Positions 1 to 64,000 of a DNA stretch of 64,000 nucleotides are shown here, piece by piece. A model generated the notes under the pieces. The model was not told the DNA's origin, searched no databases, and was given only the letters and a program-made list of their open reading frames with translations. A program made the translations under genes and the position numbers. How positions within the stretch are numbered: the stretch's first letter is position 1; every line of letters begins with the position of its first letter. The stretch covers positions 310,001 through 374,000 of the forward strand of contig JAHQRK010000031.1 of assembly GCA_019828595.1 (NCBI GenBank), given 5' to 3'. The DNA comes from Aphanomyces cochlioides (taxonomy: Eukaryota; Oomycota; Saprolegniomycetes; Saprolegniales; Verrucalvaceae).

Positions 1-751
1 CACTGCAAGTTAAGTATAGACACCAAATTGTACAGTGTAATGTTGCCGCTCAAGGATTTCACTCCGCAGACATCAAAGTTTGTCTATTCAATCATGTTCT
101 TCAAGCTCAATCTACTTAGTTAACATAGTTTTCAAGGATTAACTTCGTTTGCCGACGTTTGGAGCTCATTTGTCCTCAGCATTGTCACCAAAAGCCGACG
201 TTGTGCAGTGAAGGCAGACTGTTACACACAATCTATCCGGCATCGACTTTTTCACAGAGTTAAAAACATTTTGAACAACTTTTTAACTTGTTAATAACAT
301 ATTTAACGTGAAAAATGTTTTTCACAACTCAGCAACGCTACTCACATGCTTCCAAAACTTCAATCAAATCACAAGGGTGATGTGCTCTTGCTTAGATTAC
401 TCTAAAATTATATATGTTGGTGGGGTTAACGCGGTGTGTCCATCAGGATGACAAGAGTTGTGTGAATACAAGAATACTATTTTCTGGAGGTGATCTCTGT
501 TTTGGACAGAGCTCTGATTGGTCTTTAAGCAGACGATGCAATTTCATTGGGTGTTTAATAACTGATTTTTATGCGCAGCAATACAAATTTTAAAATATCT
601 CAGTCAGGAGCTTCGAGATTTCCGACCGAAAACATCCAAACTGAGTGTTCTCGGCCCAGAACGATTTGGAGTGATTTGAAAACGTTATTGAGCTCGTGTC
701 AAAGTAGCAAAGTTCAAAGAAAATACAGTATGTATATTAGTTCAATTATCA
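1..751. other. No gene recognised
   Basis: AT-rich sequence with stops in all frames except a 94-codon stretch (571-855, plus) that has no recognisable motif. A short inverted repeat, GTTAAAAA at 259-266 and TTTTTAAC at 280-287, could form a hairpin. I see no promoter or RNA gene I can support. Confidence 0.4.
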
Positions 752-1243
752 CTAATGCCAAATGTCCATTCGGCAATGTTCGAGTTGCAGTTGTAGCCGC
801 AAGAATAGAACGTGTTGTGTCCTGTGACTCGCTTGCAATGCCCATCCAGTGGTAAAAGGATTAGGATCGTCTAATACGCCATATAGACACGAGCAGTAAA
901 TTTCACCCATGTTGTTGATTTTCTTCTGGTATGGTGCACCACGCGTGAGCGACAAAATATAGTCGATACTCGCAGAATCATCTGTGGGAGCAAAGTAGAC
1001 TATCATGAAATCTGGCGAGCGTATTTTGGTCCACAGCACCTTCCCATAGAACTGGGCACGGGGGACTCCATCGAGGGACAATGCCTTCATACCATCTCCT
1101 ACACACTGGATTTTGTAAATATCTGCATCCGGCGTCTCTTTGGCGGAGGCGAATGGGGAGGAGAAGATGGCTGCTCGATGGCGGTATTGCGCTTCGGTGG
1201 CATATATGGATTTGAAATGAACAGCGCGTTTGAAAAACGACAT
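752..1243 (-). CDS. Hypothetical protein, 163 aa
   Basis: A complete reading frame from a true ATG at 1243 to a stop at 752, with no intron needed. The product is soluble-looking, with no signal peptide or membrane segment. The middle part (about residues 60-110) alternates hydrophobic and charged residues around YGKVLWTKIRSPDFMIVYF, like a beta-rich domain. I do not recognise the family. A divergent START-like lipid-binding domain, common in Saprolegniales, is a guess. The C-terminal 30 residues read less like protein, so the true end may lie behind an unrecognised intron. It lies about 120 bp from a MITE on its upstream side. Confidence 0.45.
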   Translation of the reverse strand: MSFFKRAVHFKSIYATEAQYRHRAAIFSSPFASAKETPDADIYKIQCVGDGMKALSLDGVPRAQFYGKVLWTKIRSPDFMIVYFAPTDDSASIDYILSLTRGAPYQKKINNMGEIYCSCLYGVLDDPNPFTTGWALQASHRTQHVLFLRLQLQLEHCRMDIWH

Positions 1244-1367
1244 GACATTAACGTTGTGGTGTTTGCTCTCGCTCTACTGATATGGCATGTTCATTCGCAG
1301 CACTGATCAATCATCGAAATCTCTCAAAACTCAATTTACCCTGAATATTGATAAACAATTCAGTATA

Positions 1368-1974
1368 CTACTCCGTCCCGCATCTTTTGTCCTTTGATTA
1401 TTACACTTGATTTTTGTATTGAAAAATATTGAAGTATAGAGTATTTTATAAATATTAAGAGTTTATCTAAATGGTGGGAAGATAAACTCATTTATAAGCT
1501 CCAGGCTTTGTATATTAGACATTTGATGCATTAAATCTCTTAATATCATTGTTTTGATACCTCATACCCAATCTGACTTCCATAGTGACCCTCCTTGGCT
1601 TACTTTTATGGGTTGAAATATTTTTTCTTTTAGTTGAAGTAAGTTGTTCTGCTATAATGCTTTCTGGGCAACGAAACCAGGTTCTGCTATAATGCTTTCT
1701 GGGCAACGAAACCAGGACGATGCCATTCAAAACAGTATAGCTGACAACTCGACAAAGATATGTAGACGGCGGCTTCAAAACGAAGCTCTAGCGAGTCTTT
1801 CCCTTTTTCACTCATATATCCCACTCTACTTCAGTGTCGATAAAATTAATATTGTCCAATGAAAGAGGAGATCACGAGCTTGAATTTAAGCTAATCAGGA
1901 TCGCATAATTCAGAAAGCTGCAAAATGTACACAAATGAAAATTTTTTGTGGACAAAAGATATGGGACGGAGTAG
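1368..1974. mobile_element. MITE with CTACTCCGTCCC termini and TA duplication
   Basis: The two ends are inverted repeats. The left end reads CTACTCCGTCCC from 1368 and continues to CTTTTGTC (1391). The right end (1951-1974) is its reverse complement with two mismatches. TA flanks both sides (1366-1367 and 1975-1976), as expected for Tc1/mariner-group insertion. The 607-bp interior has no credible transposase frame, so this is a non-autonomous element. The TACTCCGTCCC-type end resembles Stowaway-like and mariner-like termini known from other eukaryotes. It contains a 35-bp tandem duplication (1646-1715). Confidence 0.8.
1646..1715. repeat. Perfect 35-bp tandem duplication inside the MITE
   Basis: Two adjacent identical 35-bp copies, 1646-1680 and 1681-1715, each starting GTTCTGCTATAATGC. 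Perfect identity suggests a recent slippage or repair event inside the element. Confidence 0.95.
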
Positions 1975-1976
1975 TA

Positions 1977-2683
1977 ATCTATTACAATTCCCAATACATT
2001 TATTCCATAACTGCGAAAATTGATTTTGAAGCCTTGAATAAACTGACATTAATTATACAAGTTGGCGATTGTGAATCTGGTAGATACTGTAACATAAATG
2101 TTTCTCAAAGAGAATGACATCACTTACACTGTAGTGTTGTTTCTTTGTGATCCTTCACTTTGAAAAACGGAATGACGATTCTATTTTGCACTGTATCTCT
2201 CATTTCCAATTGCAATCTGGTAATTTGGCGCGACACCTTTAAATCATCGGCCATCTGTTGAATGTTTCGACATATGTCTTGAGTTGAACAGGCACCTGTG
2301 TTGTCGGACGTCGCACACCGGCAAAGTTTAGAGCGTCAATGATGATTGAACGCATTTGTATGATCTTAGAACATAATAAACTTGCATTTTGTATGCAATA
2401 TATTCAATCTAGCTTAAGGACTGCTTCAGTTATAGCTAGACGTCTTTTCAATTCGCGGATTTCAAACTTATCCTGCATTGGCTGCATTGGAGGCGTATGA
2501 TTGGACAACTTCCAAAACTTGTTCGTCGATGTATTCTTTGCAAACTGGATCCACAACTGGCGTATTTGTACCACAGTTGATGGACTTCTCTTCTTCAGCT
2601 TTTTCATCCCGTTTGCTAAGGACACCAAGTACACTGTATGATGGGGAAGATAGTGAAGGGGGATAGAGAGGAGTGGAGGTGGG
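1977..2683. other. No supported gene
   Basis: Short open stretches occur on both strands but none has a recognisable domain. On the minus strand around 2240-2380 there is a short frame with VRRPTTQVPVQLKTYVETF that could be an exon or an element remnant. I cannot assign it. Confidence 0.3.
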
Positions 2684-2724
2684 TTAGGCTTCACAAGAAA
2701 GGAGTGCTGGGCCCTCGGAAACCT
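2684..2724 (-). pseudogene. U2 snRNA 3'-end fragment
   Basis: This 41-bp stretch matches the 3' end of the intact U2 gene at 7985-8172 (its part 7985-8026) with about four mismatches. It covers the terminal stem-loop: GGTTTC at the 5' side, the GAGGGCCCAGCAC core, and GAAGCC closing the stem. The sequence upstream on the same strand is not U2, so this is an isolated 3' fragment. It could be a retrotransposed piece, or the 3' remnant of a U2 gene interrupted by an insertion. Confidence 0.65.
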
Positions 2725-2856
2725 CTCTCTAAGAAAGGAAAGCGGGAGGAACAGAGCACATCGAGGCAGAGGGACCAGGTGCACGGGGAGGCGAAAGAGA
2801 GACAAGCCGCACGGGAGAGGGAGGCGGAGATAGCGGGGGCGCCGAAAGAGAAGCCC

Positions 2857-2904
2857 GCGAAGGGGCCGAAAGAGGAACACGCGAAGGGGCCGAAAGAGGA
2901 ACAC
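2857..2904. repeat. 24-bp tandem repeat (two perfect units)
   Basis: Units 2857-2880 and 2881-2904 are identical (GCGAAGGGGCCGAAAGAGGA followed by ACAC). Partial units lie on both sides. On the plus strand each unit encodes AKGPKEEH. Confidence 0.95.
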
Positions 2905-3967
2905 GCAAAGAGGAGCACGAAGAAGCGACGGTTGCTGCCGGCAACGGCTGACGTGGAGAATGCGGCACGGCCGAAGGCTTGCCGATAGCAGTGGCTCGAG
3001 GCAATGTCTCCCGCGGAGCCATGGATGCACGAGAGCCACCGCCTTCCGACTCCAAAATCAGCGAACCACGAGGAGGACACTCTGGGATTGCCCGCCATCC
3101 TGAGTTAATGAGCACACCCTGATCGTGCACGTCGTCACTGTGACGCGCTGATGGTGTGCCGTCACTGTGGCACACCCAGGGTCCCTGCCGCTCGCCCTGA
3201 GCAATTCGGGATGGTCGGCCTCGTGCTCCACCCGGGTCCGCCCCAGCCGTAGGAGCTCGCCCGGCGGCATGGTTACACGGCGAACCGACGGCGCCCAGAA
3301 CGGCACGCACCGTCGGCCGACAGGTTCGTTGGTCTTCAAGTCGAAATTCGGCGAGAGCCTCCGGCCACGACGCATCACTCCATGTCGCCGTGGCCGTCGG
3401 AGCTCGCGATGACCCCACATCCGGATACCCCGGTTGGGTATCCGGATGGCCGTTGGCTGGCTGCGACGGAACTTGAAGTTGGGTATCCGGATCCGGATGG
3501 CCGGAGTCCGGAGGGACCCTTGCGGTGGCGGCGGGAGGTTGAATTTTGGTCATTTTGCCAGACAAATTGTGGCCCATTTTTCTCCATGTGGGGCAGTGAA
3601 CCCATATGGCCACATCTCATCATCAAAATAGAGGTTACGAATATTGTATCGATAAATATCAATTTTCGGAAACTTTATGTTGGTCTAGCCGCCGCTGCTG
3701 ACGCGAAAAAGGTGAGCGCTGCCTCTATGTATCTGTCCTAATTTGACGCGTAGATTCAAAGGAAGCACACAATTCTGTTGTGGTCGTTCCAGTGCATTTT
3801 ATAGTGGTGGCTGGCCGTCCCAACGCCCACGACAACATGAATAGACGGAAGACAAGTTGAATATGTGTCTGTGTTTGGCCATTAGAGTCTGCTTCGACTG
3901 AGCAAGATTTGGGGTGTAGATGTGAAATGATGATTTAATGCATTCATTATCGAGATTAATCTAGTGT

Positions 3968-4639
3968 TCAACTGGCTGGTTTCTTACACGCACTAGTGCT
4001 ACACATGCACTTGAAATCGATGGCGGAGTCCCACCAGTTATAGTCGATTGTAATTTCTTCATGAATCGCGATTTCTTGAATGACTGTTATTGCGGCTCGC
4101 TTCTCACCATCCTTGTTCCAAACTTCAAAGCGCGCGTTGGGGTCGCAGGAATGGTTAATGAATCTTGCCAAGTTGCCGAACTTGGTCGCATCAATGAATC
4201 GCTTACTCGACAGCTTCATAATGTAAAAAGACGTTGCTCCATCTTCAATCATTGCGTTCAAACGACTTTCACACTCAATGTCGTCGATTACTTCTCCAAC
4301 GTATTCGATGACAAAGGTTCCGGGGAAGAGACCACATGCCGCACGCAAGCCAACCCCAAGACTGCACGCAAAGATTTCCACTGGTGCTCCACGCGTTGCA
4401 TTGTTGAAACCTTGGTTTCGACACAGTTCACGCGAGTAGCACGTATCGGGACAAACGACATACTCGCGTACATTCGCACATGTAAGGCTATCACATTGCG
4501 GGAGGCTATACCTGTTGTTCATAGTCCAACATTCGCAAGGCCTGTTGGGCCGAATGCGCGGTCGAGCGCATAAGCTTCTGCCACCAGCAATCGCATTGTC
4601 ATTGTAAACATTGTTGGTGACTTCGATAAACAAAGCCAT
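3968..4639 (-). CDS. SET-domain protein lysine methyltransferase (AWS-SET-post-SET)
   Basis: Likely a histone lysine methyltransferase acting in the nucleus. From the ATG at 4639 there are 223 codons without an intron. An AWS-like Cys-rich segment comes first, with regularly spaced cysteines in CECWTMNNRYSLPQCDSLTC and CPDTC. The SET domain follows, with the cofactor-binding FVIEYVGEVI, the hallmark RFINHSCDPNA and the catalytic-tyrosine motif ITIDYNW. It ends with a post-SET CMCSTSACKKP. AWS plus SET plus post-SET is the SET2/NSD/ASH1 arrangement. The frame stays open upstream to about 4693 without an ATG, so an upstream exon is possible. The lack of introns contrasts with nearby genes. Substrate cannot be told from sequence alone. 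Confidence 0.85.
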   Translation of the reverse strand: MALFIEVTNNVYNDNAIAGGRSLCARPRIRPNRPCECWTMNNRYSLPQCDSLTCANVREYVVCPDTCYSRELCRNQGFNNATRGAPVEIFACSLGVGLRAACGLFPGTFVIEYVGEVIDDIECESRLNAMIEDGATSFYIMKLSSKRFIDATKFGNLARFINHSCDPNARFEVWNKDGEKRAAITVIQEIAIHEEITIDYNWWDSAIDFKCMCSTSACKKPAS

Positions 4640-4825
4640 GGCTTGAACTAAACCATCTTGAGAATTCCCGGATAGATCAACTAATGAAGACAAACTGGTC
4701 CTTCATATCATTCAAGAACCTGTCCAAAATTCGGCTTTCACCCGTGGCCAAGGTTGTTTCAATTGCAATGCTTTTGACAAATTGCCTTACCTGCTATTCT
4801 GGGGACAATCAAATTAGTAAGTATT

Positions 4826-4980
4826 TCAATTTGAGACCTCCGATCTTACGAGAATATCTCGCCACACTTGAAATTGTAGTCATATAGAAAAGGATGTGCA
4901 TGAAATGAAATCAATAATAATTGCTTATCTATAATTTCAAGTATGTAGAGATACTCTCGTCAGCTCGGAGGTGTAAAATC
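4826..4980. repeat. Imperfect inverted repeat of about 45 bp per arm
   Basis: The arm at about 4829-4880 and the arm at about 4930-4980 are reverse complements with roughly ten mismatches. Shared words include TTTCAAGT, GAGATA, CTCTCGT and TCGGAGGT. The 50-bp spacer is AT-rich. It could be a small degenerate MITE or a folded transcript end just upstream of the SET gene. Confidence 0.6.
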
Positions 4981-5204
4981 CATAGTGATTTGGTTTTAGA
5001 TCAGAACAGCATATTGGGAATTTGGCAAATGCATTGCAACAAGAGACAGCCTTGGTAACAAGAGAGATTTAATTTTCGAGAGTTTTTGTATGACATGGAG
5101 GATCCGTTTGTCTTCAATAGATTAAATTCTACTGACAAGGACTTGATGCTCCTACATCAAGTCGAAAAATCAATTTGATGTTGATTAAGCATGAATTACA
5201 AATC

Positions 5205-5545
5205 GTATTCGTCAAAGACATGCTTAATCAACATCACAATTGTTTCTTGTTGTTGCTAAGTTGGATCTACGGGAAGTTGACGATCCAATCGTTGCTCCTC
5301 ACTATCCTTCTCAATTTTTTCCTTTCGGATCGGAAGGTCTGCATGACAACATTCAATTTAAGCATGAACGGTGTCAGGCAGATCTTCACATTCAGAAGAA
5401 AAAATCGAAAAGGACAGTGAGGAGCAATGATTGGATCGTCAACTTCCCTAGTTCCAATTTGGCAACATCAATAATCAATTGTGATATTGATTAAGCATGT
5501 CTTTGACGAATTACAATGCATTCTTGTCCAAGACACGCTTAATCA
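5205..5545. repeat. Two extra copies of the SANT-like gene's 3' end in alternating orientation
   Basis: The 3' coding end of the gene at 5543-6170 occurs twice more here. About 5205-5340 is a copy in the same orientation (minus strand). About 5345-5515 is a copy in the opposite orientation. In the inverted copy the frame still reads RSNDWIVNF, compared with RNDDWIVNF in the gene. The two copies form an inverted repeat with arms of about 115 bp. All three share a sequence encoding the C-terminal 40 or so residues, with several substitutions each. Confidence 0.75.
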
Positions 5546-6170
5546 ACATAGTAATTGATTCTTGTTGCTGTCGAATTTGGTCAGCAAGAAGTTGACGATC
5601 CAATCGTCGTTCCTCGCATTCCTTTCAAATTTTTCCTTTTGGAATTGAAGGTCTGCTTGAGCTTGCTCATGCATTTGGGTGAACACCTTCATGAATCGTC
5701 CGTTTGATGTACTACCTTCATCGTCATCATTTTGGCGTTTCCGTTTTCCAAGAGCTTGCAATGCTTCTGTTCGCACCAGCTGTCCAGAGACCTCTGCTTG
5801 TTCTGCAGCCAGTTTTTGTTCATCACAGCGTTGGGTTTCCGCAGACTTTGCGTCGTCGTAAGCCGCGACGAGATCATCCAGAAGGAGAGTTTTTTCGCTG
5901 AGATCCTCGGAAATGTCTGATGCTCGCTCGGATTTCCTTGTTGTACTTCCGATGGGCTTCGACCAATAGTAAAAAGCGGATGCAGGCCTTCTTGGCGTCA
6001 ATTTCACGACGCCTGAAGGCATCACATGTCATTAGAGCAGATGCAACTGCTCCCCAGCGCTCCATGACCAAACCACGACGAGCTTGGAATGGCATTTCGA
6101 GTGCGACTTGACGTAACAACATCACGTCCTCTTCCTCAGTGTAGTTGCGGTGCTTGCTGGGCGTCGTCAT
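5543..6170 (-). pseudogene. Myb/SANT-like DNA-binding protein, frameshifted
   Basis: The start ATG at 6170 gives MTTPSKHRNYTEEEDVMLL, a Myb/SANT-like beginning with the acidic EEED and a Trp in ERWGAVASAL. Proteins of this kind are numerous in Saprolegniales and probably derive from transposon-associated DNA-binding proteins. The first frame stops at 5874. A second frame (from about 5930 to 5543) continues the same protein (SEDLSEKTLLLDDLVAAYDD, then a basic GKRKRQ and a coiled-coil-like Gln/Glu/Lys-rich tail ending DWIVNF). Joining them needs a shift near 5905-5930, and I see no intron there. It is therefore probably a pseudogene, or a sequencing indel. Its 3' end is copied twice downstream. 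Confidence 0.6.
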
Positions 6171-6377
6171 GGTAACCAGCGACCTCGGCTTGAAGTCGCT
6201 TGAGCTTAGAGGGATAAATGTAAGTGTCCGTATAATCTCGAAAAACTGAGGACAATCTATCAATTCTCACAGTATCCTTAATAAAATTTAGCAGGTCGAC
6301 TTCTGGTATTGTCATTTTGGATGAGGATGGGGATAAAGATAACTTGCTGAACCTCTCTATTACAAGGCTATCCCGAT

Positions 6378-7065
6378 GTGAACGCTGCACCACAACTTTT
6401 CAAGATATTACCCAAAGCAAAATCAGTTATGTGGGTACAATGGCAATCATTTCTACCAAACACAAACAGTACGAACAACGATAATGACTCTAATGCCTTT
6501 TTAGGAGCACAGGCGCTTATAAGTTGGCACACATCGAAAGACCCTCTACGACCTGTAATTGATGCTATTGTTAACGAATGTCTGAAGCGTGGATTTGAAC
6601 CCACTATTGGAAATCTAGCGCAATGTAAGCATGTCTTATTGGAAGGTGCCTCAAATTGACTGCTAGACCAAATACCCTTTCCAGTCCCGTTGCACCGAAT
6701 AATGCGCGAAATTGATTTTAACTCATTTTTGGTCTCACGAAAAGCACCACACAGTCGAACAATTGCTCGAAAACGAACAAAACTCATGAATACCTTGCAG
6801 AGTACGTTTCGGTTGCTCATGGAACATGCGCGGTAAACTCATTTTCGTTTGGTTTTCTTACATGACTTAGTTGACACATATTAACGGCAATCGTCCAGAG
6901 TTATCCCTTTGCAAGATATCTCGTCCACAGGAGCAGTATTTCGTTTCGGGGAGTGCTCTTGATGAAATGGCTACATTTGTTCACCAAAGATTTGACAAAC
7001 CAAGAAATGCAAAGGAAGTTTTGCTGTCGATTGTAGCCCTATCCAAAAGGGGGCTGAGGAGGTAA
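6378..7065 (+). CDS. Possible hypothetical gene (two open stretches)
   Basis: Two plus-strand stretches have protein-like composition. 6378-6659 ends in VIDAIVNECLKRGFEPTIGNLAQCKHVLLEGASN. 6871-7065 includes DEMATFVHQRFDKPRNAKEVLLSIVALSKRGLRR, an amphipathic helix. I cannot define the splice between them (6660-6870) and do not recognise a family. A 150-codon minus frame overlaps the first stretch and is judged a shadow. Both parts could be remnants. Confidence 0.25.
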
Positions 7066-7712
7066 ATTTTTAGCCATCCTACTCTCACGATGGTGTAGCA
7101 AACCCGACGGCTAGTTCGAGAAGCCTGTGGAAGCATTCCCAATTGGTCTCTTCGGCCTTCTTGGGCTCCAAGTGATATTGTTTGGTGTGATCCATCTACC
7201 ATGACAAAAACAAACTTACTAAGGCTTTGCTACATTTGTCTCGGACAAATTTTCAACAACGATTTTTGTGGAGCCATACGCTTTGACGAAGGACACGTTG
7301 TTTTCGATGATAATTAGTTTATACCTTGAATAACACTTCAGTTGCATTGTAGCTCATCATTCCTTGGAAATTTCCATTACTCAATGGCCACAATGAATAC
7401 TGTTCATTGTGGTTGTCATTCCTGGGAAATTTGCGTTATTCTGTTATCACAATGAACAATTTTTCAACAGCCAAATGATGCTTCAAATACATACTGTTCA
7501 TGCCATGGAGTTCGGATAGTTAGGAGAGGTTATACGGAAGAAGTCCAGTTCAGCTCCATCATCGTTCAACATCTGTCGAATGGCCAGACGACAAGTGTTG
7601 TACAAGGTACATTTCACCTGCAATTGGGCTGTATAAATGTCCAAAATCCTTCCTGGGCGGCGGAGGCAGCGGCTTGATCGGATGGCGGCAACTTGGATAC
7701 TGAGTCGGTGGG
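7066..7712. other. No gene recognised
   Basis: Only short scattered frames. Two near-repeated phrases containing CACAATGAA and TTCATTGTGG (7380-7460) suggest small diverged duplications. No RNA gene seen until the U2 fragment. Confidence 0.35.
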
Positions 7713-7780
7713 GGAAATCAGTTTTCACACTGATTAGAACAGATACTACACTTGATCTTAGCCAAAAGGCCGAGAAGGTA
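7713..7780 (-). pseudogene. U2 snRNA 5' fragment (truncated copy)
   Basis: The minus strand from 7780 reads TACCTTCTCGGCCTTTTGGC and continues through the branch-site recognition element GTGTAGTATCTG to stem-loop IIa (AATCAGTGTGAAAACTGATT). It is nearly identical to the first 68 nt of the U2 gene at 7985-8172. It then diverges completely, with no Sm site and no stem-loops III or IV. It is a truncated pseudogene, or the 5' half of a U2 gene broken by an insertion. Confidence 0.85.
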
Positions 7781-7984
7781 GACCACTATAAGCATTAGAA
7801 CGTGCCCAGCATTGCTTAGAATCTGTTCGTGGATAGTTTTCGTGCTAGAGGGGAATTTCGTAATAATATCCGTCCAAAATAGAGGAGCTGGAGACTCCAG
7901 TAGTAACGAACACAAAACAAACTTAACGTGGGAAATGAAAGTTGATGATAGGCAGATATGATTGTGGAGGATGTGATTGATGAG

Positions 7985-8172
7985 TTAGGCTTCACAAGGG
8001 AGAAGTGCTGGGCCCTCGGAAACCTGTCCAATTGGCAGTCGCAAGCGAGCTGTCCAGCCGGAGTCTATAAAAATGAATGTGAAAAAAACTCCATACAAAG
8101 TATGGAAATCAGTTTTCACACTGATTAGAACAGATACTACACTTGATCTTAGCCAAAAGGCCGAGAAGGTAT
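7985..8172 (-). ncRNA. U2 spliceosomal snRNA
   Basis: U2 snRNA pairs with the intron branch site in the spliceosome. The minus strand from 8172 begins ATACCTTCTCGGCCTTTTGG, followed by the GTAGTA branch-pairing element. Stem-loop IIa follows (ATCAGTGTGAAAACTGAT), then IIb (CCATACTTTGTATGG). An Sm-type site (CATTTTTATAG region) comes next, then stem-loop III (CAGCTCGC/GCGACTG). A terminal hairpin is closed by GGTTTC/GAAGCC. The length to 7985 is 188 nt, the usual U2 size. It lies 204 bp upstream of a truncated second copy on the same strand. The exact 3' end is inferred. Of the three U2 sequences here, only this one has all domains. Confidence 0.9.
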
Positions 8173-8508
8173 GATTCCTCCTAAACCAAAGGGTCAGGTT
8201 TACCTGGTTGATTGCTGATGTTGCCCACAAATCGTTTATCGCTATGTACGAATTTGTTGTTTATACAAATAGTAATATATTGATTAAGTACGATACTGAT
8301 GAAATTTATATTTGATAAATGATAAGAGGATTTGAACTTCAACTTGTCATGTACAGACTTGTCCTGATGCACGACTCTTATCTCCACCTGGGAGCATAGA
8401 TTAATTCCGAGAAAGCTAGAAGTGTCAAGAGGACTCCATTAGAAATCCACCAGTAGGCTAGACCAAACCAAGAAGTTGATGGATTTCAAAGCATGCGTGT
8501 TTGGTTTG
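8173..8508. other. U2 upstream region, no gene
   Basis: AT-rich sequence between the U2 gene and the 3' end of the SDR-SCP2 gene. It should hold the U2 promoter, but I cannot recognise a proximal sequence element for this lineage. Confidence 0.3.
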
Positions 8509-9880
8509 TTACAATTTCGAGGCAGGTTGTTCTTGAAACAGAGTCAAGAGATGGCGAAGACCCATCGCTAGCTTAATGTCGCCCTTGAGTTTGAGCTTGT
8601 TGCTAGCCATGGCCTAAAAAACAGTCTAAACGAGACTGGAGCATTTGTAAAGTACCTGTTGAAGTCGCAAAGTGCCTGCGGCGAGCTCGAGAAAGTCATG
8701 TTCCGTCATGGTGACGATCAAATCTGCACCACCGACATCAGATCGGCCACCATGATGCACACTGTTCGTCTTCAGGTCAATTGTGAACGTGGCATTGCCA
8801 ATCGCCCATTCCAAAACACCGCTGGCACGGAGCGGGTGACGGCGCCGAGCCAAAGTTGAGCGCAGGCGGTCAAATACAGCAACAACTGCATCTGCATGGG
8901 GAGTTTTGAGCGTTGTGGGGGGATAGTTAGCGTTTTGAAGCATTGGCATGAAGGAATCCTAAGTGGAGACTCAGAGATCGATACAACTAGGAGGTGCACC
9001 TGAGTGGTAGTTGGGTAGGACGCTTCGCTGAAGTCAACCACTTGATCCCAAGCCGCAGCAACAACTTCAGGAGTAGTTGCAAGGGGAAATCCGACGCCAG
9101 AAGAGCGCTGCAAACGTAATTTTCCAATCCACCCGCCGCCAGTTTCAAAGATGCTGCCATTTTCGTTGTTTGATCCATGGCAGAGGTACACGACAAACGG
9201 CGAGGTGTATTCTGGTTTGAGTCGGTCAAACACATCCTTTGGCATGACGGATTGAGTCAATGTCGTGCCTGCTACAGCCGCAATCGCATTCACACCAATC
9301 TTGTACTTGCGGCCTTCAATGCTAAGTGCTTTCGTTAGTCCCCAGACGCCGCTCTTCGTCGTGGCGTAATTGACCTAATCAATCTCAGGAGAAAGCACAA
9401 GGAAGAAAGAGTTTCTACCTGTCCAAAGTTCCCGTAGAGACCGCTGGCACTAGTGCAGAGGAGGATACGACCATAGTTTTGTTGTCGCATGGCAGTCCAG
9501 ACAGCACGGGTCATCGTAAACGTCGACGTCAAATCGTTCTCAAGCACGCTGTTCCACTGTTCTCGGGTCATTTTGCGAAACGATGCGTCTTGCACTTGGG
9601 TCGATGCATGGAGAAGAATATCCACACGTCCGAAGGTCGCCAGAACCGTTTCCACGACTTGTCTTCCTGCTTTTTCATCTGCGCAGTTGGCAACAACGCC
9701 TGTCCATTTCGCAGTCGACGACGTCGGTTGCGATGGTTTTTCGATTTGAAGCACACGGGGGTCAATGTCGACGAGAATGCAAGTCGCGCCACGTTCATGG
9801 AGTTCTCGAGCCCACGCTTGGCCAAGTCCGCCGGCCGCGCCGGTCACGATCGCAACTTGTCCGTCGAATCGGATCGGCAT
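8509..9880 (-). CDS. Peroxisomal SDR-SCP2 protein (multifunctional enzyme type 2-like)
   Basis: Exons 9419-9880, 9000-9374, 8656-8958 and 8509-8613 join in frame with GT..AG introns of about 42-44 nt. The N-terminal part is a short-chain dehydrogenase: the NAD-binding TGAAGGLG comes at residues 12-19, the catalytic Ser lies in LLCTSASG and the Tyr-Lys pair in YATTKSG. The C-terminal 110 residues are an SCP2 sterol-carrier domain (VLEWAIGNATFTIDLK, LELAAGTLRLQQ, KLKLKGDIKLAMGLRHLL). The last three residues are SKL, a type 1 peroxisomal import signal. Type 2 multifunctional enzymes carry 3-hydroxyacyl-CoA dehydrogenase, hydratase and SCP2. The hydratase domain is absent here, so the protein probably does only the dehydrogenase step, with SCP2 aiding lipid substrate handling. 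An in-frame ATG at 9922 would add 14 residues; 9880 gives the usual SDR start. Confidence 0.9.
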
Positions 9881-9912
9881 TGTATCTTTGACGCTGCACG
9901 TCAAATAAAAAA

Positions 9913-10717
9913 ATGAATCCATGGAGAAATACTGCAGTATACAAATCTCAAGATAATTTCAAATGTAGGGAGGTTTACTCGACAATTTTGATCTTGATTT
10001 TTGTATGCAAAGTGAACATTGAGAGAACAACCAACGGTCCCAATGTTCAGGTTGTGAACATCGTAGACAGCCTGACGAGCATGAGATCAGCTCACACGGC
10101 AACATCTTCATCTACTACAGCAGGGGGTTCGTCAACAACGGCTGGATTTTCTTCGACGACGACTGCAGTCTCTTCAGTGACGCATTCTTAGATCCATCAA
10201 ATCATCCACTTGACTCTGAGGTCCTCTTTGCGAGTCCTAGGTCTGGAAGTCGTCGTCCGGTGTGCAAATGAAAGCAACCATCGGCAAGACCTGTCTCGTG
10301 ATATTCCGTACGGCTCTTCAAGGACATTATTCCCCCTGCTTGATTGGAAAATGGGATAAGATTACATCTATCGACTGCATCAATGCCCTCGACATCACCC
10401 TCACTCGACTCCCCTGAGCAGGCGAATTCACCCAAAGGGGGGACAAGAGCATCGCCGCCACGACAAGAAACTCAATTGTGGATGGGTGATCCCGTTTGTT
10501 CATTTGATTTCTGTGCGCAAATCTATCGTGGTGGGCAACAGAGCGATGCTGCAATTGAACTCGATCAGGGAGAACAATGTCTTGGCATCATCCCGCACGT
10601 GCAATGTGCTCCAATGTGCTCCAAACGGGCGATCTACTCGAGAGGGTGGGTTTAAAGCATTCTCGTTTTGTATTGCAGGTTTAAAATGGAGACAACTGGA
10701 AGACTCTCTCCTTGCTC
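9913..10717. other. Region between SDR-SCP2 and kinase genes, unresolved frames
   Basis: A plus frame at 9913-10191 ends in a Ser/Thr-rich tail (about 35 residues, SSSTTAGGSSTTAG-type), as in secreted or cell-wall proteins, but has no clear signal peptide. Another plus frame (10344-10655) overlaps a minus frame. None is convincing alone. They may be exons or remnants of one plus-strand gene. Confidence 0.25.
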
Positions 10718-13521
10718 TTACAATTCGGTCGTCTCATGGTCTTCTAATTCTGTGTCTCGAATGACGAGTTCGACTTCGGGGTCTAAATCGTTGTCTTCTT
10801 CATGATACACCAATTCTTCCGACGACTGGTGTTCCAAGAGGGGCGGCGCGGCGGGCATCGCATCGCTTGCAAATGTTTCTTTGACTTGAATCATCATTTC
10901 ATACGCTTCGTCGCGCATATCCTAGAGCAAGAGAATGCGTTGTGCATGGAGTGTGCCAACTGCGTACCGGTCGTTCGTAGCAAAAGCTAAATTCTTCAAA
11001 ATGATCGGTCGCCATGGCTTTGGACGTCGCGGACGGCGCGCCGACACAGGGCGTATCGTCGAGCGAATTGACGTTCATCTTGCGGAAATGCTGCGAGACA
11101 TGGTCAAAGACATCGCGCGTGGTTGGGACAAATGGCGGCGTCACTTGTTTCTGCAGCAAGGCAATCCAATCGATCGATTCAAAGAAAGGATGCGACTTGA
11201 TTTGGGCAAAGCTCAAGCGGCTCGATGGATCACGGACGAGCACTTTTTGGAGCAAGTCGACGGCAACAGGATCCAAGTCGAAGTGGTTTTGGTACTTGAT
11301 ATCCGCGTCCGTGATCTTGCGGTACATGACCGAGACGTTGTTGTCGTTGAATGGCGTGTTGCCGTAGAGCATCTCGTAGAGAAAGACGCCCCAGCTCCAC
11401 CAGTCGGCGGAATATCCATACGTTGGATTTTGCGAGCTCAATTGCTACACGAGAATGCCTCAGTCGTCCAGAAAAGAGGGGAATTTCTCTACCTCGGGGG
11501 CGATATAAGCAGGCGAGCCAGCCAAGGTGCCCGTCGATTCTTCCTGGAAGAGCTGCTTGGATATACCGAAATCCACGAGGCGAATGTGGCCTTCTTGGTC
11601 CAACATGATATTGTCGGGCTTCAAGTCTCGGTAAATGATGCCATGCGTGTGCAAGTAGGCGAACGCGAGGGCGAGTTCCGCGGCATAAAATCGTGCACGG
11701 CCCACGTCAAAGCTACAAAAGCGCCATCAACCAACGCGCTGCAGCGTTTGAAAACGTACCGTTTGCCCCCTGTGGTTTCGACGCAAGTGCCGTCCGACAT
11801 GGTCGTGGCGTGCATGTGGTAGTACAAATTTCCCCCCGTGTAGAAATCCAAGCCCAAGAAAAGCTTGGACTGGGTCTGGAAGGCGAACCGCAGACGGGCT
11901 AAGAACTACACATATGTTAGAACGACGCACTAGTCAAGCAGCCTCACGGGATGACGGAGCGTGGACAAAATGCGCCGTTCTTTGAGTGCACTGGCACTGC
12001 CATTGACCTTGTCGACGACTTTGATCGCAAACAATTCATCATGCGACTTGCGCTGGACCAAGACGACCGTGCCAAAGCCACCTAGACACGTTCAAGCCAC
12101 TGCAGGATCGCTCCAGTGTACCTTGACCAAGCACACCGAGGATTTCAAAGTCGCGGAAGCTCAGCAAGAGCGATCGCTTCGTCTTGAAGCACAAGTGGAA
12201 GTTTTGCGGGTGCGATTCCAACTTGTACAAAGTTCGCGTGCCTACCAAAGCATGAAATTCCTCCAGCGGCGAGAACTTACGAGACCGGCTGGCCGGCGCG
12301 GCTGCCACGGATCGATCTTGGCGAAAGTAGACGCTCAGGCGGGAAATGCGTCCCGACGGCGAGAAATTAAATCGAACGTGGAGACGACCGCCGATCGTAT
12401 CCTTGGCATCCAATCGAGTCATCGACCGCGGCGCGACAACTTCGACAATATCTTGCTCTTTCAACGTCAACGTGGGGGCGTCATCTTGGTCGACGAGCGC
12501 AAACGACTGACGAAAGAGCGACACAAAGTGGACAAAACCTTCGCGGGCATAGTACAAGCCGTGGCAGAAGCCATATTTGTTGGCGTCGGCTGGATCAAAA
12601 TTGAATTTGAGCTCCACGTCTTGGCTCAAATGCTGGATGAAGAATGGCAGCGCTTCCATCAAGTCTGCGACCGGCAAATCGCTCAAGACATGGATCATCT
12701 TGGCTACAAGCATGAAAAAATTAGCGTCCACATGGCTGGGCAAGCCTACCATAGAGTATGCGGGAGGCTTCTGTCGGTTCCAAGTGGAAATAACTATCGC
12801 TTGGACGACTCGCTTCTTCCGCGCCACCGGCGATGCGAGCTTGGCGTAAAGCCGTCGCGCAGCATTTGCCCAGCATGTGTAGCCACATTTCTACCCAATT
12901 CGATCAACAATCGTCACAGCGCGCAAAACTACCTTTCTCGCACGGACTGATCGCGACAAAATGTATCAAATGGTTGTCCGTCGAGACGACGCTAAAGCCC
13001 AATGTATTGGCGTGCAATTTGCTTCCGCCAAACCCTGCCGATGGAATCGTCGTGTGAATGTCGCCAACCATCCACGAGCCTCGATCTTGCGTGCGTTCGA
13101 CTGCGTGCTTTTTGCTCTTGTAGTATCGGATCAAGCCGTCTTTCAGCGTGACGTAGCGCGGCGTCCATGTCTTGACGATTTTCGACTGCTTGTACAAGTA
13201 CCCTTCCCATTCGACTTCGGTCGTCGGACACGTCACATCAATCACGCTCGGCTTGCTTTTATCGAGCACGGAGGCCGTCCGTCGGACCGCGGATCGTCCC
13301 GAAGATGCAGAAGATGCAGTCGTGCCGCTATCGCGCTGCCCGAGGGTCTTCAAGTTGTTCAAGCGAATGGCGAAGGACATGGTCCGACTGCGAATGCGAA
13401 TTGGGGGGAACGATGGGCATACCGTTTCACCAACCTCGAGGGTATCCGGATAACCAACAAGAACCTCTTTAAATTTATATATCCATCGGTCCAGTCCTGC
13501 ACTTTCTATGCATTCTAACAT
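10718..13521 (-). CDS. AGC-type protein kinase with N-terminal PH domain
   Basis: Multi-exon gene. The ATG at 13521 (an alternative is at 13380, [12 protein letters not shown]) is followed by a PH domain ([20 protein letters not shown], then [11 protein letters not shown]), which binds phosphoinositides. A middle exon (about 12120-12830) encodes an alpha/beta domain I cannot name; it resembles NTF2-like folds. The kinase domain has [10 protein letters not shown] (after splicing near 12100), the AIKVV lysine, the catalytic [14 protein letters not shown], and GSPAYIAPE in place of the more usual GTPEYLAPE. Then come [14 protein letters not shown] and an AGC-type tail. The acidic C-terminus ends at 10718. 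PH plus AGC kinase recalls Akt-like signalling. All catalytic residues seem present. Introns are about 36-50 nt. Confidence 0.85.
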
Positions 13522-13540
13522 CTCAGGGAGGCGTATTGTA

Positions 13541-13911
13541 TTAATTTATAGTGAAAACCATCGAAATATATGCATTTTCGATGCATTTATCCGGATAATC
13601 ATGCGCCGTTGTTGCCAATCCACTCGAGAGTGGGCCGACGACGCCAAGGTGGAGGATGGATGATTGCATTGAATCCAGCGCGCGATGGATGTTTTTTCCA
13701 CGGACATCCTTGGGATCTTGCGGCGCGACAAAGGACGTAGGGAGCTCTGTCGGAGTGGTTTGGGACATGTTTTGGCAACCATCCAAGTCGCGGGATGTGT
13801 GGGCATCTCAACGACAACCGCGGACTGCATGTCGCATTGGGTGTTGGCTTTGACAAAGCGCGCGTGTAGCTCACTTGTATGTGATGATGTCATTGACTTT
13901 GCAACCATCAT
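13541..13911 (-). CDS. Hypothetical protein, gene model unresolved
   Basis: Three overlapping minus frames are open here. The most protein-like ends with TELPTSFVAPQDPKDVRG and SSILHLGVVGPLSSGLAT and stops at 13541. A frame starting MMVAKSMTSS at 13911 could be the first exon. I cannot find a clean splice joining them and do not recognise a domain. Confidence 0.3.
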
Positions 13912-13948
13912 CTGCTTGTACTACAGCAACAATGGATACAGCTTGAAT

Positions 13949-14626
13949 CTACGCTAAGTGCATGTCCATGGCCGACCGATTGATTGACAACTCCAAACGC
14001 GAGATCGCACTGTCGAGATTGATTACGACACTAAAGAGGATGCATCGTGCATGCCAGACTTGCTCGGGTTCGTCGTGGGTGCTAGAAACGCAGCAAGGTG
14101 TAGAAGATGAGCACAGCAACGATATCTCGGGCCATGGTTTGGAGCATATGCAAGAGCGTGAACTGTAGCTCTCTCGATGCATCCGACAGCGCAATCTCGT
14201 TGTGCTGCATCATGGTCCATACAACTTGAAAGGATCAAAACGAGTGCGATTTTCTCATGACACATTTGAGAAAAAGTCACGTCGTGGATGTTTCCAACAA
14301 CCACTGAAAACCTGCATGGCATCCAAGCGATTCCAAGCAACCAAAGCCCACATAGTGTTGAGAATTCTTCAATGATTGAATGACGCCCAGCAGCAGCACA
14401 CTGCCACGCACACTTTGCCACGATGTTGCTAGATCCAACCCCCGCGACTTGTATCCCTCGAAACAACTTGGAGTACCGGTAGCACAAGACACTGGACAAT
14501 ATGACGGAAAGCCCCATGGTCCAGCAATTGAGAAAGCGCTTGTAGGAACGAGAACCAGCGCGAGCGCATAGACCATAACTCAACGACGCGGAGGAAGACA
14601 AAGAGCGCAGAAAAAGATGTCGCCAA
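13949..14626 (-). CDS. Hypothetical membrane or secreted protein, gene model unresolved
   Basis: Two exons can be joined. The first frame starts MVYALALVLVPTSAFS (signal-peptide-like, about 14576) and runs to about 14320. The second, after an intron of about 90 nt, reads QHNEIALSDASRELQFTLLH and ends in a hydrophobic DIVAVLIFYTLLRF before a stop. A competing frame, also starting near 14600, contains a membrane-helix-like TMGLSVILSSVLCYRY. Which frame is used is unclear. It lies immediately downstream, on the same strand, of the split tRNA 3' half. Confidence 0.35.
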
Positions 14627-14661
14627 GCAACATCGTCGTCGTTGAAAATGGGGAAAAAGAT

Positions 14662-14709
14662 CTCCCCGTCCGGGAATTGAACCGAGTGACAGGCGGGCGG
14701 TTAACTGAG
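14662..14709 (-). pseudogene. tRNA-Asp-like 3' half, separated from its 5' half by a LINE
   Basis: Read on the minus strand, the end is GGTTCAATTCCCGG (T-arm), then ACGGGGA plus discriminator G (acceptor 3' strand) and a TTTTT terminator. Before it stands CGCCTGTCAC, the anticodon loop of eukaryotic tRNA-Asp (GTC). The expected 3' anticodon stem and variable loop are missing, so this is not a whole tRNA. The acceptor strand ACGGGGA pairs with TCCTCGT at 25498-25492, the 5' half on the other side of the LINE. A 23-bp stretch (14686-14708) resembles 23927-23946 and is the likely target-site duplication. Confidence 0.75.
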
Positions 14710-17137
14710 TATATTAAAGAATTAATATGGCCCAAAAGGGCCGCAAACTAGACTTTCGATTTTGGCTTCATAGGTCGCATAATAAATATGTGTTGCGAAT
14801 TGTGACCTTGGAAGGTTCTTGTGGAAAATCGTCCAGTGTTGCTTAACCGAAATAGACTTGGGTGAGGGGTAATTTGGAGGGACCATGGCAGAAAGAAAAT
14901 GTTGCAAGGCGATTCAGACTGTGAAAAAATTCAACAGTATAGAGAAGAGTCATACAAGCAACTTTCTTTTCATGACCATCTTGATCCGAGTTGGTGGTGG
15001 CGAGATACAAGGCAATTTCGGGTTGACCGTGGAGGACTTGAAAATTTGTATACAAAAGTCTTGATAAAAATTCCAAGTGGAGGTACGCAGTGAAAAAGGC
15101 CAAGTAAACAAAAGCTTGAGTTGGGGTCGATCCATGAATAAATAAATCGACAGGAGAGGAAGGCCAAAAATTGCCAAAAGGGTCGAGACAGAATAAAATC
15201 AGGTCCAATAGAAATAAATTGGCAAGAAGTAGGAGCCCAAAAAATCCAAACGAGGTCGTGGCCAATTTAATTCGACCTCAGGAGGCCGAATTAAATCGCT
15301 GGAACCAAGGGAAAAGCTGGGTTTGAGAGAAAGGACCATCCAAAATAAAATGTTCTTGGACGATTTGACCAGCCAAAAAAATCACCGAGGTCGGCCGTTC
15401 CATGACAAGCAAAGTTGTTTTCAGGAGCGTCTTCATCGGAGTTGATGGCGGCGAGATAGAGAGAAAATCCCTTGTGGGTTAGGCATTTGGAGAAAACCTC
15501 CCAAAAATAATAAACAGGGTAAAATATTTGGGAGGTGCCATTTTGACATGCGCCATGCGCGGATAGGTCTCGAGCGCGAGCATCGTCGGAGCTGGATTTC
15601 GAACGGCGCCACGGTCCATGGAGCCACTTGGCAGGATCGTAGCCACGATACGTACGAAGGATAGCGCACCATTAGAATCGCCATAGGTAGCGTGTAGCGG
15701 GAGAGCGCTCGCCAAAACCAGTGATTTTCCAATCGGGCGTCTCGGCAGCGAAACTTGATGGAGTCATAACTTCCGAACGGCTATGAGAGATAGCCATACT
15801 TGGTGTCCTCTATCAATGGAGGGTAGCCATGTATGCACCATATTAATCGGTGCATTCAGAGTCGTGTAGCTGAAATGAGCTACGATGGTCGTTTTGGAGC
15901 CATATCGGCTCAAAATGGTTTGGAATCGGAAGTTGGGTTCCTGTGCTGCTATCATGGTGCTTGATAGCTCAAATCCATCGCGAGGACATTCTCGAGCCTC
16001 TCCACCTCTAAGTTGGACGATCGGAGTTGATTTGCATTCAGGAGCCATTCCGATGAGTTTTAGCCATTTCGCCAAAAGTTGTCGGGGCGACGGCAAGTAG
16101 GTTCCATGGCTTCAATCATCGCTCTTGATGGCTTAAAACACTCGTCTAGCCATGATAGGATGGAAAAGAGTCATAGCCGGTCGATTGGAAATGATTTGCG
16201 ACCTGTAGCCGACTTAAGGTGTTGTAGCCAATGGATAGGGGCGGTTGACATTTTGGATTGAGGATTGCGAGCAAACCAGGATGTTTCAGGGCGTTCTAAC
16301 GCTTTGGCTAGTCGTAATAAGTGGTGGAGCCACCCACTAGACCCCTAGATGTCACTCGGTGACCGTAGGGAAAGCGTTCGAGTTGTCCTGGAGTTTCACC
16401 GGTTTGGGTGACAGTCCAAAATGGGTTCGTGGTTTTGAACCATAGATCTGCAATATATGCTAGTTGGTGTCGGCATAGAGCTCAATTCAACTGAGGTAAC
16501 AAGCCACTAAACGTAGAAATCCACGCAGTAGGTCGAGAGAAATTTTTTCACTTTTGGTGACGGGTTGAAACCGGTTCAAAATGGGTGTCACCGAGTCGAA
16601 TTTCCTTTCGAATTTTGTTTTGCGAGTTTGGCGAGGTTTGAACACTCGCAAACTGGCACATCTTGAGGAGGAGACATGGGAGAATCTTTTAGGCACCGTG
16701 GCGCAATTTTCCCGAACAAAAAGTGTGCACTCGATTTTGAGATTTCTCCCCCAGGGGGAGACGTCGTAACAATTTTCAAAGTGATGTTGTGAGAGAACCA
16801 CAGCACTTTTTTGCGGTCTAACGCTTGCGTTTGTCTGCTTGGGATGTCTAGCAACCCTGAAGACCATTAGAATGTCTGAAATGATCGTCAGGGCAATGCC
16901 AGAGTTGTCGATAGTTTTGCCATTTTGGGTGAACGGATAAAGTCAAGTCGATTTTGTGAACGAATCGGTATGAGATAAAGTTACTTGATGTGTTCATAGA
17001 GCTCTGTTAGCTGGGGCTAACGAGCCATCAAACGCATGAAAAGGCCAAGTGGGTCGCGAGAAAATTCACTTTGAGTTTTCCCATTGATGTTGGTGACTTA
17101 GGTGAATTTCTTCAAAGGTTGCAATATAACATGCCTT
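14710..17137 (-). other. LINE 3' region without a clear gene
   Basis: About 2.4 kb between the end of ORF2 and the tRNA 3' half. A hydrophobic minus frame at 14843-15265 (140 codons) and shorter ones at 15433-15732 have no recognised domain. There are diverged internal repeats: about 14975-15010 resembles 15425-15460, and about 16460-16560 resembles 16980-17085. A strong palindrome lies at 15266-15295. An unusually long 3' untranslated region, or an additional small element, would both fit. Confidence 0.45.
15266..15295. repeat. Near-perfect 30-bp palindrome
   Basis: TTTAATTCG at 15266-15274 and CGAATTAAA at 15287-15295 are perfect arms. The inner ACCTC and GAGGC continue the stem with one mismatch around an AG centre. 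RNA from either strand would form a stem of about 14 bp. Confidence 0.9.
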
Positions 17138-20100
17138 TTAAGATTCCAAGGTCTCGTTTTGAGATTGTGGTAAGATTTGGGCAGAGAACCACTCATTCTG
17201 GTGCAAACTATGAAGCACCGATGTCAAGGAAGCCTTCGTGGAGTCGTCCAAGGAGGCTCGATTGAGTTGGTACAGATGCCGCTTTATAATGTGTCCTGCT
17301 AATATGGAAATCGTCATGGGTGTTTTGTTAGGCAAATCTGGACGGTAAATCCGGTCGCACCGAGTTTTCCATATTGTATACCAAATACACGATAAAAAAA
17401 TTGGCCACAGCAAATTAAATCCAGCTTGGAGGTCTTTGTCTTGGAGTGCTTTAGGAGAGAAGAATATTTTTTCCATGGTAGTTGGCCAAGTAAAGTTAAG
17501 GGATCTGGCCATGGATTTAAATGGACTCCAACATGCTCGAGTATATGGACAGTCCAAGGTGAAATGTTTATACGTCTCCACTTCATGACAAAAAATACAA
17601 GCGTTCAGGATGTCGTCCGAGTACTTGAATTTGTATCGGAGAGGTAAGGCTCGTATAAGCAGTCGATATATGAAAGCACTGTACGTTGGCAGAATAAATT
17701 TGGGCTGCCTGTAGAATGCGACCACTTTAATATTTTCCTTGTGGGCATAAAAATCCGAGGGTACCAATAAATGCGCTGTGGGTAAAACCTCCTGAGCCGA
17801 TTTGGATTTAAATTCATGAGTTAAATCATCCAAGGTGGCATCAATAAAGGGTAAAAAGCCATCTTTGAAATTTCCAGCCCAAGTAATTTCGGTAGCCGTC
17901 TGCCGATAAGGTGTAGGCTGACGAAAATTAATTTCTGTATCCTCGGGTGGAGATGGTAGAATAGCTTTAAGTCTCCCGTGTAGAGCATACGACCATTTAT
18001 GATCGGGAGCGGCTAAATGGCGTCTTGAACATTGAGATTTAATCCAATCTAACAGGATTTTCCGATCCATAAGATTGCCATTTTCATCGAGTAGGTGGCG
18101 AACATGGGTAAAATTTAATTTTGCCAGTGATACAGCATAATCATAAGTCTTTGGATAGCAGTGTTCAAAGACAGTTTTCTCCAAGGGTAAGAATTGATTG
18201 TGCCAAAGTGGAAAATTTCCATCGACTTGTACTGTGGGAAATTTAAGTGGGGTTGGAGATAAGGATAACCATAGTCGAGTAAATGCTGACCAGAGAGGTG
18301 GAGCCTTATCTTGGTGTAATATGGCTTTGTACATACTAGAGTGTGGACTCATAAAAAGGAGATCATAAAAATTTCCCCATGGACTGAAGGCTCTGGAGAG
18401 TAAATATTCTCCAATGGATAGCCATGCTGGCAATTTCGTTTGACCATACGAGTTGTGAGGTGGTGCTAGGAGTAGCTTGAAGCATTTAAAGGTCATGACC
18501 CGGTGTAGTTTTGACCACCAGTGGGTAGACGATTTAAATCCGAGACAACCTTGTGCTTTTGGAAGGAAAATAATGTCCGAGTTGAATTGATGCAAATGAC
18601 GTTGAGTCGAATATGGATCAAGTGTATCGCCGTGAATAAATTGCTTGGCGACCTTGTCGAATAGTTTGGCATATTCTTTGTCGATCGGAATAAATTGGAG
18701 TTGATACCAGAGCACAGGAAAACAAATTGACCTTAGGATTGTCACTTTTCCGGGTAGGGTTCGTGCTCGATAAGACCATAATTGTGTTCTTGTGACCAAT
18801 TTCTCCAAGAGCCAATTTAAACGTGTTGTGGCTGTGATGTTGGGAGAAATTAAAAGGCCCAACGATTTAGCAGGTTTGTCATCAGTAATAGCTAAGGGTG
18901 CCAGGTCTGGAGGTAAATTGGCATGGGTTAATAATTCTGTCTTGGAAAGATTTAACTTGAAACCAGAGACATCACAGAATTTTTGACGATGTCGAGTTGG
19001 AGTTGCAACGTCGATGCATTTTTGGAGTACAATTGGGAGTCGTCTGCATAATAGCTCCCGGTGTGAGTGTGATGACCAATGCGTATGCCCAAATCTTTTC
19101 TCTTGCGTATGGCTAAACACATAGGTTCTAGCGCCAAGACAAATAAAAGAGGTGATAATGGATCGCCTTGTAAAACACGACGTTGGATCTTAAATGGGTT
19201 GGATAAATGTCCATTGACAATAATTCGTCCACGACGATTTGAATAAAGCACTTTGACCATGTTGAGAAAGGACGGTGGAAAATTAAATTCCTTCAGGGTT
19301 GCCAGTAAATAGGAATGGTTGACCCTATCAAAGGCTTTTTCAAAGTCCAAGAGGGCCACAATAGACTCGGAGAAATAAAACTTCATAAAGTGATTCAGGT
19401 CTTCCAAGCGCAGTAAATTGGTTTGGATTGACCGACCACGAATAAAACCTGTTTGATCCGGGTGGACTATCGACTGAATGATTCTCTGCATTCGTTCTGC
19501 AAGGACCATTGTGAGGATTTTCACGTCGATATTGACCAAGCTGATGGGACGGTAATTTTTTGGGAGTAGTTTGTCGACCTTTTTGTACAGCAGTACAATT
19601 AAACTTGTCAATTGGGAGGGTGCCAAGTTGGAGTGAGAGTTGATTTGGTAATAGTATAGCATTTCCAAAGCCAGGGACCATTCATGGGGAAACATTTTCA
19701 AGATTTCGTAGGGCAGTGAATTTGGTCCGGGTGTCGAATTCCGTTTGGAGTGTTTAATGGCAAAATAAAATTCGTTTGCCGTGAGAGGAGCTCCAATAAA
19801 TCTCTTGTCGTCGATATTGAGTCGGCGAGATATCAGAGTTTTTAAATACTTGGCCATTCTTTCCTTGTCAACTGCCTCATGGTCGCCATACAGGTCAGAA
19901 TAAAACTCGTGGAGTGTCGAGGAAATTGATTGTTGATCGGAAGCAATATTTCCATTGGACATTTTGAGTGCCTTGAAGGGAGATTTTTGTAAAGGGATTG
20001 TGCGAGGTGGTTTCAGGTGAAATTTGGTACACCTTTCCGCTTTCTCGAGGTGAGTTTTCATAGCAGTGTCTTCCCGAAGGACTTTTTTCCTGTCATGATA

Positions 20101-21218
20101 CTCATGTATGGCAGCTTGAATTGTTTTGATACGTGCCATCAAGGACGCACATGGGGCGATTTGGTAATCCCGAATCAATAAAGCCAGATCCATAGATAAT
20201 TTCTTGAGTGGCCTTTGTTGATTTTCGACCAACTCGTCGTGTAGGTATTTTAATTGATTTCGCATGTTGGTGATCATGGTGTCGAAATGTAGACCAACAT
20301 TTGAGTTTAACTGGGTCTTGGTAAGGAAGGTTTCAAGTTGACGAGAGATAATTAATTTGGCCTTGTCATTGTTGAGAACCCATTGTGGTGTTTTCCATGG
20401 ACCAGGTCCCATTGATACTGCTGGACGTTTGGTCAATAATTTGCAGGGAGTGTGGTCAGCATGAGGAATTAGCTCCAGGTGACGAAATTTCAGATGACGT
20501 AGGGGTGCCATAGCAGATGAGATGAAAATATAGTCAAGCCGATTGACAAATTTTGGACTTGTGAAAGCACGTTTCAGTGGATTTGTTGACGGAAAATATC
20601 AACGAGGTGTAAATCTTGTAGCCATAGATTGAGTTCATATGAGCCATGGGTCGCATGAGTCGAAGGACGGCATGAATCTAATGTTGGGGAGAAAATAACG
20701 TTAAAGTCGCCACCAACAATATGAAAAGCTTCGGGTGGAAAATCGCGAGGCAGATCATTAAAAAAATCCACACGGTCGTGATAGTCGTACGGAGCATAGA
20801 TGTTGTGAATAAAAACCGGGATATTGTCCAGAGTGGCCGATATAAGTAAATAACGACCACGGAGGAGAGGTTTGTCCCAAGAGTGGTTTAAATTGGTGCA
20901 ATTGTCCAGAGGGCAGGGATGAATAAATGTAGCAAGGCCTCCAGTAGGATGAGAGGTATTGCTGATGGAATAAATTGGCTCCTCGTAGAAGAAAGTGCCT
21001 TGTTGGTTGGTATGTTTTTTCCAGTAGAAATTGATTTTGCCATGGTCGCTGGGGTAAGGCAGTCGAGTTTCTTGGATAAGTGAGATAGAGTTTTTGAGGA
21101 GAAAGTTCTTGAGAAGGTGGTGGAATGAATTGGAGAGACCATTTGTGTTGAGAGAAAACAAGCTAATATCCCAGTCGATAATGGCTTGTGGTAACGCGTT
21201 AATTGTGGTCACAGTCAT
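17138..21218 (-). pseudogene. LINE ORF2: endonuclease-reverse transcriptase, frameshifted
   Basis: Three frames together form one protein. 21218-20574 is an APE-type endonuclease: SLIQETRLP, GGDFNVIF, then after a shift near 20570 NRLDYIFIS and HADHTPC. 20511-18952 holds the reverse transcriptase: YRPISLVNIDVKIL, LLDFEKAFDRV, QGDPLSPLLFVLAL and the catalytic YADDSQL. A second shift near 19000 leads to the C-terminal frame down to 17138, which contains the zinc-knuckle-like CHEVETYKHFTLDCPYTRACW-type C/H cluster (zf-RVT). Together this is about 1,350 residues, normal for a LINE ORF2. It would nick the target DNA and reverse-transcribe the element RNA. The catalytic residues remain but the frame is broken at least twice. 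Confidence 0.9.
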
Positions 21219-21318
21219 GATTAATATTTGGGTTTTGGGTTTTTGACTTCAAGTCGTTGTGTTGGTTTGGGTCGGGGTGTGGTGATTGTGGTTTTAATTG
21301 ATTTTGTGTGTTGGCGAG

Positions 21319-21684
21319 TCAATTGAAGTCTTCATTTTCACCATCGCCAAGTTCTTTGTATTCGAGTTCAGGAGCCTTTTCGTCCGGAAGTAAAGTTAAC
21401 AAGGCATCAGTATCCGAGTCAAAGCACTTCGTAGGGTCAATTGTTTGGAGTGCCAGATCTTTCACAATATGGCACAGCTCTTCTTCAATTTTATGATGTT
21501 GCACCAGGTTTCCAGCAGCAGGACTGGAAATTAATTTAATCAAGGAGGCGTCCGTGATTAAATTGCAATTGGGCCAACGGTGGACTTTGTCTTTCAGGCA
21601 CAGATTAATATACTCATCGTTCGTATAAGCTTCAGGTGCTCTGTTGGACAGAAATAGATCGATTGCTGCTAGAGATCTTCTCAT
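21319..21684 (-). CDS. Small LINE-encoded ORF overlapping ORF1 by ATGA
   Basis: A 121-codon frame starts at an ATG (21684) whose last two bases lie in the TGA stop of the upstream frame (ATGA overlap). That arrangement permits termination-reinitiation. The product is acidic at its C-terminus and has no recognised domain. It could be an independent small ORF or the shifted C-terminal part of ORF1. Confidence 0.55.
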   Translation of the reverse strand: MRRSLAAIDLFLSNRAPEAYTNDEYINLCLKDKVHRWPNCNLITDASLIKLISSPAAGNLVQHHKIEEELCHIVKDLALQTIDPTKCFDSDTDALLTLLPDEKAPELEYKELGDGENEDFN

Positions 21685-23840
21685 GTGGTAGCTTCGTCAT
21701 TGGGACACAAACTTTGGAATAGATTTGTGGGGGTGTAATTTTCAGGAGGAGGATGGCCATGCTGTTTTTGGTAGTACGAGGTAAATCGTTCTTCATCAAT
21801 AGCTTGCATGGGATTTTCTCCAGCCATTAAACGTATAATTCCTCTCGAGGCAATTAAATTGGATGCGATTTTGCGAGATTTTGGGTCCATATAGATATTT
21901 CCAATAAAGCCAGGTTGGTTGAGGGTTTCATCATGAAATACCAATGGGTTGGTGGATTCATTCAGTTTTTTCTTCAGCTCTGTGATTTGAGCCTTCACTT
22001 TGGCTCCTGCTGGTTTCGTAGAGGCTGGAATTTTTTTGGGTATCGTTGATTTTGGGGACGAAGCAGGACGTTTTTTGGGCGTGTCGGTAGGAACGATATC
22101 GAGATGGAATCGAGGAACCGTTGTGCCTGGTGTTGTCACGTCAGAGTCGTCTGAACTGAGGATAGCAAATCGATTTTGTGTTGGAATCGAGGTAGCTGAT
22201 ATTTTGTATTGGGGACCTTGAATAAAACCGGCTCGAGTTGGTTTAAATTCGTCCTGGGATAAATTGGGTTTGTCTGTGAGAATAATATTATTCTCGCTCG
22301 AGCCCTTGGGTGATTGTGGAGGATTTAATATCTTCTTGGGTTGAGCTACCATTTCTTCCTCTTCGATATTTGATTTCTCCTCTTGTTCCATGTCCACATC
22401 GCTTGACAGGTCGACAAAGTTTTCCTTGTCATTTTGATTTTCCTTGGGATCGGCATTAGGGGAGTCGGAGTTTTCAGTTGTGCCAGTATTTTCCTTTGGG
22501 GTATTGGGTGGTTGGTTTTCTGTCGATGGATTTTCGGGAGCATCAGGTTTTTCCTCTGTAGCGTTTTCCTCGACTTGGTCTGTATTCTTTTTAGCGTCGT
22601 CTTTTTGTTTGGCTTTTTCCAGTCTAGCTTAAACGCTGGGAGGGACCGTTTGATTGAGGGATCGAATTTTATGTTGAAAGACATAAACTTGGTTTTGGAT
22701 TTCAATTTCTCTCAGAGGCTCGCCTCCATCATCTGGTACCAATGCCAAAGGAGGAGTTTCGGAGTAAAAAAGGACTCGAAATTGGGTCGAGCGTAATAAA
22801 TTGTCAGTACTGGGGTTAAAACCAACAATGACGCAGTGAGTGAGCTCTTCCAACTTTTCAATATCGCTTTTTGAATATCGTGATCCACCAGCTTGTTGAA
22901 AGTAATAGAATAAAGTTTCGAGTGGGGAGAATTCAGGCACAGTAAATTCTTGTTTTCCCAGACGAAGAGAGGTTCCACAGGTTTTGCGCAATAGATCATC
23001 GTCATAAAACGTCAAAGAGAGAGTAGTCAGGTTTTTCTTGTGGAACAGAATTTCCTTGAATTTCGATTCCCAAAGCGTACCCGGGTTTTGGGTAATTAAA
23101 TTCGCTCGGATTTGGTAGTCCTTGACTTGACGGAAAGCTTCTCCCAGAGGAATGTCCACAGTGCAAGCCTTCGAGGATGGAGTTTTCAAGATGTCTTCAA
23201 TGAATTCATCCATAGCAGTAGGGTTTTGGCGGAATTCTCGAGCTTGTCGAATTAATTCATCCAATTCAGAGTCGTCAATAGGATGCCCACCAGTGTTGCG
23301 AACCAATTGGGTTTTCACATGGCGGGCTCCTTCCCATACATTATTTTTCTTCGAGTTGGTTTTTTTGCCTTCGTTGTTGGACGAAGCTTGTTTTTTGGGG
23401 TTGGAGGGTTTGGCAGGAGAGTTTGTCCTATCTTTGGAGGGATTTTTCGAATTAGATAAAACTCGTCCATGATGGGTGCCGTCAGGATGGGTAATATTCT
23501 CCCCAGGCTTGTCAGAATCCTTGGGTAATTTGCCACCATTGGCGTCAGAGGCAGGTTTTTCGTTGGAACCATTAATTTCCATACCCATTCCTGCATCATC
23601 GGGTCCATTTTTTTTGTCCATATTTCGACCAGTGTCACCACCTAAGTCGACACCATCTTGGTTGGAAACATTTTCCCTACGAAGAGAGTCGGACGCAGCG
23701 GCGCTGTTCCTAGAGGAAGGAGGTTTTTCAGCGGCTTCTCGGCTCGGACCGGGCGTCGCTTGGCTAGGGTCAGGCGTCGATTCACGTTGAGCGAATCGAG
23801 ACACCGTCGAAAGGATGATTTTTTTCGCGCTAGAGGCCAT
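21681..23840 (-). pseudogene. LINE ORF1 with one in-frame stop
   Basis: From the ATG at 23840 (MASSAKKIIL) a long frame runs to a TAA at 22629-22631. The same frame then continues without a break to 21681, so a single nonsense codon splits a protein of about 720 residues. The N-terminal third is Ser/Pro/Asn/Lys-rich and disordered. The middle (about residues 180-400) looks folded and may bind RNA. The later part is acidic, then Lys/Pro-rich. No CCHC knuckle is evident. LINE ORF1 proteins usually coat the RNA. Confidence 0.75.
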
Positions 23841-23954
23841 GAGTTGTCGAAAGCACCTAAAAAGCAAGATTTTCCGTTGGGGGGCTGTGGTAGTTTAACC
23901 TACAAAGCAAAAACGAAAGTGCCCGCGTGGCAGGCGGGTTTACTGACCACTATA

Positions 23955-25486
23955 AAGTGATGGAAGGAATGATATGCCACACACAGTTTTATGAGAGTTC
24001 TCACCGGTGTGGTCTCGAATGTACGTGAGACTCAAACAGATCAATCCTAGAGCTTTTATGGACTTCTAATGAGCTTCACATGTCGTGTAGACGTCTACTC
24101 TTCATACTGCACTACAATATGTAAATCTGGTGAAGAAATACTGATATGCCAGTAGACCAAAACGAGAGTTTTAGTACTTTATCTTGCGACCGCAACTTGC
24201 GATAACCTTTTCACAGCGACGAGGCATACTCGCCACAAGTGTCTGGAGCAGACTTAGATCCAACTCGTCCCACACTTTTCGAATACAGGCGATGAGCTCG
24301 GCTCTGGTCGAAAACTTTCGACGACCGTTGTCGTAGACTCTACGAGACATGATACCCCAGAGATTTTCGATGGGGTTCAAGTCTGGTGACTTGGCAGGCC
24401 ATTTAAAAGTCTTCACGTCCACCTCAGGGAGCTCAAACCACTCTTTCACCAAACCAGCGGTGTGGATAGGACCATTGTCTTGCTGAAAGACAAAGTCGTT
24501 GCCGTGCAAAGCATGAGCAAAAGGAACCATAAATTCGGAAAGCGTATCCACGTACGCAGCAGCATCTTGCTTGCCATCAAGAAGGGCCAACTCGGACTTG
24601 CCGCGGCTGCTAAAAGCACCCCAAAACATGACTCCACAGCCTCCATTTTGCGCTTGGAGAAGTGCTCACGGCGGCCACGTAGATCAGCCCAGTAGTAATT
24701 AAAGCCATCGGGTCCGTCAAGATTCCATTTCTTCTCGTCGGGCCAGATAACTTCATTAAACTGGGCTCCCCAGTCCTTCGCCTCTTGAGCCCAAGCAACC
24801 CGAGCTTTTTTGTGGGCAGGAGTCATCATCGGCGCAGCCAATCGCTTCTTGAATTTCAGTCGCCCGCTCTTATTTAAGAGCTGACAGACTCGACGGGGCC
24901 CAACAGGAAGGGAATTCAACTTGACAAGCTCGGCAGCAGTGTACTTGCCTGAAACAGCATCGCGGATGATGCGCCGATGAAGCTCATACGAGATCAAAGA
25001 GCGTCTTCCTGTCGACCGAGCTTGTCCGTACGACTTGGGATTGCGCAAGAACCCACGAATACATCCGCGGGAGCGACCGAGCTCATTGGCAATGTAGATA
25101 TGGTCCTTCCTTCTCGTTGAAGGACGAGAGCTTCAATTCTCTCATCTTCAGAGAGTGGATCGCCTTTGGGCATCGAAGAGGCTTCTATTCAACGTACAAA
25201 TATGAGATCATTCAATGCTCGTATATACATACTTTCTCCGCTTACGTAGGATCGCTTATGGACCCTCCAGTGCAGTGAAACCTTAGAGTGGCATATGTTT
25301 ATTTCTCGCGCCATTTCTATCTCCCGCCATTTTGAAGAGTTCATAGCCATCCAGCATCCTCTTTTGGCGCTTGAAATGTGTGCCCTCTCTTTGCCTTTCT
25401 ATTGGACTATAATCCTCCATGTATTGACCAATCATCAAAGAGATGTCAACGATGGAAGTAGTGGCATATCATTCCTTCCATCACTT
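23955..25486 (-). mobile_element. Tc1/mariner-like transposon, 1,532 bp, TA duplication
   Basis: The terminal inverted repeats are perfect for 26 bp: the left end is AAGTGATGGAAGGAATGATA from 23955, and the right end is its reverse complement ending at 25486. TA flanks both ends (23953-23954 and 25487-25488), the standard Tc1/mariner target. It carries one transposase gene on the minus strand, now frameshifted. It inserted into the D-arm of the tRNA-like sequence. Perfect repeats with a broken gene suggest a fairly recent insertion that can no longer move itself. Confidence 0.95.
24171..25173 (-). pseudogene. Tc1/mariner-type DDE transposase, two frameshifts
   Basis: The start ATG at 25173 gives MPKGDPLSEDERIEALVLQR. 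A shift near 25090 leads to IANELGRSRGCIRGFLRNP, a helix-turn-helix, then a longer frame with WPDEKKWNLDGPDGF carrying the first catalytic Asp. A second shift near 24640 leads to the frame with MFWGAFSS, FQQDNGPIHTA (second Asp) and SPDLNPIENLWG (Glu), ending at 24171. I count 36 residues between the second Asp and the Glu, so it would be a DD36E type. The domains are complete but the protein cannot be made from this copy. Confidence 0.9.
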
Positions 25487-25498
25487 TACTAACGAGGA

Positions 25499-26070
25499 AT
25501 CGATGTTTTGTCTACTTTTTATAAATTAAGAACTTGTTTAAATATGGATGGAATAGTTGATCTTGAAGGATGTGTAACTATGGTTGTAGAGCATCTGATC
25601 GACAATGCAGAGGCATGGGTGCATGAAGAGGTTGATCGTGATGGCCGCAGCATGGGCCGGTTCGTGGGCCATTGCGACCGGCGCTGGCTTCATTGGAAAT
25701 GGATGTCCATATCGCAGATTATGACGTGGATGCGACGATTCTTGTCCGGAAGCTTTTTGTGGCCGTCCAAATGGCAGCATGTCAACAGTCTGCTTGATCA
25801 AAGCATTGTGAAGTTGTCTCGCGATTTCCAAGCAACAATGCATCGGTACTACAAGTAGATAGTGGCATCGTTGGCATTGGAAACCTGTCCGACTACCCAG
25901 AAGGTCTCGCTCTGTAAGCACACGTCCAATGGACAGCGATGGGACTCTTTTGGTAGGAGTGTGAGCAATTGCAAGACCCCATTCACGCTCAAATATGCCC
26001 TCTTTCCACCGCAACTTGTCAATCTGTGGGACTCGCTGCTTGTTATGTCGTGAACCCATTTCCAATGTAG
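25499..26070. other. Unresolved region upstream of the LRR gene
   Basis: Frames are open on both strands: minus 25538-26098 and 25849-26151, plus 25508-25858 and 25862-26053. The plus frame at 25862-26053 contains FPPQLVNLWDSLL, which fits the N-terminal repeats of the LRR gene that follows. Its exon limits are unclear. The minus frames could belong to an unrecognised gene but have no clear motif. Confidence 0.3.
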
Positions 26071-27072
26071 AACCTTCATAAACTGCCGCATCGACCACTT
26101 TGAATTCAACACGATCGTCTGGCCCGACTCGCCCATGTCACTGTACGCCACATTACCTCAGTAAGCTCATGTATTACCTTGTGCAATCGTAGGACCATGA
26201 CCTCATGCGAGATTGCCAACCAGCACTTCAATTTCCCCCCCAACGTTGTTGAACTGTACGCAAGTACCTGATTTCCCAGGCAAATTCAACTTTACGTAGG
26301 CGGTTGGCCCGGAATCGTCTTGATATGATTGTCCATCGCCCAAACTTGCGCCTCTTGTACGTCTCGTGGTATATTTCGTTGTTCATTGTGGTCTTTCGTA
26401 GAGATGTGTCCTTGAATAATCTCGGGGCGATTACAAATATGGATTTCTCGAGCCTTAGTGTCTTGTAGGCCCCAACTAACGTGGATCATGCCATAACTCG
26501 TTTGCAGAATTCTAGACCACAATAGTCTCCAGGCGATTCGGAATTTCTGCTTTTCAGAGCGATTGACGCGATTGTACGTTGTGAAATTCATTTCGAACGA
26601 TTCATGTTGTTCTGTAGCTCTGCTGATAACACGACAATTTCAATCTTTCAAGTCAGCAACGAGACGTATGAGATCCTCTCATCGCTGAGTCGCCAAGGCT
26701 CCCTCGTCCTGGACACGCTCTTTACCCCAGCGAGCAAGGCAAATTGCGATGCAGTGCAAGGCCACAAAGCTACGCTTGGCTCGCGCAGTACAATTTGTAT
26801 CGTGCCACCTCTCGGTAAGCTCACTTGTACAACACAAGGAATGCTAAATTACAAGCTGTAGATATGGTGAAACAGCGTCCTTCGTCCAATGACACGTCTG
26901 TCACACCGTCGAAACAAGCCACGGACAGCTCACAATACCTCTCGTGGGTTCTTCTTGGTAGTGTCGGCACACTGGTCTTAATAGTTGCTGCAATCTACGT
27001 TTGGCACCGACGCAAAGTGGCTGTAGCTGCAGACAAACTACCGACCAAAGATACATGGGAATATCTCACATG
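26071..27072 (+). CDS. Leucine-rich-repeat single-pass membrane protein without kinase domain
   Basis: Seven exons join in frame across introns of 32-47 nt: 26071-26160, 26193-26255, 26300-26356, 26402-26464, 26508-26573, 26618-26814 and 26862-27072. The product reads as leucine-rich repeats (NVVELRLARNRLDMI, NLRLLDVSLNNLGAI, LSVLILDHNSLQAI). A Cys-containing linker follows, then one membrane helix (YLSWVLLGSVGTLVLIVAAI), a basic stop-transfer WHRRK and a short tail ending EYLT. In Saprolegniales such ectodomains often sit on receptor kinases, but here the chain stops about 25 residues after the membrane. The 5' end lies upstream of 26071 and is not resolved. The role is probably surface recognition or adhesion. 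Confidence 0.7.
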
Positions 27073-27554
27073 ATGTCGCATCTTAACTTATTCTACGTAA
27101 GAGGATCAATGTTTAGTGAAATGACTTGGAATTTGAACATACGCCAGAAAAGAATGGTGGCGAGCTGTGGGCTAGTGACGGAGTCTTGCGTGACCACGAT
27201 GTGCTAAATAGCCGACTGCAGGTGTAGCTAGGCAGCCTCCCAATTTCAAAATGGCGCTTATGCCGTGTCAACGGTGACATAGCCAGCACGGACAGCTCTT
27301 GCAACTCGTCAATATCTTCTTCGTTGGTTTGGAGCCCTCCAAAGTCGTTGTGGCACCGACACAGAGCTGCAGTTACTGCTGGAAGGTTGCCGACGGAGGC
27401 AAAATGGGCAGGCGAACAGGTCATTGCTGTTGCTGTTGGTGGAGTAAGGTAAGCTCTGTGATCTGTCTTTCCAGAGCTAACGATATCCAAAAATAAACTA
27501 GCACCGACATCAAAGAAACCACCACCTCGGGTTGCTCGCATTGAGCGTGGATAT

Positions 27555-30200
27555 ATGTCTGACGTATGTGAAACTCTGGCAACCCTCGAGTGGTTTTGAC
27601 GCATTCTTTGTAGGAGCAGACGTACTCGGACGACGAGTTTCAAGAGGAAGGTCGAAACAGCCCTTTGAAACCACCACCATCGAAAGCTGCATTTGACGAG
27701 GATGACTATTCTCAAGATGTGGCTATTTCGCCTCAAGACGAAGACGATGGTGGCTACGACGACGACACTCTAGCGGCTTCTTTATCGACTCCTGGACTTC
27801 CGCAAGCGCCAGACGACAAACTTGATACCTTGTACGATGTCAACGACTTTGCCGATGGCGACGTATCACCAGCCGATGAATCCAACAACGACAATGACTT
27901 TACGCAGCCGGTTGATTTGACAGCCCAAGCCAAGGATCCCGCACCAGATTTGCAAGCTGGGAATGAAGATGATCCTGTTGTCGAGACAAATAACTCGAAA
28001 TTAGCTCTCCAACCGACAATACCAACGCCACCGATACCACAAAGTGAAGAGCCAACGAAAACTCAATTCGAGCAACTAACAAGCCCCGAGGGTGATCTCA
28101 TGCCATCAATGGAGACACCAAGCGAGGAGGAAAAGCTCGAAGAGGCTCCTGTCACTCCAGTTAAACCTGACGAGGAAGTCGCGACAAATCAATCATTTCG
28201 TCCCGATCATGCCGAGGTGGAATCGACTCCGATAGAGACCACAGCGTCGGATCCAGAGCAAATTTCTTCAGACAGCGAGACTCCGCCAGTGGATATCCAA
28301 CAACAGAACGAAGACAATCCACCTGAAGCTAATGTTCCAGTACGTGAGGCACAAGACACTGAGATCGTCGAGGCTGGCGTTTTCGAATATGACCATTCGG
28401 TCGCAACAAGTGACGCCGTGGTCGAGCAATCAAGTGATTCTACTCCCGAGACAACACTGGCTGTGGAGCCAAACTCTTCGTGTGCTCTGGAGTCGAAGAA
28501 ATCGGATATGGAAGACCAGCAACCTCCCACTGACATTGCCAACATGGAGTCTCCAAGCGAACTCGAGCATGAAAGTTGTGTTCAAGACAACGACGAGGTG
28601 AAGATTGCCCGGGATGAAGCATTGCCCAGCAGAGAGCCCGAGGTTTCCGTCGAGACGCAAGATGCTACATCGCAGGAATCAAATCCAAGACCTCCAGATA
28701 TTTCACACGAAGGTCCAAAAATTGCGTCGGATGAGCAGTTGGAAGTTGTCGGCTCTGCTGCGCCTCTCATCGAAACAGCTCAGCTCGATCAAGTTAATAC
28801 TCGTCAAGAAGTCCAACCTCAATCTCCATCGCAAGAAGCACGGCCCCAATCGGAAGAGTATGAAAGTCCATCGCCATCATCTTTCAAATATGTGGACACC
28901 ACGTCCGAATCAAACGAATATCGAGAGGACAATCATCTTCCTCCGACCTGTGATACGCCATCAGAAATTTTATTTCCAAACCAAGCGACAATCGAAAGCG
29001 ATGAAGATGAAATCCTTGCGTGTCATAGTGTCTTTGAAGACGATACTATCATGGCTGGTATCAGTCCCACGACTTGCTTCAATTTTGCTCAAAGCAGTCG
29101 CAATATTTCGGCCTTTGAAGCTGCAATGTCGCCAAGTCACAGCGGTGGAATTGCTACTCCGTCGACTTTGATACACAAGTCAGCCTCCAAGGAGAACACA
29201 TCGGCGACTGTCAAATCCCCCAGTGGAGCGGGACCTCCCAGAAAAAGCGTCAGCTACGCGTCAGCCGCAGTTGCTCCCATGCCCAAGGAAAGTAAACTCA
29301 AACAACGATTGCCTCCAAAACAATCTCCACCCACTGCAGAACCCTCCAAATCAACATTGAACCAGCCAAAACCTCCTCAGGATTATCCCAAAGACGCCAT
29401 GGGCTCTCCCGGCGAGACTTCACGGCAGCCATTGCCTAGTGACATCCCCATGGTCTTTCATTCACCTCAGAAAGATTATCGCCCATGGCGTCCTGACAAA
29501 CCGACGCCCAGACGACCATCGCCGTCGAAATCCAAGCAGGTACTACCTCGTCGCTGTTGTTTTCGTACTTACAGTCGAGATGTAGACGGTGACATCGCCC
29601 CTGAAGTACCATTTCGAGCCAAAGATCGACAAGATGAAAGAAGAATGGCTCCTACTCAATATGTTTCGCCAAGGCGATGCGTCGAAATACCAGTCTTTTT
29701 GTAGTTTTCAAAATACCTCGACGACAGCGGCAACCTCGGCACGACCGTCGAGTGCTGACCGTAGTGGTGGGGGGCCTTACCATCGCCACGGACGACGGCG
29801 TCTCGTAAGTCCCAAGCGAAAACATGAAATGCAAGCGCAGTTGGAACGGGAGCGCAATTGGGTCGATGGGTCGTCGCAGTCGACAACGATTCCACCATAC
29901 GATTCGATCCTTGACAAGTATTGCCACACGATTACCCATCCCGTGGTGCAAAAGCAGATTTATCAGTCAGTCGACCTCTCGCCGCAACTAGCGTACGTCC
30001 TTGAGAAGCGAGTGCAAGCCCAGCGCCAAGCCGAGCTGGCCTTCCTCGTCCAGGAGTCGCCTCCTGCTTCGTCGTATTCCAAGAAAACTAACGCCACAAG
30101 ACCGCCCGTGAAACCAACGCCGCCGAGGAAATTGGACAAAATGACGGACAATAACATTGTCTCGATCAAATGGTCGACGCCATCAAGTGCGAAACGCTAG
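27555..30200 (+). CDS. Acidic, largely disordered hypothetical protein
   Basis: A tiny first exon, ATGTCTGAC (27555-27563), joins across a 50-nt intron to 27614-29539, then across a 46-nt intron (29540-29585) to 29586-30200. The joined start reads MSDEQTYSDDEFQEEG. About 550 residues are rich in Glu, Asp, Ser, Pro and Thr, with little predicted order. A basic Pro-rich segment follows (KPTPRRPSPSKSKQ). The last 200 residues look folded and helical (KMKEEWLLLNMFRQGD, KRKHEMQAQLERERNW, LEKRVQAQRQAELAFLVQ). No known domain is recognised. It is probably a scaffold or cytoskeleton-associated protein, as a guess. It is transcribed toward the convergent WD40 gene, whose end is 50 bp away. Confidence 0.75.
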
Positions 30201-30249
30201 CTAGCTCAATGTGAATTCAAAAACACAATCTTGTCGTTGTTGTCTATCT

Positions 30250-31698
30250 TTATGAAGAAGGCGAGACGTCCGCAGCTTTGCCTGTGACTTGCCATGCCAT
30301 CATCTTGTTATCCATGCTGACTGAGAAGAACGTGTGCAATGGGCCGCGGATAATTCGTCGCACGGGCTGCGTGTGGCCAACACTGTTGAGCGATTTGCCA
30401 AATGCAGTCTTGTAGTTGAACGAGGGCAATTCCTTGACAGAGATCGAGCCATCCTACTCAAAAGAACCCATGAATTTCACGGACATGATGCTGGGAATAG
30501 TACATCATGGCCGAGGAGCAATAGAGGCGCATCTTGGCCGTCCGAAGCAATGGTCAACGATAAAATGGGGAGATCCACCGTGTCGGAAAATACTTTGGCA
30601 AAGGGTGGCGCGAGGTTCCACACGATGACTTGTTTGTCCAAACCACCAGAGATCAAGTATTGCTCAGCACCATTCACCCAAACGTCCAAGTCCATCACGA
30701 CATTGGCGTGACCTTCGTTGGCCCTGGAAAGTGCCGTGCCACATTTAAAGGTCGAAAGGTCCCAAATGCGAATCGTATGGTCCATCGACGACGAAATCAA
30801 CCTAGAAAACGTGTTAGTCTGCAAGCAATGAGGATCGACGTTGTTCGTACGCCATAGTTGCTCCAAGTTGGACAGTCTTCAAGCGAGTAATGCCGCGGGA
30901 ATGGCCTTCCATGAGACCACCACATTTGAAAGCTCCCAACGCAGCATCGAACGTCCAATATCGGATACGACCATCGCCAGAACCACTGATAACAATCATG
31001 GCACCTGAAACTGGATCCTTGGCAACTGCGAGTGCCCAAACATTGCGATAATGCGCAAATGGCATTTCTGGACTGACCTATTTAGAGGGTACGGCATGAG
31101 TTCCAAAAATTCAAAGGAAGAGTACCATGAATTCGAGTGGTGGAGCGCTCGCATTGTCCAAGTTCCAGCATTTGATCTTGCCGACGGGACATCCAGGCGA
31201 GATTGGAATGGGTTCTTCATAGCCGACAAATAGATGCGATCCTTCAAGATGAAGCGATGCGACGCCTTCACTGGTTTTCTGTTCGTGTTGTTGTTGAAAT
31301 GGCAATCAAGTGTTGCGTACCTTTTCCCGCTCGGCTGGGAGAATGTCCAATTCCACATTGCAGACTGGAATTTGCGCCACTTCTTTCCATGTCGCGCAAT
31401 CCCAGAGGCGAATCGTGCCGTCGTTCGAACACGTAAACGCTTGTTGCTTGCTCTCCCAGAGCACGACGTCTTTCACAGCGTTCGTGTGTCCATGGGCCGT
31501 ACCAAGTCGCTTGACAAAATGTGGGTGGTTGCAATTGTTTCGTGTGCACCGATCGTCGAGATAGAAACCACACACTTCTTGGCCTGGACCACGGTTCCGG
31601 ATGTGACTAATTCGTCCACCGCCACCTCCACGGCCGCCTCGGTTTCCATAGTTGCCGCCACGGGAGTTCCCGCCACCGAATCGATTGTTGTACGACAT
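30250..31698 (-). CDS. CCCH zinc finger-WD40 repeat protein
   Basis: Five exons with introns of about 40-50 nt restore one frame from the ATG at 31698 (MSYNNRFGGGNSRGG) to TAA at 30250. The N-terminus is a Gly/Arg/Asn-rich RGG-like stretch. A CCCH zinc finger follows (CGFYLDDRCTRNNCNHPHF, spacing C-x7-C-x4-C-x3-H). The rest is a run of WD40 repeats (AHGHTNAVKDVVLW, DGTIRLWD, SGSGDGRIRYWTF, DHTIRIWDLS, GGLDKQVIVWNL, SVSMDNKMMAWQV). This matches the zfwd class of plants and other eukaryotes, which bind RNA and scaffold complexes. A TAG that seems to interrupt the last part lies within a 50-nt intron (donor GTACTATTCC), so the gene is intact. Confidence 0.9.
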
Positions 31699-32555
31699 GG
31701 TGCTCTGCCGAGATTTTAATTTTTCAAAATGAATATTGACGCAAAAATCAGCAGCATTTCCACCAATCCAATAATTTTAAATATTTAAAATGGTCGAGTG
31801 TCTGACATGGATTTCTATCTTGACTTTTGTATGAAATCGAAACAGGCTGATGTTGGTCCATTTATTTTAAATACATTTTAAATAAATGAGTGGGATGCAT
31901 TCTGCCTTGCACTGACACCTGCGTTTTAGGCAATGGATTTCGTGGACCCAATAAATATGCCTTCGATAGCTTTAGGGAAATACCAAGAGCGATGTGTGAA
32001 TTAGACATTCCATGCGTTGGGTAGCGATCTCGAGTTTTTCGTGAATATTTGAAACTATTTAAAAATAGGTCTGAGGAAGAGCACGGTGGTGTACGAACAC
32101 GTAGATGTCTCAAAGTCATTGGATCATGGTCAAACAACGTTGGGTGCTCGTCTTGATGTCTACTAGTATCCATTTGCAAAGAGAGGCTAAGTTATGCTCT
32201 CATCACAAAAAACGAGGTGGATTACATTCAACTGATGAGCACGATAAGTTCATACAATGCATTCGTATTTCCATTTCAAACATTGGAATAATTTAAAATA
32301 CTTAAACCAGGTTTTAAACTATTTTTAAATTACTACAGGCAAGATCCATGTCAAAGTCGAAGCGTCACGATCTTTGTGGTGTCGATTACTTGGACTACGC
32401 TTATTTCATTCTTCATACGCGTGTCGTCTACGCATGTGAATCTCAAAAGATCGTGGTGGCCGTTACGAGAGAAACTCGTCTCTGGCCGAGACATGTCAAC
32501 TTGCTTCTCATCGTGTGACTCTTGAAATCTTCGATGCACTGTGCAATTTGCGACC
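31699..32555. promoter_or_regulatory. Divergent intergenic region with repeated TTTAAA words
   Basis: 857 bp between two divergently transcribed genes, so it should contain both promoters. The word TTTAAA or ATTTAAAA recurs many times in 31770-31880, 32050-32070 and 32285-32335. A minus frame of 105 codons (31862-32179) has no recognised motif. No promoter element can be named. Confidence 0.4.
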
Positions 32556-35498
32556 ATGTGGAGAGCTCTTTTCGCTGCGTGTGTCCTTACCCTTTCAGCG
32601 GCGGCGTTACGCGTCGACAAGTCGTGGGTTGAGCATTTTGTACTGGAAGTCGCTTGACCTCTTTGATTGATTGGTACGCTTTTGTAGTATGGCCGCGTCA
32701 AAGGCGACGGGTACGAATACTTTGCCATCGATGGTACAACATTGAGCTTGACTTTCCAAATTGACTGTTTCATAGTTCCGCCTGGAGTTTATCTCGTGGA
32801 GTTGTCGCTCATTCTGAGTGAGCTGGGGCCACGGACGCCCCCCGTTCTCTATCTCAAGCACGATGCTTTCCCCACCGAAGATTCGTTTGATGTTCAAATC
32901 AACACAAGCCACGCCACTCCATACATTTCGACGACTTTGACAAATCTCAAGGTTGATTTCAACTTATTCTTGGGAGTCTCACTGGGTCTTAGATTGGACG
33001 CCAGTACATTACAGTCTGGGGAGGCAATATCCACGGCTCAATCACAACATTTGGCGTCGGACCATCTCTCAATATGTGGTGGTACTTGGACTTGACGTAC
33101 CACATGTGCTTGGACTTGGATGCCTTTGGTAGTTCCAGCTTGATTTGGAGCACTTTTCATTGATTCTCGACTGTAGGTTCAGCTTGTCAAGCTCCACGCG
33201 TGGCCATGGCATCTTCAAAAGCATCGAACGGAGGCAAAAATGGCAGTGCGACCACTTGCTTGGACTCAACATCGTCTGTCAAAGTGTTTTCGTTCGAGTT
33301 GACACAGCCTTGGATCGATTTGACCGTGCAACTCACGTCAAGCGATCCCAACGTCAAGTGGGGATTGTACTTGGATGCTGCCAACCCTCTCGCCTCGGAT
33401 TCTGTCGCTGTCCAAAATGCCACTGCCGCCACCAACCAATTCCACGTCACTCGACCACAAACTGGGTACAAAGACGTCTTGAGATTTCATCATCTTTGAC
33501 AAGGACGTGGCTCATTGTCGTCCAGACCACAAGCAGTCGAGGCTCTTGTGCACAGAATGGCGGAACCAAAATCACAGTGGCGTTTTCGACCCAAGTAGGA
33601 CAAAATACATTGGAAACAACTCAATCCATTGTAGCCGTGCGCGTCCGTCGATGGATTTTGCACAGTGCCAGCCAACATGACGACCTTGAATGAAATGCGC
33701 AATGCGGCATACCCCACAGACGATTACATTATCCACGCGGCGTTCAGTGCTTTCCAAGCAACACCACCGTCTTCGCAACTCCAGGTATACTTGACGAACT
33801 TGCAGCTTTTCCCTTTTCGATGACTGTAGGCATACGAGTTGGAGCTTTCTCCACTCTACACTGGGTCGACAGTCATCCTGCACATGGCGGCGACGGTCAA
33901 TCTCATCGACTTCATGATTTACATTCGAGTCGATGGATGGCCGAGCGACACTTTATACGACTACACGTACAAGCATTGTCGATTCGGAATACTTGACAGC
34001 GTGGCTCGTAGGTTCAATGCGTCGCAAACGATGCCAATCAATCCCGTGGGTCTCTCGGACGACCCGACCAAGTCGACTGTTGTTTCATTTGACGTGCTCC
34101 GGAATCAAACAAATGGAACGATTGTCGTCGTCGAGTTCCCACCGATTTCGTTTCCGAAACCAGGCCATTGGTATATCATTGTCCGGCCCACCAAAGTTGA
34201 CACGTACGTTGCTTCGCCTTGCATAACCATTTCAATTTCTTCTCATGGTAGTCATGTCAAGAGTTCATGGAATGCTGCCCTTCAGCTCCGGACAGCCGCG
34301 TGTCCAACCCACCATACATGCAGTGATCGAGGCACTTGTGTTGTCAAAACCAGCTACCAAGGGTTCATCTACGGGGAATGCCTCTGCACATATGGCTACG
34401 GCGGTCGTGACTGCAGCAAGAGTGTGTATTCCAACGGAGAGGTTTGGACATATATCTCCAAATATGGTTGCTCATGACTTGATAGCGACTTGGCCGAACT
34501 TTGCTGCTCCTCTTGTCAAATGGAGCGATTTTACCCGCCGCAGTGCTCTCGTGGACTCGCAAACTCTACGGTCGGTTCTGCATCGAGATACGTTGTCTAA
34601 TCGACGCATGGTGCAGTCGAAGGCGTCTTGTTTGCAGGCCTCGGGGTCATCTCTGGGGTATACCATGCTTGTGATATGAATTTGTACTGTGTCTTGCCGT
34701 ACAAGTTTCTCCAGTCGATGGATTTCGCATTCACCTTCAATGCCATCATGATGGGATTCATTCATCTCTCTGGAGCGTTCAAACACGTCAAGGCAAAGAG
34801 CGCATTCCACCTTGCTCTCACTATTGTTTCGTGTAGGCTGCCATGCAAGTTTTTGTTCTTGTCGCACTCATCTTTATGACGGCATTTAACGCAACGACTA
34901 TGAAGAATTGGCTTGCAGTCGGGGTTGTCATTCTCGTCCAGTTCATCTCAACATGGACATATTACGTACGTGTGCTGGTCGCGGCAACACCCTCGACATT
35001 TTTTTTTCTCTAGCTCGCACTTGCCAAACACCGCTTGGGCGTCTCATTCGTCGAGTATTTCCAACCCGACGACGAATTGATCTCAAGACTGATAGGACTC
35101 TTCATCGCTTTCTCTTCCGAAGTGACAATTTTGACGTGCGATTCTTGTGTGTTGGAGTCGTCTTATGGGGTTCAGCCTTTGGGTGTTTCTTCGTCGAATC
35201 TGGTCAAACTTACTGGCTGGTATGCTGGCATTTGAGCCCCACGGTGTGTGATTTCATGCACTCTCATGTGTAGATCCATTCAATATGGCACTGCACGGCA
35301 ATGCTAGCCGCATGTGCATTCATGGGCGTCCGCAAGAACAATCGATATCGCTGCATTCGTGCTGACGGCCAGGATGTTTTAAGCCACGAAGCAACCGACG
35401 CTGCCCGAACGGAATCACGTCAAAAATCACTCAAGAAGGATCAAGTAATCTTCTTGCCTCTTCATGTGAAACAAGTGCCGCCGATACAAACCACATGA
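32556..35498 (+). CDS. TMEM8/PGAP6-like membrane protein (EGF module plus CREST 7TM domain)
   Basis: The ATG at 32556 starts a signal peptide (MWRALFAACVLTLSAAALRV). Many short introns follow. The ectodomain holds repeated beta-rich PPC-like segments (PPGVYLVELSLILSELGP). An EGF-type module comes next, with six cysteines (CPTHHTCSDRGTC, GECLCTYGYGGRDCS). The seven-helix domain has the signature FAGLGVISGVYHACDMNLYC, LQSMDFAFTFNAIMMGFIH and a late HSIWHCTAM. The Ser/His/Asp pattern is that of the DUF3522 / CREST family, metal-dependent lipid hydrolases. Mammalian PGAP6 is a phospholipase A2 acting on GPI-anchored proteins, so release or remodelling of GPI proteins at the cell surface is likely. 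The C-terminal tail is basic and cytosolic, ending at 35498. Confidence 0.8.
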
Positions 35499-36592
35499 GC
35501 TTGAATCATGCAGATAGTAGGATAACATCAAGAGTGCCTTCCATTTCGCTGATTGTTGATTTGCAAGAGTCTGTGATCTCTGGAGCTCTGACCATCGCGA
35601 GAATAAAGTAAGTTCATCCATGCGGAACATCAATTCCGTCTCCGACATTTGTCGGCATCGGCTGCGATTCTGCGCAACAATTCGAATGATGCGCACCAGC
35701 TGCACTATGACCCCAATCAGCCATCGTGCTTTCAAAGAACTCGAAAAAAGTCGTCCATGAGGAAGAGATGACCCGTACTGAGGGAACTTGGGGACTTGTG
35801 CATCTCATTGACGCGCGCTTCTTAGCCGTCAAGCTTGTATGTAGCTTTCACGTGCATTTCCACGGCGCGCATTGTTATCGTTTCTGTCATTTCCAAGCAT
35901 ATCCCGTCTTGTTTGGGTGCGCTGTTGTCCTGTCCCAAGCAGAGTTGAGGTTGCCTGGTGCGGATTTGCATACTTTAATCAAGTGTAAATGCTTCAACAA
36001 CGAAAAATAAGCACATCAACATTGATGAAGTTGTTATCAAGTTGCATACATTTTCCAAGATAAACCAATCCTTGGATTGTTTATGCGTTGATCATGATGG
36101 CATCCAAAGTCGAGAGGTTTCAGCCGCGCCTGCGTCGTTCTTTCCACTCTTCCTCGAGTCATTCTTTCACGCACATGGCGAGGATGAATTTCAAGTTGAA
36201 GACAACCACCAGACACATGCCTCATCCTCAGTTCGTCCTCTCGAAATCTCCGTGGAATTAATTTGACCCAATCTCAGTCGATCGACCACTCCGCCGCCGC
36301 CGCCGTGCTTTGCTGAATGGCAGTCGCTCCAACCGCAAGTTGAAAGCTCGAGCAGGACAGAGTCGAGCAGTGTGTTGAGGCTTGGTATGTTGACTGCCAT
36401 CAAAGACGCATCAACATATTTGCATGGAGACGCAATTTGATGGGCGTTTTGTCGATAGTATACAAATTTCAAGATAAAAATGACGTCCGTGCAAATATGA
36501 TGTGTACAAATTTTGTCGCAAGTACTCATCGAATTCGGTTTTTTGGATAAATTTCCAAAATTGCGACATTTGCCATTGCAACGGCTCCAAGG
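35499..36592. other. Unresolved region, possible small minus-strand gene
   Basis: Minus frames at 35427-35735 (with a helix-like WLIGVIVQLVRIIRIV) and 35614-35832, and a plus frame at 35726-36010, are open, but no splice model is convincing. 36011-36590 holds no supported gene. A long minus frame across 36191-36967 is a shadow of the next gene. Confidence 0.3.
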
Positions 36593-37745
36593 ATGAAGCT
36601 CTTCCGACACATGATCCGACGCGGTCCATTCGACCAGCGCCACTATCTCCACGCCACTCAGTTCAAGTCTATGAATGCCTGTGACTCGTCGTGCGGTCTC
36701 CCGCCGTGGGGACCTCCCCATGAACCATACCACGACGATTTGGATACACAGCTTTTTGCCATCTACTTTTTGCTCTCCGAGACTTTGGCCACGTGCTTGT
36801 GGTTCTCCATTGCCGCGCATTGTCTCCGCGGGACTCGAATACCATTCCTTACGCCCCAGATGCGATACATCGTCGGGCTTTTCTACGCCGTGGTGAAGAT
36901 CGCACTGGTAAGATCGATAGCTTGTACCAAGGTCATGTCGACGTTGTAGATCCACTATGGCTTTCAAGCGACCATCTATTTACACATGTCCATGGTGTGG
37001 ACGGTCGTTTGCTGCTTCTTTCTGTCGCTCGCGTGGGGCTGGCATCGCGGTCCGCTCTGGTTTCTCTTTTATATGAAGCCACCACGACTATTTCAACCAT
37101 TTACCCTGACGTCGTTCCTCCAGCATGTCGGCTATTTGATCCTCCAAGGCGTCAGCAGCACAAGCCATCATCCGCCGTCGATCGTTATGACCACACACTC
37201 AACGAATCCAACAGACATGCAGCTCCAGCTCTTCCGCAAGCTCCACGTGCCGCTCAGTCTCGACATTTGGAATGCAACCCTCGTCGAGCACTGGCGTCAA
37301 AGCGTGCTTGATTTTGGCGACGATCCAAGTCATCGCGTGCTTTGTGCCGACGGTTCCGCCATGGAAGCGCGGTTGCTCTTTGCAATGCAGTCGAATGGAC
37401 TCTTGGTTGCCATCTATTTAATGGTACATCCTCCCATGCCCCACAACCTCCTAATGAACTCTGTAGACTCCCGACGCGACGACAGTCCATGCGCTCATCG
37501 AAGCAGGCGACGACGTGAACATTTTTGAGCTCGTCTTGCGGTACCACAACCATTCTAGCGCATTTCGATCGACCTCGATGCAATTTCAAAAGACGCCGGT
37601 GGTCTACTTTGCCGACAATGCAATCTCAAGCCGACACACGACGCCAGCACAACGCCATGCCATCACATGCATGCTCCAGCGCCTCAATATCAACAAGTCT
37701 ATCGGGTACGACCTTGTCAAGTTGATGGAGCTCATCGTCATGTAG
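36593..37745 (+). CDS. Hypothetical multi-pass membrane protein with ankyrin-like tail
   Basis: Exons 36593-36907, 36950-37423 and 37467-37745 join in frame (introns of 42 and 43 nt). About 350 residues. At least three hydrophobic helices: LFAIYFLLSETLATCLWFSI, YIVGLFYAVVKIAL (joined to IHYGFQATIYL), and VVCCFFLSLAWGW. The C-terminal third looks like ankyrin repeats (DATTVHALIEAGDDVNIFEL), where a typical unit has a TxLHxAxxxG consensus. I do not recognise the family. The stop is at 37743-37745, 120 bp from the convergent histone deacetylase end. A membrane anchor plus protein-binding tail is the best reading. Confidence 0.7.
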
Positions 37746-37865
37746 GGCGGATGTCCCGCTGCGGCTGTTGAAGTGTTCCAGCTTTCTAGAGCAGCCATGG
37801 CCACCGTTGAAGCCACAGCGACGGAGGCGGTCGCAGTCGCCGGGACGATTTGATTCCACATTTGG

Positions 37866-39814
37866 TTAACTCAATTTATGCGATGGTCTATACGGTCGAT
37901 ACCTCTGGCGTCGCTTCTCGAGTAGTTTGGCACGGACGTCGGCGAGAATACGTGGATCGAGTCGTCTTGCTAGCTCGACTTTGGCTGCCAATGTGTCTTG
38001 TTGGCTTGCTTGGTCGTCATTGTCGTCCTCGTCGTCGTTTTCTTCATCGACGACACACAGACACGGCCAGAATGGTTCTAAACACCGCCGTGTGGTTTCA
38101 ATCGCCCGCAACGCGCTTTCCATCGGCGGGGACATGTCGTTCAGAGGTGGCACGGCATCCCCCAACAAAGTTTGAATGCACGCACTAGCTGACGCCGCAA
38201 TCGATTTCAAATTATAACCACCCTAGGCAAATCATGAGATGAGCCGTCAGGATGAAGAGAATGTACCTCAAGCGCCATGACGACTTTGCCGTCTGCAAGC
38301 GACGTCACGAGATGCGTCATGTGGGCATACCCAGTCGGCGTGATCCTGCAGCGCCCGAGGGGATCGCCAAGCGCAGAGTCGAAGCCAGCCGAGACAAGGA
38401 CAAGTTCAGGCGCAAAAGATCGAAAAATCGGCATCAAGACACGGTCAAATGCCGCCAAGTACTCGGCATCGCCCATACCACCACTGGGCCAGCCAATGTT
38501 GACATTGAAGCCAGCACCAGCTCCAGAGCCAACGCTATCTGGAGCTCCTGTGCCAGGATAGAAGGCGCCGTGGTTGTCAAATCGATGGAGCGATGCGTAC
38601 AACACGGTCGGGTCGTCGTGAAACATGTGCTCTGTGCCATTCCCGTGGTGAATATCCCAGTCGAGGATGAGGACGCGACGGAGTCCAAACTTTTCGACGG
38701 CAGTTTTTGCCGCGATGGCCACGTTGTTGAAAAGACAAAAGCCCATAGCATGCGGTGATTCAGCATGGTGGCCCGGCGGCCGGACGATGGCAAAACCATT
38801 GCGGACTTCTCGGCGAATGACCTAGCATGGAGTCGTAACGATATCGGAGAACTTTGAGAGGGTGTACCCTGTCGACGAGGGAGACGACAATACCCGCCGA
38901 GAGTTTCGCTGCAGTATCAGAATCTCGACAGCAATACGTGTCGGGCGTAATGTGATGGAAAGGAAGTTGAAAGAGTTCGTGGATCTCATCAAGGTATTCG
39001 GCGTCGTGACATCGAAGCAAGTCGGCTTTGTCGACGAGAACGCTCGGTATCTACAAAAGAAGCACGTTTGGACAAACATGGACAAAGACAGGGACAGACG
39101 TGAGTACATCGCTCGATCACGCCATCTTGCTGGCATTGTGCGTAGATTGCAGCAATGCGATCGGGTCGTTCGGGATGGAGATCGAACTTGTCTCGAGGCT
39201 ACCCAAGCGAAAAGCATCCAAGCAACATTCGTATCGAGTGTGTCTACCTCGATTTCGCGATGGAGTCGCATGCGATCGTCGTATCCAATGGCCGTTTGGA
39301 CTGGACGAGCTTGAGATTGTCTTGAGCATGGTTGCGTTCGTGGCTGTGGCTCGAACGGTCGATCTCGATCTTGGCCGCAAAAGACACATTGGTCGTTTTG
39401 GTTGAGTCGAGTGCAGACAAGACAATTCCAAAGGCTCGCAGTCAAGTCTTCGTCGTCATCTTCATCTTGCTCTGCTCCTTCTTCGTCATCGTCTTCGGAT
39501 GTGTGTTCTTTCTCTGCACCATGATGTTGGGTCACTTTGTTGGACCCACTTGGTAGATGGGACAACGAGCTGTACATGTCGTCGTGGTCGCTCTGTGGAT
39601 CGTCTGAAGGACAGCCCGAGAAAAAGCTCGCAGGCGACGAGAATCCATGCAGAGACGCCGACAATCCCAAGTTGGCGCTCATGTGGTACGATTCCATCAA
39701 GAACGGAGAGTAGGGTACCAAAGGACTGTTCCTGGCTTTCGTTTCGTGGAGCGGCGTATTTCGCGCGCCAGACGGCGTTGTCGGCTTCTTGTTGGATGAA
39801 CCTACATCTTCCAT
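37866..39814 (-). CDS. Class II-type histone deacetylase with RanBP2-type zinc finger
   Basis: The N-terminal exon is acidic and Ser-rich, followed by a RanBP2-type zinc finger (WNCLVCTRLNQNDQCVFCGQ). The deacetylase domain is rebuilt over four introns: HREI joins FDLHPERPDRI, then VLVDKADLLRCHDAEY, then VRNGFAIVRPPGHHAE with the catalytic His pair. LILDWDIHHGNGTEHMF has the zinc ligands, and later come LVSAGFDSALGDPLG and GGYNLKSIA. The C-terminal 90 residues hold an acidic stretch (DEENDDEDDNDD). RanBP2 finger plus class II HDAC recalls plant HDA15. It should remove acetyl groups from lysines in histones or other proteins. The start is given at MEDVG (39814). The frame is open to about 40003, so a first exon may be missing. 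Confidence 0.85.
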
Positions 39815-41281
39815 GCTCTCACACACGCCGTCGACGTCAGGGCTTTGCTTGTCACGCAGCCAGCAAATTCGGATGTGCCCATCGTGCCAACTTGGAACGT
39901 GGTCGCCAAGACAAAGCTCAGGCCGCGAAACCTCAAACCACACGGGTTCAAAAGTCAAACCTCTATAGATTGATAATTGAAACAATTTTATTAATTTATA
40001 CAAAATACAATTTCTTAGCGTGATTATAGCGTTTTTACTTCGACAAATGCATTTTCTAAATATTTATTTATATAAGTAATTAAATATTACAAGATTCATT
40101 TTCAAAGGTTAGGGTTAAATATTTTTGGTGACTGTTCAGAGTGGGCAGTCCCTCGCTTGAATGACATTTAATTTAATATTTTAAAGTTATTTTATAACAA
40201 AATTGCCTGAATTTAAGGAGTTTTGGATAAGGACTATTATCCGGATGGCCATCAAGATGCAGATACGAAACAACGATTTTGCAGCGTTGTTTGGCCAAGT
40301 CGTTGCCACGGCGTCGCGAGTGAGTTCAAGAAGATCTTTGACGGACAAGTACAATACGATCCTAGGGTGCGAGCATATCTTCTATTTGCATGGAGAGTCT
40401 TGAGCTTATTGGGGATGAATTGCAAAAATTACATTGGCGATATGGAACGTCCAACGACGACGATGTCGATGGACACACAGGTTGGAAACCATACGCAAGT
40501 ATATATCGCAGCCATGCTCCCAATTGTCAGCATTGATTGCGAGTTTAATATTGCGTCAGCTAGCGTAGATATGCAGCAAGAATGAAATGAGGTACAAATG
40601 CTACAGAATTGGTTGTTTAGATTACATCGATAAGTTTGAAGTGATTTGGTTGTGCGCCTCGAGTGACGTATCAATTCCTTGAAAGATCGAACGACCAGTA
40701 ATCGTTATTTCCCTCATGAAGAATCCAAATTGTAAATGTGCCAGGCATGCTGCAAAGTGCACTTTGGAAGTTTGAAGCTTTCTACAATCATCAATCTCGC
40801 GACAACATACTATAGCAAATTTATCGTCTTCTGCTTACTGGTTCTAAAGTTGGCTAAAAGAAGCTCCGATCGTTTGGTGGGCTTTCGTTAAGTATCAACT
40901 CAGTGCTTATGGCAGTATTATAGCCCCCGAATGGTTAATGTTCTACTAAGCATAAGGAATCACGTCCTGTTAGTGATCCAGCGCTATTTCAACAAGTTGA
41001 CATTGTCAATCTCTCTTTATTGCAAGGTTTAGGGCTTCACTAATGTTTAAGCGTCCCTTCAAACGGTATCGCTGCAAATAGAATTTCGTTCAATGCTGCG
41101 CACGCATGCTCTCATGCATGCTGACCGATGGACAAATCCAAACAATGTCCAGCCTCTGAGGTACGAGTCCCAGTCCATCCATACTTAGTCACCGGATTCA
41201 ACCAATATCAACCGACTTACCTTGAGCAACAAATTCGAAGGACAAAGTCCCAAGCACCAAGAGAGCAGCAATGAAGACACA
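39815..41281. other. AT-rich region with an unrecognised plus-strand frame
   Basis: 40020-40200 is strongly AT-rich. The plus frame 40223-40585 (about 120 codons, containing ASEFKKIFDGQVQYDPRVRA) has protein-like composition but no ATG at its beginning and no known motif. It could be a gene or element fragment. 40590-41281 shows nothing I can support. Confidence 0.35.
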
Positions 41282-44200
41282 ATGACGAGATTTGAAATAG
41301 CCGAGGTGGTGACTGGCATTCTCTACCTTGGCTTTACTTTGTCAATGAGTTTTTGCTACCTCCAGATATTGTCACCATCCATGGCAAATGATTTGTGGTG
41401 GCTTGGTTTCAATGCATCTGGCGTTCAATCGTATCTGATCGATTCCTTCAACACGCAGCTCAATATCGCCAGCAACATGACACAAACGATTGACTTCACG
41501 ACCAAGATCTACGCCCTTGATAAAGACTACTCGCAGTTTTTCACGCCTATTGCGATTACGCCAGTCTATCCTCGCTTGGTACTTGACTCGATGATTTACG
41601 ATTTGTCCTCCTTTGTTTTGGCGCTTCGCCAAATTGCAGGACCAGACCAAGTCCCGACACAATATTGCTGGGTCGATTTCAATCGTACTTGGGAAGTGGC
41701 GCACACCATCTTGCGCCAGAAACGATGCAACACTAGGTATTTTGATAACGGCGCTGTCTATTATGAGCCAGTCGTGCGCCTTGTCGACTGGAATAAATGG
41801 TTGGCTGGACGATTTGCCAAAGCTTTCCATGTGTCGTTGGGTTCTCCGCTGAATTCGACAGCTGAAGGTCAAGCGTGGCTAGCTAAGACTCCTTACTCGT
41901 TTGTGGATGTGAAAAGTGAAGTTGCGTATTGGCAAGCAGCTGGAATAAGAAATACGCGGTCCAGTTCACAAACGGAAATACTTGGAATGTGGACGAGACT
42001 CTAGTTATTCGCAGCGCATTGGGAGCGACACAAGACGTGACGATCAAGCGAACATCATTTAAAACACAAGAAGGTGGTTGGACCACGATTTGGATGTATT
42101 TTGGCTTGTGGAACGACTTGGAATTTGCTGCAATGAAAAACTACAGCTTCTTGTTGAATGATCCAAACAATCAGCGATTCACTGCACCATGTGGCTACGC
42201 CGACTACATTTTAGATCCTGCCAACTACACGTGTGACCCTTGTGATCCAACTTGGAATTGGACGATGTGCTCAGTCAACCACGAGATGGTTCTTGGCCTA
42301 CCTGCTACGGTTGTATTTGAGCTCGTTCACACCAACATTGGACCATTGAACTCGATTGATTTGTACTACGTACGACCACCTTCGTCGCTCACCAAGATGT
42401 TTTCGACTTTTCACGATTGTCTTCCCCAGTTTGTCTTATCTGGCGACACGTCTTTTGCAGCATCGTTGGCAGCTATACCGAGAACGCGGATTGAACCCGT
42501 TCCTCCATCGTGGAATCAATCAGAATTTGTTTATAGCGGTGGTGATCCTACTTGTATAAGAAGTACGATGACGAATTTTGTCCAGACGTCCTTTGCTTTT
42601 GATACGTCGTGTACTTCATCCGATACACCAACCATTCTCCTCACTCGACACAGTGCACTCTTTGACCTCTGGGCGACATCTCAAACCAATTCTTCCATCG
42701 ACTGCAATCTCTGTCTGACCACCACCGAATCTTGTCTATTGGTTTTGAATGCGACGACCAATGTTGCTTCCAAGTTCAGCCAAGATTTACACATGAACAA
42801 TACACTCTCCAGCATTGCGATTCATGAAGCTTACAAAAATATCTCATATTTGGGTGTTAGTATGATTCAATTTGCTGTTAGTTTAGACGACAGTTCTTCG
42901 ATTCTCTTGAGACAACAAATTTTGGGATCGACAGTGCAAGAATGGGATTTCTTTGGATGGCTGTACGCATACGAATGGGTTGAAGACTACCGTGATGTCG
43001 TCTCATTTGAAGGCGACGCTGATGTTATCTCGATTGTTTCAGACAAATCCAAGAGTTAGAAGTTCCTCGAAGTGCTTGTGTCATTCTTTGGACCGTCACG
43101 ATCTTCACAAGTGTTGTTTTCGGTTTTGTTGGAGTGCTTGTAGTTGGCTTCACACTTCTTGTCCGCATTCGAGTCGTTGGCCGCAATTTCTTTCAATTTA
43201 ACCGAGTGACAGGCGTTGTGTGGTTGGGGAGACCTCTCCTTACTGTCCGTAGTGTGACAGCTATGGTACTTTTGAGTACATCCCCTGTGCGCTTTCAAAC
43301 GCAACTTGGATATGCTCGTTTTGTTATGAAACCTCGATCCTTTGTGGAATCGATGCTTGCCGCGGGCGAAGCCACCTGGCTATCGTTTGTGTTAAGTGAT
43401 ATCTTACTAGTGACAACCCACACAGCTCATTTTGCTCCTAATAGTACGTGGCTCAGTTGGACGATAATGGTCATCGTGGATGTTGCAACGCCTCATCAGG
43501 TGACAGCTACAGTGAATCGGCAATGCGTGATTGACTTTTTGGGTAAGCACATTGACTGTAGAGGCGGTGAAATTGGTTATGGCGGAGGCCAGCGAATGTT
43601 GTTCCTCGCACTTCTTCAAGCGATTTCAGGTTTTATCGGTATGCTTGCGAGCAAACTATGGATGTCAGCGCGACGTTCACATGGTACATTATTGACTGGG
43701 CACATGTTGCTCTCAAGCACTGCGATATCATTTCTGTCCAAGAAAACGTTACCAAATGGTTCTCATGTGCTTGACCGAGCATCCTGTGCAATGTGTGGCC
43801 TGATTACCTTTTTCAAATCCATTTTTGACCTCAAGCTCTGGATAATCTTGCTTGAGGAAGAAAATTCTCGCAGCCACGCAGACGTCAAATGGAGAATGAA
43901 AGTATTTCATCCTCCTCCTTTGGGGTTGCCCGACGACTACAGTAAACCTAATGGGAAGGATGCTAGGTCCCAATCTGTGAGAGTTGACCGCCGTATCGAG
44001 CTCCGGCGACGTCTTCTTATGTTCGCTGGCCTGTTGTATATGTGCGCAACAATATTTGGAAGCATACTTAACTCTGACGTCAACTAATATGCTTCTTTGG
44101 TGGGCCAACTATAATGCAACGAGAGAGCACGTATTCGTGACGCAGCTCTACAACACTCAACTGAACTTTCGACCTCATCATGGAGCGTTTTCGTGAACAG

Positions 44201-46743
44201 ATCCCAAATTCATCTTTAATCTAAATGACTCAGCCACACAGTCGAAAGGAGTTGGAATAGGGATGAAACCGCACTACACGTCACAAATACTATCAACTGA
44301 AGGTACTTCACTAGCCACAGTCATCCACAGTCTTCGTGTTATGGATGCTTGCTTGGCCCCTTGGATATCTATCCAGTATTGTTGGTTGGATTTTGGCAAA
44401 AAATGGGAAATGGCCAACACTGTGGAGAGACAAACTCGCTGCTCAAACAATTACACGACCAATGCTGCTGTCTATCTAGAAACTCTACTGCGCAATGTCC
44501 AATGGACACAGCTTCAAACATGCTGGGGCACGTCACTCAATATAGCACTCGGTTTTTCCTTGAGCAGGTTAGTGAATGGAACTTCGTGGTGGAAAGCAGT
44601 GACGTCGGTGAAAACAACGGAAGTAGAGGAGCTGACATATTGGCAATCATTCGGCGTGACAGCTTATGCAACAGACTGGCAGAATTACAAATCCATCGGT
44701 ATTGTCGACACGTTTGGCATTCAGAATTCATTGGGCTTTCTTTACCCGATGACACTCAAGTATTCAAATGGATCATTGAACTCGCTGCACAGACAAGTAT
44801 GAAAATGTATTGGGGCTTCGCCAGTGATTGATGGGCAGTCACAAGCCCGTCAACTTCCATGTATGGTGCAAGTTTGATTCGCCAAGATGAATTGTTTGCA
44901 TTTAGCAATGCCACGATGGAGTCGATTTTAGTCGAGAACGGTACTTTGAGAAACCGGGATCTCAAAACGGAGAGCGCAGTGTTCGATGCATTCCGGCGAA
45001 CAATTGGCTCCAATGGCAGCTGCAATCCTAGACGGTGTTGGGACTGACATGAGCTCTCCAATAACTGAGCCACATGAAATGGAGCCACCAGTGACCACAT
45101 AAAGACCATCCATCGTTTCCATTGGTGATAACTTATCACATAGAAGATTCCCGCCTAATGTAAATGGAACCATTGTCCATGGAGGTGGCATATATCCAAT
45201 TTGGGGTAGAGGAAGGAGTGCCGTATATTTTTGTGCAAAATCTAGCGATTGAATTTGCACAGTCGCGATTGCATCATAAAAGTGCTTTGAAAATTCCATC
45301 AGAGATGGTGGCGCAGGTATTCGTTTCAAATCAACAGAGCCAAATCTCCTTTTACCATCGGTTCAAGTTTTGCTCAATTCATCCTTTGCAGATGATACTG
45401 AACGGCTTTCGAAACTTCGAGCATTGGCCCAGGTTGCCCAGGAAGACATTTATGCACTCGGTGTTGAATTGAACCAATACAGCGCGTACCGAACAAAACT
45501 GAACATTGCAGGAATGGTGATACACCATTTTGACAGATCTATCTATGAAAATGTTACTCTACTGCGGCACAAAATATTTGATCCCTATTACCCTACCTTC
45601 CACGACGTTGCGTGGCTCTTAGCGATGGATTGGGCAATGAATAATCGTGAGGTCATCTCGTTTCAGGGTGATGTGGATAGGGCAAATGTCCTTTCAACCT
45701 CGACTAACGATATCGCAACGAAGATTAACTCGCTTGGAATTCCCATAAATGTTGTTTCATATGTCCGATATGCCTGTGTGTACGTGACAAGTGTCATTAT
45801 TTGTATTGCTATCATTGCGTCATTATATTACTTAGTTCTCAACAATGGTCATGTCGAAGGTCTCAACCTTATTGAGATAAATCGAGTGGCAGGGTTGGTA
45901 TGGATTGGTCGTCCATTACTCTTGATTCGAAGCATTGCTGCCATTTGCTTGCTAAGTACCGACGTTATGTCGCTTGAAGTCACCAATAATGTGAGGTATT
46001 TCGTCGCGATCTCGGATGTTGTCAACGAAACATTGACACATAAAGCTATACGTTTGTTCAAAACATTTCTCGCTGCCAGTGAAGTCTCTTGGCTTTGTTT
46101 TGTGCTGAATGACGTCATGATGATATTCACAGCGCAATACACGACAGTTTATGTAATGGAGTGCACCATCTTACTTTGGGGCGTCGCCACTCTTCTTTCG
46201 TGGTTCGCTCCGCCGATGCACACAGCAACTATTCAACGCGAATGTAGATTTGCTCATCTTGATTACCAGCTCGTGTGTACAAGTGGTAAGATCAAGTGAG
46301 TCTCACAAAGTTAACAAAACTAAACGTAGGTGTGATTTCGATTGGTAGTGTTAATCGGTTTATGTCTCTCGTCGGCATCTGTATTCTATCCAGTGTTTTA
46401 TGCTATATATTTGAGCGTATACGCCAACCATCGCTTCCTCCACCGCAACGAAGTTCGCTCTTTTTGTCTGTATCAGCAAAGTACATGTTCCAATCCAATG
46501 AATGGATGCATGAAAATGTACGCCATCCTTCATGTTTACTAATGATTCATGACTATGACTAGGTTTATTGGATTGATCAGGCATCGGCAGCGATAAATGG
46601 TACTCTTTGTGGGCAATATTTTCTATGTGTTTGATATCAAAATCTGGAGACTTTTTGTACTTGAAATTTCGAAGGAAACACGAGAACGCCTAAAACGGGA
46701 CGAAAAATCTCACATGACTTCAGCAATTCCACTGACTAATTGA
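41282..46743 (+). pseudogene. Copy A: bimodular membrane protein, frameshifted and internally inverted
   Basis: Family not recognised. The ATG at 41282 (MTRFEIAEVVTG) starts just before the first membrane helix. Module 1 has a presumed ectodomain (FNASGVQSYLIDSFNTQLN, QYCWVDFNRTWEVAHT, GPLNSIDLYYVRPP, FEGDADVI) then a membrane part (RNFFQFNRVTGVVWLGRPLL, AAGEATWLSFVLSDILL, CGLITFFKSIFDLKLWI). Module 2 begins at about 44090 (LLWWANYNATREHVFVTQLY) and repeats the plan (QYCWLDFGKKWEMANT). Shifts occur near 41945, 43055, 44085 and 44195, and in-frame breaks near 44800-45060. About 45012-45345 is inverted relative to the gene. Introns near 46300 and 46540 match those in copy B, and the last exon ends SAIPLTN at 46743. 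No protein of full length can be made. Confidence 0.8.
45012..45345 (-). other. Internal inversion inside copy A
   Basis: On the minus strand this segment reads KRIPAPPSLMEF, TLGGNLLCDKL and GSISCGSVIGEL. It aligns with KRVPVPQSLL, TVGGNLLCNEV and TFTCGSILGEF of copy B, where they are in sense with the gene. Copy A is otherwise plus strand before and after. The left breakpoint lies in ATTGGCTCCAAT (45003-45014), which has inverted arms ATTGG/CCAAT. The right lies near 45340-45349. About 30 codons following the segment in B are missing from A. Confidence 0.85.
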
Positions 46744-47040
46744 TCGTTTGTTGTCTACAACACATTGGTGGTGAAATTAGCTCATAGGCATCTATTTGCA
46801 ATTGAAAAATGAAGAGAGCCCCCTTTCATGTTCTGAGTCTATATCTTGGTGGGTGTAGAGCGCATCAACGAGCCCATCCGACGAAGAGTTCATGAGCAGA
46901 ACTATTGCGTTTCCTAAATAATTGTCTTTGGAAATCTTTGAAAGCCAGCCACTGAACAAAAAAGAATGTTAACGTAAATTCAACATCTCCTAACAAATTG
47001 AATGCAGAAAATACTTCGAAGTATATTATTCATAAATTTG
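46744..47040. other. Spacer between convergent copies A and B
   Basis: 297 bp between the stop codons of A and B. It should hold both 3' ends. No gene and no clear terminator or repeat are seen. Confidence 0.5.
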
Positions 47041-50000
47041 TTAATTCTTTAGGGGGATAGCCTTGAGCAAATGGTGCTCGCCTAGGCGTTCAAGACGATC
47101 TCGCTTTTCGGGAGGATCTTCGATAACAAATATTCGCCAGATCTTCAAGTCAAATACATAGAAAACGTTTGCTAGCCGTACAGATAAGAGCCCGTTAATC
47201 GCGGCAGATGCTGTGTCGAGATGATATACCTAAAATAGACAAATTAAGAAGCTAGAAACAAGCGAGTAGATACATCGTTGTCCATCCAACGTATCGAAGT
47301 GTACACGTGTTTTGCTGAAGATGACAAGAACAACGAATCTTGCCGTGTTGGCGGTATAGAGGGATGGCGAAGACGTTTGTACAAGTAACATGTTGCAATC
47401 GAGCCCACGCAAATACCGACTAAGGTCATGAATCGACTGAAGCTCCCAATTGATACAATGCCTATAGCAATAGATCAGTTCACTTTATGCATCAAGGATT
47501 AAAATATGTACCGCTCTTGCATTCAAGTTGGAAATCCACATGAATGAAACTACAGGTTCGCTCCATTGTGGCAGTGTGGGTGGCTGGTATCGTCCACGAC
47601 AAGATAGCAGCCATTCCCCAAACCATCATATTGCATTTGACAACATATCCTGGTGTATACTGTGCTGTTAAAACCATGAGAATATCACAGATGACAAATC
47701 CTAGCCAGGATACTTCTCCTGCTGCAAGAAATACTTTTAAAATTCTTATCGCTTGATCTGCTGAGGTTTCATTCAAGACGTCTGATGCAGCAGCAAAGTA
47801 CCAAATATTATTTAGCAACTGTAATGACAAGACTTCAGTGCTGAGAAGACATTTGGCTGCAATGCTTCGAATAAAAAGAAACGTGCGACCGATCCAGACA
47901 ATGCCGGCGACTCTATTGATCTCGAAAAGATTGGCACCTTCAACGTACCCTTTGTTCACAAAGAGGTAAATAGATGCAATTGCAGCAACGCAAATTACAA
48001 TGAAGGTGACGTATAAGCAGGCGTAACGAATATAGAATGCAACATTTACAGGAACCTCCAGCGGATTGACTAAACTAGCGACCTCGTACCATGGCGTAGT
48101 AATGACGTTGATTGCGCTTGTCTCTCCTTCAATCAAAAGTACTTCACGATTCGCACTGACCCAGTCCAAGGCAAAAAGCCACGCGGCAAAATGAAATGTC
48201 GGATACGCTGGGTCAAAGATATTGTATTTCAATAGAGTTATGTTTCCATCCGTCCGTTTCCCGTATTGGACTAGATAAACACCAAGGTTGAGGATTTCAT
48301 TTTGAACTGTAATTGCCATAGCTCTGAGTGACGGCAGAAGCGTCGAGTCCGAAAATAGTGACGAATTGGACATAAGCCGGGCTGAGGGTAGTATGAAATT
48401 GTTGGTGCAAGATGCATTCGTAAGGCCGATCGTTGCGCATATTGCATTTGTGTCCTTGGTCGTTAGATTTCCATTGTGTAAATTTGCTCCAACGATGGCT
48501 GTAAGTGGATATTGTTGTATATGAGAGGAATTCACCGAGGATGGAGCCACAAGTAAAAGTATAACCACTAAGGAGTAGAGACCCACTGGTCAGAGGATAA
48601 GGAGTAACTTCATTGCATAGTAAATTCCCACCAACCGTAGTTGGAATGCTGGGATTATTAATCCATGGGGGTGGAAAAAACTGAAATGTAGCAATTGTTG
48701 GGAGGCGAAGATATTGCGTGCTAAAATCCGCTGATTCAACACGTAATTGCGCGATTGCATCTCTGAACTGCAACATATTTGCAAGCAGTGACTGTGGAAC
48801 CGGCACTCGTTTTAAATCGACAGAACCAAATGGGCCAAATGTCCGACGAAATATACTATAAGCACCGCCGCTGGAAAAGTCTGCATTGTTTATCGTTCCA
48901 TTCTGCACTAACACATACTCGATTGTGTTATTGGCAAATGCAAACGACGAAGATTGCCGAATCAAACTTGCACCATACATTAAATTCGTCGGACTTGTGA
49001 CTGCCCATAAGTCGCTCGAAAATCCCCAATACATTTTCATACTTGTTTGTGATGCGGGGTTGAGTGTGCCATTAGTATATTTGAGAGTCATGGGATAAAT
49101 GAGTCCAAATGCATTTTGAATTCCAAACGTGTCGATGACTCCAATAGTTTTGTAGTTTTGCCAGTCTGTCGTATATGACGTTAGTGCGAACGATTGACAG
49201 TAGGTGACTTCATCTGGCTCCGATGTACTGACACTTTGAACAGCGGCCCACCAAGTCTCTCCATTGGGTAATTTCCGTAGGGGCTCGCCAAGAGCTACAT
49301 CGAGAGAGGTCCCCCAACATGATCGTAATTTCTACCATTGCACATTGCGCAGCACAGACTCTAAATATACTGCAGCATTAGCTGAGTACTTGTCAGCACA
49401 GCGAGATTGCCGAATTGCAGTGTTGGCCATTTCCCATTTCTTCGTGAAGTCAAGCCAGCAATATTGAGAAGCTATAAATGGAGCCAAGCATGCATCCATC
49501 ACCCGAAGGCCATGGACAACTGTCGCAAGCTCAGTTCCGGCTGTCGAAATAACTTGTGACGAGTAGAGGGATTTCATATTGACACTTACAGGAGTGGACA
49601 AGGGTATCGTGTAATTAGCATCGTCCATAAATTTGGGATCCGTCAAAATCACAGCCCCAGCTTGAGGACGGAAGAGAATCTGCGTGTTATACAGTCTAGC
49701 TAAGTAAACGTGCTCTCTCGTTGCATTATAATTCGCCCACCAGAAATCATTTGCCATATTTGTAGCTGTCAGAGTTAAGTACGTAACACTTCCAAATAAT
49801 GTCGAAATCATATAGAAGAGACCGACAAGCGCCATGATGCGATATCGGGGCTTACCGATTGTGATGGTATTTTCAGCTTGAATGTCCGATTTTGCACAAC
49901 TTATTGTCGAAGCATGACTCAAGTCAGGTGGATTAAAAACTTTCATGCCCCATTTGACTCCAGACTTTGTCAAGGTTGTGTCTGGCACTAATACCCAAAG

Positions 50001-52819
50001 TTTCACATCAAAAATATACTTTGGAAAGGTTATTAGTCCACACATGACACATGTAGCTCGATCGATGATCCATGATCCATCAGATAAAATATCTTTGCGG
50101 AGAAATGACGACGCAGATCCTGAAATAAACAAGTGAGTGTGAATTATTTTGGCCCTCGTGGGTGAGCGGAGACACAAAATAATGTGCTGTATCATGAGAA
50201 TACTGACGACACAAATCACCTGAATCAGTGTAAGCATCATAGCGCGGTTTAGGCTACCAATTTCAACCGCACCACTCATACACGTGATCTTTCTTCCAAC
50301 AAGGTCCACTGCACATTGTCGGTTCAAGTTAGTTGAGATCATGTACGGCCACTGAATATCAATAATTACCAAAGACAACCATCCAATCCATATACTGATT
50401 GGTGCCCAATGATATTCAGAGCCACGCCTTAAAAGCAGTAAAAAATCAATGATGACATAACTAATCCACGTGGCTTCACCAGCGACAACCATCGATTCAA
50501 AGTACGAACGGGGCTTAAATTTCAAGTGGGAATATCCATTAGTATTTTGAAAGCTCATGGGCTATGTGCTGAGCAGGACAATGGCAGTCATTCCACGTAC
50601 GAGGAGAAGAGGTCGACCCTACCAAACTGGCCCAACAACTCGATTGAATTGGAATAGATTTCGTCCAACGATTCGGAAACGGAGAAAAAGACAATAGAAA
50701 GTAATAATGAAACCAACAAAGAGCAAGATGGTACTCACTACTACTGAAATCACCCAAAGATATTGACAAGCACTTTTTGTGACTTCTAAACCTTGTGCTT
50801 GATTCACAATCGAGTCGTACTTGTTGGAGATCAATGGTAGAACATTAGCATCGCCTTCAAACGATAAAACTTCGCGGGAAGTCTCTGCCCATTCGTACAT
50901 ATAAATCCATCCATAGAGATCCCACACGGCCGCGAACTCTCCTCCCAAAACTGGCTGACGTAAAAAGCGATTTGAAAGATCCGACGTGTTTATGGCCAGC
51001 TGAATTGTACTCACGCCCAAAGCGGTAACATCGTTGTACGCTCCTAGAATCAGTGGATTGTAGGAACCTGTAGTGGGTGGATAGGCTTTAATGAGCAATT
51101 TAGCTGCCTGAGATGCTGCACCCATAACAGCAGAGCACGAACTGTTTTGGGTTGGGCAGACATCGCACACTTTGGATACGGAAGAGAGGGACGTCACCCA
51201 TAGAGCAAAGATGGCGTTCAGCGGAGTAAGGACAATCTTCTGGCGGTCTGACGTGGAGCACGAGACAAAGAACGAAAAAGAGGACTGCACAAACGCTGTT
51301 GGCTGGCGTTTGGTACATGTGGGGTCGCCACCCATATACATGAAAGATGGCTGAAGCCAGCTAGGAGGTACAGGATCGATGGGAAGACTTGGTATCGCAC
51401 CCATCGCTGCAGCAAATGCATCGTCAGATTGGACCAGCTCAGCTACAAGATTTCGAAATGTTGAGTACAAATTTGTGAGCGACATCGGCGGTCGGACATA
51501 GTACAAATCGATCGAATTTAGAGCTCCAATGTTGCTGCGGACAAGCTTGAAGCTTGGGGTAATCGGCAAAGCCAAAAACATTTCAAAATCGGGTTTGTAC
51601 GATGCAGGATTGGGATTCCATGCTGGATCACATGGAACACAGGCATACGTTGCTGGATTTGCCAAGTAATTCGAGTAATTGCAAGGCGGCGTGAAGCGTT
51701 GATTAGCTGGGTCACTGCGCACGTAGCTGTAGCTTCGAATTTGTGCATAGGAGAAATCATTCCACGCCCCCCAGTACATGTAAATCGTTGTCCAGAGGGC
51801 GCCTCGAGCTTGGAATGGCATTCGCTTGATCGAAATCGTTTGTGTCCCTCCGAAAGCATTACCGATTGTAAAACTTTCTTGCACACCCCACGTGTTGCCA
51901 TTCGTGATTTGAAATTGAAATCGAGTGATATTCGCTTGCTGCCACTGGGCTACTTCAGCATCAACACTGACAAATGCATATGGAATGGTCGTGAGCCACT
52001 GCCGCCCGTCCTCGGTTTTGCGAAGCGCATTTCCCATCGTTGTATTGAACGGAAGACCAAACGCTCCTGCCATGTATGCATTCCAATCAATGAGACGAAG
52101 ACTTGTTTCCCAGTAGGCGGCGCCATGTTGATGTATCGCGCATAGCATCTTTTCTGCCGAAGATCAGTGTGAGCGACTTCCCATCTGCGTTGCCAGTCGA
52201 GCCAACAGTATTGTGTGATAACACGCTCAGGTGATGGGAAGAGACGCAAGGCAGCAATGATTTCAGCCAAGTTGTACATTTTCGAGTCGAGCACCATGCG
52301 AGGGTATATTGGTGACACTGCAATCGGCGTGTAGAACTGGGAATAATCTTTCGGCAGGCTGTACATTTTGGACGTGAGATCCAACGATCCATTCACGTCC
52401 AAGTTGAGCTGCGCGTTGAAAAGATCCATCAAGTAGGACTGCGCCCCCGTTGCGTTGAATTGTGCCCACCACAAGTCATTCCAAATAGACGGCGACAAGA
52501 TGGAGACATAGTACACGCCCAATACAAGAGTGAAAACGAGATAAAGCATACCAAGCGCGACTTCCACCTTCTCGTGACGAGTCATTCCATGGTTGTCGCT
52601 CTGAGGTTCATCTCCGTTAGTTCCTGTTGGCTCGTAAAACGCAAGTTTGGGTTTGGGCCTGTCTTCACTGACAGACGAGACGGCTTTCAGTGGTTCTCTT
52701 GATTCATTTGCAGTATTGAATGCTTGGGAATCTTTGAGAGGGTGAACTTGACTTTTATTGATCTTGACGGATCCTTCGTTGTCAATTGCACCTGGGAGAG
52801 CGAACTCCGCAGATTTCAT
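47041..52819 (-). pseudogene. Copy B: bimodular membrane protein, nearly full length with three in-frame TAGs
   Basis: The best reference copy. The ATG at 52819 starts a tail of about 80 cytosolic residues, then helix 1 (VALGMLYLVFTLVLGVYY). The module 1 ectodomain runs to about 50840, and helices lie at 50800-49790. The bridging helix (RIMALVGLFYMISTLFGSV) leads into module 2 (WWANYNATREHVYLARLY), with its own ectodomain and helices (YACLYVTFIVICVAAIASI, AAGEVSWLGFVICDIL). Two 3' introns are about 50 and 44 nt. The last exon (47041 to about 47230) ends LKAIPLKN. Defects: shifts near 52100 and 48530, and TAG codons at 50621-50619, 50564-50562 and 49334-49332 within conserved sequence. Length without them would be about 1,850 residues. 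Confidence 0.85.
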
Positions 52820-53940
52820 ACCCTCAAGTCACCAAGGTCCAGATGCAACACTGTGTTTTGTGGCAGTTACGTCGTAAAGTGACGTTTCAAGTCGATCGTT
52901 TCTGTTGAAGAAAGTCGGACATTGGAGTTCGTTGCTAACAATATCCCATTCATGATCAAATCTGAATTAAATCAAGTTTGTAGTTGCCAGATCCCTTAAC
53001 ATCGCTTGTTGCAGCAGGGTGTTGAAAGCAAATAGACCAGTAAGATGCCCTCCGTGGCTTCGTATTTCGGCACCCATGAGATGTGGAGAACAACTAAATG
53101 TCTAGTCAAGACAGCTTTACTTGACCGTCATGTTGTCTCGCAATATCAAGCGTTGCAAGCAATAAAATCAATCTTCGTCTACGAATATTGACTAAATGAG
53201 TTTGAATTCGCCAGACGCATTTTCATTGCAACATTGGCCCACTGAACTCGTTTGACAAGTACTTCTAATGACCTCCAGCGTCGTCATTAGTGATATACTC
53301 AGTCTTTCATTTGCAACTAACTGTAAATAGCCTCGTCCTATCGTATGATGTGTGTTCTTTGGTGTCATCGAAGAGAACTAAGAGAGTTTGGAAGCCCTTC
53401 TATTAGGAAAATCGAATAAGATTGGCAAACCGAAAGGGTTTGGTGTATAGCAAAATGCAATTTGACCTGGGGAAAACTCAAGATATCTAGTTTATATTTT
53501 CCCGAGACTAGGTCTCGTCGAGCCTCTTATCCCAGTTACGAGATAGAAGTTGCTATCTTTTCTTGAACGAAAACGCATGCTGCAGATATTAATAATTCTT
53601 AAAATAAGTGGATGTTTCACTGCAACTTGCAGCAGTCGCTTTTCTATAAATGGAGTGCAGACGGCACTTTCAATGTATAAGACTCAACTGCGTGGCCTCA
53701 GGACAAAGGGAAGAGGTAGAACTGTTCAGCTTGTGATATTTGACTGCCTGATCGAGAAAAATCAACAAAGCTAGATGGGGATAACTATCCTGGCTGTTGA
53801 ATCTAATGTTCATCTTCTCTTTGAATAGCCAACGAAACTGTAGACCATGCGTTTCATGAAAAGACGATTTTCAAGGTCTCAAACTAAAACCCAACTTGCC
53901 AAAGCGATAAACCTTGCTGCTTGTCACTTCTGGGATAGTC
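52820..53940. promoter_or_regulatory. Divergent intergenic region between copies B and C
   Basis: 1.1 kb between head-to-head genes, so presumably both promoters once lay here. A plus frame at 53550-53774 has no recognised motif. No specific regulatory site can be named. Confidence 0.35.
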
Positions 53941-56745
53941 ATGCATAACAAGACTGGCGTAAATAGTATCCATGTTCAGCCCATCGGCCCTTCTATGACT
54001 GCATTTCCAAGCCACAGTATGGTGAGAAGTGCTCAACCCGCCACAGCCTTCAACAGCAACAAGAATTCTGATGTGGAGAACCTACAAGTCACATGCGAAG
54101 ACACAATTAGTACTTTCGAGGTTGTTGAGAGTCTGTCCGGCTTGTTTTACCTTTTCCTGTCTTTGACTTTAAGCGTATACTATCTCGGAGCTCTGTCTCC
54201 TTTGATGGCCAACGATTTATGGTCAATGCGACTGGGATTCAATCCTACTTGATTGACGTCTACAATGTGCAGCTTAACCTTCTTGGCAACCAAACTAAAC
54301 CGCTTGATTTGACGAGCAGGAGTTATGGTCTTGGAAAAGATTATTCACAATTCCACACTCCGATTGAAATCTCACCAGTGTACTCAAGACTTTTATTTGG
54401 TGCCATGGCGTATGATTTGGCAGCCTTTGTTGTCGCACTTCGGCGAATCCCTGGTCCAGACTGGATTACAACTCAATATTGTTGGGTTGACTTAAACCGG
54501 ACTTGGGAAGTGGCCCACACCGTTTTACACCAAAAACGCTGCGACCAGTGGTGGCGCAGTGTATTATGAGCCAGTCGTTCGCGTGGTTGATTGGAACAAG
54601 TGGCTAAATGGATATTTCGGAGGCGCTTTCAACTCAACAATCGATGCAGGAATGAGAAAGACGCCTGAAGGTCAAGCATGGCTGTCCACTACGCCTTATT
54701 CATTTCAGAGTATAGAGGCAGAAGTTGCCTACTGGCGCAAAATGGGAATCTTGCGGTACACAGTTCAATACACGACCACTCAAATGGAATAAGCGAGACG
54801 CTTGGCGTACAAAATGCACTTGGAATGACTCAGTATGTTACGACCAAACGCATAGCTTACCAGTCCAGAGGTGGAGGCTGGACAACAGCATGGATGTATT
54901 TTGGACAATGGAATGATCTTACCTATGGAGATTCCCGAGGGTATAGCCTTTTGCTCAATGATCTTGGTAACCAACGCTTCTCAGCGCTATGCAACTATTC
55001 CACCTTCGTCGCAAATCCAGCAACTTATTCGTGTGACCCGTTGTGACTTGAAGTGGAATCGTGATGCTGCAAATTGCAAAATCAATTACGAAATGTATTT
55101 TGGTTGGCCCAATACACCAACATTTTGTCTTGTGCACAGTAACATCGGTCCACTCAATTCAATCGACTTATATTTTGTTCAAGCACTAGAATCACTTATC
55201 GTACTCTTTTCAACATTTCAAGCGTCGGTCTCTCAGCTCATTCTATCAAATAACGACTTTGCTGCATCCATGATAGCTATACCAACACTGATTTCAGATC
55301 CGATTCCCCCTTCTTGGCTGCAGCCGTCATTGATGTACATGGGTGGTGACCCTACCTGTCTTGAGATCGTGAGCCAACTTCATTTATCCAAGGTTCATTT
55401 TCATTTGATGTGTCTTGTACGTCAGAGGACAGCCACTCGATTGTCCTTACACCTCACAATTCTCTATTTGCCCTCTGGGCAACTTCTCAAACTAATCTTT
55501 CACAGGTGTGCAGTGCTAGTCTGAACTTCAAGCAAGCTTGCAGTGCTGTCTTTAGCGCAGCATTGGAAGCTGCCAAGCTATTTAGACAAGCCTACACCGG
55601 TGACAGAAATTCATTCCTCCCATTGATTCGCTCTGCGTACGAGGATATCGTGACGTTGGGTGTCAGTACTATTCAATTCTCGATCAACACAACTGATGTG
55701 TCCAATGTTTTCTTACGACAACGAGTTTTGGGAGGAAATTCAGCAGATCAATGGGATGTGTTCGGATGGATGTGCTTGTATGAGTGGGTTCAAGGATACC
55801 GTGAAGTCGTTTCATTTGAAGGCGATGCAAATGTTATCCCACTTATTTCCGACAAATATAAACCGATCATTGATCAAGCGCAAAGTTTGGAAGTTACCGT
55901 CAGTGCGTGCCAATACCTTTGGGCCGCTGCAACTCTAGTCACGACAGTCCAGCTTGCTGTGGGTACAATGATAACGTTTTACTACCTCTTACTGCGTGGT
56001 CGTATCATTGGTCGCAATTTACTTCAGTTCAATCGTGTTATTGGAGCCGCTTGGCTAAATCGACCGCTGCTTTTTGTGCGCGGTCTGACTGCTGTCATTC
56101 TTTTGTCCTCGTCTCCTTTGAAATTTCAAAATCAACATGGATATGCACACTTCAATATCGCCCCCCGAAATTTATTCGAGTCCATGCTGGTTGCTGGGGA
56201 AGCTACGTGGATATCCTATGTTTCTTTTGACTTCCTGATTAATTCGAAACGTAGCCCCTACGTAGCTCCCTTTACGTCTTGTGTTACATGGATATGCCTG
56301 CTTGCAATTGATACTAATTCGCCATACTGGATGACAGCTATCCTGAATCGACAATGGAGTCTTGACATTGGTGAGAAGAAATTTGCATGCACAGTTGGAT
56401 TGATTGAAGTTGGTAGTCTAAGTAGAGCTACAATGTTTGTACTGGTTCTAGTTGCTTGTACAATTGTACCTGTGCTATGGTGTCTTTCGAAGTACATTTG
56501 GGTCATTTGGCTCAGTAGATTTGAAGCGCGTTCCTGTTCCACCATCCCTCATGGCATTCTGCTTGCGGCTGAATGATGCTTTGGCTCAGATGCGACTTGG
56601 CTCATCAAACTTCAGCGATCAATACCGCCTTCTCCCAACATTTTCACCCTTTGGATATACTCCACCTCCTTGGGTAAGCAATTCCTCTATCATAGCCACT
56701 GTCGGTGGCAATCTTCTCTGCAACGAGATTTCAGAATCTGGAGGC
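53941..56745 (+). pseudogene. Copy C: bimodular membrane protein, rearranged and truncated
   Basis: The ATG at 53941 starts MHNKTGVNSIHVQPIGP. Module 1 is present in at least six pieces with shifts near 54225, 54550, 54790, 55045 and 55400. Recognisable parts are SYLIDVYNVQLNLLGNQ, QYCWVDLNRTWEVAHT, GPLNSIDLYF, FEGDANVIPLISDKYK, RNLLQFNRVIGAAWLNRPLL and VAGEATWISYV. At about 56480 the sequence jumps from module 1's sixth helix region (LVACTIVPVLW) straight into the middle of module 2 (VFRSTFGSFGSVDLKRVPVP, TVGGNLLCNE). The end of module 1 and the start of module 2, roughly 1.2-1.5 kb, are therefore missing. Homology ends near 56745, where copy D begins on the opposite strand. Confidence 0.8.
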
Positions 56746-56751
56746 TTTGTC

Positions 56752-59700
56752 CTATTTATACTGTTTTATTCCAAATGATTGCCAATAATGGAGCTCATCT
56801 GCTTCAGATGTACTTACAGTTTGAACAGAGCTCCACCAAGAAGCCCCATTTGGTAATCGGCTGAGGGATGTGCCCAATGCAGTCTCTAGTGATGTTCCCC
56901 AACAAGATCTTTGTGGAGTCCATTTTACGTTGCGTAGGACGGATTCTAAGTAGACAGCTGCATTAGTCGAGTAATTGTTTGCACATCGGATTTGTCTTGC
57001 AGCTGAGTTCGCCATTTCCCATTTCATGTGAAAGTCGAGCCAACAGTATTGTACAGAGATCCATGGTGCTAAGCAAGCATCCATAACGCGGAGGCTGTGT
57101 ATAACAGTGAAGAGATCCGTTGCATCTGTTGAGGGGATGCGCGAAATGTAGTATGGCTTCATCGTGGCACTTACGCCCTTCGCCAATGACGTTGTGTAGT
57201 TGGCATCATCCATGAATTTTGCATCTGTGATTGAAACATCACCACCATGAGGTCGAATGTTCAAATACCAGTTGTAAAGTCGAGACACATACACGTGCTC
57301 CCTCGTTGCGTTGTAATTAGCCCACCAAAGGTCGTTCGCCATGTTATTAGCAGTGAGAGTTAAGTAGATCACACTACCAAAAATATTGTGGCACCAAAGT
57401 ACAGTAGACCTGCAAGCATGATGACTCGGTGCATGAGCTTAAGAGGATGACCCACCGGTACAACTTGCGTTGAATTATCTACAACGTGTCGAACAGTGGG
57501 GTCGTGATGCAGTGGGTGGGCCAGGAATGGAGGATCAAATACTTTCTTCTTCCACTTGATACATGGTTTCTCGTAAACGGTTTGTCTGCTACTAGTATCC
57601 AAAGCTTAAGATGAAAAATTGATTTTCGAAATGTTATGAGACCACATAAAATGCACGACACACGATCAAACATCCATGCACCATTGGGCAAGGTATCTTT
57701 GTGCAAGAATGCAATTGCAGTACCAGACAATAGCAGGTGGCTATTTGAACTTTGAGTTGTTGACCGCTTCAACCACATCCATATCGAGTTCAAAAGAAAA
57801 GCAATAGAAACACTTCCAACTTGAATCAACGCAAGCGTTATTGCCCTGTCTAAACTGCCTACATAGATTTCGGCGCTTGTGCAAGTGAGTTTCTTGTTTG
57901 GATAGTCGATAGAGCATTGTCGATTCATATTAGCTTTGATTCGATACGGCGATGCAACATCAAAAACGACCATGATGAGCCAACCAACCCATGTACTGAC
58001 TGGAGCGCAATGCGGTTGATTATTCTCAGTTAGCACAAGTAAGACGTCGTTTATGACGTATGATATCCATGTCGATTCTCCTGCTACGATCAACGCCTCT
58101 AAGAAACTTCTTGGTCTGAACTCGAACACAGCATAGCCATTGTGCCTTTGAAATTTCAGAGGAGATGTACAGAGTAAAATAATTGCTGTCAAGCTGCGCA
58201 CAAGAAGAATGGGTCGGCCTAACCACACAGCGCCGACAATCCGGTTGAACTGGAGTAAATTACGGCCAACAATACGGCCATGGAGAAGAAAGCTGTAAAA
58301 TATTACAATGAGCCCAACAAAAAATATAGTCGTACTAACAACGACGGACACGGACCATAGATACTGACAAGAGCTCGTAGGAACTTCAAGAGGTTGGGCT
58401 TCATTGATGACTGGTGAATACTTGTCAGAAATAAGTGGAAGAATATTGGCATCGCCTTCAAAACTGACGACTTCCCTGAAACCTTGTGCCCATTCATAAG
58501 CGTAAATCCATCCAAAGACATCCCACTGTGTTGCAGAATGCCCTCCCAAGATTTTTTGCCTTAAGAATTGATTAGAATCATCCGATGTATTGATAGCAAG
58601 CTGTATTGTACTGACCCCCAATGCACCAATATCATTGTAAGCCGCTTGAATCAACGAAAGGTAGGAACTACTAGTGTAGGATATTTTTTGTTCAAGATGT
58701 TTACAGCCTCCTATGCACTAGCAAACACAGCCGAGCAGGAATCACCACGAGTCGTACAAACTTTGCAAATCGAGGAGACCGATGTCTCTGAAGTTGCCCA
58801 TAGTGCAAATAGAGTATTCGACGGGGTGAGCAGAATACTTTGGGCCTCTTCAGTTGAGCAAGAAACATCAAATGCAAAGGATGTCTGTACAAACGACGTT
58901 GGTTGGCGCGAAAGACATGTCGGGTCACCTCCCATGTACATAAAACCAGGTTGAATCCAAGCTGGTGGAACTGGATCCGAGGGTAAACTCGGGATTTTGC
59001 TCATAACAGTAGCAAAATCATCGCTTGATAAAATGAGCTGCGAAACGAACCCTTGAAACGTTGAGTACATTGTACTCAGTGATGGTGGCACTCGTACAAA
59101 GTACATGTCGATGGAATTGAGTTCTCCGATATTACTATGCACTAATTCGAAACTGGGTGAGTCCGGTAGATTCAGAAACATTTCATAATCGGTATAGCAA
59201 TCGGATTCATCTAGAAGAGATGCAGCCCCACAGGGTTTGCACGAGTAATTTGCTGGATTTGCCAAGTAGTCGGAATAGTTAAGGTGGCATAAATCTTAGA
59301 TTGTTTGGGTCATCTAGGATAAAGCTATATCCGTACCAAGCTCCATAAACGAGATCATTCCATAGTCCAAAGTACATCCAGATGGTTGTCCAGCTCGCGA
59401 TACGAGTGTTGTATGCTGTTCGCTTGACTGTAATGTCTTGTGTTACGCCAAATGCATTCTGTATGGCTAGAGTTTCTTCCATGCCCCCATTCATAATTGT
59501 TAATGTACTGCATAGCATACTTCGCAATTCCCTTTTGCTGCCAATATGCTACTTCACTCTCCACATCGACAAATGCAAGTGGCGTCACATCCAACCAATC
59601 TTGTCCTCGACGCGTTGATCGCAAAGAATTACCAATCGTAGTATTGAAATTGCCACCAAAATTTCCATTCATCCACTTTTTCCAGTTAACTAGACGTATC

Positions 59701-60352
59701 ACAGGCTCATAATAGACCGCTCCATTGTCGGCATATCGTGCTTTACAACGATTTTGGCGCAGAGCAGTATGGGCAACCTCCCATTTTCGATCTATGTCCA
59801 CCCAGCAATATTGTGTGAAAATCCATTCTGGTCCACCCATTTGACGGATCATGTTCACAGCAAACGCCAAGTCATACACTATGGAGTCGAGTACAATACG
59901 CGGGTAAACTGGAGTAAATTTGATCGGTGTGTAGAATTTGGTATAGTCTTTTTGAAGCGCGTAGTTCTTGTCCGTGAAATCCAGTGATGTCGACTGGTTG
60001 CCGACAAGATTCAACTGAGAGTTGTAAACGTCAATCAAGTAGGATTGAACTCCCGATTGAAACCATCCCACCACAAGTCATTTGCCATAGAAGGGGATAA
60101 AATTTGGAGATAGTACATGCTCAGAGTCAAAGTGAACACAAGACAAAGTAAGCCAAACACACATTCAAGAGTTTCAGATCTTGTCATCAAGTCGTCATCG
60201 CTGCTTGGTTGGTCTGTAGTTTTCTTCAATTCGTTGCTGTTGAGAGCTGGGCCTTGGGGTATTTCTGCTTTCCGCAACAGGTTTTCACCCGGTCCTGCGG
60301 CGTTGGTTGAGTCGGCAGTTGGTTTGACGTGACCATTGTGAAGCAAAGGCAT
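56752..60352 (-). pseudogene. Copy D: bimodular membrane protein, truncated in module 2
   Basis: The ATG at 60352 (MPLLHNGHVKPTADS; 60418 is also possible) leads to helix 1 (FGLLCLVFTLTLSMYY). Module 1 follows in frames shifted near 60070, 59510, 59270, 58700 and 57560-57600. Landmarks include SYLIDVYNSQLNLVGNQ, QYCWVDIDRKWEVAHT, GELNSIDMYFVRVPP, FEGDANILPLISDKYS, RNLLQFNRIVGAVWLGRPIL and CGLITFRKSIFHLKLWI. Module 2 starts at about 57370 (YLTLTANNMANDLWW) but stops after ELHYWQSFGI at about 56764. The rest of module 2 is absent and the sequence runs into the end of copy C. Confidence 0.8.
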
Positions 60353-61023
60353 TCTGCAAGAGTTGGCGTCTGTGACGAAGCTGTCAAGGCAAAGCGATCG
60401 CCAAATCCATATATCCACTTGGTGAAAACTTCAGGTATGATATCCGTGGCCTTTCAGAGCCGTCTTGAAACTGAAGTTTTTTAAACGAGATATGAATTGT
60501 AACTGACGCGAAATATCGTTCAAGCTGGCTTGTTCGCTGTCGTCGTAGTCTAGACCGCCGAAACGCATCCAACCAAAGACAGAAGCTGCCTATTTTGGAC
60601 GAGTTCGCATGCCAGACGAAGAAAGAAGTATTAAAAGTCGGTCAGGGCTATCGTTTAGGAACTTTGATGACGTTGATTGTCGTTCTTAAAACGCGCTGTG
60701 ACACGGAAGAATTAGTTTCCATGGTCAGCGTATACACGAAAGGAGATAAGGTAGCAATTATCGGCTAGACTAACAACAGAACTTTTTAATCCAAGATACT
60801 GCTGATACCACAATGTTATAGACAAAATCACACCAAAGTTGTATATTTCGCTTTTTGCCAAATGAGACAGAGACCACGAGTAGGCAGAATGATTGGCTGA
60901 TTTTCGAAAGAAATCTGCAACTCAGAGTTTTGGAATGGGATATTTATCACACCCCAGTGTGATTCACAGTGTGATGGTCTTGTCCAGTCATTTCGATACA
61001 AGATCTCACTCGTCACACCAAGC
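60353..61023. other. No gene recognised (Crypton upstream region)
   Basis: Sequence between copy D and the recombinase ATG. It may include the Crypton 5' end. Cryptons have no terminal inverted repeats, so I cannot set a boundary. Confidence 0.35.
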
Positions 61024-62930
61024 ATGGAGCAGGCGAACAAAGTCTACTTCATGGAGCTCAAACGCTTCATGCAATTCCTGGGTAGGTCATGTGAGCTGAA
61101 TGATCCAAATTTCTCATCGGCAAGCCTGACCGACGTGACACCAGAGGACGTACGACGGTATTTTAATGTGAAAGCCTTTGGAACACCCAATCCTGCACCA
61201 AACTCATTGCCCACGCATGCAAGGTCAAATACCTTGAAAGCTATGAAAAAATGCTCAGCTCATTTATGCCACGACGCATGATACCATGGGACGAAATTCG
61301 GCGCGAAGAAAATCCAACGCGCTCAACAACTGTCAATGATGTCATCAAATATGTCATGAAGTGCGAGGTCAGAAAGCAAGGAGTTGCGATAAAGGCTCGA
61401 AGACCAATTGAGTTCACTGAGTTCTTGAACGCTCTCAAAATTATACGACAGACTGATGAATTCTCTGAAATTGATCGTTATCGGCTTGGAAGTATCATCA
61501 CATTACAATGGCATTTGATTGCGCGTGTCGATGATATGATGAAATTGCGCGTTGGTGATTTTTCGTTCAATCCCAACCACCATTTTACTCTCCTGTGCCA
61601 AATGAGATGGTCGAAAAATATTACCGAAGAGCGAGAGGCTCCACGCCAAATTATTCTCGGCTCGATGGATGATCGTCTATGTCCATTGCTCAATCTAGCA
61701 ATCTACTTGGAAACCCAGTTGACTGTCATGGATTCAGATTCTTTTTTGTATGGCAATGGTGGTGATGGCCACAGAAGTGTTCGATCCCTTTTATCGGTGG
61801 CCCTGGAACATTGTGATTTTCACAAAATCGTCGCTGGCAATCTTGAGACTCATAGCATTCGTAAGGGTGCAGCTACTCACTGCGCAAAATGTGGTGTATC
61901 CAAAGATCACATTGAATTGCGTGGCCGTTGGAGAGGTCACAAGAAGCAAGTCGATACGTACATAGACATTGAACGCGCTTTTCCTGACGCGCAAGTTGCT
62001 GTGCGACTCTGTGGACCAAATGGTGCTGCTCGTTATTCTTTGATCAATAATTCTTGGTGCAATGCCTCCTTTTTGGTAAACGAAATAGCCCCCAACACAG
62101 CTCGCATACTATCTCCAGACATAGCCAAACTTCTTGCATTACCTCTCATGTACGCAGCTGTACAAGGCTCGAGTAAGTATAATAGTGACCATTCACTCAT
62201 GCCTGGCGGCTTACAGAAAAAACTACTTCGAGCAATTCGTGCTGCAGCAAGAATTGACATGGCTTCTGATGTGCCTCAGTTCATTGATGTCATTCCAATC
62301 ATTCCCAGTGGCTACGATGGAGAACTCAAGCTTGTGGACATTGGTATTGAGTTGTCGGATGACAGAGATTACAGCTCTAACTCATCATCACTTATGGCCG
62401 CAGTGCTGTCTCAAGCAGCAGAAATAAATTCATTGAAGAGGCGTGTTGAGGAATTACAGTGCGAAAATCATGCTGAATTGGCATCTATGCATGCGACGAT
62501 GCGCTCGCAGTTTGAGCGCTTAAGCTCTGTCGTGAAACGTATTGCAATACAGCCAGTTGTTCGTCCTGCTGCATGGAGCGGTGATCAAGCTCATTTGGCG
62601 ACGCGACCTACCCAGAATCATCGTTTGTCAAAGCGTCCAAGAGATCTATTCGAGCTTTGGACTGAGTACGAGTTTGAAATACAAGGTAGCAAACCTGCCA
62701 AGTTGTTCAGTGAGAAGGAGCGCGGTGCATGCAAATTCGTGTACTGTTTTCGCTTGAAGTTCTGGCGTCTTGTGGATGGAATGATCCGGCGGGGCCATTC
62801 AAGTGACACGGCGATCGACGCAATCTATGCCAAGTACGGCAGGTCCATGTCTGTGACTTCAGTCTTGACTCAACTCCGCAAGTGCAAGCCACAGCTGAGT
62901 GAATTTTGTCGATTTCATTCTAAATTGTGA
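61024..62930 (+). pseudogene. Crypton-type tyrosine recombinase with GCR1_C-like domain, one frameshift
   Basis: The ATG at 61024 (MEQANKVYFMELKRFMQFLG) begins an N-terminal core-binding domain. A shift near 61230 leads to the main frame at 61251-62930. Catalytic features are the box I Arg in LIARVDDMMKLRVGDF, the HSIRKG box II His/Arg, and the nucleophile Tyr in HKKQVDTYI. A coiled-coil segment follows (EINSLKRRVEELQCENHAEL). The C-terminal domain LFELWTEYEFEIQG to SVTSVLTQLRKC is like GCR1_C, the DNA-binding domain of Cryptons. These elements move by recombining a circular form into DNA. Only one shift separates this copy from an open frame, so it is probably young. Confidence 0.85.
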
Positions 62931-64000
62931 GAGGGGTCTCAAATGTATCGATTTTTCAATCGATCTGCAAATCGATCAGCCAATCAGAATCGAGTATTAC
63001 CAAGTTCACGCAAAACACACCTATACACACGTGAATTTTATTTGGCCAATTTACCGTACTTTTCATTTATACTTGACTTCAGTATGATGGAATCGATTTG
63101 GAAATGAACTCAATTTTGGTAGAAAAATACAAATTTGGGTGAAAAAGACAATATATCTACCAATAATATTGCGTGATATTTGTGGTGTGATATCGTGTCA
63201 ATATGGTCATGGTTCTTTCGAGGAGGGTTCCCGATTGACTTGGTGAGAACAATCGTCTAAATGTGCTCCAAAGGCAAATCGTCGGACCTCCAAAATATAA
63301 TACAAATATCAATTTTAGAAGGCTATTTTGACCTTTGATCGGGATGGTACACGAAGCTTCGTCGCTGCGCTGGCGAGGCCAGAGGCCTCTCCACTAATTT
63401 TACGCTCAACGTGAGGAGCGCTGAATAACGTGGAATTCTCTTCGAGGTGGGTCGCTTGTTCAGAGTCGTGAGATTTGCAGCTTTTCTCTCACAAACTTAG
63501 GTCAGTTTTCAGCCAATCAATTGATAGTAAAATTATTTTTAGCCAACTATATTGTCCGGACGATTTCCGTGCGATTGGAAATATCGCCGGAATTCACAAT
63601 ATGACATGGGCAATAAGATGTGATTGGATGGAATGGGTTGGGAAATACGTGTAGTATGTTCAAGGTCACCAGAGGATCCCATGCAGCAGATCCCCCAGTG
63701 ACCTTCGGTCATGGACCACTTGGCGCATATAGCGCCAAGTCATCTTGATGACCGGTTTGCACGTGCTAGAAAGGCAATCGTACATGCAGGGAGGCCAGTC
63801 ACCTTATGGTGACATGATGCCTGTTGACGAATGATATGTTGGTGGGTTTAGCTGGAATTGTTAAAGTCCCACGTGTGAAATGTGTTTTTCCATAGCATTT
63901 TCATTGGCTTATTTATTTCGCGTACTTTTCTACCAATGAAGTAGAAGGCGAACTGGAGCTCATGGTTCAATCTCGTCGTGAAGAGATTCCTCGCCATGAT
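62931..64000. other. Non-coding tail with several hairpins
   Basis: No open frame of note. Perfect inverted repeats include GAGGCC/GGCCTC (63375-63389), ACTTGGCGC/GCGCCAAGT (63718-63740) and GTCACC/GGTGAC (63798-63813). The words GGTCACC, GTGACC and GGTCAT recur between 63660 and 63815. This could be a structured RNA or a mobile-element end. Confidence 0.5.
63718..63740. repeat. Perfect 9-bp stem hairpin
   Basis: ACTTGGCGC (63718-63726), a five-base loop ATATA, and GCGCCAAGT (63732-63740). It is the strongest of the hairpins in the last kilobase. Confidence 0.95.

Follow-up and report, generated by a model that had tools for sequence, protein, structure and literature searches.

The window analysed here, a 64,000-nt stretch of the Aphanomyces cochlioides genome, carries on its minus strand a tRNA-Asp gene interrupted by a 9,220-bp LINE, and the upstream half of the same gene is interrupted again by a Tc1/mariner element (Table 1). 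Joined, positions 25498–25489 and 23954–23921 match the tRNA-Asp of an array on contig C9 at 41 of 43 positions, and the gene pieces and both insertions, the second within the D arm, lie where an earlier note on this DNA had placed them. ARAGORN called no tRNA when run over the whole 64,000-nt window. Because in other copies of the LINE the two strands of the anticodon stem are kept on either side, the two oddities of this locus look like local decay: we read the GCC against GTC anticodon as a point change, and the absence of one anticodon-stem strand from the 3' half as a small deletion or rearrangement of the window copy.

Table 1. Features of the split tRNA-Asp locus, in window coordinates
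Feature	Position	Strand	Evidence
tRNA-Asp 5' end (TCCTCGTTAG: acceptor strand and start of D arm)	25489..25498	-	match to C9 tRNA-Asp
Tc1/mariner-type element	23953..25488	-	perfect 28-bp terminal inverted repeats, counting the TA at each end; DDE_3 domain
tRNA-Asp 5' half, remainder: D arm and anticodon arm	23921..23952	-	comparison with C9 tRNA-Asp
Upstream copy of duplicated anticodon arm	23937-23922	-	inside tRNA-Asp 5' half
Full-length LINE, 9,220 bp; 5' ACTTTCG, 3' ATACTCAGTTAA; frames interrupted in this copy	14701..23920	-	
ORF1, first fragment (further fragments to about 21319)	22629..23867	-	reading frames
ORF2, APE-like endonuclease fragment	20574..21218	-	Pfam Exo_endo_phos, E 0.0016, under cut-off
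ORF2, reverse transcriptase	18952..20511	-	RVT_1, E 6e-32
ORF2, C-terminal part with zinc-binding motif	17138..19120	-	zf-RVT, E 1.5e-5, 26 bits (cut-off 27.5)
tRNA-Asp 3' half: duplication copy, T arm, acceptor strand	14662..14700	-	sequence reading
Decayed downstream copy of anticodon-arm duplication	14700-14686	-	inside tRNA-Asp 3' half

The LINE belongs to a repeated family, its 5' end ACTTTCG occurring at 64 places in the genome and its 3' end CTCAGTTAA at 133, and in one copy ORF2 is open across 1,371 codons. The predicted reverse transcriptase is of LINE type, with L1 ORF2p as its top PDB match (E 1.5e-46; best R2 match 1.2e-22), and in a tree built without labelled Tx1 sequences it clusters with Saprolegniales relatives (support 100/99), separate from mammalian L1. 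Upstream of it lies an APE-like endonuclease. Although Exo_endo_phos stays under the Pfam cut-off in the open copy as well (E 0.25), a 15-row alignment (A1) shows little or no variation in the APE columns N, E, D, N, D and DH (N24, D171 and N173 invariant, E50 nearly so); the window row stops before the last of these columns, and for those the open copy was inspected by eye. The first two ORF1 fragments of the window matched no Pfam family at E 0.01, and ORF1 has no recognisable domain. Copies of the family show target-site duplications and 5' truncation, the products of target-primed reverse transcription. A Utopia/NeSL-type identity is contradicted by the APE-like endonuclease and the tRNA/5S targets (Utopia has a restriction-like endonuclease and targets U2). 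A search of viral contigs with the LINE tail pattern returned no exact match.

We identified host genes by joining the flanks at the target-site duplication and running ARAGORN on the result, for 30 LINE rows and 11 rows of a SINE found at the same site. After joining, 18 of the 30 LINE rows gave an ARAGORN tRNA, two a 5S rRNA gene, two a tRNA-like sequence judged by eye and eight no Pol III gene. The ARAGORN hosts are tRNA-Ala (AGC, CGC, TGC), Asp, Val and Thr; tRNA-Phe was added by eye from the 3' flank only. The 5S hosts hold copies on contigs C33 and C63, where Rfam 5S matches span the LINE junctions (41.7 and 42 bits, cut-off 38), and C59 and C63 additionally carry 5S matches of 84–91 bits. 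An Rfam scan of 20 junction loci matched no RNA family, but such a scan would miss gene halves, and it did miss the 5S halves among the 20. Among 129 assigned LINE 3' ends, tRNA-Asp holds 6, other tRNA or 5S genes hold 96, and 21 lie without a Pol III gene. The specificity for tRNA-Asp suggested in the earlier note is thus not borne out, Asp being one of five LINE host amino-acid types besides 5S.

The underlying idea of a site preference rather than an accident is upheld by the 20 of 30 LINE rows in tRNA or 5S genes (P about 3e-33; host gene families alone, 7 of 15, P about 6e-11), values that assume such genes to make up 1% of the genome and refer to rows that were chosen, not random, with the non-tRNA row at C23:530047 outside the count. 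On that assumed genome share, placement in these genes is more than chance. Full-length copies in unrelated sequence, which the earlier note had named as evidence against its reading, do occur: they make up 7 of the 22 full-length pairs. One of the 7 truncated copies also lies in such sequence, as do a nested copy at C23:530047, judged by both flanks, and one at C25:463979, judged by its 5' flank; the preference for Pol III genes is therefore leaky, but it is still strong. The other such finding, that the tRNA-like pieces might be LINE sequence, is rejected because the pieces change from copy to copy.

Within tRNA genes the LINE sits at a single place in the anticodon stem, its 5' strand, and in the rows read it is oriented in the sense of the host gene. 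In all 26 ARAGORN rows (18 LINE and 8 SINE) the junction immediately precedes tRNA position 28 or 30 and the duplication runs to 41–46, so that placement outside the gene at a fixed distance, as in TRE elements, does not describe it. A duplication on both sides of the LINE had been proposed earlier at 20–23 bp; its presence stands, but it is imperfect at the window copy, and in the ARAGORN-called tRNA rows it measures 14–18 bp, essentially the anticodon arm. It is 13–14 bp in the 5S rows, 10–18 bp at eight other LINE rows and 19 bp in one tRNA-like SINE row. The 3' flanks read start with CC, with CT as the single exception, and the host sites have no long common sequence at the cut (CCGCTTAG, CCTTGACG, CCCTTCCA, CCGTTCGC). 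Each host tRNA gene offers 12–19 other CC dinucleotides on its two strands, and the LINE appears to find a gene class, not one sequence.

Identity between copies in different host genes reaches 99.9%, and over their first 1.5 kb the copies compared, from Ala-AGC, Ala-CGC and Val genes and from one non-tRNA site on C13, are 99.5–99.9% identical; hence one young lineage uses many tRNAs, and to judge from these identities the LINE has seemingly been active recently. Many copies are 5'-truncated, at five points among those in tRNA hosts.

The SINE, about 356 bp long, combines a tRNA head with a LINE-like tail. Its head matches the Rfam tRNA family at all three loci scanned (31.5 bits, cut-off 29), consistent with a Pol III-type head, and ARAGORN called no tRNA within the element. 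Its tail TAATATACTCA is identical to the LINE sequence near the terminus, as would be expected of a partner that shares the LINE's 3' tail; the two ends have only 11 consecutive letters in common, and in folding the tails are unlike (z 0.80 for the SINE vs −2.26 for the LINE). ARAGORN called a tRNA in 8 of the 11 SINE rows after joining, with Gly and Arg among the hosts, and LINE and SINE together hit seven tRNA amino-acid types. The SINE seems to use the LINE machinery.

We consider it probable that a recently active 9.2-kb APE LINE inserts inside Pol III genes, in the anticodon arm of many tRNAs and at one 5S site, steered to this class of genes and accompanied by a SINE parasite; that a Pol III factor does the steering we infer. 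Something common to Pol III genes would bring in the LINE complex, candidates for the tether being a contact with TFIIIC, TFIIIB or Pol III, or the shape of the DNA when bound by the complex. Next, the endonuclease would nick the antisense strand at the closest GG that it accepts, with GCGG preferred, and the exposed GG would prime reverse transcription, which would start at the GUUAA end of the LINE RNA, while the SINE RNA may be copied in trans through the tail it has in common with the LINE. In tandem tRNA arrays the host might tolerate losses and inserted units could be multiplied. To the statement that the LINE, tethered to tRNA and 5S genes through their Pol III complexes, cuts nearly any anticodon arm that offers CC and carries a tRNA-derived SINE along the same route, we give about an even chance.

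Direct recognition, in which the endonuclease, together with other LINE domains, responds to a loose motif frequent in anticodon stems, such as CCGC(T/C)T, and can do without a Pol III factor, is a rather unlikely but substantial competitor. CCGC is over-used at non-tRNA junctions (6 of 17 vs 4.4%), so part of the site choice is sequence; two non-tRNA sites (on C2 and at C9:1320851) start with CCGCTTCG, like tRNA-Ala(CGC), and Dada families are described in the accessible text of PMC8869645 as switching tRNA types through local sequence similarity. Set against the Ala site, however, the Val and Gly sites have only CC in common, Phe only C and 5S only CCG, while about 317,000 CCGC sites are expected in the 76.2 Mb by extrapolation from the window, and the duplication ends at 41–46 regardless of a start at 28 or 30. 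The duplication almost exactly covers the anticodon stem-loop, and the 5S site starts in a C-rich stretch; both would fit a protein that recognises this stem-loop, either extruded from the DNA or, during transcription, in the form of an RNA:DNA hybrid. The eight non-tRNA duplications, however, contain no hairpin evident by eye, and we regard this possibility as improbable.

Targeting could also be mimicked by one ancestral tRNA insertion multiplied through unequal exchange. Such copying is real within arrays, LINE 3' ends on C22 being spaced 1,555 bp and SINE tails on C24 about 1,204 bp apart, but hosts lie on several contigs, and the isotypes, flanks, five truncation points and 14–18 bp duplications differ. 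Because truncation points and duplication lengths differ within one host type, these are separate insertion events, which contradicts array copying as a complete explanation and makes it very improbable. A LINE specific to tRNA-Asp, which the window copy and five copies in the C9 Asp array might suggest, is refuted by the 3' ends counted above in other tRNA or 5S genes.

The LINE has close counterparts in TRE5/TRE3 of Dictyostelium, L1-clade non-LTR retrotransposons that, in the text available of PMC5911963, likewise have an APE endonuclease, a reverse transcriptase and a zinc finger and take tRNA genes as a class (TRE5 also 5S); unlike the LINE, which splits the gene from inside, they insert 40–54 bp upstream or 40–150 bp downstream of it. 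Specificity for tRNA genes is also described in the accessible part of PMC4640811 for the NeSL-related LINEs NeSL-1_TV (tRNA-Pro), LIN15_SM (Arg) and LIN25_SM (Glu), but these stand among the restriction-like-endonuclease LINEs and use one tRNA type each, whereas the present LINE is of APE type and uses many. In the same source, Utopia resembles our element as a LINE kept in multicopy small-RNA genes and found in oomycetes, but differs in its U2 snRNA target, its restriction-like endonuclease and the RNase H of its oomycete families. Dada DNA transposons, as far as PMC3706591 and PMC8869645 are accessible, include the anticodon region and 5S among their targets, with some families in two tRNA types, but they have a DDE transposase, 6–7 bp duplications, families named by one main tRNA type and, in the anticodon region, an orientation opposite to the tRNA gene. 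As in the present pair, the SINE tail of stringent LINE/SINE pairs corresponds to that of the partner LINE, and the available text of PMC3747384 makes no mention of a common gene-specific target site.

Target-specific LINEs in the literature consulted are mostly a matter of one element and one gene, and a search of mainly open-access papers, outside Repbase, returned no report of a LINE inside many tRNA types or of a tRNA-gene-specific SINE. Here one young lineage occupies one structural position in five tRNA amino-acid types (Phe by eye, 3' only) and in 5S, so steering can be compared across natural targets. In the LINE, Pol III targeting would take an in-gene form, and the pair would be a case of LINE and SINE with a common gene-specific site; if this holds, the SINE, itself a tRNA parasite, lives off a parasite of tRNA genes. 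There is practical interest, too, in targeting insertions to multicopy genes, and the pair is linked to the large tandem arrays of tRNA genes in oomycetes, in which inserted units multiply.

We assigned host sequences to 129 LINE 3′ ends, the union of pattern listings and fetched flanks; the patterns differ slightly, so this set is not exactly the 133 places at which the 3′ end pattern occurs in the genome (100 of the 133 listed; the 5′ end pattern occurs at 64 places). Named Pol III genes host 102 of the 129: tRNA-Ala (67), tRNA-Val (24), tRNA-Asp (6), tRNA-Thr (2), tRNA-Phe (1), and 5S (2). On contig C15, 23 places were scored as Val, 11 read directly and 12 inferred from position and next base. 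The Phe host was named by eye from its 3′ flank alone, which starts with CT, whereas all other LINE 3′ flanks read start with CC. Six further hosts are tRNA-like or decayed by eye (on C4, C17, and C31, and at C12:1458908, C15:554351, and C33:158864), and no Pol III gene was seen at 21 of the 129, four of these lying in one nested C23 cluster.

At C4:1036371, C17:1021888, and C33:158864, LINE 3′ ends are followed by near-identical tRNA-Ala-like sequence (CCTCTTCGCATCGTGCAGG and similar), perhaps a dispersed tRNA-derived repeat. In C23:520764-530084 (loci L101 and L102), several LINE 3′ ends lie close together, separated by the short sequence CCAAAGCAGTGACAA, and one LINE 5′ end stands immediately behind a tail of this kind.

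Empty sites were reconstructed by joining flanks at the target-site duplication, with up to 13 extra letters in 5′ flanks trimmed by script, for 30 LINE insertions (22 full-length pairs, seven truncated, and the window copy) and 11 insertions of a tRNA-headed SINE with a LINE-like tail, a non-random sample with one or few taken per array. Further array copies and C23:530047 (nested, non-tRNA, both flanks present) were left out, as were C25:463979 (non-tRNA 5′ flank) and copies on C34 (Ala 5′ flank) and C59 (5S 5′ flank), three copies with 3′ ends absent from the predicted places. Four of 15 SINE loci were also omitted: L150 (flanks as in L149), L152 (unlike 5′ flank), L153 (tandem), and L161 (C24 array).

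ARAGORN detected a tRNA spanning the joined site in 18/30 LINE rows; two more lie in 5S genes, with Rfam matches crossing the junctions, two are tRNA-like by eye (window, C12:1458908), and eight are neither tRNA nor 5S (9/31 counting C23:530047). Among SINE rows, 8/11 gave a tRNA (Ala, Val, Gly-TCC, and Arg-ACG), two are tRNA-like by eye (C10, C19), and one (C5) lacks a duplication that can be made out clearly. Each of the 26 rows with an ARAGORN tRNA has its junction before tRNA position 28 when the host is Ala, Asp, Thr, or Arg and before position 30 when it is Val or Gly; the duplication always ends at position 41–46.

The tRNA-Asp pieces that an earlier note had picked out around the window LINE are real, the 5′ half being rebuilt from two pieces. 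ARAGORN found no tRNA in the 64-kb window scanned, nor at the joined window site, where the duplication fitted poorly; the 3′ side has lost part of the stem. The LINE possibly arrived before the mariner, or a mariner may have entered an intact tRNA-Asp gene ahead of the LINE.

Features of the split tRNA-Asp locus in the window, and SINE loci elsewhere in the assembly
Feature	Location	Strand	Description
tRNA-Asp 5′ half, in two pieces	25498-25489 + 23954-23921	-	41/43 positions match the C9 array tRNA-Asp gene
Tc1/mariner-type element	between the two tRNA-Asp 5′ pieces	-	28-bp perfect inverted repeats, TA ends
LINE	23920-14701	-	directly after anticodon arm
tRNA-Asp 3′ part: damaged repeat of the anticodon arm, followed by T arm and acceptor strand	14700-14662	-	adjoins LINE 3′ end
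SINE loci	L145 (C24:8000-11000); L147-L161		~356 bp, tRNA head; tail and tRNA target site shared with the LINE

Truncation points in tRNA hosts (LINE nucleotides 7578, 8225, 8311, 8330, and 8674) and duplication lengths (14–18 bp, varying even inside one host type) differ, which shows that separate insertion events took place. Among the copies compared (18 of 31), those hosted by Ala-AGC, Ala-CGC, and Val genes or by a non-tRNA site on C13 share 99.5–99.9% identity over 1.5 kb, so young copies show no split of targets into old subfamilies; more distant (96.6–98.7%) are the copies in the window and at C12:1023091 (Ala), C12:2565066, and C23:3730878.

Uninterrupted genes, arranged in tandem units and counted by sequence pattern, number 114 for Ala (exact match), 116 for Val (≤2 mismatches), and up to 129 for Asp (≤1 mismatch), the last including filled sites such as C9:1628247 because its pattern falls within the 5′ half. 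Unit lengths are ∼1,319 bp for Asp, ∼646, 664, and 832 bp for Ala, and ∼1,180–1,186 bp for Val. Large tandem tRNA arrays occur on C9, C13, C15, C22, C24, and C60. Phytophthora infestans is described as having thousands of tRNA genes, mostly in tandem arrays (PMC9584435).

On C24, units of ∼1,204 bp hold a 356-bp SINE whose insertion site and duplication are those of the LINE and whose head scores above the Rfam tRNA cut-off. Since tail (GGTAATATACTCAATAAA versus TTTAATATACTCAGTTAA in the LINE) and target site are common to both, we infer from sequence that the SINE is probably moved by the LINE machinery; a folding comparison of the two tails found no likeness. The SINE tail pattern has 136 genomic matches; C15, home of the Val array, has 77 of the first 100 matches listed, and all four C15 SINE flanks read are Val.

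Reading frames of the window LINE are interrupted. A C24 copy (97.5% identity over 9.1 kb) has an ORF1 frame of 772 codons and an uninterrupted ORF2 of 1,371 codons, counted between stops, carrying RVT_1 and zf-RVT. Sequence points to an endonuclease of APE-like type: its Pfam matches score weakly, yet the presumed catalytic columns are kept in a 15-row alignment. The RT clusters with Aphanomyces and Achlya relatives (support 100/99), separate from mammalian L1; L1 ORF2p is its closest solved structure. A protein of the host shares 73–75% identity with proteins of Aphanomyces astaci and A. invadans, which most likely places the organism in Aphanomyces or among its near relatives.

CC is the sole sequence common to almost all cut sites, and CCGC is over-represented outside tRNA genes (6/17 sites versus 4.4% window background, P = 6e-5). 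The main rival reading, direct recognition, has the endonuclease read such a loose motif itself. A short motif with ∼317,000 genomic sites expected for CCGC does not on its own account for the placement of two-thirds of rows inside tRNA or 5S genes, with sense orientation in every row read and a single arm occupied wherever the host is a tRNA gene. We therefore lean towards a reading in which Pol III complexes would tether the LINE to the gene and the nick would then prefer CC or CCGC. TRE5-A ORF1 protein is reported to contact TFIIIB subunits (PMC5911963), an analogy that makes tethering plausible and is no evidence for the present LINE.

The window also holds a U2 snRNA gene (7980-8172, minus strand) and, ∼200 bp further, a second U2 match (7677-7781, minus strand) that by eye agrees over the first 65–70 bases and then diverges. 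Utopia elements are reported to target U2 genes in oomycetes elsewhere (PMC4640811).
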